From positions 7,299,291 to 7,363,290 of the forward strand of contig NC_089315.1 of assembly GCF_036669915.1 (NCBI RefSeq): a DNA stretch of 64,000 nt. Reading direction: 5' to 3'. Shown piece after piece: positions 1 to 64,000 of this stretch. The notes beneath the pieces were generated by a model. It made no database searches. It was given only the letters and a program-made list of their open reading frames with translations, and had not been told where the DNA came from. A program made the position numbers and the translations under genes. The stretch's first letter is position 1. Every line of letters starts with the position of its first letter. This DNA comes from Pocillopora verrucosa (taxonomy: Eukaryota > Cnidaria > Anthozoa > Scleractinia > Pocilloporidae).

Positions 1-312
1 TCTTTGGATTTCTCTGTAGATGTTCTGTGTGAACGTAAATTATGTTGTTCTTTCCTAGATTGTGTTCTGTACAGTTGCGTTAGTTCTGAATCTCTAAAAA
101 GTGGACATTCTTATAGAATAGATATGAATAAAATAAGTTATTGGATCGTCTAACTTGTGAAAGATTTGGTGTGAGGTATTTGTTTTTAGGTCCCGTTTCC
201 ATTTATTTGTCTGTTTGTTTGTTATTTATTGCCAAGCTTTTCGACAGGAGTGAGGCTGAAAGTGGCCTCATCAAAAGACACTTATTAGCCCAACTGCTAG
301 TCTTGCGACTCT

Positions 313-503
313 TTACCCTTAAACTCCCATGAGTGTTCAAGACAGGATTTCTCCTTACAGTATCAAAACATAAAACAAGCAAGTGACGGGAAAGTATCAA
401 TTGCGAGATTAATAGTTGATCCAAAACCAAATTCTCCGAACTAACATTCTAAGAATTGTACGACAAACAGTAAGGAGAAATACATCTTTGGAGTGAAAGC
501 CTC
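313..503 (-). repeat. MITE family A copy, decayed
   Basis: It begins with an AAACTCCCATGAGTG-like terminus, carries the internal TTTCTCCTTACA and CAGTAAGGAGAA blocks in the same order as the complete copy at 54456-54665, and lies in the same orientation as that copy. The TTAA ends are eroded. Confidence 0.6.
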
Positions 504-739
504 GCCTTAAAACCTGGCAACGAAGCACAACGGTCCGATTTTGATGAAATAATAAGAATCTCAGGACTACCCAATCCTCCAATTCTCAGTCGATGTCTTG
601 GGCACCTCGTTCTCAAAAAATCTTTCGAAGCTAAGTTCTGCCTCACATCGACTGTCATGGGATAAAAGTTCCCCTTCCTGTAAATAATACTGGCAATAGA
701 CTGGGCACTGATATTGGTCCTAGATTTGATGGTACTCAA
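449..739 (-). other. Unidentified open frame, possible gene remnant
   Basis: About 96 codons from the first ATG are open, and the frame stays open upstream to about position 815. The composition looks protein-like, for example the stretch SIASIIYRKGNFYPMTVDV. I recognise no domain, it has no clear splice sites, and it runs into a MITE at its 3' end. It could be the remains of an exon or of a mobile element, or chance. Confidence 0.15.
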
Positions 740-1507
740 GTTGTTTTCAATTGTTGATCTGATGCACGCTTGAATTTGATCAGGGTTGAGAAAACTCGTG
801 TTAGACTTTTCACTTACAGAATTTTAATCAATTTTTACTACATTGTATTTACAAATTTTATCACGGTCCAAATTACACAGAGAGAAATATCGAAATGGAG
901 AGTTACCGGCCAAGTCACAGTAGTACAAATTGCAACATGAGCCTCATGAGCATTATAGCTTGGACTTCAGAGTTGCGTGTGGTCATGAGTGAGTGAATTC
1001 AGGCATTAAGTTAAGGAAATCTAAAGGAAACAGTGTGCATTACATAAATCTCGTATATTTTCTCTCAGTTAGTACGTGCGCTACGTTTCGTCAATTTGGC
1101 GGGTACACTGTACGGACCACTAAATTTAAAAATTTGTTCGAAATGAAATATTTCCCTATATAAACCCGCGGATATAACATACCTTACTAACTTCGTTTTC
1201 ACGGTCCGCACCGAAGCTCGTGAAACGGGAGCTCGTTTTTTCCACTCGGATTTAAAGCCTGCCGTTACATACCCTTAACAGTCTTAAAAACTTGTTTAGT
1301 TAACCTTCAGAATTTGAATTCAAAATGGGTTTCAGTCATAGTTCTTGAGGATTTTTTGTTGTCGAGGAAACTTTACATCCGTGTATTGTTAACATTGTTG
1401 GTATATGTATAGAAATAAATGTTACTTTTGGAGATTCAGATCTAGCCAAACCTGGAATATTCTCCTATTCAACATATAAAGGAAGGATTTCCTATCTGTT
1501 TTTTTGG

Positions 1508-1513
1508 TTTATT
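1508..1513 (-). terminator. Poly(A) signal of the GT31 gene
   Basis: Reads AATAAA on the minus strand, about 48 bases beyond the glycosyltransferase stop codon, a usual distance for cleavage and polyadenylation. Confidence 0.5.
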
Positions 1514-1560
1514 TTTTTCGGTTGCCTTCAAAACTGCAATGTTACCGATTAGACCACTCT

Positions 1561-2652
1561 TCAATTAAAACCGGTTTCAAGCTTTAGATATCTTTCGTGA
1601 AAAGCAAACAGCCGTTCAGGTGATAAGCTATCCCCTACTGCAAAAGTTGCATTCAATGCTGCATCATCCCAAGTTCTCTCCAATCGAGGAAGCCATAGTC
1701 TGATCAAAGTTCCTTCTCCATCAAGCTGGGTAGGAACAATACCTAGATGTTTAGCCAATACTCCTAAATACGCGTCTTCCATTTTAAATGAGCGAATGTT
1801 TTTAGACGCGATGAGAAACTCGAGAACAACTTTTTTAGACATGATGTAAAATGGACCATTCGGATAAACAGGATATGAAGTGCCATTGAAATCCTCATAA
1901 CTGATAAAGTACTTGTGGCCCGGGTCTCGAATGGCAGGTGAATTATAAAGCAGAGTTCCTCCGAACAACATGTCAGGTAAAGAAGTAGTTTGCAATCGCC
2001 AAACCATCCTTCGGACATCTAGGTACACATCGTCGTCTACTTTGACCACAAACTTGACGTTTACTGCTGAGGCAAATCTCAACGAATTCAGAGTCTTTTG
2101 TACCAGCAACGAATATGATTCTGTGAAGTTTAATCTCAGAATATCTCCATGAATCATGCTTTCACTTTTCACCACAGTTTCAACCTCTTGTTCTTGGCTG
2201 TGGCCGCAGACGAAGAAATACTGGATAAGAAGGTTATTGGTAGAGTTAATAGGGTCCTTCAAGATTCGTACGTTTGAATGATCTTGTGCAACAGAATGGT
2301 TGATGAAGACGGACAGCCAAGTCTGTCGAATGGCGTATCTTTGTTCAAGGTTGAAAGGCGCGCTTATTATCAATATAAGAACAAACTTTTCGGTCTCCGG
2401 GACCGGCTCGATGAATTCTGGCGATGGATTTACCCATTCTCGATTGAATTTTTTCACAGTCAGCAAATTTATCCATCTTCGGCTCAACTCCAACACAGCT
2501 GACTTAAAAGACGTAAATAACGGGGAAGTTTGTAAAGAACTTGACTCTGATGGCTTCACCTCCCAGGTCATTACATACACTGTCACACAAACACCCAATA
2601 GAGAGAGAACAGAAAAAAGAAAAAGCAGTCTGCGTAACCGAAACCTTCCCAT
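1561..2652 (-). CDS. Beta-1,3-galactosyltransferase family protein (GT31)
   Basis: A single uninterrupted 363-residue frame. Residues about 8-29 form one hydrophobic segment after a short basic N-terminus, the type II anchor expected of a Golgi glycosyltransferase. GT31 landmarks appear in order: RYAIRQTW (105-112), a DDD metal and UDP-sugar motif in KVDDDVY (204-210), YPVYPNGPFYIMS (260-272) and EDAYLGVLAKHLGI (292-305). Several N-glycosylation sequons lie in the lumenal part. The family transfers galactose or N-acetylglucosamine in beta-1,3 linkage to glycoproteins or glycolipids; sequence alone does not settle the donor or acceptor. The length fits vertebrate B3GALT/B3GNT members. The lack of introns is common in this family. 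The start is the first ATG directly before the basic residues and membrane anchor. Confidence 0.93.
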   Translation of the reverse strand: MGRFRLRRLLFLFSVLSLLGVCVTVYVMTWEVKPSESSSLQTSPLFTSFKSAVLELSRRWINLLTVKKFNREWVNPSPEFIEPVPETEKFVLILIISAPFNLEQRYAIRQTWLSVFINHSVAQDHSNVRILKDPINSTNNLLIQYFFVCGHSQEQEVETVVKSESMIHGDILRLNFTESYSLLVQKTLNSLRFASAVNVKFVVKVDDDVYLDVRRMVWRLQTTSLPDMLFGGTLLYNSPAIRDPGHKYFISYEDFNGTSYPVYPNGPFYIMSKKVVLEFLIASKNIRSFKMEDAYLGVLAKHLGIVPTQLDGEGTLIRLWLPRLERTWDDAALNATFAVGDSLSPERLFAFHERYLKLETGFN

Positions 2653-3873
2653 CTCTTCCTAAGAATCTGATGGCATACCAAAATTTTTAACTGAAACACC
2701 TCATTTCATATCAATTAAGTTAACAAGTTCCTTTCATCGATAATTTGAATAACAAGGTAATCAAAATTATTCCTCGGATTTAGCGCGGTTCATCAACAAC
2801 CTTTGTTCGATTATTGTTCGAATGCTTTCATCTATGCAAACGTCACTGGGATTTAGTTCTCCTATATTTGATTTCCATCGATGGTTAATTAGATAAGTTT
2901 AGAGTTCTGCCTACAGTTACGAGCTTATTTTAAACTCAACTGATTAATTAGCATGACGATCGCAATTTCAGCAAAATAAAAAAAAGAGGTAGAAAAAAAA
3001 AAAAAAAAAGAAGGAAAGAAGAGAAAAAAAGACATGAGCCGCAAAAGAGCAGCGCCAGTAGTTTAGGAGAGCTCTTATGTCCCACACAACTTGGTTGGTT
3101 GCTATAGCAATTGTTGCAAAGTGTCAGAAATTTTTGCATTAAGGACTTCACCAGAATCTCCTCGCTGTTTTGGCATTGTTTACCCTGCGGGACATTTGAG
3201 GAACACAGTAAAGTTTGTACCACGTCCTCAGAGGGTGATTACGTTGCCAAATCGATGAACGTGAAAACTTTAGCCTGTATGTTTTATCAAAAATTTGAAC
3301 GCATTAACTTCAGTTTTCTATGGTTAAGCGTTTAACGTGTTAATATAAAGGATCGGTTCTTGACTAATCAGAGTCCGCAGCGAGCCTCAATTCATCAGCT
3401 TGTAGTCTTGAATCAAAGCATGTTTAGTTTCATGCGCTCATGGTATCCTGGTAACATTTCAGAAGAAACAAGGAGTATATCTCCTGGTCGTCAATAAGCA
3501 TTAGCAGTTTAGGCATTATAACTAGCCGACCTCATTCCTCTCCTCTAAAGAGAAAAGACTGGACGTGAAAAAGTACCAGAAACTGAGCCCATGCAAGTCG
3601 AACAAAATACGCCGCTTACACCCTACCGTAGCAAACTCGTTCCCAGGTCTCTCTTACCCTCCTCCCCAGGAGCTCTACGGGGAGAGAAGAAAAGAGAGCT
3701 TGGGAATAAGGTCCCCTCTTATGGGAGAAGCTTAGAAGTGCCTTAAAAAATCTAAAGACTTCATAAATATTCTTCGTAAAAACGTTTTTATTAAAATTCA
3801 TTTAGTATTAAACAAATTTCCTGCTGGGGGGATCCATGGATGTAACATGACCCCTTCACATTTCTTCTTGGCT
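2653..3873. other. Intergenic region between GT31 gene and SSR2
   Basis: Contains the presumed promoter of the glycosyltransferase on its left side and the SSR2 3' UTR on its right side, with a minus-strand AATAAA at about 3787-3792, some 80 bases past the SSR2 stop. A long A-rich tract sits near 2980-3030. I see no gene. Confidence 0.6.
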
Positions 3874-6800
3874 TTAGTTCTTCTTTGCCTTGAAGTTTTC
3901 ATACTTTGAGTGGCTTCGAAACCAGACAAGAAACGGTATTAGAATGGTGGGTAAAGACATCAGACTAAAAAGACCCCAGTCCACCTGTAAAGGAGAAAAT
4001 ATTGATTCTTGTGAGCACACTGGAGTAGCTGATCAAACGTGTGTGGTGAAGACATGCAGTTGTGCTACAAAAAATGGAATTAGTGTTCCATAAAAGCAGA
4101 AAATACAACTGTTTTGAGAAGGGTTGTCCCAAAAAAGAAAGCCTAAAAGTACATGCTACAATACTGAAAGGTAACAAAGTCAGATATAAGAAAATATCAT
4201 CATAAGGATGAGGCATTGCAGGTTTAATAATTTTTTTTATTTATTTGACTTATTAAAATTTATTGATTACCAGATACCCAGATTACCTTTCCAGATTGTG
4301 ACAGGAACCTTTGCCCTTTTTTGAAAACCTTTCTAGAAACAGCTGTATATACTAGTTATTGAAGTTACTTCTGTTTAAAAGCATTATTCCTGCTGGAACT
4401 TGCAAAAGATGAATGAATGGATGAAGGAACCAATCCAGAAACATACAAATTAACAAATGAAAAAAGATGAAAGTACAAGATTTTTGGAAATAGTTTATCA
4501 GCCATTCAAATAAAAATAAGCTTTCAATGAAACAGGAAAAGGCCACATAAGTAAAGAAACCAACCAAGTGAAAGTAGAGATTAAATTTGTATGGGTAAAA
4601 AATACAGTAGTTTTTTTTTTCCATACATGGCCTGTTCTGGATGTCCTTGCATTGAAGAGCAAAAGATATCACTACTTTGCATGTTTAGGTGCCACAGATC
4701 TTATTTTCTAAATGCAGTTTTTTTCACCAATTACACTCACCAACCATTCTCTGGCAGAATTAACTTCAACAGAAATACTTATTCTAAATGAAAGCTAAAT
4801 GGCAAGATGGAAAATCCTTCACTCATTATTCAGAAATACTCATTGCACAAGCCTGCCAAACTTACCAGATGTGGAGAATGTTTACGGTCATATTCATTTT
4901 GGGGCATAATTCCTCCTTCTCCTGGGGCTGTAGAAAAAGCAATCTACCAGGGAAAGAACATAATAAAAAAATAATGTAATACCAACTTAATAATATTTCT
5001 TCCACTGTTTTCTTCAACCTTGCATCAAGAGCTTGGTTTCAAAATGTTGGTAATTCTTGCTTTGTTTTTCTCATAAAAATAATTTTAATTTAGTTATATC
5101 CCATGCCTTTCTGAGAATCACCCAGATTTCACAAATTTTCTGGCCTGTAAAATGGTTTTTATAATTCATTAACTTTCCAAGTTATTCCAAAACATTTAGG
5201 ACTCCTAATACACAATGCACTTTGAAAAGTGCCCAAAAAGAGACAGCATACCACAAGATTCCTTAACCCTTTAACTCCTGAGATCTGGGCCTGGATAAGT
5301 GTTAACAAAACATACTGTGCTATACAATGGATAGAGATTTACCCAGTGGATAGCATTATCCACCCTTCGAACAACTGGGGTCTGATTGTTAATTCTCCCG
5401 GCTAGCTGCTACATATTTCCTTGTAAATCACCAAGCAGAATTTGGAGTTACATCAAGATAACAGCCACCTGATAGTTTTGATTATTCTCCTTACATAATG
5501 TAATAATAAAACTAGATATTATTGGGAGAAGTAACATGTTAATCACTTCTAAATATTAAGGAATAAACAGTCTCTGAGCAGCAACTACCAAGACTACCAA
5601 TACAACAAAACAATTCAGTGAGTTTACCTGAGGATCTGGGGCATCTTCAGAAGCTTTGTAGGTTACCTGTGCTGCAGTGAAGTTGAATGTACCAGACTTT
5701 AAGGGTTCCAGGATGATAGTGTGCGATACATTTGAACCACTGACGGGCCAGTTAAAGAAAACTGGTAGTTTAACATTATGTTGATTTACAATGTTATGTC
5801 ATAAACCCACAAGTCTGCAGCAGACCTGGATGAGAACCATTTCATTTTTGGACCCAGACTAGTGCAAGAATTCCCAAAATCAATTTTGGTGGTTGGCTCT
5901 CTTTTCTAAAGGTGTTGACCAAACACAGCAAATGACTTATTTCTAGTAAAAGTAACAAAAAAAAGGTTTGAGCTTCTTGAGAGTCTGAACTTTCATTTCT
6001 ATCCTTAAACATCCTCATTTAGTTTTGATTTAAGATTTTTTTAAATTTTTGATTGTAAGCTCAAGAATAAGACTCGTTAGAGAAAGCAACTGGGGATGAG
6101 GGAATATGTTTTTTTCCCTTCTCATCATGCAAAAATCTCATAATCACTACAATATATCTGTAACAAGTATTAAGAAAACAACCCATCATTTGCTGCAACA
6201 GTGGAGGATACCTTTCAGAAGAACTAGTATTTACAACAAGTATATGAAGGATACGGTGCAATAGTTTTCCACTTGACGGAAAGTAATCCATGGAGAACCT
6301 TAAACTCATCAGCTGGGAAAGAATTATCTGACAAAGACACTGATGTGGCGGGCCTGAAGAGTAGAAAATAATTTTAACCTTTTCACTCTCAGATCTCATA
6401 AGTAATTTTCCTTACTGTCTGCCATACAGTTCTTATGATGTTAGTCCAGAGAATTTGGTATTGGATCAACTAACAATTGCCCAACTGATATTTCTCTTTA
6501 TTCTTATCACATCTCTTCTTGACATTGTATTGATTTTTTAGGGAGAAATTCTGGCTTGGTCACTCCTGGGAGTTTAAGAGTTAATGATACAGTAATGAGA
6601 ATAAGAGAAAAACAATGATTACATTTTTCCCTCTATGTTTACCTTTCAGGAGTGACCAAAGAGTAATTTCTCCTCAAAACATTGATAGATTTTTAGTAAA
6701 GAGGCAATGAGAAGTAAGAAAATTATCTGCTGGGGGATATTGTTTGATTTGATACCGATCATTACACGATAAACGGCAGACGCTATTTATGAAAACTGAT

Positions 6801-9057
6801 GGTTAGACCTTGGTAGTGAAAGGGTTAATGGGTGTAAGGTAAAAGGTAAAGTCTGTACTCAAGACTATTAACCTACCCAGGTGGAACTTAGCCCTCTTTC
6901 CAAGTAGCATAAAGCACCTAGGAGTATTACTACTTCCCCCTGGATGGGATACTAGTGCATTGCAAGGTTATGTACCCCTTAGCATTTCATGAAGGCTTCA
7001 CTGATGATTTGCACAGTGGCTATACATGAAAGTGGGGAGAGGCTTTTTGAAAGGAAGGTGTCTTGTTCAAGAACACAACACAATGACCCAGCCAGGTCTT
7101 AAACTCCTTCCTCTCAACCTGGAGTCCACTGCACTGACCATTTGGCCACTGCATTTCCCATGTAGGGTGTAAGATTAACCCTTTACACCCTAAGAGTGAC
7201 TAGCATCTAATTTCTCCCTACAATATCACTCCTGAATCACACAATAAGGTCATGAGAATAAAGGAAATGGTTAACAGGAAAGGAACCTTTTGATTGGCAA
7301 ACAAATTCTCCTTGTCAGCAGCATAGGAAATGTATAAAGATCAGTGTGGAGAATATGCATACTGATGTTAAGGTGTAAGATTAAAGTAAAACTCTACTGA
7401 AGAACCTGACTAAATTGATGGATTGAAATGGGTTATTCTTATAGTCAATAAACTCATGCAATCCTAAAAGCCAATAAAATCAAGGCAAAATTGACCAACC
7501 AAGTTAAAAAAAAAAAAAAAATCCAATAAAACCATTCCAGCACATGTGTGATTTGGGCAAGCCCTCTACAGAGCATTCTGCTAATGGCAGTTGAAACTCT
7601 GAGCCTTTTTTACAAACCCCATATTGTATAGACATGCTGAGAAAATAATGCTGGCTGAGTATATCAGCACATGAATGACCTTACCCATTTCCAACATTGT
7701 AGATGCTGTAGTGCACAGTCAATTCCTTTCCTTCAACAACAAATTGGTTGAGAATATTTTTGGAGATAAGAAGTCTGGCACTAGAATCACCTTCAGCACT
7801 TAATGCACAGCCTATCAATGCTCCAATAAGGAGACACAAACACAGCTGAAAGATGAAAAATAAAAATAAAATTAACCATTTTCACTCTCACATCAGTATA
7901 TATATTCTCCATACTGCTCCCTATACATTCCTTATGTAATTGACAAGGAGAATCTGTTTGACGATATGAAGCTTCTTTAGGTTGTTATCATTTCCATTTA
8001 TAATTCTTGTGACCTCAATGTGTGATTCCATGGTGACATTGTAACGAGAAATTTCATGCTAGTCCCTCTTTGGGGTCAAAACATTAAGATGCATTTCTGA
8101 GCCCTTAAGACCCCCTGAAGATGATTAAAAATGCACAACTTCTGCTAAAATCAAAAATGCCTTATCCAGTGAAAAGTTAATTTCTACACTGGCATGATAT
8201 CTTGTTAAAACAGGAAATTGTCTCCATTTATACACAACGAAATGAGTAAAGGCTGAAAGGGAGAATTACAATTCTTAATCATCAGGGGCATTAATGACTT
8301 TATGAAAGTGACATTATGCTTAAATATTCCTTGGTATGATGTTTACCTCATACCAAATAATGAGATAAATTGAGCAAAAAAAAACTAAAAAAATTTGGTA
8401 AAATTTCCGCACAGCCCCATACTATTGTAAAACAAATCTGTTTTCCCAATGGCTATGTATTGTTTTATTCATTGTTTTCTCTATCCAAGAACTGAATGCA
8501 TAATGTAGTATGGGGCTGTGCGGAAATTTTACCAAAAATTTAAATGTTTCAATATTAAAGAACTTCTCTTTTACTGTTTCCTCGCTGAATTAAGTGAAAT
8601 AAAGCCAGTTTCTACCCAGGATTTTTAAAGGTGCCACTTTTAAGGTTTTAAGCACGAATAAACCATCAAATAATAACAAGAAACAACGGTAAACTTTTTC
8701 TTTGGTATATTTTTTGAACGGTGAATAACTATTTAATATAATATAATCGGCTCAGGATCATCGCCGTTAAAGACGTTAAAAAATATATTATGAATAAGAA
8801 TTAGTCTCACAGACTTCAACAGCCTTTTTTTTAAAACTGACAAGCTACGTTCAACTTTGCGTGCTGGTCTCTTGCAAATTCCAATTCATAAACAAAGCAT
8901 CAGTACACGTGATAACAACTGTTTCCGAGCACTTTGACTATGAAAATTCAAGATTTCGGCCATTTTAGGCACAGGTTGCTGCTCTGGTCAGATCTCGAAA
9001 GTACTGCGACAAAAAAAATTACGGTAAAATGACAAAATCTGCACTTACTGGTTTCAT
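3874..9057 (-). CDS. SSR2: Translocon-associated protein subunit beta (TRAP-beta)
   Basis: Six coding exons read on the minus strand: 9057-9049, 7845-7685, 6353-6255, 5739-5628, 4943-4866 and 3984-3874. All junctions are GT-AG and the phases join to 189 residues; human SSR2 is about 183. The first exon codes only three residues (MKP). Then come a hydrophobic signal peptide to about residue 20, the lumenal domain with [20 protein letters not shown] and SLSDNSFP, two sequons (SNVSHT and FNFTAA) at the positions glycosylated in vertebrates, one C-terminal membrane helix ([15 protein letters not shown]) and a short lysine-rich cytosolic tail. TRAP-beta is part of the TRAP complex at the Sec61 channel and assists signal-sequence-dependent translocation into the ER. 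It lies head-to-head with the TTC24-like gene. Introns carry several MITEs and a SINE. Confidence 0.95.
5263..5559 (+). repeat. MITE family C copy with a nested insertion
   Basis: Begins TTAACCCTTTAACTCC and ends near ATTAAG, and its body matches the complete copy at 56920-57106 (CTACATATTTCCTT block, GGGAGAAGT block). A 93-base foreign sequence interrupts it at 5288-5380. It lies in an SSR2 intron. Confidence 0.65.
5288..5380. mobile_element. Short element inserted into the MITE
   Basis: The tetranucleotide TCTG occurs at 5284-5287 and again at 5381-5384, flanking the insertion like a 4-base target duplication. The interior contains ATGGATAGAGATTTACCC and GTGGATAGCATTATCC, an internally repetitive hairpin-forming design. 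Confidence 0.5.
6374..6584 (+). repeat. MITE family A copy, nearly full length
   Basis: TTAA at both ends. The interior reads AGATCTCATAAGTAATTTTCC, then TTGGTATTGGATCAACTAA, then GGTCACTCCTGGGAG, the reverse of the order in the copy at 54456-54665. Intronic in SSR2. Confidence 0.75.
6885..7165 (-). repeat. tRNA-derived SINE
   Basis: On the minus strand an A-box match TGGCCAAATGG (complement of about 7138-7148) is followed by a degenerate B box near 7094-7106, then a non-tRNA body with the block TTCTTGAACAAGACACCTTCC. This body resembles the conserved central domain shared by many marine invertebrate SINEs, possibly the Nin-DC type (from memory). Intronic in SSR2. Confidence 0.55.
7175..7384 (+). 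repeat. MITE family B copy, full length
   Basis: 210 bases with TTAA at both ends. It starts CCCTTTACACCCTAAGAGTG and ends with GATGTTAAGGTGTAAGA. The interior has TCATGAGAATAAAGGAAATG and CAAATTCTCCTTGTCAGC blocks shared with other copies in this window. Confidence 0.75.
7872..8087 (-). repeat. MITE family B copy, inverted
   Basis: Same family as 7175-7384 in the opposite orientation, about 490 bases away, with TTAA near both ends. Together the two copies make a potential long hairpin inside the first SSR2 introns. Confidence 0.7.
8390..8541. repeat. Short inverted-repeat (foldback) element
   Basis: Two almost perfect arms of about 34 bases, 8390-8423 and 8507-8541, contain TTCCGCACAGCCCCATACTA and its reverse complement. 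They surround about 84 unrelated bases. Non-coding, in SSR2 intron 1. Confidence 0.75.
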
Positions 9058-9528
9058 TCTTGCTACTACACACCACTATCCCACCGTTTCGCCAAACTTC
9101 TAAAGAAAAAGAGAATGCAGCAGTATTGAGATGACGTGTTCGAAAGCGAGGCGCACGATTCACGCATGACTCCCTGACTGTTTACCCGAGCCGCCGGTCG
9201 TAGACGTGACGTCACCTTGCCCTTCACAACGGAGACCAAACAGACATAAGCAGTCTAAAATCGGACGGATCAGCTGGGGATTTGATAACAGGCTGTGTTG
9301 TACGAGCTGGTCCATAAGCGTTTCTTACCTACTATGTGCATTATATAGTTAACACGAGAGCATTTGCAATAACTTTTGGAGGTTTGCAGATCGCAAGATA
9401 TACCCCAAAACAGCGTCGTATGCGTTTTGTTTTGAGTGGTATGTAGACTTCTCGCTCATATATACTTTGCACACTGTCACCAAACCTTTTCAGTCCAAGG
9501 CTGTGTTTTCTGACTTATTGGTCCGGAG
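9058..9528. promoter_or_regulatory. Bidirectional promoter region SSR2 / TTC24-like
   Basis: The 471 bases separate two divergent start codons. A perfect CRE palindrome lies at 9207-9214. No clear TATA box is seen. Confidence 0.6.
9207..9214. promoter_or_regulatory. CRE / UPRE-like site TGACGTCA
   Basis: Perfect palindromic TGACGTCA, preceded by GACG, about 150 bases upstream of the SSR2 start codon. CREB/ATF factors bind this motif, and ATF6/XBP1 bind related sequences upstream of ER genes. Binding here is inference. Confidence 0.5.
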
Positions 9529-12500
9529 ATGAACAATAAATTGATTTCAGAGCAAGTAGATGGAGCTACAAGACTTGGTCATGAGCAGCTTGCTAAAGGA
9601 AACATTGACGAGGCTTGCAGTTCGTTCGAAAAAGCCGTTCAACTTGCAGAAAGCTTGAAAGAAGGGTTTACGGAAAGAGCTTGCTATTTCAATCTTGGAG
9701 CGTGTTATGTTGCACGTGGGGATCCTAAACGTGGCGTGGAATACTTAAAGAAATCTTTTCCGCCCGATAAAGAGTCGGACGGAAGGACAAATTATGCAGA
9801 TTTGCAGTACAATTTGGGAACTGCTTACGATGCTTTGAGCGACATTCAGAAGGCTGTGGAATGTTACGAGATCGCTGCTGAAGAATATAAAGCTCAAGAA
9901 AACTTGGAAATGCGAGGAGAAACTCTTCTCAGACTGGGTAAAGACTGGACGAATATCGGCGACCTGAAGAAAGCTGCAGAAATTTACCAACAATGCGCCA
10001 ATATATTCCAGGAAATGGGAGACAAAAATACTCAGTTACTTATTTTGAACAACCTTGCTAGTTTGCTTGGAGAAGTTCGGGACATTGCAGCCTGTGGTAA
10101 AGTGCTTGCGCAAGTTATTGAACTTTGTCAAGATGTCGACGACAATGCTTTGAAATGTAAGTACAATATAAAGTTTGTATATACACTTTTTGTTAAGTAT
10201 CCATTGCCCGTATAATTTGGCAATAATTGATATCACATAAACGCCTCAGCAAACATGGCCTTGGCCTCGAAATATTTCGAATTCCATCATTTCCCTTTAG
10301 TTACCAGCTCGGAAACTGTAAATTTTTTTTATCTCCCGTTAGTTAGGGTAGTTTTGTTTATTCCCGTTTTGTAAAACAAAACTAACCTTAAGTGTTGCTA
10401 GTTTCTGTTTTTCATTCTACTTGTGTGCTAATTTGACATAATAACTTTTTCGTGTAACAATTATTGATTAAAAGTAAATTTTATCGCTTCATCTGAAGAT
10501 GTAACTTGTGACCTATGCGAGGAAAAAAGATTCTCCCTTTCTTCTGCTACTGAAGGAATGCCATTCACAAATTTTGCACTTTCTGCTGCCAGAGTATGTG
10601 ATCCTGTGGACTTTGCAAACTTGGCACATTCAGAGTTAGTCAAGCATCTCGCAAGCTGGAATTAAACCGAAATCTAATAGCCACAATTACTTGCTTGTAT
10701 TGTAAGTTAATATTCTTACTTAGTTCATGAGAGCCATGGCACATGAGTTACTACTGTAGGATAGATTTAGCTTTGCAAATTTGTACCTATAGATTGATTG
10801 GCAGTGTGTTATGCATTTGATGAAAGAAAGCATGACTCCTGAAACACTAGATGTGTAAATTGATGGCAGAAAAATTTACAAAGTTCTCTCTGTCAAAAAA
10901 AGTTATTGAAAACTGAGGGAGAGTAATTCAATATTGAAGATAAGAATTGGTTGATTTTTAATGTTACAGTACAGTTATAACTAAGGGAAGTTAATTTAGA
11001 GTGGTAGTGGTAGCTTTAAGTGCATGTATTTGCACATTAAAACCTTTTTGAGCCTCAAAAACACTTTAGCTGATTTAAACAGGTCTTGCTGCACCCACTT
11101 GTGGGTTGCTAGCAATCGTTGGCTTCTTGAATTCATGGCCATCAACCAAACCCTGGGGCAGAATTATTTGTTAGGGACTGGCCACTACTACTTAAATAAT
11201 TCTTCTACAGCAAAACATAGAGGCTGATTTAATCAGACAAACAGTAATACTTTATTGCTGATTGCAGTATCCTTTATGTATTTATTAGTCAGTGATATTA
11301 ATAATAATAATAATTATGACAGTGATAAAAATCAATGGTGCTGAGAAGAATTAGTCTTTTTAGAATTATTTTCTGCTCAGCAAGAGGTACAGTTGCTCAG
11401 GTGGATGAATGATCTTGTTTTGGTTTTTAAATTAGGGATTAGGGAAGCTTTTCCTTTTGAAGGATTTAATTTCCCCTCTTTTAGTAATGATGGGTCAATT
11501 GAATTCTATGTTGAAGTTATTGACAACTTCCTCATTTATACCAGTTTTTTTTTAAACCAATTGACATACATGTACAGCTATAAGGAAAAATTAACCTTAC
11601 ATTAAATTAACAAAAAACATTTTAACATTAAATATTAATGTACAAAGCATTGCAGCTTGAATTTGAATTTGTGACAAAAACAGAATTCAATGGCCCAAGA
11701 TAATTCACCTATGTGAATTATTGTTTTCATGGCAATGCAATGTAAATAATAATGAATTCCAGCTTGAAATAAATTGTCAGTGTTATTTAACTGTTGCCAT
11801 TAAGTGTATTTTTTAGTACAACTCTGGTAATTTTAAGGTATGAGGAAGCATACAACATTTTGTTGGTTGAAGTCAGAGATTCAAAGGGGACTATTAAGGA
11901 CTGAGTTTTAAATTTCTGCACTTAATTTGTCAGCCTGCAAAGTTGTATGCCATTTCAATTTTTTGTTCTACAGCACTATGAAACAAAAAGGAAAGGTGTC
12001 TGTCCTGAAAATCTATTCCTTTGGTAGTAGTAAGATATTTAATGACTTGTGATATTTTAAATTTGGGAAATCTGTTCTGCAGACTGAAGACACATTGTGC
12101 TAGTCATACAAATTTAGAATTCGTAGCTCCTGGAGAAAAATACAGTATTTGAAGTTTTCCATCATTCTCAAAGCCTGGGGTAACAAATACATGTATAATA
12201 TATGATGACAAGTTTTTGTTATTCCATGGATGACACCATACATGCGCACTGAATAATGCTTTTTAATGCATTTCTCCTCGCTGAAATAGTGAAATTATCC
12301 CTAATTGTTAAAGTAAACATTGTTGCCTCTTGTTACAGGTAAAGTTTACAATGATATTGGTCTAGTTTACAGTGGATTGAAGTCTTATGAGAATGCAGCA
12401 GAATGCTTTGAACTGGCAATTCCCCTCATGCGTACTGAGAGTACAAACAAGGAACTAGAAGCTGTTCTTCAACAAAATTTAGGAGCTGTGTATAATCAAC

Positions 12501-13745
12501 TTAAGCAGTTCAACAAGGCAATGGAGTGTCACAGGCAGGCAGTCACCCTTCATGGTAAGAGATCATGACAGTTAGAATATGTAAAATGTAATCATTGATT
12601 TGTTGCCAAAAGCATGTGCTTAATGAAAAAATCTGTGGAAATTTACAGATATGCAACATCTTTGATGAGATCAAGTTGAGTTTCAAAAATTATGAAGCAA
12701 GTTAAAGAGAATTACCTCTGAATGGTAAATTTTATTACCTGTTGTCTTCTGTTTTTTTGTCATAGGTGAGCATTCAAACAGGGAAGCCCAAGGACAATCC
12801 TTCTGTAACATGGGGTTTGCTCAAAGTCAGCTTGGAGAATACAACAAAGCTGGGGAGAGTTTCTCACATGCAATTCAGGCAGCCAAAGATTCTAATGATA
12901 AGAAAGGCTTGTGGCAAGCTTATGAGGGGTTGGCAGCAGTTAGCTTTCTGGGCCGGGAATATGACAAGGCAGTGGAGTATTATAAGTTGGCTTTGTCTGT
13001 TCTTTCAACTACTAATGATGCAAGCCCTGAACATAACAACAGAATTGTCAGCAAACTTACAAATGCATTAGAATGCCAGTTGGTTTTGTCAAAGCAATTG
13101 AATGGTAGGCTACCACCCATAAGATTGAACAGTGTGAAAAGTGATGTTGTAGACAATGTCGAGAAGGTTAAAAAGAAAGGAAAGCGAATTGGCAAAACAC
13201 GTTCAAGACAGGAGCATCACCAGCTGATTGCTAGAGGAATTGATGGAGATCAAACTACCTCAGAGGAATCTGAAGGATCGGGTTCAGGAGAGGAGTCCAC
13301 TTCAAGTGATGAAGAGGTGCAAGAGAATGAACAAGCTGTCAAGGATCATCATTTCGTCCAAAGGGTGATAACTACAGAAGCTGAAGTTCATCATGAAAGA
13401 AAAACAGCCAATAGGGAAAGGAAAATGACATCTACAAGTTCCACTGAGGAAGAACGTGTCATCAGGGAGAGGGAAAGGAGGGAGAGAAAACACCGCCAAT
13501 CACAGAAAGCTCGAGATTTGGCATCCAGAGAACCACTGAAGTCAACACAAGGAGACAACATCTATGAGCAGGTAACTGATGACAGAGTGGCCTCCCCTGC
13601 GAGAAGTGATTACTCTGATGAGATGCCACGGGCACACAGAGAAGCATACTTGGCTTCAGTCCAGGCTTCCTCGTCACACAAGCTAGACTCACACAGATCA
13701 CAAGAGGAACAAATTGTCCAATCCAGAACTTGTGTTATTCAGTAA
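9529..13745 (+). CDS. TTC24: Tetratricopeptide repeat protein, TTC24-like
   Basis: Three exons, 9529-10156, 12339-12554 and 12766-13745, join in matching phase 1 to give 607 residues; human TTC24 is about 580. Residues 1 to about 395 are a run of TPR helices. These include ERACYFNLGACYVARGDP, YNDIGLVYSGLKSYENAAE, GAVYNQLKQFNKAMECH and GLWQAYEGLAAVSFLG, which align by eye with vertebrate TTC24 repeat for repeat. Residues from about 396 to 607 are low-complexity, rich in Ser, Glu, Arg and Lys, and end in a short Cys-Val-Ile-Gln tail. TPR domains mediate protein contacts; the function of TTC24 is poorly known and no partner can be named. The whole C-terminal tail is in the last exon. The start ATG opens the first exon just after a short leader. 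A likely AATAAA is at 14488-14493. Confidence 0.85.
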
Positions 13746-15629
13746 TTAAAACAATTATATTAATATAACAGCTTTTATAATGGGTTTTGTGCAAAGGAGG
13801 TATATATGGCTTATGAGGTGATTTTGAAAAAAAAACTAGAAATTGTGACTCAAGCATTGGTAAACCTCAACTATAAAACAGTCAAAAGGGAGAATCTTCA
13901 TCAAATTTTAGCAAATGCTCTATGAAGGAAACTTGGCTGTTATCCTCCTATTTAAGGAATCACAAAGACATATACCTTACTCTTGATGAAATCAACAGGT
14001 TTCTTTAATATGTTTCTATTTTAATACCACCTTTTTATGGCTTGTCAATGGTGTATCTTTGGATACATTAATACAGAAATTACAAAATGGTTTATGTTAT
14101 TTCAACATAAGTTGTTATACTGAACAGGGGCTCTATCTTGGCAAAAATACTGAAATTGGCCCCAAAAAATCATTTGCACCTTTTTGGCACAAAAACTTTG
14201 TGGTTATGTGTGTTTGAAAGACAATTTAATTTAATTGATATTTTATGTAGGGCATGAACATTTATTAAGGAAATAACTACATAACTTTCATATTTAGTGA
14301 TATAGTTTTAAAATTTCAAGAGTTGTTTCAGTCTGAGGTGATGCTGTGAAATGCTCATAGAAAGATAAGGTCTTGGTAATTTGAGTAGGTTGTCTTGTGT
14401 CTAAGAAATTAAACTTTATACATACATTCAAGTTGCAAAGTTTTTTTGTGGGAGGCAGTACTCTTTTAATTATGGCAATGAGTTCAAAATAAATTCAATT
14501 TGTCTTTGGCAGTGTTGTGATCTCATACTGGAATCATTCTCAGGGGTCTTGAGTAGGGTGTCCCTCTGGATTGGAATCCCAGAAAAAGCTGTGGGGTCTG
14601 ATTGTGCTTCACCAATTTTTTACTAGTTTTTAAATCCAATTCTGAAACGTTCTGTCTCAACATACCAAGCTCTATTTCTTCAGATCATTATGCTTCAACC
14701 AGGAAATAAAATTTCCTTTAACAGAGCCCCTTAGGAGACTAGAGTGAAGAGACTGGTAACAAGTAGAATAGACAAAGAATGATGACTGATTATAAATATT
14801 AAATTGTTCTATGTCTGTATTGGCTAAATGGAACAGGGACAGAACATCTTGAGGGAAAAATGGTTTCCAACTGAACACCAGATTCAAAGGTCCGATATAG
14901 GTCATGACTCAGTTGGTGGTAGATGGTATTTTAGGAAGATACTTCTCTCTGATAATTTCACTACACATAGAACTTAAAAAATAATGATTTATTTTCCACT
15001 GTCAAATTGTGCACATCACACAAACTCTCTCTTGAGTATATGGACAAAAATTGTTCCTTACCATTCTCTTATTTACATTTCATTTAGTTAGAAAATTCTA
15101 GTTAATCAAATCTTGATAATTTGCTTCAAATTAACCTTAAAATCATATTTCAATTTTTTAAATATATTACTAAATGAAAATTTTTACCCTAAAAATCCAT
15201 TAAATAATTCTCATGATACATCTTAAAATTTGTATTCAGACAAAGTAAAGGAAGCTGAGGAACATAAGTGAGCAGCTTTTCAGTGATAAAATTCTTCTGC
15301 TTGCACATGCCCCTGAATCTCCCTGCAGTCTGCAGCCATAGTGATCTTGGATGCAGCTTTGCTACACCCTTATACCTTCCTTTTTTTAATGAGTTGGCAT
15401 TTTTGTAACAAGCACAAAAAGTGATTCACTTAAAATATTAATACTAACAATGTTTTTTATGCAAAACCTGTAATGTAGATACTCAAAGCTAAAATCAGGT
15501 TAGAAGTTTCTGAGGTTCACAAGCCAAACAGCTCAGTAACAGCAATATACATCAAACCATGAACAAAATCTGTGAACTCTTATTATGATGGATGAAGGAT
15601 GGCTGCACAATCATATAACACTGGTTTAT
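13746..15629. other. Convergent 3' region between TTC24-like gene and GNB5
   Basis: AT-rich sequence holding the 3' UTRs of two converging genes. Plus-strand AATAAA at 14488-14493 could serve the TTC24-like gene. No further exon or repeat family was recognised. Confidence 0.5.
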
Positions 15630-18600
15630 TCAAGCCCAAATCTAAAAAAAAAAACGAGAGAACTGGTTAAGAACAATCAGAGATGCAGCCTAGTTTTTAA
15701 TGTGCTCTTTAATTTTTTTTTTAAGATTCCTGTCAATAACTAGCAAAGATAAATCATTTCTTTTGTACAAATTTTCAAAGAGTCTTATTTTTGACCTAAG
15801 GGGTTCATCAGTTTTTGACCAAAATGCTACTTTTGTCTTTCCTTTCATGTTTCTAAATTTAGGTAAAACATAGTGCACTGTGTAAAAGAATAAAACTGAA
15901 CCATGCTAACAATATACTTGTGCCTCAGTCAAGTACCAGGGAAGAAACACTCTGTTGCAACACAGTTGCATATACCACAATCTGTGACAAAATCACTCAC
16001 ACATTAGCCATTTGAATAAAAAACACTCGACTGAGTGTTGAATAAAACTGAACTATGCTAACAATATAATTGTGCCACAGTCAAGTAACAGGGAAAAAAA
16101 AATGAGAATGGTGAACCAATAAGCAAATCTCTTACACCCCTCATTTCACTGCCTCTCCATTACTATAACTTTGCACTTCATTTTCTGTGAGTGTACATCA
16201 CCGAATGGGGACGAGAGAGTATTGTGAGAAACTGGGGTTAATTCTAAACTACATGTCCAGTAAATACTTCCCTAGAAGTAGTTTCAACATGTCAACCCAA
16301 TTTTCTACTGATTGAGGTTCTAAAGAAATTTACCCCCAACTTACTCTCAGAGTGTTGTCCCAACTTCCTGTGCCAACTGCTGTCCCATCTGGGGATACTT
16401 CTAGACATGTGATGCGGTTGTCATGGGCATAATACACTGACAGCTGCTCAGCCTGTTATGGATAAAAATTGAACTTTGCCCTTTATCCTTTTGAGATATA
16501 TCATTCAATGTCGATAGTATCTTAACTTCCATTATATGAAGTACACATTACCATAATACAGTCATCTTACCTTGAGAGTATCCCAGACATTCATGGTGTA
16601 ATCATGATACCCAGTGAACAATAATCTGCCTGCAATGAATAACAAAACAAGTAAACACGTTTCAATCATAAATTTGCACATGAACAGTCATATGATTATT
16701 TCAATGTATTTCATTCAATTTCCATTTCCGTCTAGTTTATCCCTCACCACCCTAGTTCTATCCTTTTTCTTTCTTCCATCTACATTGGAGCTTTTGATCA
16801 GGTTTCCCAAACAGTCCATTAGTAAACAATAATGCTCCTTGGTTGAGAACCCACCTTTTGGCCCTAAAGTTTAGGTTAGACCTTAGCTGATTAAAAAAAA
16901 AAAACATTTAACATTTCCAGTCTGAGAACTCACCACTTAATGAGAAATCTAAAGCAGCTGCTCCAAAAATAATGTGTTCTTTAGAAAACACTGCTAACTC
17001 ATGATCTGCCCTTAAATCATACAAACGACACTGCAGAGAAAAAAGACCACATAATTATTTTAAACCAGTCATTAGCATCTACCAGGCCTTACAGAACCAT
17101 CACCAAGCATCAAATCACTAATCAGAGTATGATATTAGTAGTCAATTATCTGTAAGGAAATGTAACAAAGTTCTGGCAGCACTACTCACTGTTGCATCAT
17201 CTGAAGCAGTGCCAAATGCTTCACCACTGGGGTAAAACCTAACAAGAACAAAACAAAGAGGCCAGTTTACAAATGAATTACAAGATTTTTCTGTTAAGTG
17301 CTGACTGGCAAACCTAGTTAGATCTCTGGCAGTTGGTTTGGCAATGGGGAACAATGATAGAGAACCAGTCTGGCTTTGCAACCCACTTGAGTGTGCACAA
17401 ACTTTGTTATAAATCATTAGGCAGAGTGAAACAAGGTATGTAATACCACAATGAACAGTAGTCTACTGTACCTTACTCCATTGATGTCAGATTCATGTGT
17501 TTGAAATGAGTTCACAGAACGTCCAGTCCTTATGTCCCAAACAAGAGCAGTTTTATCACATCCCTATATGGCGAGATATTAGTATCAAATGATTGAAAAC
17601 AATAGAGAAAATTTTAACCATTTAAACAAACTTCATGTTAAGATAATTAATTTATAGAATGTGTAAAGTAACAAAAGGTAACATAATGTTACATGATGTT
17701 CAATGATTCTATATTCAAACATCCTGATTCTTTAAAAAAAAAACAACAACACTTCCTCAAGTTTCTGCATTATTATTTGGTTAGGTAAAAGATTGAATGA
17801 AGTTACTTACACCAGAAACAAATATATTCCTTCCCTCTGAAGGTGCAAGATCAATGCTGTAAATAATTAATTGGAAAGCACCTTGAATAATTGTTTTTCT
17901 TTCATTAGTTGTTATGGAATAGCAAATGTACTAGATACCACAGGTTTGAGACATCCAGGGACAATGACAGTGTAACCAATGTACCAGCAATAAATTTAAG
18001 AGAAGTTTAATTTCCTGATGACTCAACTGAACTCTTTTATTTACATGCCATTGCCAGTGGTTTCAAAGTAAAGTATTACGAACATGATACATCAAGAACA
18101 GAATGGCTAACTATACTTGATGAAAGAACAATTTACCGGACAATTTTGAAATACAGCTGGCATAAGGAAGTACTTGCAATTACCTTTTAACTCAAGCTCA
18201 CACCTTTTTTATTTGAATGGTCCGCATGAAAGTCAAACTTATAGATAGCTAAGCGGACTGGGGCTAGGAGAGGGAATAGGTTTCTACAGACTGACTTAAC
18301 TGTTGAACTCCCCAGAGTGACTGGCTTCAAATTTCTAATTCCTAACTTTTTAACTTCTAATTTCCATTCAACTCCAAGGAGTGACTGGCTTCTAACTTCT
18401 CCTTACAGTACCACCCTTGAATTAAACATCAAGGGCATAAGAATTAAGGAAATGATCATCAATTCCAGAAACTCTGGATTGTCAAACAAATTCTCCTTGT
18501 CAGTACCATTGCAAATGTAGAGAAAAGTGATAGGGTGTAACATGCCTTGAGAAGCTGTCTAGGTTCAAGATATCAGAAAATTTGGGATATATAGACTTAG

Positions 18601-21317
18601 CAATAGAAAGATGCCCCTCCCCACCTCATCACATCGGACGAATGACCATGAAAACTTTGCAACAGCTGTCCTGACTCAACATCCCATAAGGCACAGGTTG
18701 TGTCTCCACTGCCAGTCAATATCTATGAAACATAACCATGGAAAACCAAGCTTGTTAACCCTTTAACTCCCAAGATCTCATTAGTAATTCTCCTTACTGT
18801 CTGCCAAATGATTTTCATTATGTTATTTGGAGAATTTGGTATCAGATCAATTAGTAATCCTCTGATCAGGATTCCTGTGCACTAATGATAAGGCCATCAT
18901 GTCTCTTGCTTCATGCTGATTACTATTAAAAATACTCTTATTACTGTACTATATTTACCTGTTGATCTGAGTTTGTGAATGTACAGCAAGCCATGTAGCT
19001 GGTGTGCATAGCAACAGTTTGTTTCTTAGTGGCAGCATCATCATCAAAGCTCAATTTAAACAGAGAACACTTGTTGTCAAGTCCCCTAGGAGGAAAAGTA
19101 ATAATCTCATATCATGTTTGAACTGAAAGATTTGTCCTAATTCCACTTATCGTTACCAAGACTAATACACATGGATTGTTGACTGAACATCTTGGGAGAA
19201 CAAAAATTATTCTTCCACCCGAAAAAAAGTAAAGCATATGAAAAAGAACTCAAATAAACAAGCCCACTTTGCATGCTCAAAGACGCAATGATATGTAATG
19301 AGTAATGTGCAACTTCAGAGTGGACAGATCTTAATCCTTTAAATCCTTAGAGTGACAGGAATCTAATTTCTTCTTACAATAATACTGTAATCATTCATTA
19401 AGATCATGAGAATAAACTTAAGAAGCTTTGATTGTTGGACAAATTCTCTTTGCCAGTACCAAGGGAAAGATATGGAGAATAGTAAAGAGAATATAAATGC
19501 TGATGTTGGACTGCAAAGAGTTAATTGAGAGTTGGGAGATCACCTATTGAATGACCTAGCTAGTTCTGACAGGAGTAAGTTTTGCATTGAATTGGTTGAC
19601 AAAGAGGAACCACTTTTCTATATCAACAATAAAGTGAAGTAAGGAAAAATAAATCAAATGGGATAACCTTGACTTTCCATCACAAATTACAGCTTAACTT
19701 ACCCACAAGCAACCATGGTTCCTGTCGGTGAATAAGCACAAGCCATGACCCATGTTGTTGGCATGGAAATAGCATGTTCCTGTTAGAGAAAAAAATACCG
19801 AAAGGATAAGGGTAAAATATTTTGATTCTGAACTAGAAAACAAGTACTTTTATTCACAACAAGCTATTTTGAGACATCACAATCCAGCTTAAAAACAGGA
19901 CTTGGAGAACAAAAGAGGTATTCCTTTTGCTTGTATCAGTCTTGTCCTTATGAGAGGACAAGACTGACCAGTCAGTGCTTTATTTGTTAGAATAAATTAT
20001 TATATACCTTGTGAGTTGTAAATCCATCCCAGACGATCACTTTTCCATCCTAGGAAAAGAAAGAAAATCAAATACTCAAGAACAGGATAAAAGTACAAGG
20101 ACTATCAACTCTAAACAAGTTGATCACTGTTCCACCACAAAAATGAAATATCAATATCTAGCCACAAGGTAAGAAAACAAAATACTGCACTGTGTTTGGG
20201 GTGGACAAGGGGAGATGGAGGAGGGGGTACTGATCACCAAACCTTAAGGTAGCAAAGAGAGTGAAGTGTTCCACAGATCATTAGTCTCCTTCTACACCAT
20301 TGTTTGGACTCATCATACATTGAGACTAACTGATTGTGCCATTGTTCTGTAACTTGCTGCAGTGTCCACAATGATTCACTCAACTGATTAAAGCAAGAGA
20401 GACAGTAAGAGATATCAAATGTAATTCAAATAATTCAACCTGTGAGCTGCTGACAAGGTGACGTCTGTCCTGTGCCCAATCTAAACAGAGCACCTTCCCT
20501 TGATGACCCTTCAGAATTCTGCGAACTTTGAGAGGTGAGTGGAGAAGGTTGTCCACTCTCTGAGCAACATCTTTTACTGAAATCAAAAGACCTCTAAGTC
20601 AGCTATGAATGGGAAAAAAGGAAACAACTTGGTCCTAAGGAACACACTAGGCTACGCTCCGTGTGCCCCTTTTTTTGTTCTTACCACATTTTGACGTCAT
20701 CTGTGATCTATTACGCACCTGATGCACAATAACATGAAATCTATTTGTTAAGTTGATCTTTTCGCCAAACATTTTTTGCTATCTTATATAAATCAAAATA
20801 ACGCGTTATAAGTTGAAATAAATTTAAAACGATTTTAATGAACAAGGAGAAACAATATATCTTAGGGCACGATATTGCATAACTCTCGTCTAATAGAGGT
20901 CTCGTATAAATCAGACCTGCTCAAGACAAATTAAACGAAAGATTCGTAACAAAACTTTTGCAGTAGGTGCATGTAACACGCTTGAAAGCGTGACTAATCA
21001 TTAGATCACAGAATCATAAGGAATAGTAATCGCAGTATTATAACCAGAGAGAGCTCATCGCAAGCACAATCTAAAGTCACGTTCCGAGATAACAGCTGAT
21101 GCAAAAGATCAACTCTAGTTTCGAAAGCCAGTGAGCGCTGTTCATTTTCACATCTAAGCAGGTGACAGATACCAACCCTACCCTCTCGATTGATAAATAA
21201 CAACTTACGTTGAAGATCGTTAACCTTCTGCTTCTCTTCATCTATCTTCACTTTCAATTGCTCCGCTTCCCTACAGAGCGAGGCGAGCGATTCTTCTGAA
21301 GATGAGCTTGCCGCCAT
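15630..21317 (-). CDS. GNB5: Guanine nucleotide-binding protein subunit beta-5
   Basis: Thirteen exons on the minus strand: 21317-21209, 20576-20440, 20049-20008, 19779-19703, 19085-18959, 18722-18625, 17856-17811, 17563-17472, 17238-17190, 17030-16934, 16629-16571, 16452-16345 and 15641-15630. All phases agree and give 350 residues (human short form 353). An N-terminal helix (residues about 10-40) is followed by seven WD repeats. Diagnostic stretches are [54 protein letters not shown] and [18 protein letters not shown], closer to beta-5 than to beta 1-4. In animals beta-5 pairs with the GGL domain of R7-family RGS proteins at neuronal membranes rather than with a gamma subunit. The last exon codes only Ile-Trp-Ala and the stop. 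It lies head-to-head with SPAG8. Confidence 0.96.
18364..18541 (+). repeat. MITE family B copy, partial
   Basis: Contains the AGTGACTGGCTTCTAACTTCTCC and CAAATTCTCCTTGTCAGTA blocks of family B and ends near AGGGTGTAA. TTAA ends are not clear. GNB5 intron. Confidence 0.6.
18755..18875 (+). repeat. MITE family A copy, 3' truncated
   Basis: A perfect 5' end TTAACCCTTTAACTCCCAAG and the TTGGTATCAGATCAATTAG block are present; the second half cannot be followed. GNB5 intron. Confidence 0.65.
19331..19524 (+). repeat. MITE family B copy
   Basis: 194 bases with TTAA at both ends, shared blocks AGATCATGAGAATAAA and CTTTGATTGTTGGACAAATTC. GNB5 intron. Confidence 0.65.
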
Positions 21318-21501
21318 CTTGTATGTTTACCGACGATCTTTATTTATGCTAATGTAGTAAACCTTCCCATAATGCCAATGAGAGTAGTTTCCAGGACAAC
21401 AAAATAATTGCATTATTACCAGCTGAGGTCGAGTACTGAAGACAAACTTGTTGCTTTCTTTCGATTCTGGTTTACATTTTTTGCATCTTTTATTTTATGA
21501 A
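21318..21501. promoter_or_regulatory. Bidirectional promoter region GNB5 / SPAG8
   Basis: Only 184 bases separate the two divergent start codons, so the 5' UTRs and promoters of both genes must lie here or overlap. No TATA box was recognised. Confidence 0.6.
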
Positions 21502-24178
21502 ATGAGTGCAGATACTCTAAGTGTTACCAGACATAACAATTCTTCTGGAAAAACTCTATTAGACAACTGGGTAGAAGAGGTAAGCGAGTAAAACTCAGTG
21601 TCAGTGTTTATAATGTAGTGAAAACTCATATGAAGCTTTTAGAAGTACAGGTATTGGTTGTCAAAATTGGAAATATTAAACCTGTTTTTTACCCTTTTTG
21701 CCTGCAGCGACAAACTGAACAGTTTGATAAAGCCGGTGATGTCGATGTTTCTGAGCTACATAAGCAAGGACATAAGGTAAAGGAAGATATATAATAATTA
21801 ATGAAAGTGTAACTTATTCTTGTGGATTGCTGAAGAGTAGTGGGAGGGGGGGGGGGGGGTGAAGGGGGGATTAGAGAAGAAAATAGTTTGGAGAACATCG
21901 AGGCACCCATGTTGGTAGTCATGCCTGTCCACTGCTTTCCCCTTGGTTGAGGGGGGAAACTTAGGCGAGGGAAGGACTGACGTATCCTTTGTCCCTTCTG
22001 TGTCATTTTCTTGAAAAGAGGAGTTTATTTAAATTCATGCCTGTACAAGTTATTATCATGGTTGATAAGATGTTCCAATATGCATCGTGATGATTGATTT
22101 GTTATGACATTGTTCATCTTTTCTATATCAGGGTATCCTGACGACAGATTTTAATGCCGAAGCAGAGAGATTGTCAACTGTCAGAGATTCATACAGGAAA
22201 CCAGAGACACATGGAGTACGAAAAATTGGTTTGAGGCAACAACTTTTACAGGAAGAACTCTACAGACAAGTGAGGTATATTAAAAGGAAGTTTGCTTGGA
22301 TGCCAAGTGAATGAAACTTTTGTTTTGGCCAGCAAATGAACTGGTCACTCTCCTGTTTACAGACTCCAATAAACGAACACTTATGACAATGGAAGAAATT
22401 TTATTAATTACTACATTTGCATTTAATTTGCATCTGCAAGTTATCCAGTTTTATATGCTTCTTCACTGTTATAAATTTACAAAATTAAAATACCTTTTCT
22501 GTAGGGATTTTTTTTAACTAAATAGGCGTTATGGTTTTGCCATAACAATGGTAGTCAACCATTGAACTCCCAAGATCCAATTAGTAATCCTCTCTATTGT
22601 CTGCTATACATTTCCTTGTGACTTAAAGATCAGAATTTGGTCTCATATGAAATAACACTCTCCAGCTGATAAGCTTGCCTGTTCTCATAATCTGTTGGCA
22701 TGACAACATATTGGAATTGCAAAGAGAAGTGAATTTGCTTCTTTTGTTTTTAGTGCTGAAGTTGATGAAGAATTTAACCCTCCACCACCTACTGTGGAAT
22801 ATCTTTCCACAACCAAGAAGGATTTTTCAAAAGGTTTGTCATGTTAAATGTTAACAGCAAATTACTTGTAATGTCATAATTTGTGCAAAATATCACTTAC
22901 CTGTTAGTAATGTGCTTGAATCTTCCTAACTATGTATTTTATTGTCAGTAACTTGTATCACAAATTGGTGTGTTAATATCATTGTTGTTATTTGTTAATT
23001 TGTTACAGAGTTTACTCCGATAGTCAAGGTACCAACACGGGTAAGCTTATTAAAAACATTTAGAAGGAAATGTTTTCAGTGGATGATTCTGTAACTGTTA
23101 TTTAAGCTGTTGTCATTCACACTTAACCATGCACTCCAATTTTTCTGACAACCTCTAGAATTTTTTGGAATAGACTACTTGAAGCAGATTGCCTTAATTA
23201 TTTAGTTAACGTAATACATATGGATTATTGTGTTGTATTCTTTGGCAAGGCACCTAACTACAACAGGGCCCTGTTGTTTGAAGGCAGATTAGTGCTAACC
23301 CAGGGTTAAATTTTAATCCAGGTTTCAATATTTCTCTGTTCTAAAGCCCCCTCAGGATAATTTTCCTTATTCTTTTTAGAGCATCTAATTATGAAATTGT
23401 AGACAAAATTTTGTTGATGCTGACTTTCTTTAAAAGCTTTGAAATTCAGATCTGAAATCAAATTTCACACTAACCCTGGCTTTTCCAGCTTTGAACAACT
23501 CAGCTCAGGAGTTTAAATGGGAATTAGGAAACCATCAGAAACTAAGGAAAACTTGAAATAATCCATGGGGTCACCTGCAATGATTTGGCGTCCCATCCAC
23601 TTGGGACATCCTCCTGGTTACATTATAATACAAAAACTGGGGATAGGCACTAGCAGATGAGAGCCACTTGACCTTCAGACTTTACCACCTGTATTTTCTA
23701 CAAAATAATCCTTAGATAATTTCTGTTTTGTCTTGCTACTCAGGATCATGATGTCAAGACAGAACAACCTGCAACCTTTTGGCTGGAAAGATCTGAAGAA
23801 GTTCATGTAAGTACTATGGATGTCAACATTTTTAGTAAGGTTGGAAGAGAGCTCTAGCAGGGTCTTGATTAATTACATTTAGCAGCCTGCAAGGTTGCTT
23901 TTACAGGTAATGAGGTGTGAACCAATTATCATATTTGTGAACAGGGCTTATCTTATGCATCAAGTCCTCAAATATACTGAGAAAAACTTACAGAAAACAT
24001 TAACTGCAACCTGAAATTTGTGTAGTCTAAACCTATAATAATCTGGATTTTTTTTTCTTTCTAGGGTGTATCTCAAGTGCGGACCAAGGACACCCCATTC
24101 CGTAAAAATGCTGCCTTTAGTACTCCAATAGATGAGTACAAAGATGCACCTAAGCCAGGAGAAGGCTGGAAATTTTAA
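21502..24178 (+). CDS. SPAG8: Sperm-associated antigen 8-like ciliary protein
   Basis: Seven exons, 21502-21579, 21708-21776, 22132-22274, 22754-22833, 23009-23040, 23744-23806 and 24065-24178, join in phase to 192 residues. Conserved stretches match the C-terminal half of vertebrate SPAG8: TLLDNWVEER (about 19-28), GHKGILT (about 47-53), TVRDSYRKP, EQPATFWLER and DTPFRKNAAFSTPI (164-177). SPAG8 is a microtubule inner protein of ciliary and sperm doublets. This version lacks the long, poorly conserved N-terminal part of mammalian SPAG8. The first in-frame ATG is used; an ATG just upstream is out of frame and stops after two codons. Confidence 0.85.
22556..22733 (+). repeat. MITE family A copy, decayed
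   Basis: Begins GAACTCCCAAGATCCAATTAGTAATCC and continues with diverged family A sequence. In SPAG8 intron 3. Confidence 0.55.
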
Positions 24179-24942
24179 CAGGATCTTTCCCTCCCAATTA
24201 TCTATGCCAGAATTGTAAATATGTTAGACAATGTTATTTGTCTGTATATCAAATTGTAAAATAATAGTTATGTTGATAACAACCTAGGTTTTGTTAGGTG
24301 TGTAACTTTTGTTGTAGTTTGTAGCTTCTCAGAGAGCTTCAAAGTTGAGTTTAATAAGTTAAACTTGTTTAAAAAAACTACCATTGTTGCTGGGTTTAAA
24401 CATGAAAGAAGGAATAGTAGAAAAAACACATCATCCCCTTGTATTATCCTTTAAGAAAAAATAGACTTTGAAAAGGCTGTAATGGTTACAATGATTATGA
24501 TTGATAAGCAATTACCACTTTTTCATAACTGACATCAAACCTCTTGTCCACACCCCCATTTAGCTTGCCAACATATGTTTTTAATGTTACACTGATACCA
24601 AATGACTATCAAACAAATTCTTTTATTTAAGCTCCACCAAAGTTATCAACAGCAATTGATTACTTGTTTTGCTACAGAAAACAGGACTAGAGATGATAGA
24701 CATACGGTTATAGACCTTCTTCTCTCAGATACCTTTATTGTGTATCATCACGAACAGAATTTACTTCCGAACTTGTTCACTAATTTTACAATTTAAATTA
24801 GCTTCAGAGGTGTGCATGTCCATACTTGACACACAAATCTTCCAATGCAACCTCACATCACGACTGTTGACAGGTCACTCATGCAGAATTGCTCAGTAAT
24901 CATTTAGACAAGCAGAATGTAGAACCACACCATGCTTTGACT
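24179..24942. other. Convergent 3' region between SPAG8 and MPHOSPH10
   Basis: Contains the 3' UTRs of two converging genes. A minus-strand AATAAA at 24734-24739 lies about 204 bases beyond the MPHOSPH10 stop. No gene seen. Confidence 0.5.
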
Positions 24943-27900
24943 TCAGAGTTTCAATTGGGACACTTTAGCAGCAGACTTCTCCTTCTTTTTCTTGCTATCT
25001 TTCTTAGCTTTTACTTGATCCCTGACTTCATCTTGAAGGCGAGAAAAGAAGGTTGATGAAGTTTTGACAGGTTTATCACTACCTTCGTCTCTCAACACAG
25101 ACACATTTTTTTGAGATGTCTGATCTTTTTCCAATTTCTTTAGAGCAGCCTTTTTAGAATACTTGTTTCCCAGGCCAGGTTTGAGCTTTTCCTTAAGTTT
25201 GGCTTTCTTTCCTCTTACCGCAGCTTGGTCATGTTGCCTTCTCTTCTTGGCCCTTCTGTCGCGTTTTCTGTCAGTGTCTGTTTTCTCAGAACTTCCTTTC
25301 TGATCTCTCTTCTTTTCATGGACCTCCTCTGGAGCCAACATCATTGCATCACTCACAGTTGCTGGGGTCACTTCTTCTACAGATATCACTGGGACATTAC
25401 TGACAACTTTAAGTTCTGGTTTGGGCTGAAATAAGAGAAAGTCAACATTGAGACTGGCTTGCAGTGTACACATCTAACTCAACCCTGGACAGCTTGCAAG
25501 CAGGTGGTCATTATCCTGAGGAGCAAGCATTTCTTAACCTGCCAGAAAGTTTGAGGCCTTGAACTTGCAGACCTTTAGCCAGTTTGCTTTGTCCAATGCC
25601 TCAAACTCTCTCAGGGGTATAGAAACATTTATGCAGCAGTGTTTTTAGTGGTGGCCTGCTTGTAGGCTAAGCCCCAAGCACTAATAAAAGAATTAAGAAT
25701 TAATTAATGCTTGGCATGCTTAGATCAAGGTATGGATGCATGCTGGAAATTTGGAGAACAAGAGAGAAGCAAAAGAGTTTCTTCTAAGAGCAACTTCTAA
25801 TAATAGATTCTGGAAGAGAATTCTTTACTGTAGGTCTGAACTGGACAACTTACTGGTTTAGGTGTAAAATGAAAGTTTGACAAAGCGTCTAGCTTTACAA
25901 AAAGTTTTGTCATCAAGGCTTTGATCTCTGCATGCTCTTCAATTTCTTTCTCTTCAGCTTCCACCTGCAAAATATAGAGTTTAAAATGACATTTCATAAC
26001 ATAACTTAAATCATCCTGGACTAAAAGTATTAACAATTTCAATTATTATAATAAATAGATGTGAGGACTTTGTTGACTTATGAAGGGTTCACCCTTCACT
26101 CGCAGCATCTCATTTATAATTATCTTTACTGTGTGCTATAAAATTCTTATGATGCTAGTTTGGATGCTAGTTAATCAACTACCAATAATAATCCTGTAAG
26201 TGATAACTAATTTTTTGTCCAAGCTGGTAATTTCTATTTTCTTGCCTGGTATTTACTGTACCTGTGTTTGTTTAAGATATTCCTGTTCGTAGATCTGGCT
26301 AAGACTTAATTTGCTCTTTTCTTGATCCAGAGGTAACTTTTTCTTGTACTCATATGGCTCAGTGACAGGCTTAACTTTACGCTCAACATCATCCCATGCC
26401 TGTAAAAAAATGCCATCAACAGTTTCTCAACAAAATTTAATTCAAATACTTTATATTGTTGCAGCCATTGGCAGGTGAATTGTAAAGAAATACTAGGGAA
26501 GTCACAAAATTAAATATTCTAGTCAAGAGTAAGAACTAACAATCCTAGATCCTGTAATAAAAGTTAATGTGGCAGCTGTCTCAAAAAGAAGAAAAAAAGG
26601 GAGTAAAATTTGTGAAAAATCAAGTGATTTTGCTACATGGCACTGCATCACACTGTATCACATAACATCACATCTCTCAACTTGGCACTGTATCACATCC
26701 TTAATTAGAAAGAAATGTACCTCATCTTTGATGCGCTGTTTCACTATATCCTCCAAGTTTTGTGTTGTCTCCTCTGTTATGTCTGGAGCTGTGACAGAAA
26801 TAGAGCATCACTAAGATGTGAAAGTGTCACACCTATTTTAGAGACATTTGACAACTTGCAATGTGCTAGTTTGCATATATCTCCTGCTATACTTCACTGA
26901 CAAAACCGAACAGTTTAAAACATTTACCAAAGTATTTTTTCTATGGGTTGAGATCAAATGTGTGATCACCTTCCAATTATTTGTCACTTTACATTACTTC
27001 ATATTAAGTAAATATGTTCTCCAAAAAATACATAGGGGTGACAGAAAGCATGATTCCTATAAAATCATGATCTTAAGAATCCTGATTCAGTCTCAAGGTA
27101 TCAAGGGCTTTGAGGGAGTAAGAAATCTCATTGGACTCACTGTGCTTCTTTCTAATTGAGAATCTCAAACTTAAAAGCTCTAATTTTGAAACTTTACACA
27201 ACATTTTTAATGCCTTGTTGAGTAACAGCCGTGATCATTGGAGAAAATTTCTCAAGAATGATACCATATATAAATTAACACTAATTTCAACTCAGGACAC
27301 AGTAAAATCATTGTTGATAACTTAACTTATGGAAGAGTTGTAATCAATTTGTTTACCAGAAGTGGTTGCATGGTCAAAGCTGACATCTTCTTCAAGCAAG
27401 CTGTTGATTGGTCGCACAGTTCCACCAGTTTCTCCTGACATCTGCCAGGGTTTTTCAGCCAAGTTGGCTTTCTCTAGCTTTTCAATTTTCTGTTTTAACT
27501 AAATAAAGAAAACAAAGATTAATTTGGAATCTTTCTATGGCTTCATTCAAATTGATCTCTTATAGTGGTCCTTGTCCAATAAATCCTCAAATCCCAGCGA
27601 AGTACAGGAATAAAGGGGAAAATAGTGTTAAACCTTTCACTCCCAAGATCTCACGAGTACAGTAATTCTCCTTACTACCTGCCATAGAATTCTTGTGATG
27701 TTAGTCCTGAGAACTTAGTATTGGATCAACCAATAATCTCCTGGTTGATTTTTTTCTTTATTCTCATCACTTGTATACTGGTACTTGTTTATGTAGTGGT
27801 GTCACAAGGGGAAATTATGTTCTGGTCACTTGGGTGAATTAAGAGGTTGAAAAAAATCCTCACAAGATCTCTAATCGCTATAGTGACATCATTTTACAAA

Positions 27901-29926
27901 AGCATTAAAATGGTTTATGGGTATGGTACATGTAAGCCACTGGTACATTATTATATGCCATTAACACCTACACAGCTGCTGAGTTGTTTAAAAGAATACT
28001 ACATGGACCAAATTACCTTGCACTGACCACTGAAAATTATTTCTGTTAGATAAGTGAAGATCCCTGAGAGTATTTCAATATGATCATACAGTTTCATTAA
28101 ATATTTTTTCTGGTGTGTGGCTCAGTCTAAAGAATGTTTTGTAATACAGAAGGCAAAACCACAATAAGCACTACTGTCTGAGTTATAGAGTTCCTATTTA
28201 CTGATAACCTTCAATTTTGATAAAAAAAATTTTGATGTGTACTCTCAAGCCTACCCTTTCTTGTTTTTTCTCAAAATTTGACAATATTTTAGTATCCTCT
28301 TCCTTGTGACCTATAGAAGGAATTTCATCATCCTCTGTGTCTTGATCTGTATCAGCTTCTGCATCTACTTCCATTTCTTCTTCTTCTTCATCTTCGTCAA
28401 CATCCCCATTTTGTTCATTTGTTCCATCACCATCCTCTCCCTCAGGGGGATCAAAGAAGTCTGCATATTTCATTTTGATAGCAGATGTTTTCCTTCTGGT
28501 TACTTCCCTATTTTTCTCCTTTTTTCTTCTCAAACAAAAGTAAAAAAATTCATATAATCACAGGTAAGCCAAAATCCTAGCTATTATGCTGTTACCTGTC
28601 TTTTTATTGTTTCAAAAACAATAAATATGGTGAAGGCTACAAAAGTGAAGCTCTATATATACATGCCAAACTTTCACAGGATCATGTTCATTCAGCATAA
28701 TTAAATTATAAGTCCTACCTAAGTTTAATGTTTGGTGATCCCGGGCAAAATACTTTCCTTAAATACATTGAGTGTGTCTTGAGATACCACTTCATGTAGG
28801 TTACTTTCTCACTCTACACATCTAAACATAAATTATTTGTACTGTCTGTCATACATGTCTTGTAGTTTTAGCTGTATGAATTTTGTGTGAAATAAAAGTT
28901 ATCTCCTTGTAGGTATTTTCCTTTTTTCTCATCACCCTTTTCCTTGAAAACTTTTTGATATTGTAGGAAAAAAATTGCTCTTAGGTCATTCCTGAGAGTG
29001 AGGAGGTTGAAAAAGACTAATTTCTGTAGAATCCCAGCACATCAAGCATACCTTCTGACAAGTGACTCTGTTGCATCTATAGCTTCACTCCACCCCTCAT
29101 CTTCATCATCATCAGTGTCATCACTATCCATATCAATAAAGTAGTCAATAGGCTCAATATCTTCTTTGCCACTAACATCCTCATCATTTATTTTGTTGTC
29201 CTTTTTATAAGCTCTTTCATATTTTCTGTCCTCTTTATCTAAAAATTCAAGCATATCAGAAAGTTTGAAGAAAGTGTCATCAACTTGAGATTTTTTCTTG
29301 GATGGTCTTGATTTCCTGTTAGCACCATTAGGAAAGCTAACTTCTCTATTATCATCATCATCAATATTGGCATCTTCCTCTTCATGATCTCCACCATTGT
29401 CATTATAGTCATCATCATCATCATTGCAGCTGATGTCATCATTATTATCGTCTTCATCACCATTTTCATCATCTTTATCCGACTGATCATCAGAATTCTC
29501 TGCATGTTTTACTTCACCATTGTCATTTCCAAAATTGGCTTTTTTCTCTTCCAAGTCCTGTCTGTGATTCACGATATGTCTTCCTCCAAGTAAAAGAGAA
29601 AGCTTGTGAGGATTTTCTTTCAAATCTAAAATTTCTTGCTTAAGTCCACGCATCAAAGGAGTATTCTGCAGCTCAATTTCTTGCCATATCTGTTCATCGT
29701 CAAAATTTTCGATCAAGAGTTCCTGCAAAAGACACGTGCTCGCAACAGAACGCTTTCCACGTAGTTCATCTCTCTTGCAAAAGTCAAATATCTGCTTGAT
29801 TGCAATTAACGTATTCTTATGAAGAGAAGTGGGAGGTTTAAGATACAATTCTGGATGATCAAAAGCGTCCTCAAAGCTCGAAATAACAGTATCAAGAGGA
29901 TGCTCTTCGTTGGTGTCGTCGGCCAT
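24943..29926 (-). CDS. MPHOSPH10: U3 small nucleolar ribonucleoprotein MPP10
   Basis: Seven exons on the minus strand: 29926-29052, 28528-28255, 27498-27357, 26788-26721, 26399-26262, 25964-25854 and 25425-24943. They join to 696 residues (human about 681). The second exon's acceptor is a weak TTTGAG, and an alternative 3 bases on removes one Arg. The N-terminal domain is followed by a very acidic Asp/Glu/Asn tract near residues 135-200 and the conserved [14 protein letters not shown] and KYADFFDP motifs. The C-terminal half carries [37 protein letters not shown] and APEEV, then a Lys-rich tail ending in a SQLKL sequence. MPP10 works with IMP3 and IMP4 in the U3 snoRNP of the nucleolus for early 18S rRNA processing. 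Head-to-head with the APBA gene. Confidence 0.95.
26088..26220 (+). repeat. MITE family A remnant
   Basis: Degenerate match to the first half of family A (CTCATTTATAATTATCTTTAC, GATGCTAGTTTGGA). In an MPHOSPH10 intron. Confidence 0.4.
27628..27849 (+). repeat. MITE family A copy
   Basis: TTAA at the left end, ACTCCCAAGATCTCACGAG, GTATTGGATCAACCAATAAT and a right end CACTTGGGTGAATTAAG. In an MPHOSPH10 intron. Confidence 0.65.
28801..29009 (+). repeat. MITE family A-like copy, diverged
   Basis: Shares TACTGTCTGTCATACAT and a right end CATTCCTGAGAGTGAGGAGG with family A. In an MPHOSPH10 intron. Confidence 0.45.
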
Positions 29927-30026
29927 GTTAGCTTCTCATTTTCCAATCGCTCCAGTCTTTTTTTATAAGGATTCTATAAAGGTCGAGGAGGTCTGGAACG
30001 TATACTGTCAAGTTAACTTTTTCCAA
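29927..30026. promoter_or_regulatory. Bidirectional promoter region MPHOSPH10 / APBA
   Basis: 100 bases separate the start codons of two divergent genes. No TATA box recognised. Confidence 0.55.
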
Positions 30027-33000
30027 ATGGCGGATTCGGATTCCGACGGCCAAGAATTGACAATTTCTGAGCAAAAGAATGTCGGTACAGAGCATTCAAA
30101 AGAGAAAAGAAAAGGTAAAAATTACGTTACTGTTTCCTATCGTATTAAATAACGGCTATTCTAGAGACAAAGTCTCTCTACTGTTCATAAATTTACCGCT
30201 CGAGGCGGTGAAATCTATTAGATGTGAGACCGTCGCACCCTGTGAATTAAAAGCCGCTGATTTTGGGAAAGCGACTAATATTTGATTGATCGAGTAATGT
30301 CCTTTTTTTCAGTGGGAGAGGAGATATTTTCTTTTGTGTAATCGGACACCATTAAATTGATACCCCCTTAGGAAGGTTTTCCTTCTTGCTGCGACAAATT
30401 GTAAGAGGAGAAATGGTACTTAAATACAAAGTCTACGACGGCGTGGTACTTGTGCACACCGGAAGATGCCTAAGATGTCAACGAATAAAACTTCGCATAG
30501 AAATACTGCTTTTTCCTGTACAATTCGTTGAAGAAGCAAGAACGATTGCTTGAAGATAAAACAGCCATGTTTCGCTCTGATTTAATTTTTAATCCGTGGT
30601 ATGGCGACACCACAACGCTTAGCTTTTAATTTTGTTATTTTATGAGACAATCTAAAATTTATGTTTAAAATCTCGTAACTATCACTAACCACACGCCCAC
30701 TCCATTTTCTGTAGGAATCGTCTCGTTATTTTTGTTTGATTAACAGCCTGAAGCATACTAAGAGGAATTCCATGTAATAAAATTTTGCAGTGAATTTTCA
30801 CTAAAACTATACCAAACTAAGTTGAATTTACCTTAAGAAAATTGATAATATTTACTTGACCATCTCATAATGTTATCATCCTTGATTACCCTATTTGCTT
30901 GTGAGTGTCTTTGTAACTTGACTCTGTTTTGAGACATACAAAGAAAAATCTTATTATAAGTGTGTGATTTGTTTTTTTTGGAGATAAAGATCAATTTTTC
31001 ATTTGTCTAAGTCTTGTGATTAGGAAGTTGTCATATGCTGTCATTCTAGTCACCACACAAAGAAAGAACAGCACTTTAGAAAGGCAGTGAAAGCCTAATT
31101 TGAGATTTTGGAAGTCAATTTGAGGGAAGTTTATCTTTAACTTCTCTGTGAGAAACCTCATATACTAATAAAGCTGATCAAGATGGTGTTTTCATAAGGA
31201 ACCAGTTTTTACATAAGAATATTCTAGTATCAGGTAAACTCAAAGGTGAAGTGTCTTTCAAAATACTAGTCATTATTATGGGCAAAACTAACCCTTTTAT
31301 TTACTTTTCATTTAAAATTATTTTCACAATAACAATATGTTTACAAAATACTTGGATATAGGAAAGCATAAGTAAAAGCAGATCTCTGACTTATGAGCCA
31401 ATTTTTGCTGTGGATCATTTACCTGAGAATACCATGATTGTAAAGTTTGTATTTTAGAAAGTATAAATTGCACATGAACCAAAGTACATGTACTCACACA
31501 TTGCCATTGGGTTGTTCATGTGAGTTATAAAGAAAAACAAGAGCCAAAAAACTACCTATAGTAACCACAAGCACTTCCCAGTAGATGTCATTTTGCATTG
31601 TTTATTGTCAGTAATACCTTTGCCACTGTTATCATCACGCAGTAGCTCTTTTGTTTCCAGGGATCATGTAGACAGTAGTGGGAACCGTGAAGTGAGACCC
31701 AACACTGCAGAATGCTCAAAATTCCAGTTTTAAAGGAGCCTATATCTTGTTCCACTCTTTTCTTACACTAAATACTTAATCTCACTTAGGCCCAGAAATG
31801 TTAACTTTTAAGATTGTTTCTATGTTTTATAAATATTTTTCTACCAGCAGAGGTTTCCTTTTAACTTCTCTTCTGCTACAGCATTTGCCAATGAAAAATC
31901 CTGTTCTATCACTTCTCAAGCACTTTGTTTTCTCCTAATTTGCCTGCTTTTGGATCTTGAACTCAAACAGAAAAACCATATTCTTAAAAATTTCACATTT
32001 GACCTAAATGTTTAATTTACTTTTATTAAAATGTAGGGAAACATACCATCAGTGAGAAAGGGAGGCTCAAAAAAAGAGGAGTTAGTAAACCTGGTCGTGC
32101 TGTGGTGATATCTGGAGGAAGCACAGAACCCCAGTTGGATGATGTGCCTGTGGATTTATCTGCAGATCACAAGGATCTGGTCATGGAGTACTCAGGTAAC
32201 AAATTAAGTTGCATTATAAAATTATTAATATGTAAAAAAAGGTAAGTCTGCTCTCAAGCTTATGGCTTCCAATGCTGGAGCTCTACAGCATAAAATCAGA
32301 ACTCATACTCTCCATACTGTTCTCTATACATTTCTCAAGGTGCTAACAAGGAGAATTTGTTTTAACAATCAAGATCCTCTTTAGTTAGTGATAATTTCCT
32401 TTATTCTCCTGACCTTGATGTGTGATTCAGGGGTAATATTGTAAGGAGAAATCAGATGTTAGTCAATCAGTGGCTTTGGGTGACTTTCTTAACTGCTTTT
32501 TGAAAGCTTATACTCGCTGAACTCCCCTTTTTAGACAGAAGCTCTCAGGCATTTTGTGGTTCCTCTGAGATCAGAGCTTTGTATTTGGTTACATAAAGTG
32601 ACTTTTTACTTGCTTGTTGGGGATAGTTATGTGTATTTTCTTTTACTGTTATCAGTATTCTGTTTGGGTCCTAATGAAATTTGCATCACCTTTTTTTTTC
32701 ATTCTTATCAGTCTTTGATATTACCGTACTTGTAATCAGCTTTGTTTTTACAACATTCTACAAAAAAGAAATCTTAACTTCAAGGTCAGATAAAACCAAT
32801 AGGTGATGTTGCATTAACAAAATATTAATGAAAAGTATTAAATGGAAGTGGACTATAGATTTGCTCAGCATTTTCTAGTTCAGTGGCAAGGTATGTTAGC
32901 ACTTTGTCTAGTTAGCAGATTATGGGAACAGGCAACTTTAACAGGGGTTCAATCTAACCTACACTTTCTTAGACATATAATTACATTTTAAGCTCAATTT

Positions 33001-36000
33001 TGGATGCTCTTGAAATTATAGTAATTTTGTAATGCAAAGGTTATGTTTTTGTAATAGTTATGTACTTGGGTCTTCAAAGTCAAACAAATTGAAAAAAAAT
33101 TATTTTGATGTACAGAGTTGTAATTTGGATCATTTATTTTAAATTGATGTCCTTTATTAAATAACCTATTAGTCAGTTTATGTAAATGAAATACATGGAT
33201 TTATCAACTACCTATGTTCCTTTTGTACATGAGCAAATAAAAGGTATTGTTAATTTTAAGAAAATTAGTCATTTAGAATTCAACTTTGCAACTTCAGAAT
33301 TTTATTTATCTTGCTCATTGTTCATTAAAGAAAACTGTTTGAAATTTGGAAGGAAAAATCCAATTTTTTTAGGATTTGTTTCAAGTATTTTTACTGGTGT
33401 AGAAACTTAAGCATGACTTCCAATATCCTTTTATATTACTGGTAATATTTTATAGATGAAAAATTCAAATCAAGAGGCATCAAAATACATGATTTAGGTG
33501 ACGTCTTGGGATTTTCTAGAGAGCCTTGAATCAATTTGTTGCTGCTTTGTAATTGAGATGATTTGCACTTGTCAATATGGTGAATATATGAACAGAATTA
33601 TAATTTGTGCAAAAAGATTCATTCTGAAAGTCTAATCAGGTGGGATTTTCAATTTCAATTAAAAAATGAAGTGGATGTTATTTTCCAACACAGCCTGTTG
33701 TTACCTACAGACTTCCATGCAGTTCTGAAATTGATTGTGATATGCGTTTTTGTATTTCAGAGTATTGAATATTGTAGAGACAGTGCATTACATTATTAAA
33801 GGAAATAAGTAATGCTTTCATGCTCTCTTGTTTTACCTCAGGGTCTGATAAAACTTATAGGTAATGTTGCATCATTTAAATATCAGAGAAAAATATTAAC
33901 TGAAAGTTGACCAAACATTTGCCAAGATTTACTTCAGCATTTTCTAGTTCAGTGGCAAGGTATATTAAAACTTTTTCTAGTTGGCATATTTTAGGGTGAG
34001 GCTAATTTAACAGGTGTTCAATCTAATCTGAATTTTTTCTCATGTAACTCCATTATAAGCTCAATTTGGATGCTCTTGAAAGGATAATACGCCTTTTTTG
34101 TATTTCAGAGTATTGAATATTGTCGAGACAGTACATTACGTAATTAAAGAAAACAAGTAATGCTATCATGCTTTCTTGTTTCTTACCAGAGGACATATGT
34201 GAGGGTTACATTTAGCTTTATTTTGCCCTCCAGGCTTTTCAGTAGATCAAACAACTTTAATTGCTTAGAATTAGAACTATGTTAACAACTTTTCCCTGCA
34301 AAAAGAAAGTCTCCTGCAGTGACTGGTTTCTAACACATTCCTTCATCAATTTTTATGCATCATGCATATGTTAATTAAGGCTAATTGAACACATTGGTGT
34401 TAAACCTTCTTTGAATGAGTAGTTGTAAAATGAGAGTTCTAGGACAAGTCAAAACCAAGGATAATTTTGTCCACGTCAAGCCAGACCACCTTTTCATACT
34501 TACCCTTTAACTTCTCCCAGAACTCTTATTTTATAACTACTACTACAGAGACAAGCTCAGAAATCTCATGTCATTTTTTTTTTTTTTTTGTTGAAAAAAT
34601 TATAACATATTAACATGTCAATCTTCAGTATCAGGACGAATTTTGATAAATTCAATGGTACAACAGGCTCACCATCAATATTGGATCTTTTATAAAGAAT
34701 TCATGGTGTGCCTTGATTTTCTCTTTTATCAAAAGAGTGTTTTTGTAAGTGAGAAAAGTATGGCAGTTTCATTGATAGGTCACACTCTCAAGCTCTTGGT
34801 TGATGATGTTGAGCAGAGCATCTGAGAGGATAAAGATGTAGCATTTCACATTACCTGAATCTGATACTTTCCTGTTATTTACGAGCTGAATTCCTTCTTT
34901 CATATTCACCAATGTCAATCCTGAGCAGTGAAGATTGTTGTTTTTCATACTCCTGAGATCAATGAAAAGACTGAATCTATCTGCAGCATAGAAGTCTGTT
35001 GCATTCATTGCACTGTTTTCCTTTCCAAATCTTCTGAAGACCTCCTCTCACATACCTCTTGTCCTCATTTCTTTAATACAAATCTTATTTGGGATTCTAT
35101 TCACAATCACCTTTACCTCAGTTATATCAGGATAGAATGTCTTCTCACTATTTCTTGCTCCTGCTGTGTATAGCTTGTAGAATTGAAGAAGAAGTTCCCT
35201 CATTGACCTCCTTGAGGTATTAACTGTTTCATTGATTATTGTGGCAGTTCCCCTATCTATTTAGATTTCCTTGAGGTGAGTGGCATGCTCGTACCAGAAT
35301 CTCTTTCTATTTGTGTAGTTAGGCAAGGCGTCATCAGCGAGTTCTTGACCGTGCATTTCTTTATACTCAAGCTGGATGTTAGTCAATTCATAGGTGAGCT
35401 GTGTCTCGTCAGATCCCATCACAGCATTGCTGGCAGGTGCAAGCCTGAGCTCAAAAAGAGGCTCATCAAAAAGAGCTCTTGGGAAGAAGACTCCATGATC
35501 CTTGCGAATCATCCTATAATTGTTCCCAGCTTTGCATCTGATCTTCGAAAGATCTTCAGATTGACTACCTTCTCGGAACATGATGCTCTCCCTCTCACTC
35601 TCAGTCAAGAAGAGGTCTTCATAGAGCTTGAAAAGATCATAGCCATCAGTGTCCTGAACGATTTCTCCTGCGAATTTAACTGTTAGTCGAGTAACAAGTG
35701 CTCTTAATGCATTGTTCACGAGGAAATTGTTTGATTCACCACTAACTGCCGAGTTAAAGATGAGTGAAAGAAATCCCGGCACAAGTACTACATCATCATA
35801 AAACCTTGGAGAAGCCCCAAAGGGTTAAATGTTACTCGATGAATTATACGGTCTACCTTGAGGGCGTTTGACGTCTTTTTTTCAAAAATTGGTTTGGTTT
35901 TTTTCGCTGACTTCCATTTTAAGAGATTTTGTTGATACTGATCCTATGTTAGACAAAGAAGGAAATACAAATGATGGATATGATGAAGATGGTGGAAATA

Positions 36001-39000
36001 TAACAGGACACTTTACCTATAATCCTTAGTACAATTCAACTTCCGGTCCCTCAGGTGATCAATATGAAATGGCAACAATGAATAGGGAGGGAGGGAAAGC
36101 ACCGGAAACTGCTAAAACGTCTTGATCGTGATTCACTTAAACAAACAAGAATAACTATGGCAAACTTACAACTTGGAGGAAAGTTTCCTGAATATGGTAA
36201 AAATGCTTAAGTACTAAACTCAGTTGTCGACAAAGGTCGATACAGAGATAAATTTGTTGTTGTTGGTCCTTGAGGAGGAAAAACCCCTTCATTCAATTCA
36301 TAAGGGGCCCTGAATCCTAAACTTTCAAGAGAAACTGTCGCATCCCACACAGTTATAAAAGCCCTGTTCCACAAGAGAAAGATGGTTCAAGAATATAGCG
36401 ACACTCAACCACTAAATGGTAACAAACAATCATACTAATAATAACAATTGATGATGATAACAAAAGTAATAATAATGATAACTTATAGGGGTTAGCTCAT
36501 GAACCTCACTGTTCCTCAGTCGGTCTATCCCTAGGCTCTAATAATGATTAAACTTGCCTTCTTTTAATTTTGATTTGCCTGTTAATGATAGATCGTTTTC
36601 TAATTTCATTGTAATTTCATTTTTGCTAGACTTTTGTTTCATACAAAAAGGCATTCCGTGTTGTTAATATTCCGCCATTCCATCATTTCATCGAATGGCG
36701 TCACCCTGTTGAAGTCAACGTATCGTATTTTGGAGCTTGCTCGCTTCGCAAATATAGCGGCTTTTTTTGAGCATTAATTTGTCGCTGATTGAAATAGTAG
36801 AATGATTACTTTTCAAATAAATAAAATTTTTCTTCAAAGTTTCCACGATGTGCAGATCAAGCCTATTAAGATATTTCTGTAAGGAAAAAAGTCTTTTTTC
36901 AATTACGTGCCAGAGACGAAGAGGTCGTTCGTATTCTATTGCTACCCTCACCCACTCAACAGGACAACATTATGGCTTTGCCTCCATAGGTGACAGTAGC
37001 CATAAAAATTGAACTGCCGGCGCCTGCTTCTTTCCTCTTCGATTCAGAGTGAGTTCAAGGGGAAAACCTTCAATTTCAAGTGCCTTCTTCTTATCATCAT
37101 CCTAATATCTTATGTCTGATCCTGTGACGCTCCACTGAACTCCATCTGATCGACTGAAGTAAACTCCATCTGTTGCCTGTCTTTTATCATCGAACGACAC
37201 TTGCGCACTGAACTTATTAAAGTCTGCATTTGGATATCGTGCTTTGAAGTAGGTTCTCTGCAATTTTATTCGCTTCGTCGTAAATGTTTTAACTGTATCA
37301 AACAATTAAAAATGGTTGTATTAACCTTAACAACAGATTCGAGTGATCACACGGTTCGCTTCCGAGAACCTCTCTATAAATTTCACATAACAAACTGGTG
37401 AGTTGTTCTCAATATAACTCTTGGCACAACTTAAGTCGTTCTGGAGAAATCTCTATATTCGATTACCAGATCAAAGCAGGAGTAAAAAAATTCCTGAAAG
37501 TAACTATTCACTCAATAGCCTTGGTTTAGCACTTCAAGAAACATTGAAGAGCGAAGGAGGTATGGTTCAAATGAATACTCCGGTAGAATGGAGGTTTGGA
37601 AATGCATAACCCGAGGAATAAGAAGATTATTCGTGACAATGATCTGGCTAATCTTCTCGGAATAAAACGACGATTACAAGAGCAAGTAGAGTTTCCATTT
37701 TGATATTAATCAAGCAATATATAACCTTGATAGAAAAGCTATCACTCAGACGGAGAGAGATTTGGATAATTACATGATCGTATTGGGAGAGAACGAGAAA
37801 ATTTTAAAAATGGAGAGATTCCGAAGGAGATTGGAAATGGAGATAAAAAGAGGTGATGAAATAAGGACTTTAAAAGAGGAATTAAAGAAGAAACGTCAAC
37901 AAAGGAGGACGCAACCCATATTTAAAGAAGGAAAAACGTGAAGAAACTGAACAGTAATGGTTTGCGTATCATATTCTGAATCCGATTAATTATAAAGATA
38001 AACAAAAATAGGTGAAATTAACTTCAGATAAATCTTGTAAAATCTAAAACGTATGATATGTTATGCGAGAAAGTAAATTTGAAATCACCTGCTGACGCAT
38101 CCACTCAAATAATTCTTTTTGTGCGATAAAACTCTCACGATTTTCAACGTCATATTTGATTCCTTAAGAGTCATTTACAAATAATTTTAATTTTTCTCAC
38201 CCACAATTTTCATGGCTGCTGCCTCCTATGGAGGCGAAGCCATAATGTTGTCCTGTTGAGTGAGTGAGGGTAACAATAGAATACGAACGACCTCTTCGTT
38301 CACGACAAAGTCTGCCGAGATTTACCCGATATTCCTCGCTCTTGGCTTTTGTTTGTTTCGGAACATCTTCGGTCGTTCAACGCTTAGTGACGATTTCTTT
38401 GAATCGCTTCGAATGTTACGGAATATTAGCAGGTAATCACACTGTGTTTCGGTGCTACTTATTGTTCGTCTCGTAGTGTACTCAGAAGAAGATAAACATC
38501 TCACATTCCTGAAATGTTCAGCCGACTTTCAATGAATGCAATTAAGTAAGCAGAAGTCTGCGCAATCATTGCGACTGTATTCATATTCTATCTCAGTGAT
38601 TAAGAGGATAAGCTTCATCAAAAGTTTCACGATGAATACTTGTTGTCGATTCTCCAAAATAATGTTGAAGATAAATAAAATGGCAAGCATAGTTAAAATA
38701 AATTCTTCTTTCTGGTATAATGGGAAAAAGCTTCTCAATTTCTGGGTTTAAACCGGACAACTTTTTATCCTTGGTTTTGCCTTGTCCTAGAACTCTCATT
38801 TTACAACTACTGATTGTAAATCAAGTACACAAGCAATAGAATTCATTTGGCTTCTAGTCTCGTTATGTTATGTAATTAACTTACCCAAAATATTTATTTT
38901 CAGGCTGATAGTGGAGCAAAAAGAATCATTTTCCATGAAAATGTATTGATATTATTTCCTTATTTAATTGATCTCACCAAATTGCATACGAGATTGATTT

Positions 39001-42000
39001 CTATGTAATTGCTTTTATTTTGATGTCTGTTAAGGGCATCCCCTATTTCTCTTCTTTAGAGTGAATTACTTGTTGCCTTTTTGACATGTATATTTTGACA
39101 GTTCCATTTGCTTGCAGTTGTATTTCCTTGCTCTCGTCTGTACAACTTTTACTAAATCAAAGCGTAGTTTTTTAAAGTATTAAATTTGATATTGCATGTG
39201 CCAATCGTATGTTTTGGTGACTACCAACCTGAGTGACAATTTAAAAGTACCCAAACTTATTGATTATTTTATGTTCATAGAAAACTCTCGTTAAATGCTA
39301 CGAGAGAGATGGCTTATCAGAATTTATTACTCCAGATATTGTAAGTCATGCCAAATAAAACTGCTAATATATTTAATTGCCTTAAGGGTAATTTTCTGAT
39401 CAATATCTCAACTATTAGTGGTCAGTTCAATATAGTGCTGTATATGTAGATGAAAGGTACTTAGAGATGTAAAGTAAATTTATTGGTACAAGGTAGTTTT
39501 AATAGCAACATAGTTATGAGTTCTATCTCATTTAATCAAGAGATATTAAAAAATTCAATGCCTATAAGATATTTCTGCAGTTGTGGAGGTAAATCAGTGT
39601 TAGAATATGGTAAGTAAAAAAGGGTTCATTATTGTGCTTTTTGATGTAGAATTTTCTGTTTAAATTTACGCCTAGAAATTTCATTGATGAGATATTGGAT
39701 TTGAAATGAGGCACTTTGAAGTTGAAGGGTTGTTAAGAGGGAAATTATCATGTAATGAACACTGTGTGTAGTGAGTAACACTGGTAATCCAAGCACTGTG
39801 ATAGAAGAATAGACTAAGCAGATGACTTTTGTACCAACATAAGGCAACTGCTTCTGAAAATAAAGGGGGTAAGTTTCTAGAGAAACTGGTACTGCGTCGG
39901 TGGCAGAGTATAACAGGGTAATACGGTATTATCAACTGAGTTGATAACATAAATTGCTTACAGTAAAGAGTTTCAAAGCTGACGTTTTATGCGTTAGCCC
40001 TTCGTCAGAGCGAATTGCTTCTGAAATAGATGAGCAGAATTTAGTTATTCTCTACGTACATTTAATGTTTATCTTTCTTTTGCAGATATCTTTGAGCCAT
40101 CGGAAGATGCTGGCTTTATTGATATTCAAGATGGTGATGCCATTTCTGAGAGCAGTGACACTGAGGTTGTGGCACACACCAGAGAAGAGATACAGTATGA
40201 CAATCCAGAAACATCAAGCGAAAGTGATAGTGAGAATGAAGGAAACCAGGGTCCTCCCCCATTGGATAGTGATGAGGATGACGATGAGGGTAGTGATGTT
40301 GACGGTATTGACGGCCCCCCTCCATTGCACAGCGATGATAACGCTGAGAACACAGATAATGGAGATGAGCTGGTTACCTCACCTGACAGTGGTAGCAGGG
40401 AGGATTTGAGCTCCAGGAGAGCCCCTGTACCCAGAGAAAGGAGAGGCGTGAAGAGTTCTGATGACTCTGACAGTGATAGTGAAAGAGAAGTGCCTCCACC
40501 TCTTGATAGTGAAGATGAAGGAGAAGAAAATGATTCCAGAAGCCCTGCTGTAGAAGCTGCCGAAAGTGCTGATGTGGATTCTGTTGGAGGTTATGCTCAT
40601 GATTCACCAGCTGAAGATGCGAATGATAATGACGATGAGCAGCCTGGTGGTAAGTTTGATGAAGATGACGATGACGAAGAGGAGGAGGAACAACCTATCA
40701 GTAATGATGGTAATGCTGACGATGGTGATAATGACGACAAGAAGGAAGAAGAAGATGTTGAGGTAGTGCCGCAGTCTCCTAGGCCTGTCACACCTGAATC
40801 TGAAAATTCAGAGGAAGGTGAACTGTCTGATTCATCTCGAGAAGTTGAGACGCAGATTCCAAAGCAGGATCAGTCTGACGACCCTGATGACGATGTTGAG
40901 GATGATAAAGAGAGTGATCATGAAGCAGTTTTGGATACAATAGAAAACGAAAATGTCGCGTCTATTGCTGATGAGGTTAGCAGCTCTTTAGTCCCAGTCG
41001 AGGAATCGCACGAAGACGAAAAAGAGGAAAGCGAGGATGAAGGTGAAACTGGAGATACAGTTGGCGGTGAATTTGATGAGAAAGGTACTGTAAAATCTGA
41101 TCATGACCACAATGTTTCACATACTTTTAGAGAAGAAGAGGCGCGTCATGATGATAGCGATCACGATAGTGACGAGTCACAAGAATTTGTTCCCATTGAA
41201 GACGACAATGAATTGGAATGGGATGTAGAAGATTTTGATGTTCCTGAACACAAAACTGTTAAAAGGACTTCAAAGGTGAATAAAGAAGTTCAAGAGGTTG
41301 ACAAATTGAAAAAGACTTTTCTGGACACTCTAAAGAGTGAAGCAGAAGGTATGAAGGTTGTCAGAACTGAACAGAAAGCTGATTCAAAGAAAAAGGTTGA
41401 TAAAGGAGTAAGAGAAAAGAAAATTCTTGAAGACGATAAGGAACGTGCACTTGGTAGTTCAAAAGATTTGGAAACTAAAGATTTAAAACCTGAGTCTGGA
41501 AAATATCCTAGAAAGGTAACAAAAGATAATCCAGGTAATAATGAACACGTGAAAGTTGAAAAGAAAGTTGTCAAGGATTTGGTGGTCAAAGATAAATCAA
41601 AAACTGTAGTCTCTTCAAAGCCAGTTGACAATGCAGCAAAGCCGAAGAAAGGAAAACTGAAAGCTGCAGATAAGAATCTAGAGGAAACGAATAAGCAACA
41701 GACTGAAAAACTTAAGAAGGGTTTTAAAGAAAGCTCAAAAGTAACTAAAACATCCGCCATGGAAAGGGAAGGAATTTCTAAAGCTGGGAATGTTAAGTCT
41801 GCCTCAGTTTCGTCATTGCCTATTGGTGCGGATGTGCAGCGGAGAAATCAGCCAACAAAAGAGAAGAAGAAAACAAGGCCAGTCAGTGATTTTCGCGCTG
41901 ATTCTCGTTCACATAACCAGACAGACGAGGTGCATGTAGCTGCTAATCAACCAAGAAAGGAAGCGAAGAAACCGCGGAAAAGTGACAGTGACTCAACATC

Positions 42001-45000
42001 GGACTCGTTAACAAGGAAAAAACCACAGAAAACAACTTCGTCTGAATCTGTATCTTCCAAGAAACAGAAATCTAGTTCGACCACTACAACTACGCGCGGG
42101 GAAAGAGAAAAGTCCTCAGAAAAAGCAGAGGTGAGAAAAAACAAATCTAAAAGGACTGTGAGTAAGCCCGATGAATCTGATCAGGAAGAGGAAATCAGTC
42201 GTGAAAGGAAGAAACGGAGCGATGCACCGGTTAAAAATCCAGGTGAATCGAAATCCAAACCGAGAGGAAGACCGACGAGTAATGGTCACCTTTCGAGTTC
42301 ACAAGAAAAACTTTCCTTTCATTCTGGTCACCACGATCAAAGCCCCAGGGAACATGGTCTCAGGGGTCATCTTGCGAGGGACCATGTTGCTAAGGACCAC
42401 AGTTTGAGGGACAATGTTACTAAGGATCACACTGCCAGGGGCCATGGTAGTAGGGAGCGCATTGCAAGGGACCATGGTAGCAGGGAGAACGTTGCTAGAG
42501 ACCATGGTATCAGAGAGCATGATGCTAGGGATCATGGTAATAGGGACCATGTTCCTAGAGAACGTGGCACTCACAAGCACAGTGGCCACACCCATGATCG
42601 AAGCAAACACGTCTGGCTTTGCAGAGATGATGAGATCCATAAACTCATTGCACAAAAGGCTTCCTTGTTAAAGGAATACGAGTCAGGAAGCTTGGCTGGC
42701 AGGAAAGTTTGTGAGTAAATAATTGTATGATATTTAACAATTATTAAACGCCGGTGAAGGGAAGTCGCGATCAATAAATTTGGTTCCTTTCCCTAAAGTA
42801 GGCGAGGAGCAGCGCGAGGTGGAAGCGAGAGGAGGAGCGTGACTCGTCCGTCGTGCGTGTATCGTTGCCTGCCGTCCGTTGAAAAAAGCGTAAAAAAGGA
42901 TTAGGTCTATCCTGAAAGCAATGCGTCCTGGCTAACAAGGTATGGTTGGGTTATGGAGCATGTTGCCTGACCCTCTGAAACGGCGGCTACGAAAGAGACT
43001 ATAGATAGTACGTGGAACAAACTCAGTGCCCTTCTTACGTTTGACTTCGGCTGCTTGTTTTTCACCTTGGGTCAGTTATGTTATGATGTGCTTTTAGTTT
43101 CAGGACACAAGAGTCGTCACAAGCGGGAAGAGGATCCTGCCGATCTGCCTGACGTGGGATTCGTTGGCAGCAAACCGAACAGAAGACAAACGAGACCGAT
43201 GAGCGAGGTCATCCCAGGTGGTGTTCCTTACAGCTCTCGGAGGAAGGATAAGCGTCAATCTCTGCAGCTTTCATACACTGGATCGTCAACAGATGACGAC
43301 GAACGCACGAACAGGGCAGCAGAGGTAAAGAAAACGGGAACTTTTGCGGTGGGACTAGCGTCACGTAACATCGAGTATTCGGAACCAGCAGGAGAGAGTG
43401 ACTCGGAACACGAGGAGACTTGTGAATATTGTGCTGCAGAGAAGGTATGGAGCAGTTAGATTCTGTTCTCATCTCAGTCCGCGTAACTTCTAGAATATCT
43501 TTCTTTTTTTTTTTTTCATTTAACCAAGCTCAATTTTCACTGTCTTATCCTATTTGCTGTCTGAATTGCTGATCCTAGCAATATGCATAACGCTTTTCAC
43601 GTGTGACCCTAAAAATGGCGTTGCTTGTCATGGAGTTCGGTATAGTTCAATGGTGAAACATCGGGACTCGGAATCCGACGGTGTAGGGCTCGATTCCTCA
43701 TGGCAACTCAGATTTTATTTCTTTGACCCTCACTCGTGACAACACGAACATAAGACGTCCTTACTGAAAACGTTACCTTTTAAAAAAAATTTAAGACATC
43801 ACTGAGTAAACCAATTTAGGCCGTGGACGAACTTGCAATTCTGAAGTTGCGATTTCAGACCTCCAAAGAAGCTAAAATGTCCAAATCGCAATTAAAATCT
43901 CAATTTTTGTGGTGTGAGCTTTTTCCTTTTTTTGCCTTCTACTCCGTCTTCGTATTTACCCCCGCATTATCACAACACACTCAAAGAAATACTCGCTTCT
44001 ATGTTGACTGAAGGTTCTGTGTTACATATGGTACTTCAGCACAGTTCTAACCTACACTTACAGTTTTCTTATCACGTTTTTCCTACACCGTACTGTTACA
44101 GTTGTCTTGTACTCAAAAGCAAGACCTCACTGAATTCTTCCTCCCTTTACAGTAACTTTCTTGACTTTCTCCAACTTGAACCTTAGACTTCATCTCATCT
44201 TTGTCTTGCAAGGATTGAGAGAAATAGTCGACAAAAGTGAAAACTGGAAGACAAACTTAACTTCAATCTAACTGTGTCTTTATTTTCTCTTTTCCTTGGC
44301 TCTCCACGTTGTGTCTGTATTTGCTGGTTGTTTTAAGATGACTTGGCATGAGTATGTAAAGAGCTGTAAGCAGGCCGTGACCCAACGCCGGGGGCAGCAG
44401 GACTGTGATGATTCCCGAACTCTCCCTCTTCCACCGCTTCAAACCTTCCGCTTGCCGGGACCTTTCTTTGACTCATCTGTAAGTTACTTCCATGCGTCAG
44501 ATTTTGAACTAAGTGCTGGCATACATTTTTCCCGTCTCGATACACTTTCTTCATAAGAGATTATATTCCTGACAAATCTTCATCGTAAACTGCTCACATG
44601 TCTGTATTTTATAGACGGCTTTATTCATTTATTTCATAAATGTTGAACAGTCTCTCATGTGTGCTTCATTTTGTTTTGTTTTGTTTTTTTAATTTTTTTT
44701 CTTTTGACGCCGCCGTTTAGTTGAGTTTGAAATCCTTCTATCTGGTTAAATTATTTATCATCGTATTTCTTGCTAAGAGCGCGGCTGTTCTCGTGAAGTC
44801 GTTTGTTTCCAGTGACTAGCGTCTGACGCTTTCTCCGTTTTATTCCGCTTTCATCCCCTAATCTTGAAGCTTCTCTTGTATTTCTTGATGTTTTTCGCAT
44901 GGATTGGAAAAAGATCTTGGAGTACAGGGGCAAATCATAATACGTGGGAAAGTGGGTGAGGCAAGGAGAGGGTGAGTGGTGGAGGCGGGAAGGGGTTGGG

Positions 45001-48000
45001 GACAAACGAGGGGCGGCTTTTAGAAAACGTGATATTGCAGATGGCGTTTTTCTTTCTTGGTTAGTATAGGTGATGTGGATGGTAACATTGAAGTCTGTCT
45101 TTAGTAGACTCAAAATATCTACTTATAACTCCTGAGTATCGTTCCATTTTATCTTTATCATAAAGGATCTTGATTAGAGGTTACATCGCGTGCAGAAAAG
45201 AGATTATGTTCTCAATAGCAATTTGCTCTCGCTCAACAAAAATTTTTTCTTTGAGGCTTGATGATCTCCTCGGGGAAAAATTTCATTGAGAGATGATTAC
45301 AAATGATGATGCTCTTGGGAAGAAGCGGAGAAAATCTGTTGCAAAAACTTGTGGAAAATTTGTTTCTCATTTGCTTCTCGTGGAACTCATAAAAAAAGAA
45401 GAAAAGTTAGCTATCACGGTTGAAAGATCCTATCCCATGAAAGTGTTTCATTTCTCAAAGCCTGTTTATCGGTCGCTCACATGTCCTTAAAAGTAATTGC
45501 GCTTTGTCAAGTACAAATGCATATTTGCCTTCGGTTGCTGTTTCCGTCAATTTAAGCGTGATTAAAGGATTTAAATTCCTGTTTCTGTAATGATCTTTAC
45601 TTATTCCTAAAAGCAAGCTAGTTATCTTGTGACCACAATATTCCTTGAAACATCTGTCGTCTCTTTTTATTTCTTCGTTTCGTTTTTTATCACAAGACTC
45701 GAATGAAAAAGCGCTCTGGATCGATCGGCCCGGGACTCAACATTTTCCCTTCTCCTTTTGACACGGATGAAATTGTTATTCTAAGGGATGGATTTCATTG
45801 TTACTGCGTTTGTAAACTGAATTGCGGGGCTATTTTGACTAGAAGAATGTGGTTTTATTGCGAATCAATGGGATAAATAATTGAGCGCTAAACCACCGCT
45901 GTGATGGATACAAATCAAGTCGGTCAACAGTAAGAATAACTTTCGGATCTTGTGGAAGAAAGTTTCGAAGCGGACCATTTTGGCTCGAATTTCCTCTTTT
46001 CTGTTCTTGGCGATGGCCAAACGAGTTTTACCGAGCCGTTAAGCAAATCGGTATTTTTTTCAGTTCGCACTTCCAAACTGGAAACTTCATGCCGTATCTC
46101 CACGAAACCTGCCTTCTCGAAGAGTGCCATGGTTTTGTACGTAAAATATGAGTTATTTACCTTCCGGGTCATAATATTCCGTATTGCTCGCGGTACAGGT
46201 TGTTTGGATATTTTAACCTACTTTCCTAATTTTTATTCGTAGGCTGCGGCAAACAAGGCCCGAGAGCGAAATCCAGGTAAGTTTGTGATGTGTCTTTATT
46301 TAGTGTTTACTTTTACATCGTCGAGTTTGTGCTGACAGATAATTGAAAATATCTCTATTTTCTCGCCGAGTGATTTACCAAAAAGAGATAGTGGAGCAAG
46401 TGAAATTCAATCACCTTGTTCAGAGCTAGGCACGCTGAATATGTGAGGAATTCACAGTAGAACTTGAGATTCCATCGAAATATGGCTAATCGTATTTGGT
46501 TGAGAAACGACTGTGAATAAACGTTTGGCGAGAAACAAAACATCCCGGTTAACACTTACCAAACATTTGTCATCCTGTTAATTTTGCATTCGCTTTTTTT
46601 TATTAGTTAAACTTACTCAGTTTTAAGGCGAGTGATCACTTCTTTTTTCACACTCTGTGACTACTGCCGATTACAGTTTATAATCTCTCTAAGCTACTAA
46701 GACCCGCGATTCGCATTGAGCTACGAGCAAATTTATGTAGCGCACTGAATATTTTATGACTGGAAGTGTTTTCAATGATGAGCGAATTAAATGTCTGAAT
46801 TCTTTAATGAAGTCTAATCGACATACTTTTTTTTGGGGGGGGGAAGGGGTCATTTTGAGGCTTAATTTTTGTTACTCTTATGACATTATTAAAAGTAGAA
46901 CGAAAATTTCCAAACTTGAATCACTATTTTTCGCTTTTCGCTCGACAACAAGGGAAAAATGAGATAATTTATTAGCCGACAACGAACTCGGCATGTGATC
47001 ATTATTATGAGCTCGGATGTGATACTAATGTTCCAGTAATAATGTCTGAATACGTAAGCATGTCCCATATTATTGATCGAAAAAGTCGTTTTAAGGTACG
47101 GCTTGCTTACAAAAATGTGTTTTTTTACAAAATTTTGATTTTCTCCTTTGTTTTGGGAAAGGTCTTTAAACGCTGGGAACTGCAGATTTTCAAATTTCGC
47201 TACGTCGGTTACTTTTTCGCTGACTTGACCAGCCAGCAGACGCCGGCGGTACAAATTTTTTTTTCTGTTTTTTACAAGACAAATTTGTCATCTTAGAGCG
47301 CATTACGATTGAGTTAAATAAAACAAAAGTAAAGTAATACGACAGCTAATTGGAAGGAAGAATAACAACAAGTAAAAACAGTCATACTGCCTAAAGCGCG
47401 GGAAAAGGCGAGACACCAAATCGCGATTGGTTTTAAGTTTGGAATCTGATTGGTGGAGAGAGAAGCGCCTGTTTTGAACCAATCGAGCAACACCTAAGCA
47501 ACCGCAGATTACTTTCGACACTTATTTGAAAATTTTGCTAATAGTTCTTCCCTCTTCAATCCCCGTTACTTTTTCATCTGTCTATCCTTGTTGTGCACGG
47601 TTTGGAACCAGGCCTCGTTTTGAGACGGAGGTCTGGGAGCAAAGGAGCAAGAACGAATTAGCGCTCCACACTTTTGGAGCCATCGTTTCTGTAAAGTGTG
47701 TATTTTTGAGTGGATGGCTTCATAATTGTTGTCAAAATTTTAATTCTTAATTTTGCCGATATTTCTATGTCTACGGTAGAAAGACTATGAATAAAGTAAT
47801 TTTGCTTAAAGGATTTTTAAATGGAAAGGGTTTAAGTAAGTTAGAAGAGCTGTGTGGTTGCTAACGAGTGTGTACCCCACCGAAGTACTCTTTATATGCA
47901 AAAGAATGTCCCTATTATTGACGCTGCAGGACGTGCGTTTCTTCGCTCGCGGGAAGATTTGAGACGAGTCGCTCAAGGCCTCATTTAATACTTTCCCGCG

Positions 48001-51000
48001 CCCGAAGAAACGCTTGTGTCAAAGTATCGATTATGAGGGCATGTTTGCAAGCTACTGTAGTTCTTTATTCGAGACTGCAAATCCAAATTTGGCCCAAACA
48101 AATATCTTGTTTAGCATTATTTCCATTAACGTTGTCAGCTTGTCACAAACAAAAGCGATTTTGCTTTTATTTACCTTTAATGAAATAAGGCAAGTGGACT
48201 CTGTAGGTGAAAATGATTTTGATTGAAAAAGAAAATGCATTCGAGAACAAATTGGTTATTTTTAGTCATGTTTATTGCAATTTTGCGGTTTGAAAGGAGG
48301 CGAATTTAAATCGTTTTCCTCTTTTTTACTACCTAGAGATAAGTTTAGAGTTTCAAGTGCTTGAAATAGCTCGATTTCATGTTTCACTCCCAAAACAATC
48401 TTTGTTTATAGTTATGATGCATTAAAAAAGAAATCTCCAAATCCATTTACCTCTTAACGGTTTTTGTCTGATTAAATTGCGTCCCTGCAGTGAAATCGAT
48501 TTTTCGGTCGGATCGTGCTGGCTTGTCAAAATGCGATAAATAGTCGAGAACGTTGGGTGCGAAATACAATGAGAAGTGTAAACGAGAGAGATTGAAAGAG
48601 ACAACCCGTTTCGCGCCAAGACAGCTGCGTGTATGAAGACAAGCACCTTTAAAGAGCTTTTCTTGTTAACTGTCATTTGAGGAAATTTTTTATATCGGAT
48701 GTTGGTACTTTGAAATGGATTAAACTTTGAGAAATACTCGACCATCAGTCTCTAGTTTCGCCAATGCAACCGTAAACATTTCGTTTTCGTTCTCCGCTCG
48801 TTTATCGTTTCTGTGTGTATTTTTCACGCATTGTAGACATAAATATTTAATCACCTGTAGTCGTTGGGTGCCCATATCATATTTGTCAAATGTTCTAAAC
48901 CAGAGTCGGGTAAAGTCAACACTGTTTCGTGTTCCGCGGTGAAAAAATGAGTTTGTGTGGGGCACGCGCTTGTTAGTTTTGTGGCTTGGATCGCAATTTC
49001 GTAGCGAAAATGTGACTGGTTCAGATGTAAACCTGAAGTTGCTTAGGCGTACGTCTTCAAGATGGTTTCCGATGTGTTTGAGTTTAACATTCCGGAAGTC
49101 AGACTTTTCTTCCGATTCTGCGAGCATAAGGACCACGATGTACTTCCAATAGGTACAGAGTTTCGATAGTAGCTTTCAACTTTGTCTAACGAAAATTCTT
49201 TGCCCCTTTACAAACGCGGCAATCTCGTTAAATTAATTTCTACAAAACTGGGGGAGAGATTGTGGTGATAAATTGATTGACTGTCGCAAGAAGAACCACG
49301 TTCGCTTCACTGAATCGCTTCCAACTGCTGTAAACAATTCAATTAACAGCGTTTTTTTCTTTTTGATTTAAGCTTGGGATGGCCCACATCATCCGAGGAA
49401 TCTTCTTCTTGGAGTTGTGTACACAGCCAAGGTAAGTCAGTCATTAATCACGAAGCGTTGTTCAACATTAGTTGTTTAGTTTGCGGGTTTTTCCAATTTT
49501 ATTCGATTCATTGTCTTTATTCTCCTGCCAGCTTTTAGCGTATTATTAGATAAGACTTTTTTTGCCGCGCATCTTTTGTCAACGCGTAACCTTTATTAAG
49601 AATTTCGCTGAGTGTAGTTATGAAAAAGTCTTAAAGTTGAGAAGTTGATATTTACATCAGTTTGGTGGATGAATCAACGGCGGAAGTCACAAATCAATCT
49701 TAAAAATAAACGTCTGAAGGCTCGTGGGCATAGCCTTCGAATTGCTTTTTTCTGACGCTTTTTAGCGTCACATCAACATGTTTTCAGTTTTACTCGTTCA
49801 ATGGAGAAGTGTTGCTTCTCTGGTTTTGCGAATATAGGTCTCTCAGTCTCTTAACTATAGCTTTGATCATTCGCGATCATTTTGAAAATTTGCATCCGAA
49901 AGACCCGTTATTGTCTCTACTGACAGGTTACTCTATAAACAAACGGCCTAATGAAAAGGTTTAAAACTAACAAATTTTGTCGTCTTTCATATCCTTTCAA
50001 ATGTTTGAGTAGTATGATTTTTAGAGTAAGAGGTTGTGTTCAAGAATGGAAAACCGACGGTTATTTTTCTCACGATCGATTAGCACTTTGCATTTAAATG
50101 AGTCCTAATTTAATGTCGACCAAGTCATTACTGTTTCTTAACACGGCTGATTCGACCATCGGTGATGTGTTTGTGTGGTTAAATTCGATAGGAATAAACA
50201 TTAAAAAAAGGCTAGAACCATCTTTGATAATACTTAATCTCAAATAAGTTTTGGGCGCCCTAACAGACGACATAACCAAGACCGTGACGGTTGTAACTTC
50301 ACTTAGATCTTAAGGGTTAATTTATGTGCAAAAATTAGCACTTCGACAGCAAAGTATATTTGAAGGCAATTCTAATCAGGTGAATAGCACGACTGAATAT
50401 TGGTTTAACATCTGATGCCCTGTCATAAATATGCAAATAGAATTGATTGTAATCAAGTCGTCATAAATGAATCACCTTTGTTTGCTCGAGATGGTACAGA
50501 TAATCATGACCTATTTTAGACAACTTCCATATTCATTTCTGACAAGCTGAATGCAACCTGGATTTGATCCGTCCTTCAAATTATAATTCTGAGCTTTTAT
50601 ATCCTTCCATTTCTTCTCTTTTTAGTACCTGGGTTCGTCGCAAATTATGTCGCCCCAGGCCCCAAACAAAGCTGTTCGGATGGAACAGGCTCAGGAAGCC
50701 GTGGGACGAATAAAGGTTTGACTTACTGAAATCCTTCGCTTCCTCAGGGTTACTATGTAAGCTTTAAATTTATAATTCACCAAAGAGGCTTTGTGCTTTG
50801 TCGTTCCATGTGCGGCACTGCCGAGTTGATTACAGTTTGTACTCTGGCTTGTAAATCCGCCTTTAACCGTTCGATCCTAAGAGTGACCAACATCTAATTT
50901 CTCCTTGAAATATCACTTCCAAAATCGCACATTTAAGTCACAAGAATAAAGGAATGAATACCCACTAAAGACGCTTTCTGTTGTAAAAAAATTCTCCTTG

Positions 51001-54000
51001 CCACCAACTTAGGAAATGTTTAGCGAACAGTATGGAGAATATACATACTGATATTAGGGTGTGAAGGGATGAAGAGTGATTTGCTTATAACAAAAGGAGC
51101 TATATTTGATATTTTGAGGGTTTTGCGACGTACAGACTTCTTCAAAACCAAAAAGAATTTCAGAATAATCGTTTGCGAAGGTAGAAAAACTCTCAGTAGG
51201 TAAAAATATAGCACTTAAGAACACGGATAGTGAAGGTGGAAAAGATTGACGCGGATTGCAAAAAGTAACGTTGATACACAAGTTTTAACAATTCCCCTTT
51301 TTCAGCCAGTTTTGTTTGTTGTCCGTTAGGTTCCTGAGGGTGAGGACCAACCAACTACTGATATTGACTTTTTCATTTCTACTGAAAGACTTAAAGTGGT
51401 CAATTCCACTACAAAGGTAAGTTATCCCAATTTTACAGGTTTCTTGTTTGTTGTTCGTTCTCTGAAGATAACTGTTCTAATATGTGGAGGTAAATGGGAC
51501 TGCTGTATCTGAAGTACTGAAGTACGCCGTGAAAAGGGCAGGAAACAGCACGACGCAGCAACAAATCGCAGCGAAAATTTCCTTAGTGTTACTTGGACAA
51601 TTTTTGTTGTGAGTTGCACTATCTTGATTCATAAGCACTCTACACTGAGCTGTTTAGCGACTAGATTAAAGATGATGTTCTTCACTAATGACACAGGCAT
51701 ACACAAAGGAAAAGAATTCCATCATCGTTGCGTTGTTTCCCAACCCAAGAAATGCAAAAATAATAGTTCTATTAACTTGTTCTTCAACAGGAGGTCATGT
51801 TAGACCACTCCCTCCGCTCCGTGTCGTTCATCGCAGATATCGGAGATGTTCTTGTGCTAATGGCTCGTCAGCAATCCGAGGAACGCGCCAACAAAGAGGT
51901 TTTAAAACCTTCACAGATCCTGGCTAGCGTAGGAACGGCGCAGACGGACCACAAAAACGTCAAGATCACTTGCCACGTTTTTCAGGCGCCAGAGGTCAGT
52001 CCTAAATATATAATTTATCTTCAAAGATGTTTCATGAAGGAACCTTCTTATAAAGAGAGACGTTTTGAGAGCTTTGTCGCCCTATTTTAATCGTTGGGTT
52101 TTTCGCAACTTGAAAAACTTAGCTGCGATTCGGAAGAAGGTCCAAAATATCAGCTCGGTGAGATGGAAAAATCACAAAAATAGGCGATTATATAACGAAG
52201 AAGTAACAATGAGAGCTCGGATTAGAAGAATTGAACGCATTTGAGCAACAGGTGTTGACGTTGCTTTTTTAAATTTAGTCTCTAGTCTCCAGAGCACGAG
52301 TATGATTCTGTCTGGTAACTCTTTATTATATTTATCATAGTCGCTACACAGAAATCGATCATATGGTCAGAAAGGTCATATGATCGACCGTAATCGTCGC
52401 ACTGTAGGGTTTGTTGACGTGGTCTAACTTCATCATCACACTCAATACACGGATGAATGCTCATTTTGATCAGTTCGTATTCGTATTGTAGCTAGCTCTA
52501 CCCTCTTCATATGTACTTTGATCGGATCAAAATATACATGCGACTGCCAGAGGAAATAGAGCACAATTACATAATTTTTGCCTATTATGATCCTATGGGA
52601 AATGATGCTATCAGACTATTACTGTGAAAAAAGCCATAAGCATAAACAATAGACTTTTATCTTAAAAATATCATACTTACCTTATGCAAGGCAACAAGTT
52701 AATTTTATTTGTATATTACTCGCTTTACCTTTTACCGACTTGTCGAACGCGACAATCGACATTCGTTTACCAGGTGTTTTCATCTGTTATTGTTAAGAAA
52801 GTCACAAATAGACACAACAGAACTTAACTTGTATGTTGCGCTGCATCCATGCATATGTTGTTACAGAAAGTCTTCATGGCATGTTGAGAAACAAGAAAGA
52901 GTTTCTCAAGCTTACCAATTGCCCGTGAGTAAGAAACGAGCACGTACCAAACGAACAACGCTTCATTTTTTTTGTTTGAAACGGAGAACGCTTCCCTTTG
53001 TTGTTAGAAACGAACCACGCTTTTAGAATTGTTACTCAAACATATTTCAATTCCGAACATGCATATGATCGTTTTCTGTGTAGTCAAAGTCTTCATGGTA
53101 TTGTTAGAAACCAAGAAAGAGTTTCTCAAGCTTACGAAACGTCCGTGAGTAAGAAACGATTACATACCAAACGAACAACGCTGAATTTTGTTGTTGGAAA
53201 CGAACAACGTTTCCCTTTGTTGTTAGGAACGAACAACGCTTTAAGAACCTTCATGGTGTTGTCGGAAACTAAGAGCGCCTTCGTGATAAAATTTCTCAAC
53301 GTTATTGCCTATTTACAGTATGAAATTCTAATCTTTTTAGTATTTGTTTCTTCGGGCGACTTGACTTTTTTTTTCGGGTGACATAACTAAAATTTCGGGC
53401 AACATGACTCAGGTTTCGGGCGACTTGACTGTAAACCTTTCAAATCGTACTTTTTTTTTACCCGATTTTGTTGCCTTCAATCAAAAATTCAAAACAAAAG
53501 GTATCTTCACCCCCCAAGTGATTCAATCTAATCTAAACTTGGCTTGATTCTTTGCAGGCTCAGGTTATAGCCAAGAGTATTGGTCAGGCATTCAATGTGG
53601 CTTACCAAGAATTTTTAAGACAAAACGGACTAAGTGAGGACGTTATTGAAGATGCCGAGTATAACGGTGTGTTAGAGGCACAGAAAATACTCGGCGAGGA
53701 CTTGTCCCTGTTGTCCGATGAAAATAGCGCCAAAGAAGTAAGCTGGATGAACGGTGTTTGAGAGATAGTTAATGATGTTCATGTTCGCTTTTTACGTCTT
53801 ACGAAACCAGCGTCGAGGTAGTTAAAACCGCAAGATATGGAAGTTGCAATTTATAAAAATTCCTAAGAGATGATAAAATGATAAGAAAATAATCAGAATG
53901 CAATAAAGATGGGAAGGATTTAGATGGATTGCCAACGAGAAACTCAAAGATATTAGCGCAAATATGATCTTTCGAGATGACTGCAGACTTTAAAGTTTAT

Positions 54001-56047
54001 GTTTTCAAATCCTGTCTTGTTGTAGGTGATTGTTAATAAGAAGCCCGCTGAAATACTTGGTGTGATGATCGTGGAATCAGGCTGGGGATCCATGATTCCT
54101 TGTGCCATCATAGCGCATCTAGCGAAAGATGGACCAGCGGCTAAGTCTGGCAGGCTTAATGTTGGTGATCAGATCCTCTCAGTGAATGGTACAAGTTTAG
54201 TCGGTCTGCCTTTGTTAGAATGTCAAAATATTATTAAGGTAAGGCAACGAAATTGGAACAGTTGACTAGATTGTAGGGTTGATTTTGCCACAGGGGTGCA
54301 AACCACGTGCACGTGACAAAACTGGCGTTTCCTGGTAGGTTGATCATTGGGAACAAATAATGAGTTTAAGAAATCTAGTTACGGGAGTGAGATTCCAGAA
54401 GAACATCACATCATGGGTGTATTTCAAGCAGTGTGGAATTTTTATCACTTTCCCCTTAACCCTTTAACTCCCATGAGTGATCAAGACAGAATTTCTCCTT
54501 ACAATATCAATCAATGTCAAGCAGGCAAGTGATGAGAATAGGAAAAATCTTAATTAGGTGATTATTAGTTGATCCAATACCAAATTCTCCAAACTAACAT
54601 CACACGAACTGTATGGAAGACAGTAAGGAGAATTACTAATGAGATCTTGGGAGTTAAAGGGTTAAGACGTGTTAATCTTTCAGTGCTGTTTAACAGCTCT
54701 ACCTTCGATTCACAGAAATGAATTTTAGCCGTGTAGTGTAGTCTTTGATAGTTATAAATTCCTGCTTCTCTGCACCTTAGCTTGTACCGTGGAAACCATT
54801 CAGTCTGTGAGGACGAGCTAAAACAGCAAAGCATGCGAGTGTAAAAACAAGGAAGGCAACCTGTAAACCTCCCTTTTTTCCGCTCGTTTCCTCTGAGATT
54901 CATCTCTTTCCTCTTCCTCTCCCCCTCTCTCCTGTTACTAACAAAGTGCTTGCAATATTTCCAAAAGAATGTTGACACCTTAATTGAGTATTACCCTGAC
55001 TCTAAGCAAAAGTAGACGCTCGTAAAAGTTATTCGCCCGTAGTATTCTTCTTCGTGTTTAACAAGTGCTGACTGTTAATGTGTCATAGGGCATACGTCCA
55101 GAGACGAAAGTGGTGATGAAAATCGTGTCGTGTCCTCCAACTGTACAAGTGGTGGTTAACAGACCGGATACCAAATATCAGCTTGGATTCAGTGTGCAAA
55201 ATGGAATGGTAAGTGGGTTGATCGTTGTTTTATGTAAACGTGTAATTTGTATGGTGCGTTTAAAGCTTTTGAGTAGTTACTGACTCAGACACCCAACATT
55301 AACCCTAACTTGTCATCAATTGACTGTTGTTGGGTTAGGGGAGGGATGGGTGGGCAGTTGCCCAGATACTGATATTGATCCGATATTTCTTTGACTTGTG
55401 AAGGAAAACTTCCTGGTGTAGATAGTCTTTCCATTTTTCTCCCGTCGGCCTTTGCAGCTCTACACACGATCTTGACTTCACCTCGTAAAAATTCAACTGC
55501 ACGTCTTCATGACGATATTCGGAACGATCACATGAAGTGTTGTGGCTTGAACGTGTTGTTAGACTTAGGTACCTCTGAAAAAAGACAACTCAGATATAAG
55601 CTGAATTTTTGTCATGCTAAACCTCAGTTTCGTCAATCAGGACTCTTATGTTTCAAGTAATATTCTAACTTATCCTTGTCGCGCTACTGTTACTGATTTT
55701 AGTTATCTTGTCCTCTTTAGATTTGCAGTTTAATGCGCGGAAGTATAGCAGAGAGAGGCGGTGTTCGAGTGGGACACAGGATTATTGAAATAAATGGCGA
55801 GAGTGTGGTAGCCACGTCTCATCAGCATATAGTGGAACTATTGGCCACCACAGTAGGAGAGGTTTGTTGACGTTACGGGGTTTTGTTTGTCAAAGCACTT
55901 TTCTACTGAGTGCCATGAAATCAAGTCTTGAATTTTTAGACGATCAGAATTTCTAACTGATTTGTATCTCTTCAGATCCGTATGAAGACCATGCCTGCCT
56001 CCATGTATCGCCTTTTAGTTGGTTTGGAAACACCACAACACATCTGA
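30027..56047 (+). CDS. APBA: X11/Mint (APBA) family adaptor with PTB and two PDZ domains
   Basis: Fifteen exons: 30027-30114, 32037-32195, 40086-42710, 43098-43444, 44338-44478, 46243-46276, 49373-49431, 50626-50715, 51330-51416, 51791-51994, 53558-53737, 54026-54238, 55089-55208, 55721-55861 and 55976-56047. They join in phase to 1519 residues, almost twice human APBA1. Residues about 1132-1338 are the PTB domain ([67 protein letters not shown]). PDZ1 (about 1339-1425) has GDGPAAKSG-like and [15 protein letters not shown] sequence; PDZ2 (about 1426-1510) follows. The C-terminus, [15 protein letters not shown] plus three residues, is typical of X11. X11 proteins bind the cytoplasmic tails of APP-type receptors and Munc18 and act in synaptic and trafficking complexes. 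The N-terminal about 1070 residues are highly charged and disordered, mostly from one 2.6 kb exon. The exon 3/4 junction was chosen for GTGAGT with TTTTAG. The first two exons are less certain. Confidence 0.88.
32288..32497 (-). repeat. MITE family B copy, inverted
   Basis: Contains CATACTCTCCATACTGTTCTC, AACAAGGAGAATTTGTTTTAAC and GTAAGGAGAAATCAGATG in the same order as the inverted copy at 7872-8087. APBA intron 2. Confidence 0.6.
32783..34185 (+). repeat. Tandem duplication with internal deletion in the second copy
   Basis: Segment A (about 32783-33035, with CAGCATTTTCTAGTTCAGTG) recurs at about 33841-34090. Segment B (about 33749-33834, with TTTCAGAGTATTGAATATTG) recurs at about 34099-34185. 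The order is A, 0.7 kb, B, A', B', so the second unit lacks about 0.7 kb. APBA intron 2. Confidence 0.65.
34769..35824 (-). pseudogene. Broken ORF, virus- or transposon-like origin suspected
   Basis: One reading frame of about 350 codons stays aligned across the region but is broken by two stop codons, TAA at 35261-35263 and a TGA near 35045. No start ATG is obvious, so the 5' end may be lost. The sequence looks protein-coding on both sides of each stop. I do not recognise a defined domain. Its setting (intron, antisense to the host gene, next to other decayed frames and inverted repeats) suggests an integrated mobile element or DNA-virus-like element; a structural capsid-type protein is only a guess. 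Confidence 0.45.
35930..36420 (+). pseudogene. Decayed open frames next to the broken ORF
   Basis: Short plus-strand frames with protein-like content (about 35936-36028, then around 36148-36420) alternate with stops and frame changes. No domain is recognised. They probably belong to the same inserted element as 34769-35824. Confidence 0.3.
36915..38302. mobile_element. Inverted-repeat-bounded segment with decayed frames
   Basis: Arms of about 76 bases, 36915-36990 and 38226-38302, are reverse complements with only a few mismatches. The inner ends read CCTATGGAGGC. Outward from the unit, both arms open the same short peptide, a Val-Ala/Thr-Ile-Glu-Tyr-Glu-Arg-Pro-Leu run. The 1.2 kb between them holds broken frames on both strands (37102-37305 minus; 37421-37609 and about 37690-37940 plus) without a recognised domain. 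It may be a transposon or part of a larger insertion in APBA intron 2. Confidence 0.5.
39966..40015. repeat. Dispersed repeat fragment before APBA exon 3
   Basis: Contains AAAGCTGACGTTTTATGCG and TTAGCCCTTCGTCAGAGCGA, which I remember as a common dispersed coral repeat. It lies about 70 bases before the acceptor of the large exon. Confidence 0.4.
42347..42586 (+). repeat. Coding 15-base minisatellite (RDHxx pentapeptides)
   Basis: Sixteen consecutive 15-base units in frame inside APBA exon 3 encode pentapeptides of the form Arg/Lys-Asp/Glu-His-x-x, such as RDHVA, RDHGS, RDHGI and RDHGN. A core AGGGACCATGGTA recurs with point changes. Confidence 0.85.
43636..43708 (+). repeat. tRNA-like sequence, SINE head or tRNA pseudogene
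   Basis: An A-box match TAGTTCAATGG (43643-43653) and a B-box match GGCTCGATTCC (43687-43697) are at tRNA spacing. The acceptor and anticodon stems do not pair well, so a working tRNA is unlikely. APBA intron 4. Confidence 0.4.
50863..51070 (+). repeat. MITE family B copy
   Basis: TTAACCGTTCGATCCTAAGAG at the left and ATACTGATATTAGGGTGTGA at the right, with the usual CACAAGAATAAAGGAATG block. APBA intron 8. Confidence 0.7.
52861..53250 (+). repeat. Imperfect tandem duplication, about 220-base unit
   Basis: The unit at about 52864-53030 (GTCTTCATGG, AAGAAAGAGTTTCTCAAGCT, CCGTGAGTAAGAAACGA, ACGAACAACGCT) is repeated at about 53084-53245, with a partial third start at about 53250. APBA intron 10. 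Confidence 0.65.
53346..53440 (+). repeat. Short tandem repeat TTTCGGGCGACTTGACT-type
   Basis: Four diverged units of about 22 bases, each with a TCGGGYRAC core and a TGACT or ACTAA end, lie about 120 bases upstream of APBA exon 11. Confidence 0.6.
54456..54665 (-). repeat. MITE family A, complete reference copy
   Basis: 210 bases with TTAA at both ends and near-perfect terminal repeats CCCTTTAACTCCCA and TGGGAGTTAAAGGG. It has no coding capacity. The TTAA flanks plus CCC termini are the hallmark of piggyBac-type insertion, so it is probably a piggyBac-derived MITE (inference). APBA intron 12. Confidence 0.85.
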
Positions 56048-56919
56048 TCTGATCGGGAAGAGGACTTCATGCTTAAAATTACAACCGGACCGCTTGAAAA
56101 AGTTCGACGTCAGTCACGCAATGAGAGCGACTATGTCACCCATTGGGAGAAACTTTGTCACACAGTTTGTCCATGAACTTAGACATCGTGACGGAGAGTT
56201 TGAATGAAACAATATAGTGAAAGAGGAATGAACGGGTCTTTCATTGAACAGAATCGTCTAGAGACAGTCAAGGAACTGATTAGTTCGACAGCCAAATGTA
56301 ACGCTTCACTAAAGTATCAGTGGATTAGATTGTTTAAGTCTCAGTCCATTGTTGAAAAACATTGAATACAAATCAACTCATTGTAGATAGCCGCAGTTTT
56401 TGATGGAAAGTAATACGTTCAACAAATAGCTGAAATATTTATTCGAAGCTGTCGAATTATTTACCTTATGGTTTATTTTGTTTACATATAAAATTGAAGT
56501 GTAAACTTTGAGAAGTCGTTGAGTTCCAAAAAAGATATACACGCCTACTAGCGTTTTTCATAAACTTCGGTTACTTTTGAATGGGTAAAAAAGTGTGATG
56601 ATGACGAAGTTCGCGAACTTAACTTTGATGGTTCACCAATTTCACTTGAGGTGTTTCAAACGATATTTCTTGCCAAATCCTTCGTGTACCTATCCTTAAC
56701 GTAAAACTGACATCTAAATAATATGCTTTGATACGTTTCGGGGTGTAATTAAAAGTGTTTTACAAGGAATAAACAACTCTTCATTTGTTTAAAGAAGTGT
56801 GTCTATTAATGCATCATTGCAATCCGCGTATTACCATCTTCCTCTCTTTCTGTTTGTGTCATCTCTTTGTTGGCTGTCAACACTTACACACTATTGCTGA
56901 AGGTGATTGCTTATGACCC

Positions 56920-57106
56920 TTAACCCTTTAACTCCCAAGATCTGATAGTCAATTCTTCCCTCCAGCTACTACATATTTCCTTTGAAATTAGTGACAAGAA
57001 GTTGTTGTTAGATCAAAACAACTTCTACTTGATATGTTTGGGTATTCTCATTACCTATTGCAGGGAGAAGTTAGATGCGAATCACTTCTGTGAGTTAAAG
57101 GGTTAA
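56920..57106 (+). repeat. MITE family C, complete copy
   Basis: TTAA at both ends, CCCTTTAACTCCCAAGATC at the left and GTGAGTTAAAGGG at the right. The termini resemble family A but the interior differs (CCAGCTACTACATATTTCC). Confidence 0.8.
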
Positions 57107-57332
57107 AGACAAACATTCGCTTAAAGGTCCATTTCCAACCTTGATGCAACGCGCGCCGCGACCCAATTTCCTGCAACACGAAATTCCCAGATCACTGAAA
57201 ACCTTCTAAAATCGTCTTTCTCAAGAGCCATCTTGGACTTATAGTCAACTGTTTTACGGTAAATACATTCGCCGTTCGTCATTTCACAGATTCCTTATAG
57301 TATTTTGAATTCTGTTCAGAATAATCCTCTTC

Positions 57333-57548
57333 TTGACCCTTTGACACTTAAAAGTGACTTAAGTAATTTCTCCCAACCTATCACCCCTGAATCACACATA
57401 AAGGTCATGAGAATAAAGGAACTGATCACTATTAAAAAAGCTTTTGATTGTTAAACAAATTCTCCTTAACAGCGCCTGAGGAAATGAATGAATAACAGTA
57501 TGGAGAATATTGACGCTTATGTTGATAACAGACACGCCGAGAGAGTTT
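57333..57548 (+). repeat. MITE family B copy
   Basis: CCCTTTGACACTTAAAAGTGAC, GGTCATGAGAATAAAGGAAC and ACAGTATGGAGAATATTGAC match family B. It sits downstream of the HypX-like gene and shows that the gene is embedded in host-type repeat DNA. Confidence 0.65.
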
Positions 57549-57805
57549 AAACGTTTATTGCAATGGGAAGCCATCTTCTTCAGTAAAAACTAGTAAGGAA
57601 GGAATTGTTTGGCAAAGTAGAATAATAAAAGTAAAAAATGTGTCACAAAATAGAATAAAAACTATGTGAAAAGTTAAGATCGATATCACAAAGCATCTCT
57701 TGGGCTCTCGTTACAAATGGAAATGCGACAGCCGACCCCATGTGTAGGTAAAAGAAAGCTTTATCTAAGTCAAAGTTCGCGTAAATTGTCCGTACCCCAA
57801 GAATG

Positions 57806-59602
57806 TTAGTGATAAACAAAGTTTTTTCTGGCTTGATGATACTCGGGATCTTGAAAGTTTCTCGCCATGATTGAGAGCTCATTTGAGCGACATTCTTCGA
57901 TGTTCTCCGTGACTTGGTGCTGTGCCTTTTTGTTCTTTTCTCGGACAATGTACGACTGCAAAGGGGTGCGGGCAAGGCACGATGCTTGCTCCTTAATCCA
58001 GCTTTCAAACTCCTCCACACCGTCTCCAACACTTCCGTCCAGAAAACCAATTTCAGCGGCATCAGAGGCTAGGATGGGTTTGGCACTGGACAACAACTCA
58101 TCCGCCTTTTCTTGGCCCACACGCTTTGGCAGAAAGTATGTGTGATATTCTGAACCATAAAGTTTCATTAGCTTATAGTGAGGATTCAGCACCACCCCAT
58201 CACGTGCAAAGGCGAAGTCGCTAGCCAAAGCCAACATGGCCCCACCGGCTCCAGCGTTGCCACGTAATGCTGAGATCGTGATCTTTCTGCTGGAGAAGAT
58301 ACAACGCACGACATCGTTAATAGCATTGATGTTCCTCCATGATTCCTGTACTGGGTCATCTGCTGCTTCGATAACATTAAGGTGGATACCATTGCTGAAC
58401 ACATCTCGGCCACCCATCAGAACCATTACCTTGCAAAAATCATTATTTTCAACCGCCCGCAAAACGGAAACAAGACGCTGACATTGGCTAGTGCTCATAG
58501 CTCCGTTGTAAAACTCGAAGTGTACAAAGCAGACGCCGTCAGATGTCATACTCGTCCAGATGTCCTGAGCTGTGTAAGGATAGGAGCCGTACAGAATAGA
58601 TAGAGAGGGGTCTACCACGGTTGGTGCTTGAGATTTTAACCACATCATAGCAGGAAGTTTGAGCTTGCTCTTCTTCAGGTGTGAAACCCATAGAGCTCCC
58701 CTGCCGCACTTGACCAGAACAGATCCATGGCTTTGGCCCAGTATTTCACCAGGTTTTCCCGGCAGGAATCTAAGTCTTCCTTTCTCCAGACGTGCTCCAA
58801 AGAGGCGAAAATCCTTCGTCCAGTCCCAATCGCTATCTGCTTCTTTTGTTCTAAAGCGACCGACGGCTCCTGGTGCTGAATCAGACATACGAATCTGACA
58901 GGCTATCTCGTCAGCTGGCAATTCCCAGTTCACAGTTCGGTCAGCCTTGGTCATGTTAGGGCGGCAGATTCCCCTCACTTGTGGATTGCTGTAGTTAAGA
59001 GGTCTGGGTGCTTTTCCAACCAGGAGATTATCTATGGCCTCCAGAACAGCTTTCACGGCTGTTTGTGTAACCTCATTCACATACATGCTCGACTTGGTAA
59101 GTGTGTTGACTTCGGGGCGCCTAACAGGAAAGGTTTTGGTGCTCCAAATATCGCCTGCGTCCATCTCCGAGGCCGCTTGAAGGACGCTCACTCCCCATTC
59201 CTCCTCCCTGTCATACAAGGCCCAGTCAATGGAACTCATGCCACGGTCGCCCTCGATTCCAGGATGAACAATCCAGCAAGGGATGTTGGGATTAGAAAAC
59301 ACTTCTTCTGGAATTCGTTTGGTAAGAAATGGACAAAGAATGAGATCGGGTTGGGCATCAAAAGCCAACTTTGTCATCTCTACAGGCTCGTTGATCTCGT
59401 GCACAGTGATGTTATGTTGTCTCTTTCTCAATTCTAGAGCCATCCTTTGGCTGAGGCTGTTGTGCTTGTTTGCGAAGAAAAGGATGTTAAGACTCTTTTT
59501 TGGCTTGAGACTGCATGAGACCGTTGGTCGGTTCAACAAATGGGGTTCAAATCGTCTTGAAAGGACAGGCTGGAAGCGAGGCTTAAGGAAATTTTTCAGC
59601 AT
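57806..59602 (-). CDS. hypX: HypX/HoxX-like fused formyltransferase-crotonase protein
   Basis: One intronless frame of 598 residues. Residues 1 to about 36 are basic and hydroxylated with few acidic residues, fitting a mitochondrial presequence. Residues about 37-320 form a methionyl-tRNA or formyl-THF formyltransferase-like domain with CWIVHPGIEGDRG (His113) and EMDAGDIW (Asp148). The Asn of the classical NxH motif is not at the matching place. Residues about 345-540 form a crotonase (enoyl-CoA hydratase-like) domain with FSNGIHLNVIEAA, ESWRNINAIND, GNAGAGGAMLALASD (448-462) and NPHYKLMKLYGSEY (473-486). This domain order and these motifs are those of bacterial HypX, which moves formyl from formyl-THF to CoA and then releases CO for [NiFe]-hydrogenase assembly. 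Codon use resembles neighbouring genes. A possible 5' UTR splice acceptor lies at 59624 or 59631. Role in this organism is unknown. Confidence 0.88.
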   Translation of the reverse strand: MLKNFLKPRFQPVLSRRFEPHLLNRPTVSCSLKPKKSLNILFFANKHNSLSQRMALELRKRQHNITVHEINEPVEMTKLAFDAQPDLILCPFLTKRIPEEVFSNPNIPCWIVHPGIEGDRGMSSIDWALYDREEEWGVSVLQAASEMDAGDIWSTKTFPVRRPEVNTLTKSSMYVNEVTQTAVKAVLEAIDNLLVGKAPRPLNYSNPQVRGICRPNMTKADRTVNWELPADEIACQIRMSDSAPGAVGRFRTKEADSDWDWTKDFRLFGARLEKGRLRFLPGKPGEILGQSHGSVLVKCGRGALWVSHLKKSKLKLPAMMWLKSQAPTVVDPSLSILYGSYPYTAQDIWTSMTSDGVCFVHFEFYNGAMSTSQCQRLVSVLRAVENNDFCKVMVLMGGRDVFSNGIHLNVIEAADDPVQESWRNINAINDVVRCIFSSRKITISALRGNAGAGGAMLALASDFAFARDGVVLNPHYKLMKLYGSEYHTYFLPKRVGQEKADELLSSAKPILASDAAEIGFLDGSVGDGVEEFESWIKEQASCLARTPLQSYIVREKNKKAQHQVTENIEECRSNELSIMARNFQDPEYHQARKNFVYH

Positions 59603-59954
59603 CGTTATCCTTGCTATCTTCTTCTGAAAACTGAAAGGGAAGGTAGAACGTCAGTGATTACTCAATTATGGAACTTAACCGTTAAATAAAATAAATCATA
59701 GCGAATATAAGCGATCCTCGCAATTATGAACACTACTGAACTAGTAGTTGAAATAAGGCCTGAAAAAAATTCAAGCCCGTAGGGGATTTGAACCTAGGAC
59801 CTTTGCGATACCGGTACAGCGCTATACCAACTGAGCTAAAAAGCCAACTGGGAGCTGGCCATTATGTTGATATCACAAAAATTATGATCAGTTTGCGTAA
59901 AGCGAAACCAGAGTGTTTTCACCGAGTGATTTTCGTCGACATTCATTAAGCGCA
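59603..59954. other. Upstream region of the HypX-like gene
   Basis: A pyrimidine-rich tract ending in CAG at 59631 and again at 59624 (minus strand) suggests a 5' UTR intron, so the true promoter may lie further right. A tRNA-like sequence occupies 59774-59845. Confidence 0.4.
59774..59845 (-). repeat. tRNA-like sequence, SINE head or tRNA pseudogene
   Basis: Minus strand shows a perfect A box TAGCTCAGTTGG and a B box GGTTCAAATCC at tRNA spacing. The 5' and 3' acceptor strands do not pair and the anticodon stem is poor. It is followed by an A/T tail. Confidence 0.45.
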
Positions 59955-61260
59955 TAAAATTTACATAAAACGAAAGCTAAGATGTGGTAGTAGATTGCGA
60001 CATTAAACGTGTGTACAAATACAGCGAAGTTCACAGAAACGGAATTGGCTTCCTTTCTTTGTGTTCATCACAAAGAATGTCGACGTGACCTGTAACACGA
60101 GTTTCTTTCTTTTACACGCATTTTGAAATATATTTTAATGAAACTCATATCATAGGAAAAATTAGATCTTAAAGTTTAACTAGTTTTGGTTTTAAAGATG
60201 CAAAATTAAAAGTGTGCACAAGCGCGGTGTATTGGAATGATAAATAGCATGTAAGCGATGTTTCCTCTGATGACCGAATCATTAAACTATTAATTTATTC
60301 GTAGATTTCGATCCGTTGCGGGTAATAAAGGAGCATGGTTTTCATTCTGAGATCATTACAAACACAACTCTTTAAAATCATCCCTACTCATTATATATCT
60401 TTGTATCGCATGCGGCTTTGAGGTGTGTCCGCGCTGGGAGGTATTGCATTGTGATGGATGTTTCATGTGGCAGCACCGCACTTGCGGTACCGGTTTAAGC
60501 AGGGTTGCTGTACAGAATGCTGTACAGAATGGAGCAATAGATTCGATCTGTGTGTCTTGGAGCGTGTCCAAAGACGGCGATTTTGATCTGAAATTTTGGC
60601 TGAAAACACCCGCATTGAGAGGCCTTTCGATGAGTTGAAAAAAAATCACGTTGTTACACCCTTCACCAAGATTTAAAATCTTTGTGTTCTATTTCTGCAC
60701 TTGTTAACTCATCGATCGTCCCTACAGCATTGGGGAACTAATTAAAGAGCCAACATATTTTTCGGCGTTTAGGGATATACCTTAAGGATGTGTTTCTTAA
60801 TCAGAAGTCTTAAATAGTTTTTAGAAATCCAGAGAAAGAGCCTTTATCTATAATACTTTGTTCTGCATCGATACTGATCGAATGATTTAACAAATGCGGC
60901 TGTCGGAGGGAACATCGCTTACATACTAATCATTCCAGAAAAGAAATTCAGGGACTCCCAGAGGAAGCCAAGTCGCTTTCAGCAAAATTTCGCGCACACT
61001 ATAAATTTCGCATTATCAGAACTAAAAAACGAATAAAATTCAAGATCAAAGCTTTCATAATATTAATTTTTATTAGATTTGATTACGAATTCTGTTCGAA
61101 AGAACGAAACTCGTGTTAAAGGTCACGTCGACATTCTTTGTGCTTAAAACAATAAAAGGACGCCAAGCCCGCTTCTGTGAAATTCGCTGTATTTGTGCAC
61201 GCTTTTTGTCGCAATTTACGAATACTTCTTAGCCTTTATTTGATTTAAGTTTCGTGCGGT
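59955..61260. mobile_element. Long imperfect palindrome, foldback-type element
   Basis: Arms of about 300 bases, roughly 59955-60270 and 60885-61260, are reverse complements with gaps. Matching blocks include GTACAAATACAGCGAA versus GCACAAATACAGCGAA, AAAGAATGTCGACGTGACC, and ATGTAAGCGATGTT. About 0.6 kb of unique sequence in the middle contains a PHD-finger-like fragment. No transposase was found, so the element would be non-autonomous. Confidence 0.6.
60390..60638 (+). pseudogene. PHD-finger-like ORF fragment inside the palindrome
   Basis: The open frame contains LHCDGCFMWQHRTCGTG, which fits the PHD signature C-D-x-C-x-x-W-x-H-x-x-C. The remaining zinc ligands are incomplete and the fragment ends at TGA 60636-60638. 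No start ATG is found. It is probably part of a transposon-encoded protein or a captured gene piece. Confidence 0.4.
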
Positions 61261-64000
61261 TTCATAAACATCAGGGCGAAAATCACGTGGCGAAAATTAC
61301 TCGGTGTCATAATTGAGAGGCTAAACATAACTTCTGAGTTATATTTCCCTTTTCGCAATGTATTGCTATATCTCAGCTTTTATTTGATTTTAGTTTCACA
61401 AGACAGGCTACACATAAAGTTTGATTCAAATCGCTACCGGTGGTGATTTGACTCTTAGTGGTAGTTAGTTTTGTGGTGGCAAGCTTGTTGTGGTGGCGAA
61501 TTGACCGTAAACCGTGAAAATACGCGTGGAAAAAGCTGTCTTTCATTCACCGCGCGAGTAAAGCTTTCACGATTAATATATTTTGAACAACCGTTCTGAA
61601 ATTAAAGGAATGGAGTCCAACTGCGTTTTAGTCAAGAGCTGCACTACCATTCCTTAGATCTAAATTTTAAAATGTCTGCGAGCCCGTCAAGTCACCACGA
61701 GTTTCAAACTCGGGACCCTCGCCAGCTCGTTATTCACGCTTTCACAAACGCTATCTCAGCACAATTTCCTGCTAAAGCACGTGGATACTTTCAAAGGTGA
61801 GTGCAGCTCAAGAGAGCACGGGATCATAAAATAGCTTAGCAAGAAAAAGAAACTAAAAGTTCGTACCTTGCAAAGCTTCCTTCCTGGATTGTTGTAAGTG
61901 ACAGTCACTTCAGCTTATTATTTGCCTCTTCAAGCCTCTTTCGAAAGGCGTAGTTTCGGTCCAAGTTCGAAATAGATTGTGTAATTGAAAAACACCGTGA
62001 ATTGTTGAATTGTGGTCCAATTCTCCCGAGAGAGACGCAATCAACTAACATAGGTCAGGTTAAATCCCTATGGGTATTAAAACCACACCAAAATGTCAAT
62101 AAGTAAGCAAAAGCGATATTTTAAGGCAGTTTTATTTCGCGTTCAGTACTTGCCGCTGGGCCCTCACGTTGAATTCTAATTAATTGGTAGGTTAGCCTTT
62201 TCCATCATAAAATAACAACATGAGAAGTAGTGGGCTTCTGACAACAACAACAACGTTAATTTAAAAAAATTTCTTCAAATTTAACTCAAGGGATGCGGTG
62301 AGTAAAAATTTTGTCCCTAAGTGATTTCTGTAAGAATTAGGAACACAATCTAGGCATAATTGTTTCCGAACTGATGGCTTTTGCGCCTTGACAATACAAA
62401 CCGGTTACTGCTGTAAATATTTTAATCAAGTTTTTACCAGTTAGAAGGTGGTGTTGCAGAAGATTATTACATATTCACAGGCAAATTAGAAAAATTGGTA
62501 CATCATATTGAAGAGAGAGCATATTAGTGTTTGTATCAGCGAATTATGCCCAGTAGCACCAAAGAAATACTTTATTCAGTTCTTTCCGAGACACTAGAGA
62601 AGACAAAAGACATTTCACAATAATTTCACAAATCAGTGCCTCTACCGATGCATGATGAAAAATGAACTTTTTCCTTGCAGAAAAATTTAATCGGTGTGAT
62701 GAGCGCATCATGGACTCTATGAAGAAAAATCTTTGTGGTTATTGTTCATCGTGGTGTAAGAAAGGAGATGGACTTTATTCGTTTGTCTCACGATGGAGTC
62801 ACTTTGGATGTGGATATTCACGATCAAACAACACAACAGCCTATCAATGCGAACCTAAGAGGGAACACCATCTAACGACCGGAATAAAAATGAGGATCGA
62901 AATGCACCAATAGCAACGCGCCAACGTGCTTCAAATAGCGACACGTAAACAATCGACCTCATCGCCCAACAAAGACTAGCAGTATTGCAGTCGAAACGTC
63001 GCGATCAACATCCAAAGTAACTCCATCGTGAGACGAATGAATAAAGTCTATCTCCTAAGAAAAAAGAGAACGAAAGTCCAGGGCACATAATTTATTTGTG
63101 TCCATAATTCTGTAAACTCCCACGGAGACTTAAAATCATGCATTAATAACTACCAACTCCCCTCCCCACCCCTGTTTGCTCTAAACGGCCGACATCATTC
63201 AGATTAAGCGTTCTTCGCCGGAAAATGCGTCACCCAGGCCAAAGCAAAGAAATATTTACTGCATATGCAAATGAAAAAAGCAAAAAGGTGTTGCAGAGGT
63301 ACAATTTGAAATGCTGAGTGATTATTGGTGTAAGCGAATATTTTGCGCCTTTGAATAAAATTTATGGAATTCCAGCATCCTTTTTTCACTGCCATGCGCA
63401 GCTCAGCCGATCTGATCATTTTTTAATCTTTAACGGTGATCGTTTACTTATGACACTGGAAAGGTACGGATTCAAGAAATCCCTCATTCAGTTCTTAGGA
63501 GCCAAGATGATACGTCGACGAGTTTTGTCAAAACTTTTATGGTAAAACTCCGGCGGACTGATTACGTATCGGATCCTATTTCACCGAGGTATCACAGTTC
63601 TCGCTGGTTTGAATCGTTCATTACAAATTAGTGACACGAGAGGGGGAAAGATTCTGGTTTACAACGGTTCTGCAAAATACATCAACCTCCAGCAGGTTAC
63701 AACATGGTAAAAAATGTATTCGTTATAGAAAGATGCATGATAATTTCGCACCGAAAGAATAACAAACAAGTGAGACAAAGATGGGCAGAAAGTTCTAACA
63801 CCAACTTTGTACGATTCAATTTTTATCGTGTAAAACGTATTTGTTTTCTAAACCAACGTTTCGTAGATTTTGATATCATTAGAAACATTACGTTACCTTA
63901 ATCTAATTTGAAACAAATTACATAGGTTTTATCCAGAAACGAAGTAGCCGTATATGAATGACGAAACATCGTGTATCTTGTCTGTCGCTTATGTCTTCAA
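61261..64000. other. Right-edge repeat-rich region, no confident gene
   Basis: Contains a second partial copy of the palindrome's outer sequence near 61370-61400, a B-box-like tRNA-type fragment near 61690-61760 and a small inverted repeat at 62763-63057. No exon with a recognisable domain was found. Confidence 0.45.
62763..63057. repeat. Small inverted repeat, about 50-base arms
   Basis: Arms 62763-62813 and 63007-63057 share ACTTTATTCRTTYGTCTCACG and GATGGAGTYACTTTGGATGT in opposite orientation around about 195 bases. The left arm lies in a Cys-rich open frame (62662-62913) without a recognised domain. Confidence 0.65.

Follow-up and report, generated by a model that had tools for sequence, protein, structure and literature searches.

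The window, a 64,000-nucleotide stretch of a Pocillopora verrucosa chromosome, carries an intact gene whose product is, judged by its sequence, a HypX-type enzyme; functionally, it does not qualify as a hydrogenase maturation factor. HypX in bacteria makes carbon monoxide (CO) for hydrogenases. For the animal protein, there is an even chance that it acts as a formyl-THF:CoA formyltransferase and formyl-CoA decarbonylase working without NiFe hydrogenase.

Architecture of the HypX-type protein

The gene is an uninterrupted fusion frame of 598 codons from ATG to stop on the minus strand (57806..59602), intronless within the frame. The deduced protein contains Formyl_trans_N (residues 75-162), Formyl_trans_C (217-324) and ECH_1 (366-595), each scoring above its curated Pfam cut-off. 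The first two domains make up the formyltransferase half (approximately residues 38-325; 58628..59491, minus strand), and the third belongs to the crotonase half (approximately residues 350-598; 57809..58555, minus strand), identified by both Pfam and PDB matches. Pfam and phmmer thereby confirm the original prediction of a 598-codon frame with formyltransferase and crotonase halves. Among the motifs named in that prediction, VHPGIEGDRG, NGIHLNVIEAA and SWRNINAIND are all present. The fourth, given as NPHYK..LYGSEY, occurs as NPHYKLMKLYGSEY, with a spacer of three residues (LMK) and not two.

The five best distinct PDB sequences found by phmmer are HypX (HoxX) chains, including 6J0P, which align with residues 31-596 at E-values of 1.1e-113 to 2.3e-112. 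Entry 6J0P and its variants represent Aquifex HypX (PMC6802093), to which the window protein is 43% identical in an alignment that is colinear over almost the full length. This colinearity and the fusion of formyltransferase N- and C-terminal domains to a crotonase place the protein in the HypX family. Among the matches listed from NCBIfam (25 out of 66 families) there is no HypX model; they are crotonase and formyltransferase models of a generic kind, none of which comes near its cut-off. The possibility raised at the outset, that ALDH1L, MTFMT or a plain crotonase would be the best match, did not materialise, as HypX ranks first by far. The protein is no member of the ALDH1L, MTFMT or GART families either, with approximately 1e-113 for HypX versus 4.9e-13 for 10-formyl-THF dehydrogenase, the first non-HypX PDB match. 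It resembles the hydrolase domain of ALDH1L in its Formyl_trans_N/C domains and in the His and Asp of the catalytic triad, but the triad of ALDH1L has a Ser where the animal protein, like HypX, has an Asp (PMC6802093). ALDH1L is moreover fused to an aldehyde dehydrogenase and the animal HypX to a crotonase, and a separate ALDH1L gene is present in the genome.

The animal protein thus shares with the HypX/HoxX proteins of Aquifex (6J0P) and Cupriavidus necator the two-domain architecture and the five proposed catalytic residues. It differs from the HypX/HoxX of NiFe-hydrogenase maturation in being encoded by an animal, in a genome where neither the large subunit nor HypD was found, and in having an N-terminal extension. 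This extension (residues 1-37; 59492..59602, minus strand) is missing in Aquifex HypX, contains nine Lys/Arg and one Asp/Glu, and is basic in both animal copies (see below); it is possibly an organelle-targeting sequence. Its amphipathic moment was equalled or exceeded in 922 of 1000 shuffles for the window copy, and in 18 or 9 of 1000, depending on the start chosen, for the second copy. A candidate 3' splice acceptor, a pyrimidine-rich tract followed by CAG (59631..59650, minus strand), was found by eye 28 bases 5' of the ATG and suggests an upstream intron. A candidate polyadenylation signal, AATAAA (57554..57559, minus strand), likewise found by eye, lies about 250 bases past the stop codon. 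Just 5' of the gene, a tRNA-like stretch with A-box-like and B-box-like motifs (59770-59846, minus strand) is not called by ARAGORN and occurs once within the window; it is perhaps a tRNA-derived SINE.

Catalytic residues and the decarbonylase pocket

In Aquifex HypX, His74, Asp80 and Asp109 have been proposed to serve formyl transfer to CoA, and Tyr416 and Glu426 to serve decarbonylation (PMC6802093, Muraki et al. 2019); the abstract of that study states that direct experimental results were then still lacking. Both animal copies have equivalents of all five residues, as do 80/80 bacterial rows (the best 80 of 228 relatives), and the loss of catalytic residues that would have spoken against a HypX assignment did not occur. 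The formyl-transfer triad corresponds to His113, Asp119 and Asp148 (59159..59266, minus strand). The decarbonylase pocket, NPHYKLMKLYGSEYHTY (residues 473-489; 58136..58186, minus strand), retains Tyr476 and Glu485 as counterparts of Tyr416 and Glu426.

Within NPHYKLMKLYGSEYHTY, however, both animal copies have Lys480, four positions past Tyr476, in place of Gly420, and His487, eleven positions past it, in place of Trp428 (Aquifex numbering). Gly420 and Trp428 are invariant in 78/78 full-length bacterial rows from the best 80 of 228, the truncated L072 and L081 being left out of this count. Gly420 is part of a loop (residues 419-423) close to the pantetheine arm of CoA in Aquifex HypX (PMC6802093). 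Altogether, 39 of the 41 columns that are invariant across the 78 full-length rows are kept in the animal copies, and by a leave-one-out yardstick 18/78 bacterial rows also deviate at one or two otherwise invariant columns. The number of departures is therefore ordinary, and their location in the decarbonylase pocket is notable. The animal copies lack both Gly420 and Trp428, a pair that we use as a criterion of our own with no published definition; their filing by sequence is unaffected. Some CoA contacts are also changed (R131 to Val, Q195 to Ala, R9 to Lys), at positions that vary among bacteria too. A one-residue gap between Tyr476 and Glu485 relative to Aquifex was considered as an oddity and rejected, as it is shared by 42/80 bacterial rows (best 80 of 228).

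Proposed reaction and its alternatives

Bacterial HypX yields formyl-CoA and CO in vitro, according to a review citing Schulz et al. 2020 (PMC12134894). In the animal enzyme, the N-terminal half would use 10-formyl-THF to formylate bound CoA and so produce formyl-CoA. This step is well supported because the triad is intact, and the animal protein quite probably forms formyl-CoA. The crotonase half would then break down formyl-CoA, most likely to CO and CoA. The conservation of Tyr476 and Glu485 speaks for decarbonylation, whereas Lys480 and His487 detract from it; as both departures fall in the decarbonylase pocket, the arguments for and against CO release appear evenly balanced. The CO, or the formyl-CoA, would serve a hydrogenase-independent purpose, for example gas signalling through heme proteins. 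Signalling of this kind would be the bold reading, and production of formate or formyl-CoA the plain one.

The same pocket changes lend themselves to a reading in which formyl-CoA is made and then hydrolysed to formate and CoA, or passed on, without any CO. The protein would then be a CoA-dependent formyl-THF hydrolase. The intact formyl-transfer triad suits this reading equally, the replacements of Gly by Lys480 and of Trp by His487 are confined to the decarbonylase pocket and common to both copies, and the added His or Lys could favour attack by water. Yet Tyr476 and Glu485 are kept, and mutation of their counterparts in Ralstonia gives a HypX-minus phenotype (PMC6802093). Disposal of formyl-THF is, in addition, already covered by ALDH1L. 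Hydrolysis is thus an unlikely outcome, to be taken seriously all the same.

The crotonase half could alternatively act on another acyl-CoA substrate, making the protein a formyl- or acyl-transfer enzyme of an unspecified pathway. Crotonases are catalytically versatile, and some bacterial HypX genes have acyl-CoA dehydrogenase genes or an acyl-carrier-protein gene in their vicinity. Against this stand the 39 of 41 family-invariant columns kept in the animal copies, the named catalytic residues among them, and neighbouring genes in the animal that point to no pathway; a change of substrate is accordingly quite improbable.

Hydrogenase, formyl-group enzymes and heme oxygenase in the coral genome

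Maturation of a NiFe hydrogenase, whether the animal's own or that of a symbiont living in it, is the role for which the HypX family is named (PMC6802093, PMC12134894). In an exon-wise six-frame family search of the 353 Mb genome, neither PF00374 (the NiFe-hydrogenase large subunit) nor PF01924 (HypD) was matched. These two families constituted the search for hydrogenase maturation. The exon-by-exon search of the same genome did recover heme oxygenase, formyltransferases and GFP, and among 14 prokaryote genomes used as controls, five were positive for PF00374, four for PF01924 and two for PF03707 (MHYT). An organism that uses HypX as a functional hydrogenase maturation factor would be expected to have the large subunit and HypD as well, and neither was found here. 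HypX forms complexes with HypC and HypD in vitro (PMC6802093), which makes supply across membranes to a symbiont implausible. A role in hydrogenase maturation is therefore very unlikely, and the absence of PF00374 and HypD matches makes a purpose other than hydrogenase likely, as the original prediction had supposed.

That prediction had also considered disposal of formyl groups and production of CO without heme oxygenase. Eight Formyl_trans_N matches in the genome correspond to five genes, namely ALDH1L, a GART-like gene, an MTFMT-like gene and the two HypX copies. The first exon of ALDH1L matches 10-formyl-THF dehydrogenase with an E-value of 4.7e-57, while the GART-like and MTFMT-like names are our own assignments from translated exons. 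The family search also found heme oxygenase, the enzyme to which endogenous CO in animals is mainly attributed. With ALDH1L, the GART-like and MTFMT-like genes and heme oxygenase all present, neither formyl disposal nor CO supply depends on HypX alone. The case for formyl disposal as an essential role loses weight in the presence of ALDH1L, and the presence of heme oxygenase likewise weakens the case that CO must come from another source.

Second copy, selection and chromosomal setting

A search of the 353 Mb, 52-contig assembly returned one further match, an intact HypX copy of 83% identity at C4:7962870-7964660, about 605 kb away on the same 31 Mb contig as the window, which spans C4:7299291-7363290. 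Over 597 aligned codons, the two copies differ with a dN of 0.097 and a dS of 0.488 (NG86), and dN/dS is 0.20-0.25 by three methods (NG86; YN00, about 0.25; LWL85, about 0.23). Both copies are under purifying selection; a second intact copy with such a ratio identifies a selected gene and not a chance frame. The formyltransferase half is the most conserved part, with 90% identical residues versus 82% in the crotonase half. DNA similarity between the copies is confined to the coding frame (1706 aligned columns, 87%) when compared with 1.5 kb flanks of the second copy, which would fit either a retrocopy or an old duplication. Shortly 5' of the start of the second copy, an acceptor-like TTTGATTTGTCAG was recognised by eye.

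The surroundings of the gene form a eukaryotic landscape, since the window also carries a galactosyltransferase frame, TPR frames and an Mpp10 gene split over two frames (Pfam). Elsewhere in the assembly, at least 74 GFP-family exon matches lie in two regions of contig C1 (670362-884433 and 28361248-28791301). A two-exon GFP-family peptide has amFP486 as its best solved relative, followed by further fluorescent proteins, all of which we take to come from corals and anemones. The GFP-family exons in the assembly and the Mpp10 exons and galactosyltransferase in the window support an animal origin of the sequence, and the abundance of GFP-family exons points to an anthozoan cnidarian. The HypX-type gene is thus an animal gene, on an animal chromosome with animal genes around it, as had been predicted. 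The two exon clusters on contig C1 represent an expansion of fluorescent-protein genes. The window further contains an 849-aa frame (40169-42718, plus strand), acidic and then basic in its low-complexity sequence; it includes a 30-bp tandem repeat (42372-42546) and lacks any Pfam match.

Bacterial contamination or a misassembled insert, to which one might ascribe a GC3 of 0.50 above the 0.34 and 0.41 of two neighbouring genes and relatives that are all bacterial (in collections that contain no animals), is hardly credible given two copies, diverged and intact, that are separated by about 605 kb on a 31 Mb contig, split Mpp10 exons in the window, a best bacterial identity of just 43-45%, and an N-terminal extension and acceptor-like sequence 5' of both copies.

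HypX and hydrogenase in bacteria

A scan of genome contigs found 228 relatives from many phyla, of which the best 80 were kept; among viral contigs, 170 pattern matches included no relative. The highest bacterial identity to the animal protein is 43% by tblastn and 45% in an alignment of 45 rows; alignment A2 leaves out L025, L036, L044, L049, L056 and L068. In a crude motif scan, only part of the best 80 of 228 loci had hydrogenase or Hyp motifs in their flanks. Whole genomes were then searched for PF00374 for 50 chosen loci out of the best 80 (of 228), corresponding to 49 genomes. In 42 of the 49 genomes, the HypX flanks are free of HypD, HypF and full large-subunit motifs, although three of these 42 loci have a weak HypE-like motif or a large-subunit C-terminal motif. 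Among these 42 genomes, 17 gave no PF00374 match, one gave a match below the cut-off only and 24 matched, some of them weakly; the hydrogenase-adjacent control genomes matched in 7/7 cases.

Some of the PF00374-negative genomes are metagenome-assembled genomes (MAGs), in which absence may reflect incompleteness. Titles without a MAG mark include Paenibacillus alkalitolerans, Marinomonas transparens, Moritella, Marinagarivorans algicola, Lysobacter antibioticus, two Amycolatopsis and Chromobacterium piscinae. HypX without hydrogenase is not rare among these bacterial relatives, and a hydrogenase-independent HypX has bacterial precedent. The animal gene is like these hydrogenase-free bacterial HypX genes (Paenibacillus, Kordia, Marinomonas, Moritella, Crenothrix, Amycolatopsis, Chromobacterium and others) in that no PF00374 match accompanies it, but it differs by its pocket changes, and the family search found no MHYT alongside it and the trees show no phylogenetic tie to them.

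Two families recur as neighbours of HypX, mostly in methanotrophs. The first, c1, is a DJ-1/AraC-type regulator according to a Pfam match in L030 only, and occurs in L011, L016, L018, L030, L042, L044, L055, L056, L062, L063 and L069. The second, c4, is assigned to AAA_26 by Pfam in L018 and L055 only, and occurs in L018, L044, L055, L062, L063 and L069. A further HypX (L101), annotated as 'hydrogenase maturation protein', is located on plasmid pBRH01 of the fungal endosymbiont Mycetohabitans rhizoxinica, near genes for an acyl carrier protein, an amino acid:ACP ligase and an acyl-CoA dehydrogenase; a hydrogenase gene is absent from the annotation of this 17.6 kb stretch.

MHYT proteins as neighbours of bacterial HypX

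The MHYT domain enables CoxC to sense CO, with copper (PMC11347149); that paper mentions neither HypX nor hydrogenase. With a profile derived from three MHYT proteins encoded near HypX, an MHYT-domain protein was detected near HypX in 19/80 loci (best 80 of 228), and in 0/23 of those loci within the same 80 that have HypD, HypF or large-subunit motifs. The distance between the MHYT gene and the HypX frame is at most 1.2 kb in 18 of the 19 (L004, L011, L015, L016, L017, L018, L019, L021, L031, L052, L057, L058, L059, L060, L066, L071, L074 and L079). The remaining locus, L069, is doubtful, with MHYT at a distance of 2.3 kb, on the opposite strand and within a long frame. Pfam confirmed PF03707 in 6/19 MHYT loci, L060 being left out of the Pfam scan of HypX neighbours. 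The sample was picked by similarity to the animal protein and includes near copies.

Three arrangements are found. In seven loci of Methylococcales, MHYT is downstream of HypX on the same strand, and the MHYT proteins of L004, L016 and L021 are histidine kinases (Pfam). The gene between HypX and the kinase resembles a response-regulator receiver by eye and has no match in Pfam, NCBIfam or PDB. In two loci of Pseudomonadales, including Marinagarivorans, a stand-alone MHYT gene is upstream on the same strand. In nine loci of Kitasatospora/Streptomyces, MHYT is on the opposite strand, tail to tail with HypX, so that no shared promoter is implied in these actinomycetes and a link between the two genes does not necessarily follow.

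This association suggests that some bacteria may use HypX to produce CO for signalling. It does not prove independence from hydrogenase, as 9 of the 13 MHYT loci with a searched genome match PF00374 and only four do not (L015, L017, L031 and L057). In the coral genome itself, the family search gave no match to PF03707. A wider reading holds that HypX is a general CO-signal synthase, linked to MHYT in bacteria, and that this cnidarian makes endogenous, heme-independent CO from one-carbon folate through the two copies. It is given lower weight because of the nine tail-to-tail actinomycete loci and the nine of 13 MHYT genomes that match PF00374, and is at present tentative and rather doubtful.

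Phylogenetic placement of the animal pair

The position of the animal pair, with a branch of 1.2-1.3 changes per column, shifts between trees. A quick tree of 80 rows places it near Amycolatopsis/Chromobacterium, and a careful tree of 61 rows places it beside Marinagarivorans (94/85), both being long-branched. The truncated L072 and L081 are absent from both trees, and the 61-row tree is also without L049, L073 and 17 near copies; the sample comprises bacterial rows and the animal pair, with no other eukaryote. Hydrogenase-adjacent HypX sequences cluster strongly (21 rows, 4 changes versus 17.5 in shuffles), counting L045 (Aquifex), which is labelled hydrogenase-adjacent in the 61-row tree though its flanks are without a motif. 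A constraint that grouped the pair with 17 rows taken from the hydrogenase-linked clade raised the likelihood by 11.65 over that of the free tree (p-AU 0.736). An origin from the hydrogenase-linked clade may thus even fit better, and the tree gives no grounds for linking the animal gene with hydrogenase-free HypX. The gene may have entered eukaryotes by one old transfer or may be an old eukaryotic gene. Records named 'hydrogenase maturation factor HoxX-like' presumably exist for cnidarians in the databases.

Significance

In open-licence PubMed Central, no title or abstract opening among the matches listed deals with an animal HypX or with a link between HypX and MHYT. The MHYT proteins that adjoin HypX in three bacterial groups lead to the testable hypothesis that CO is made there as a signal. 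If the animal protein were indeed a folate-based enzyme producing CO or formyl-CoA, it would open a different route from one-carbon metabolism to gas signalling.
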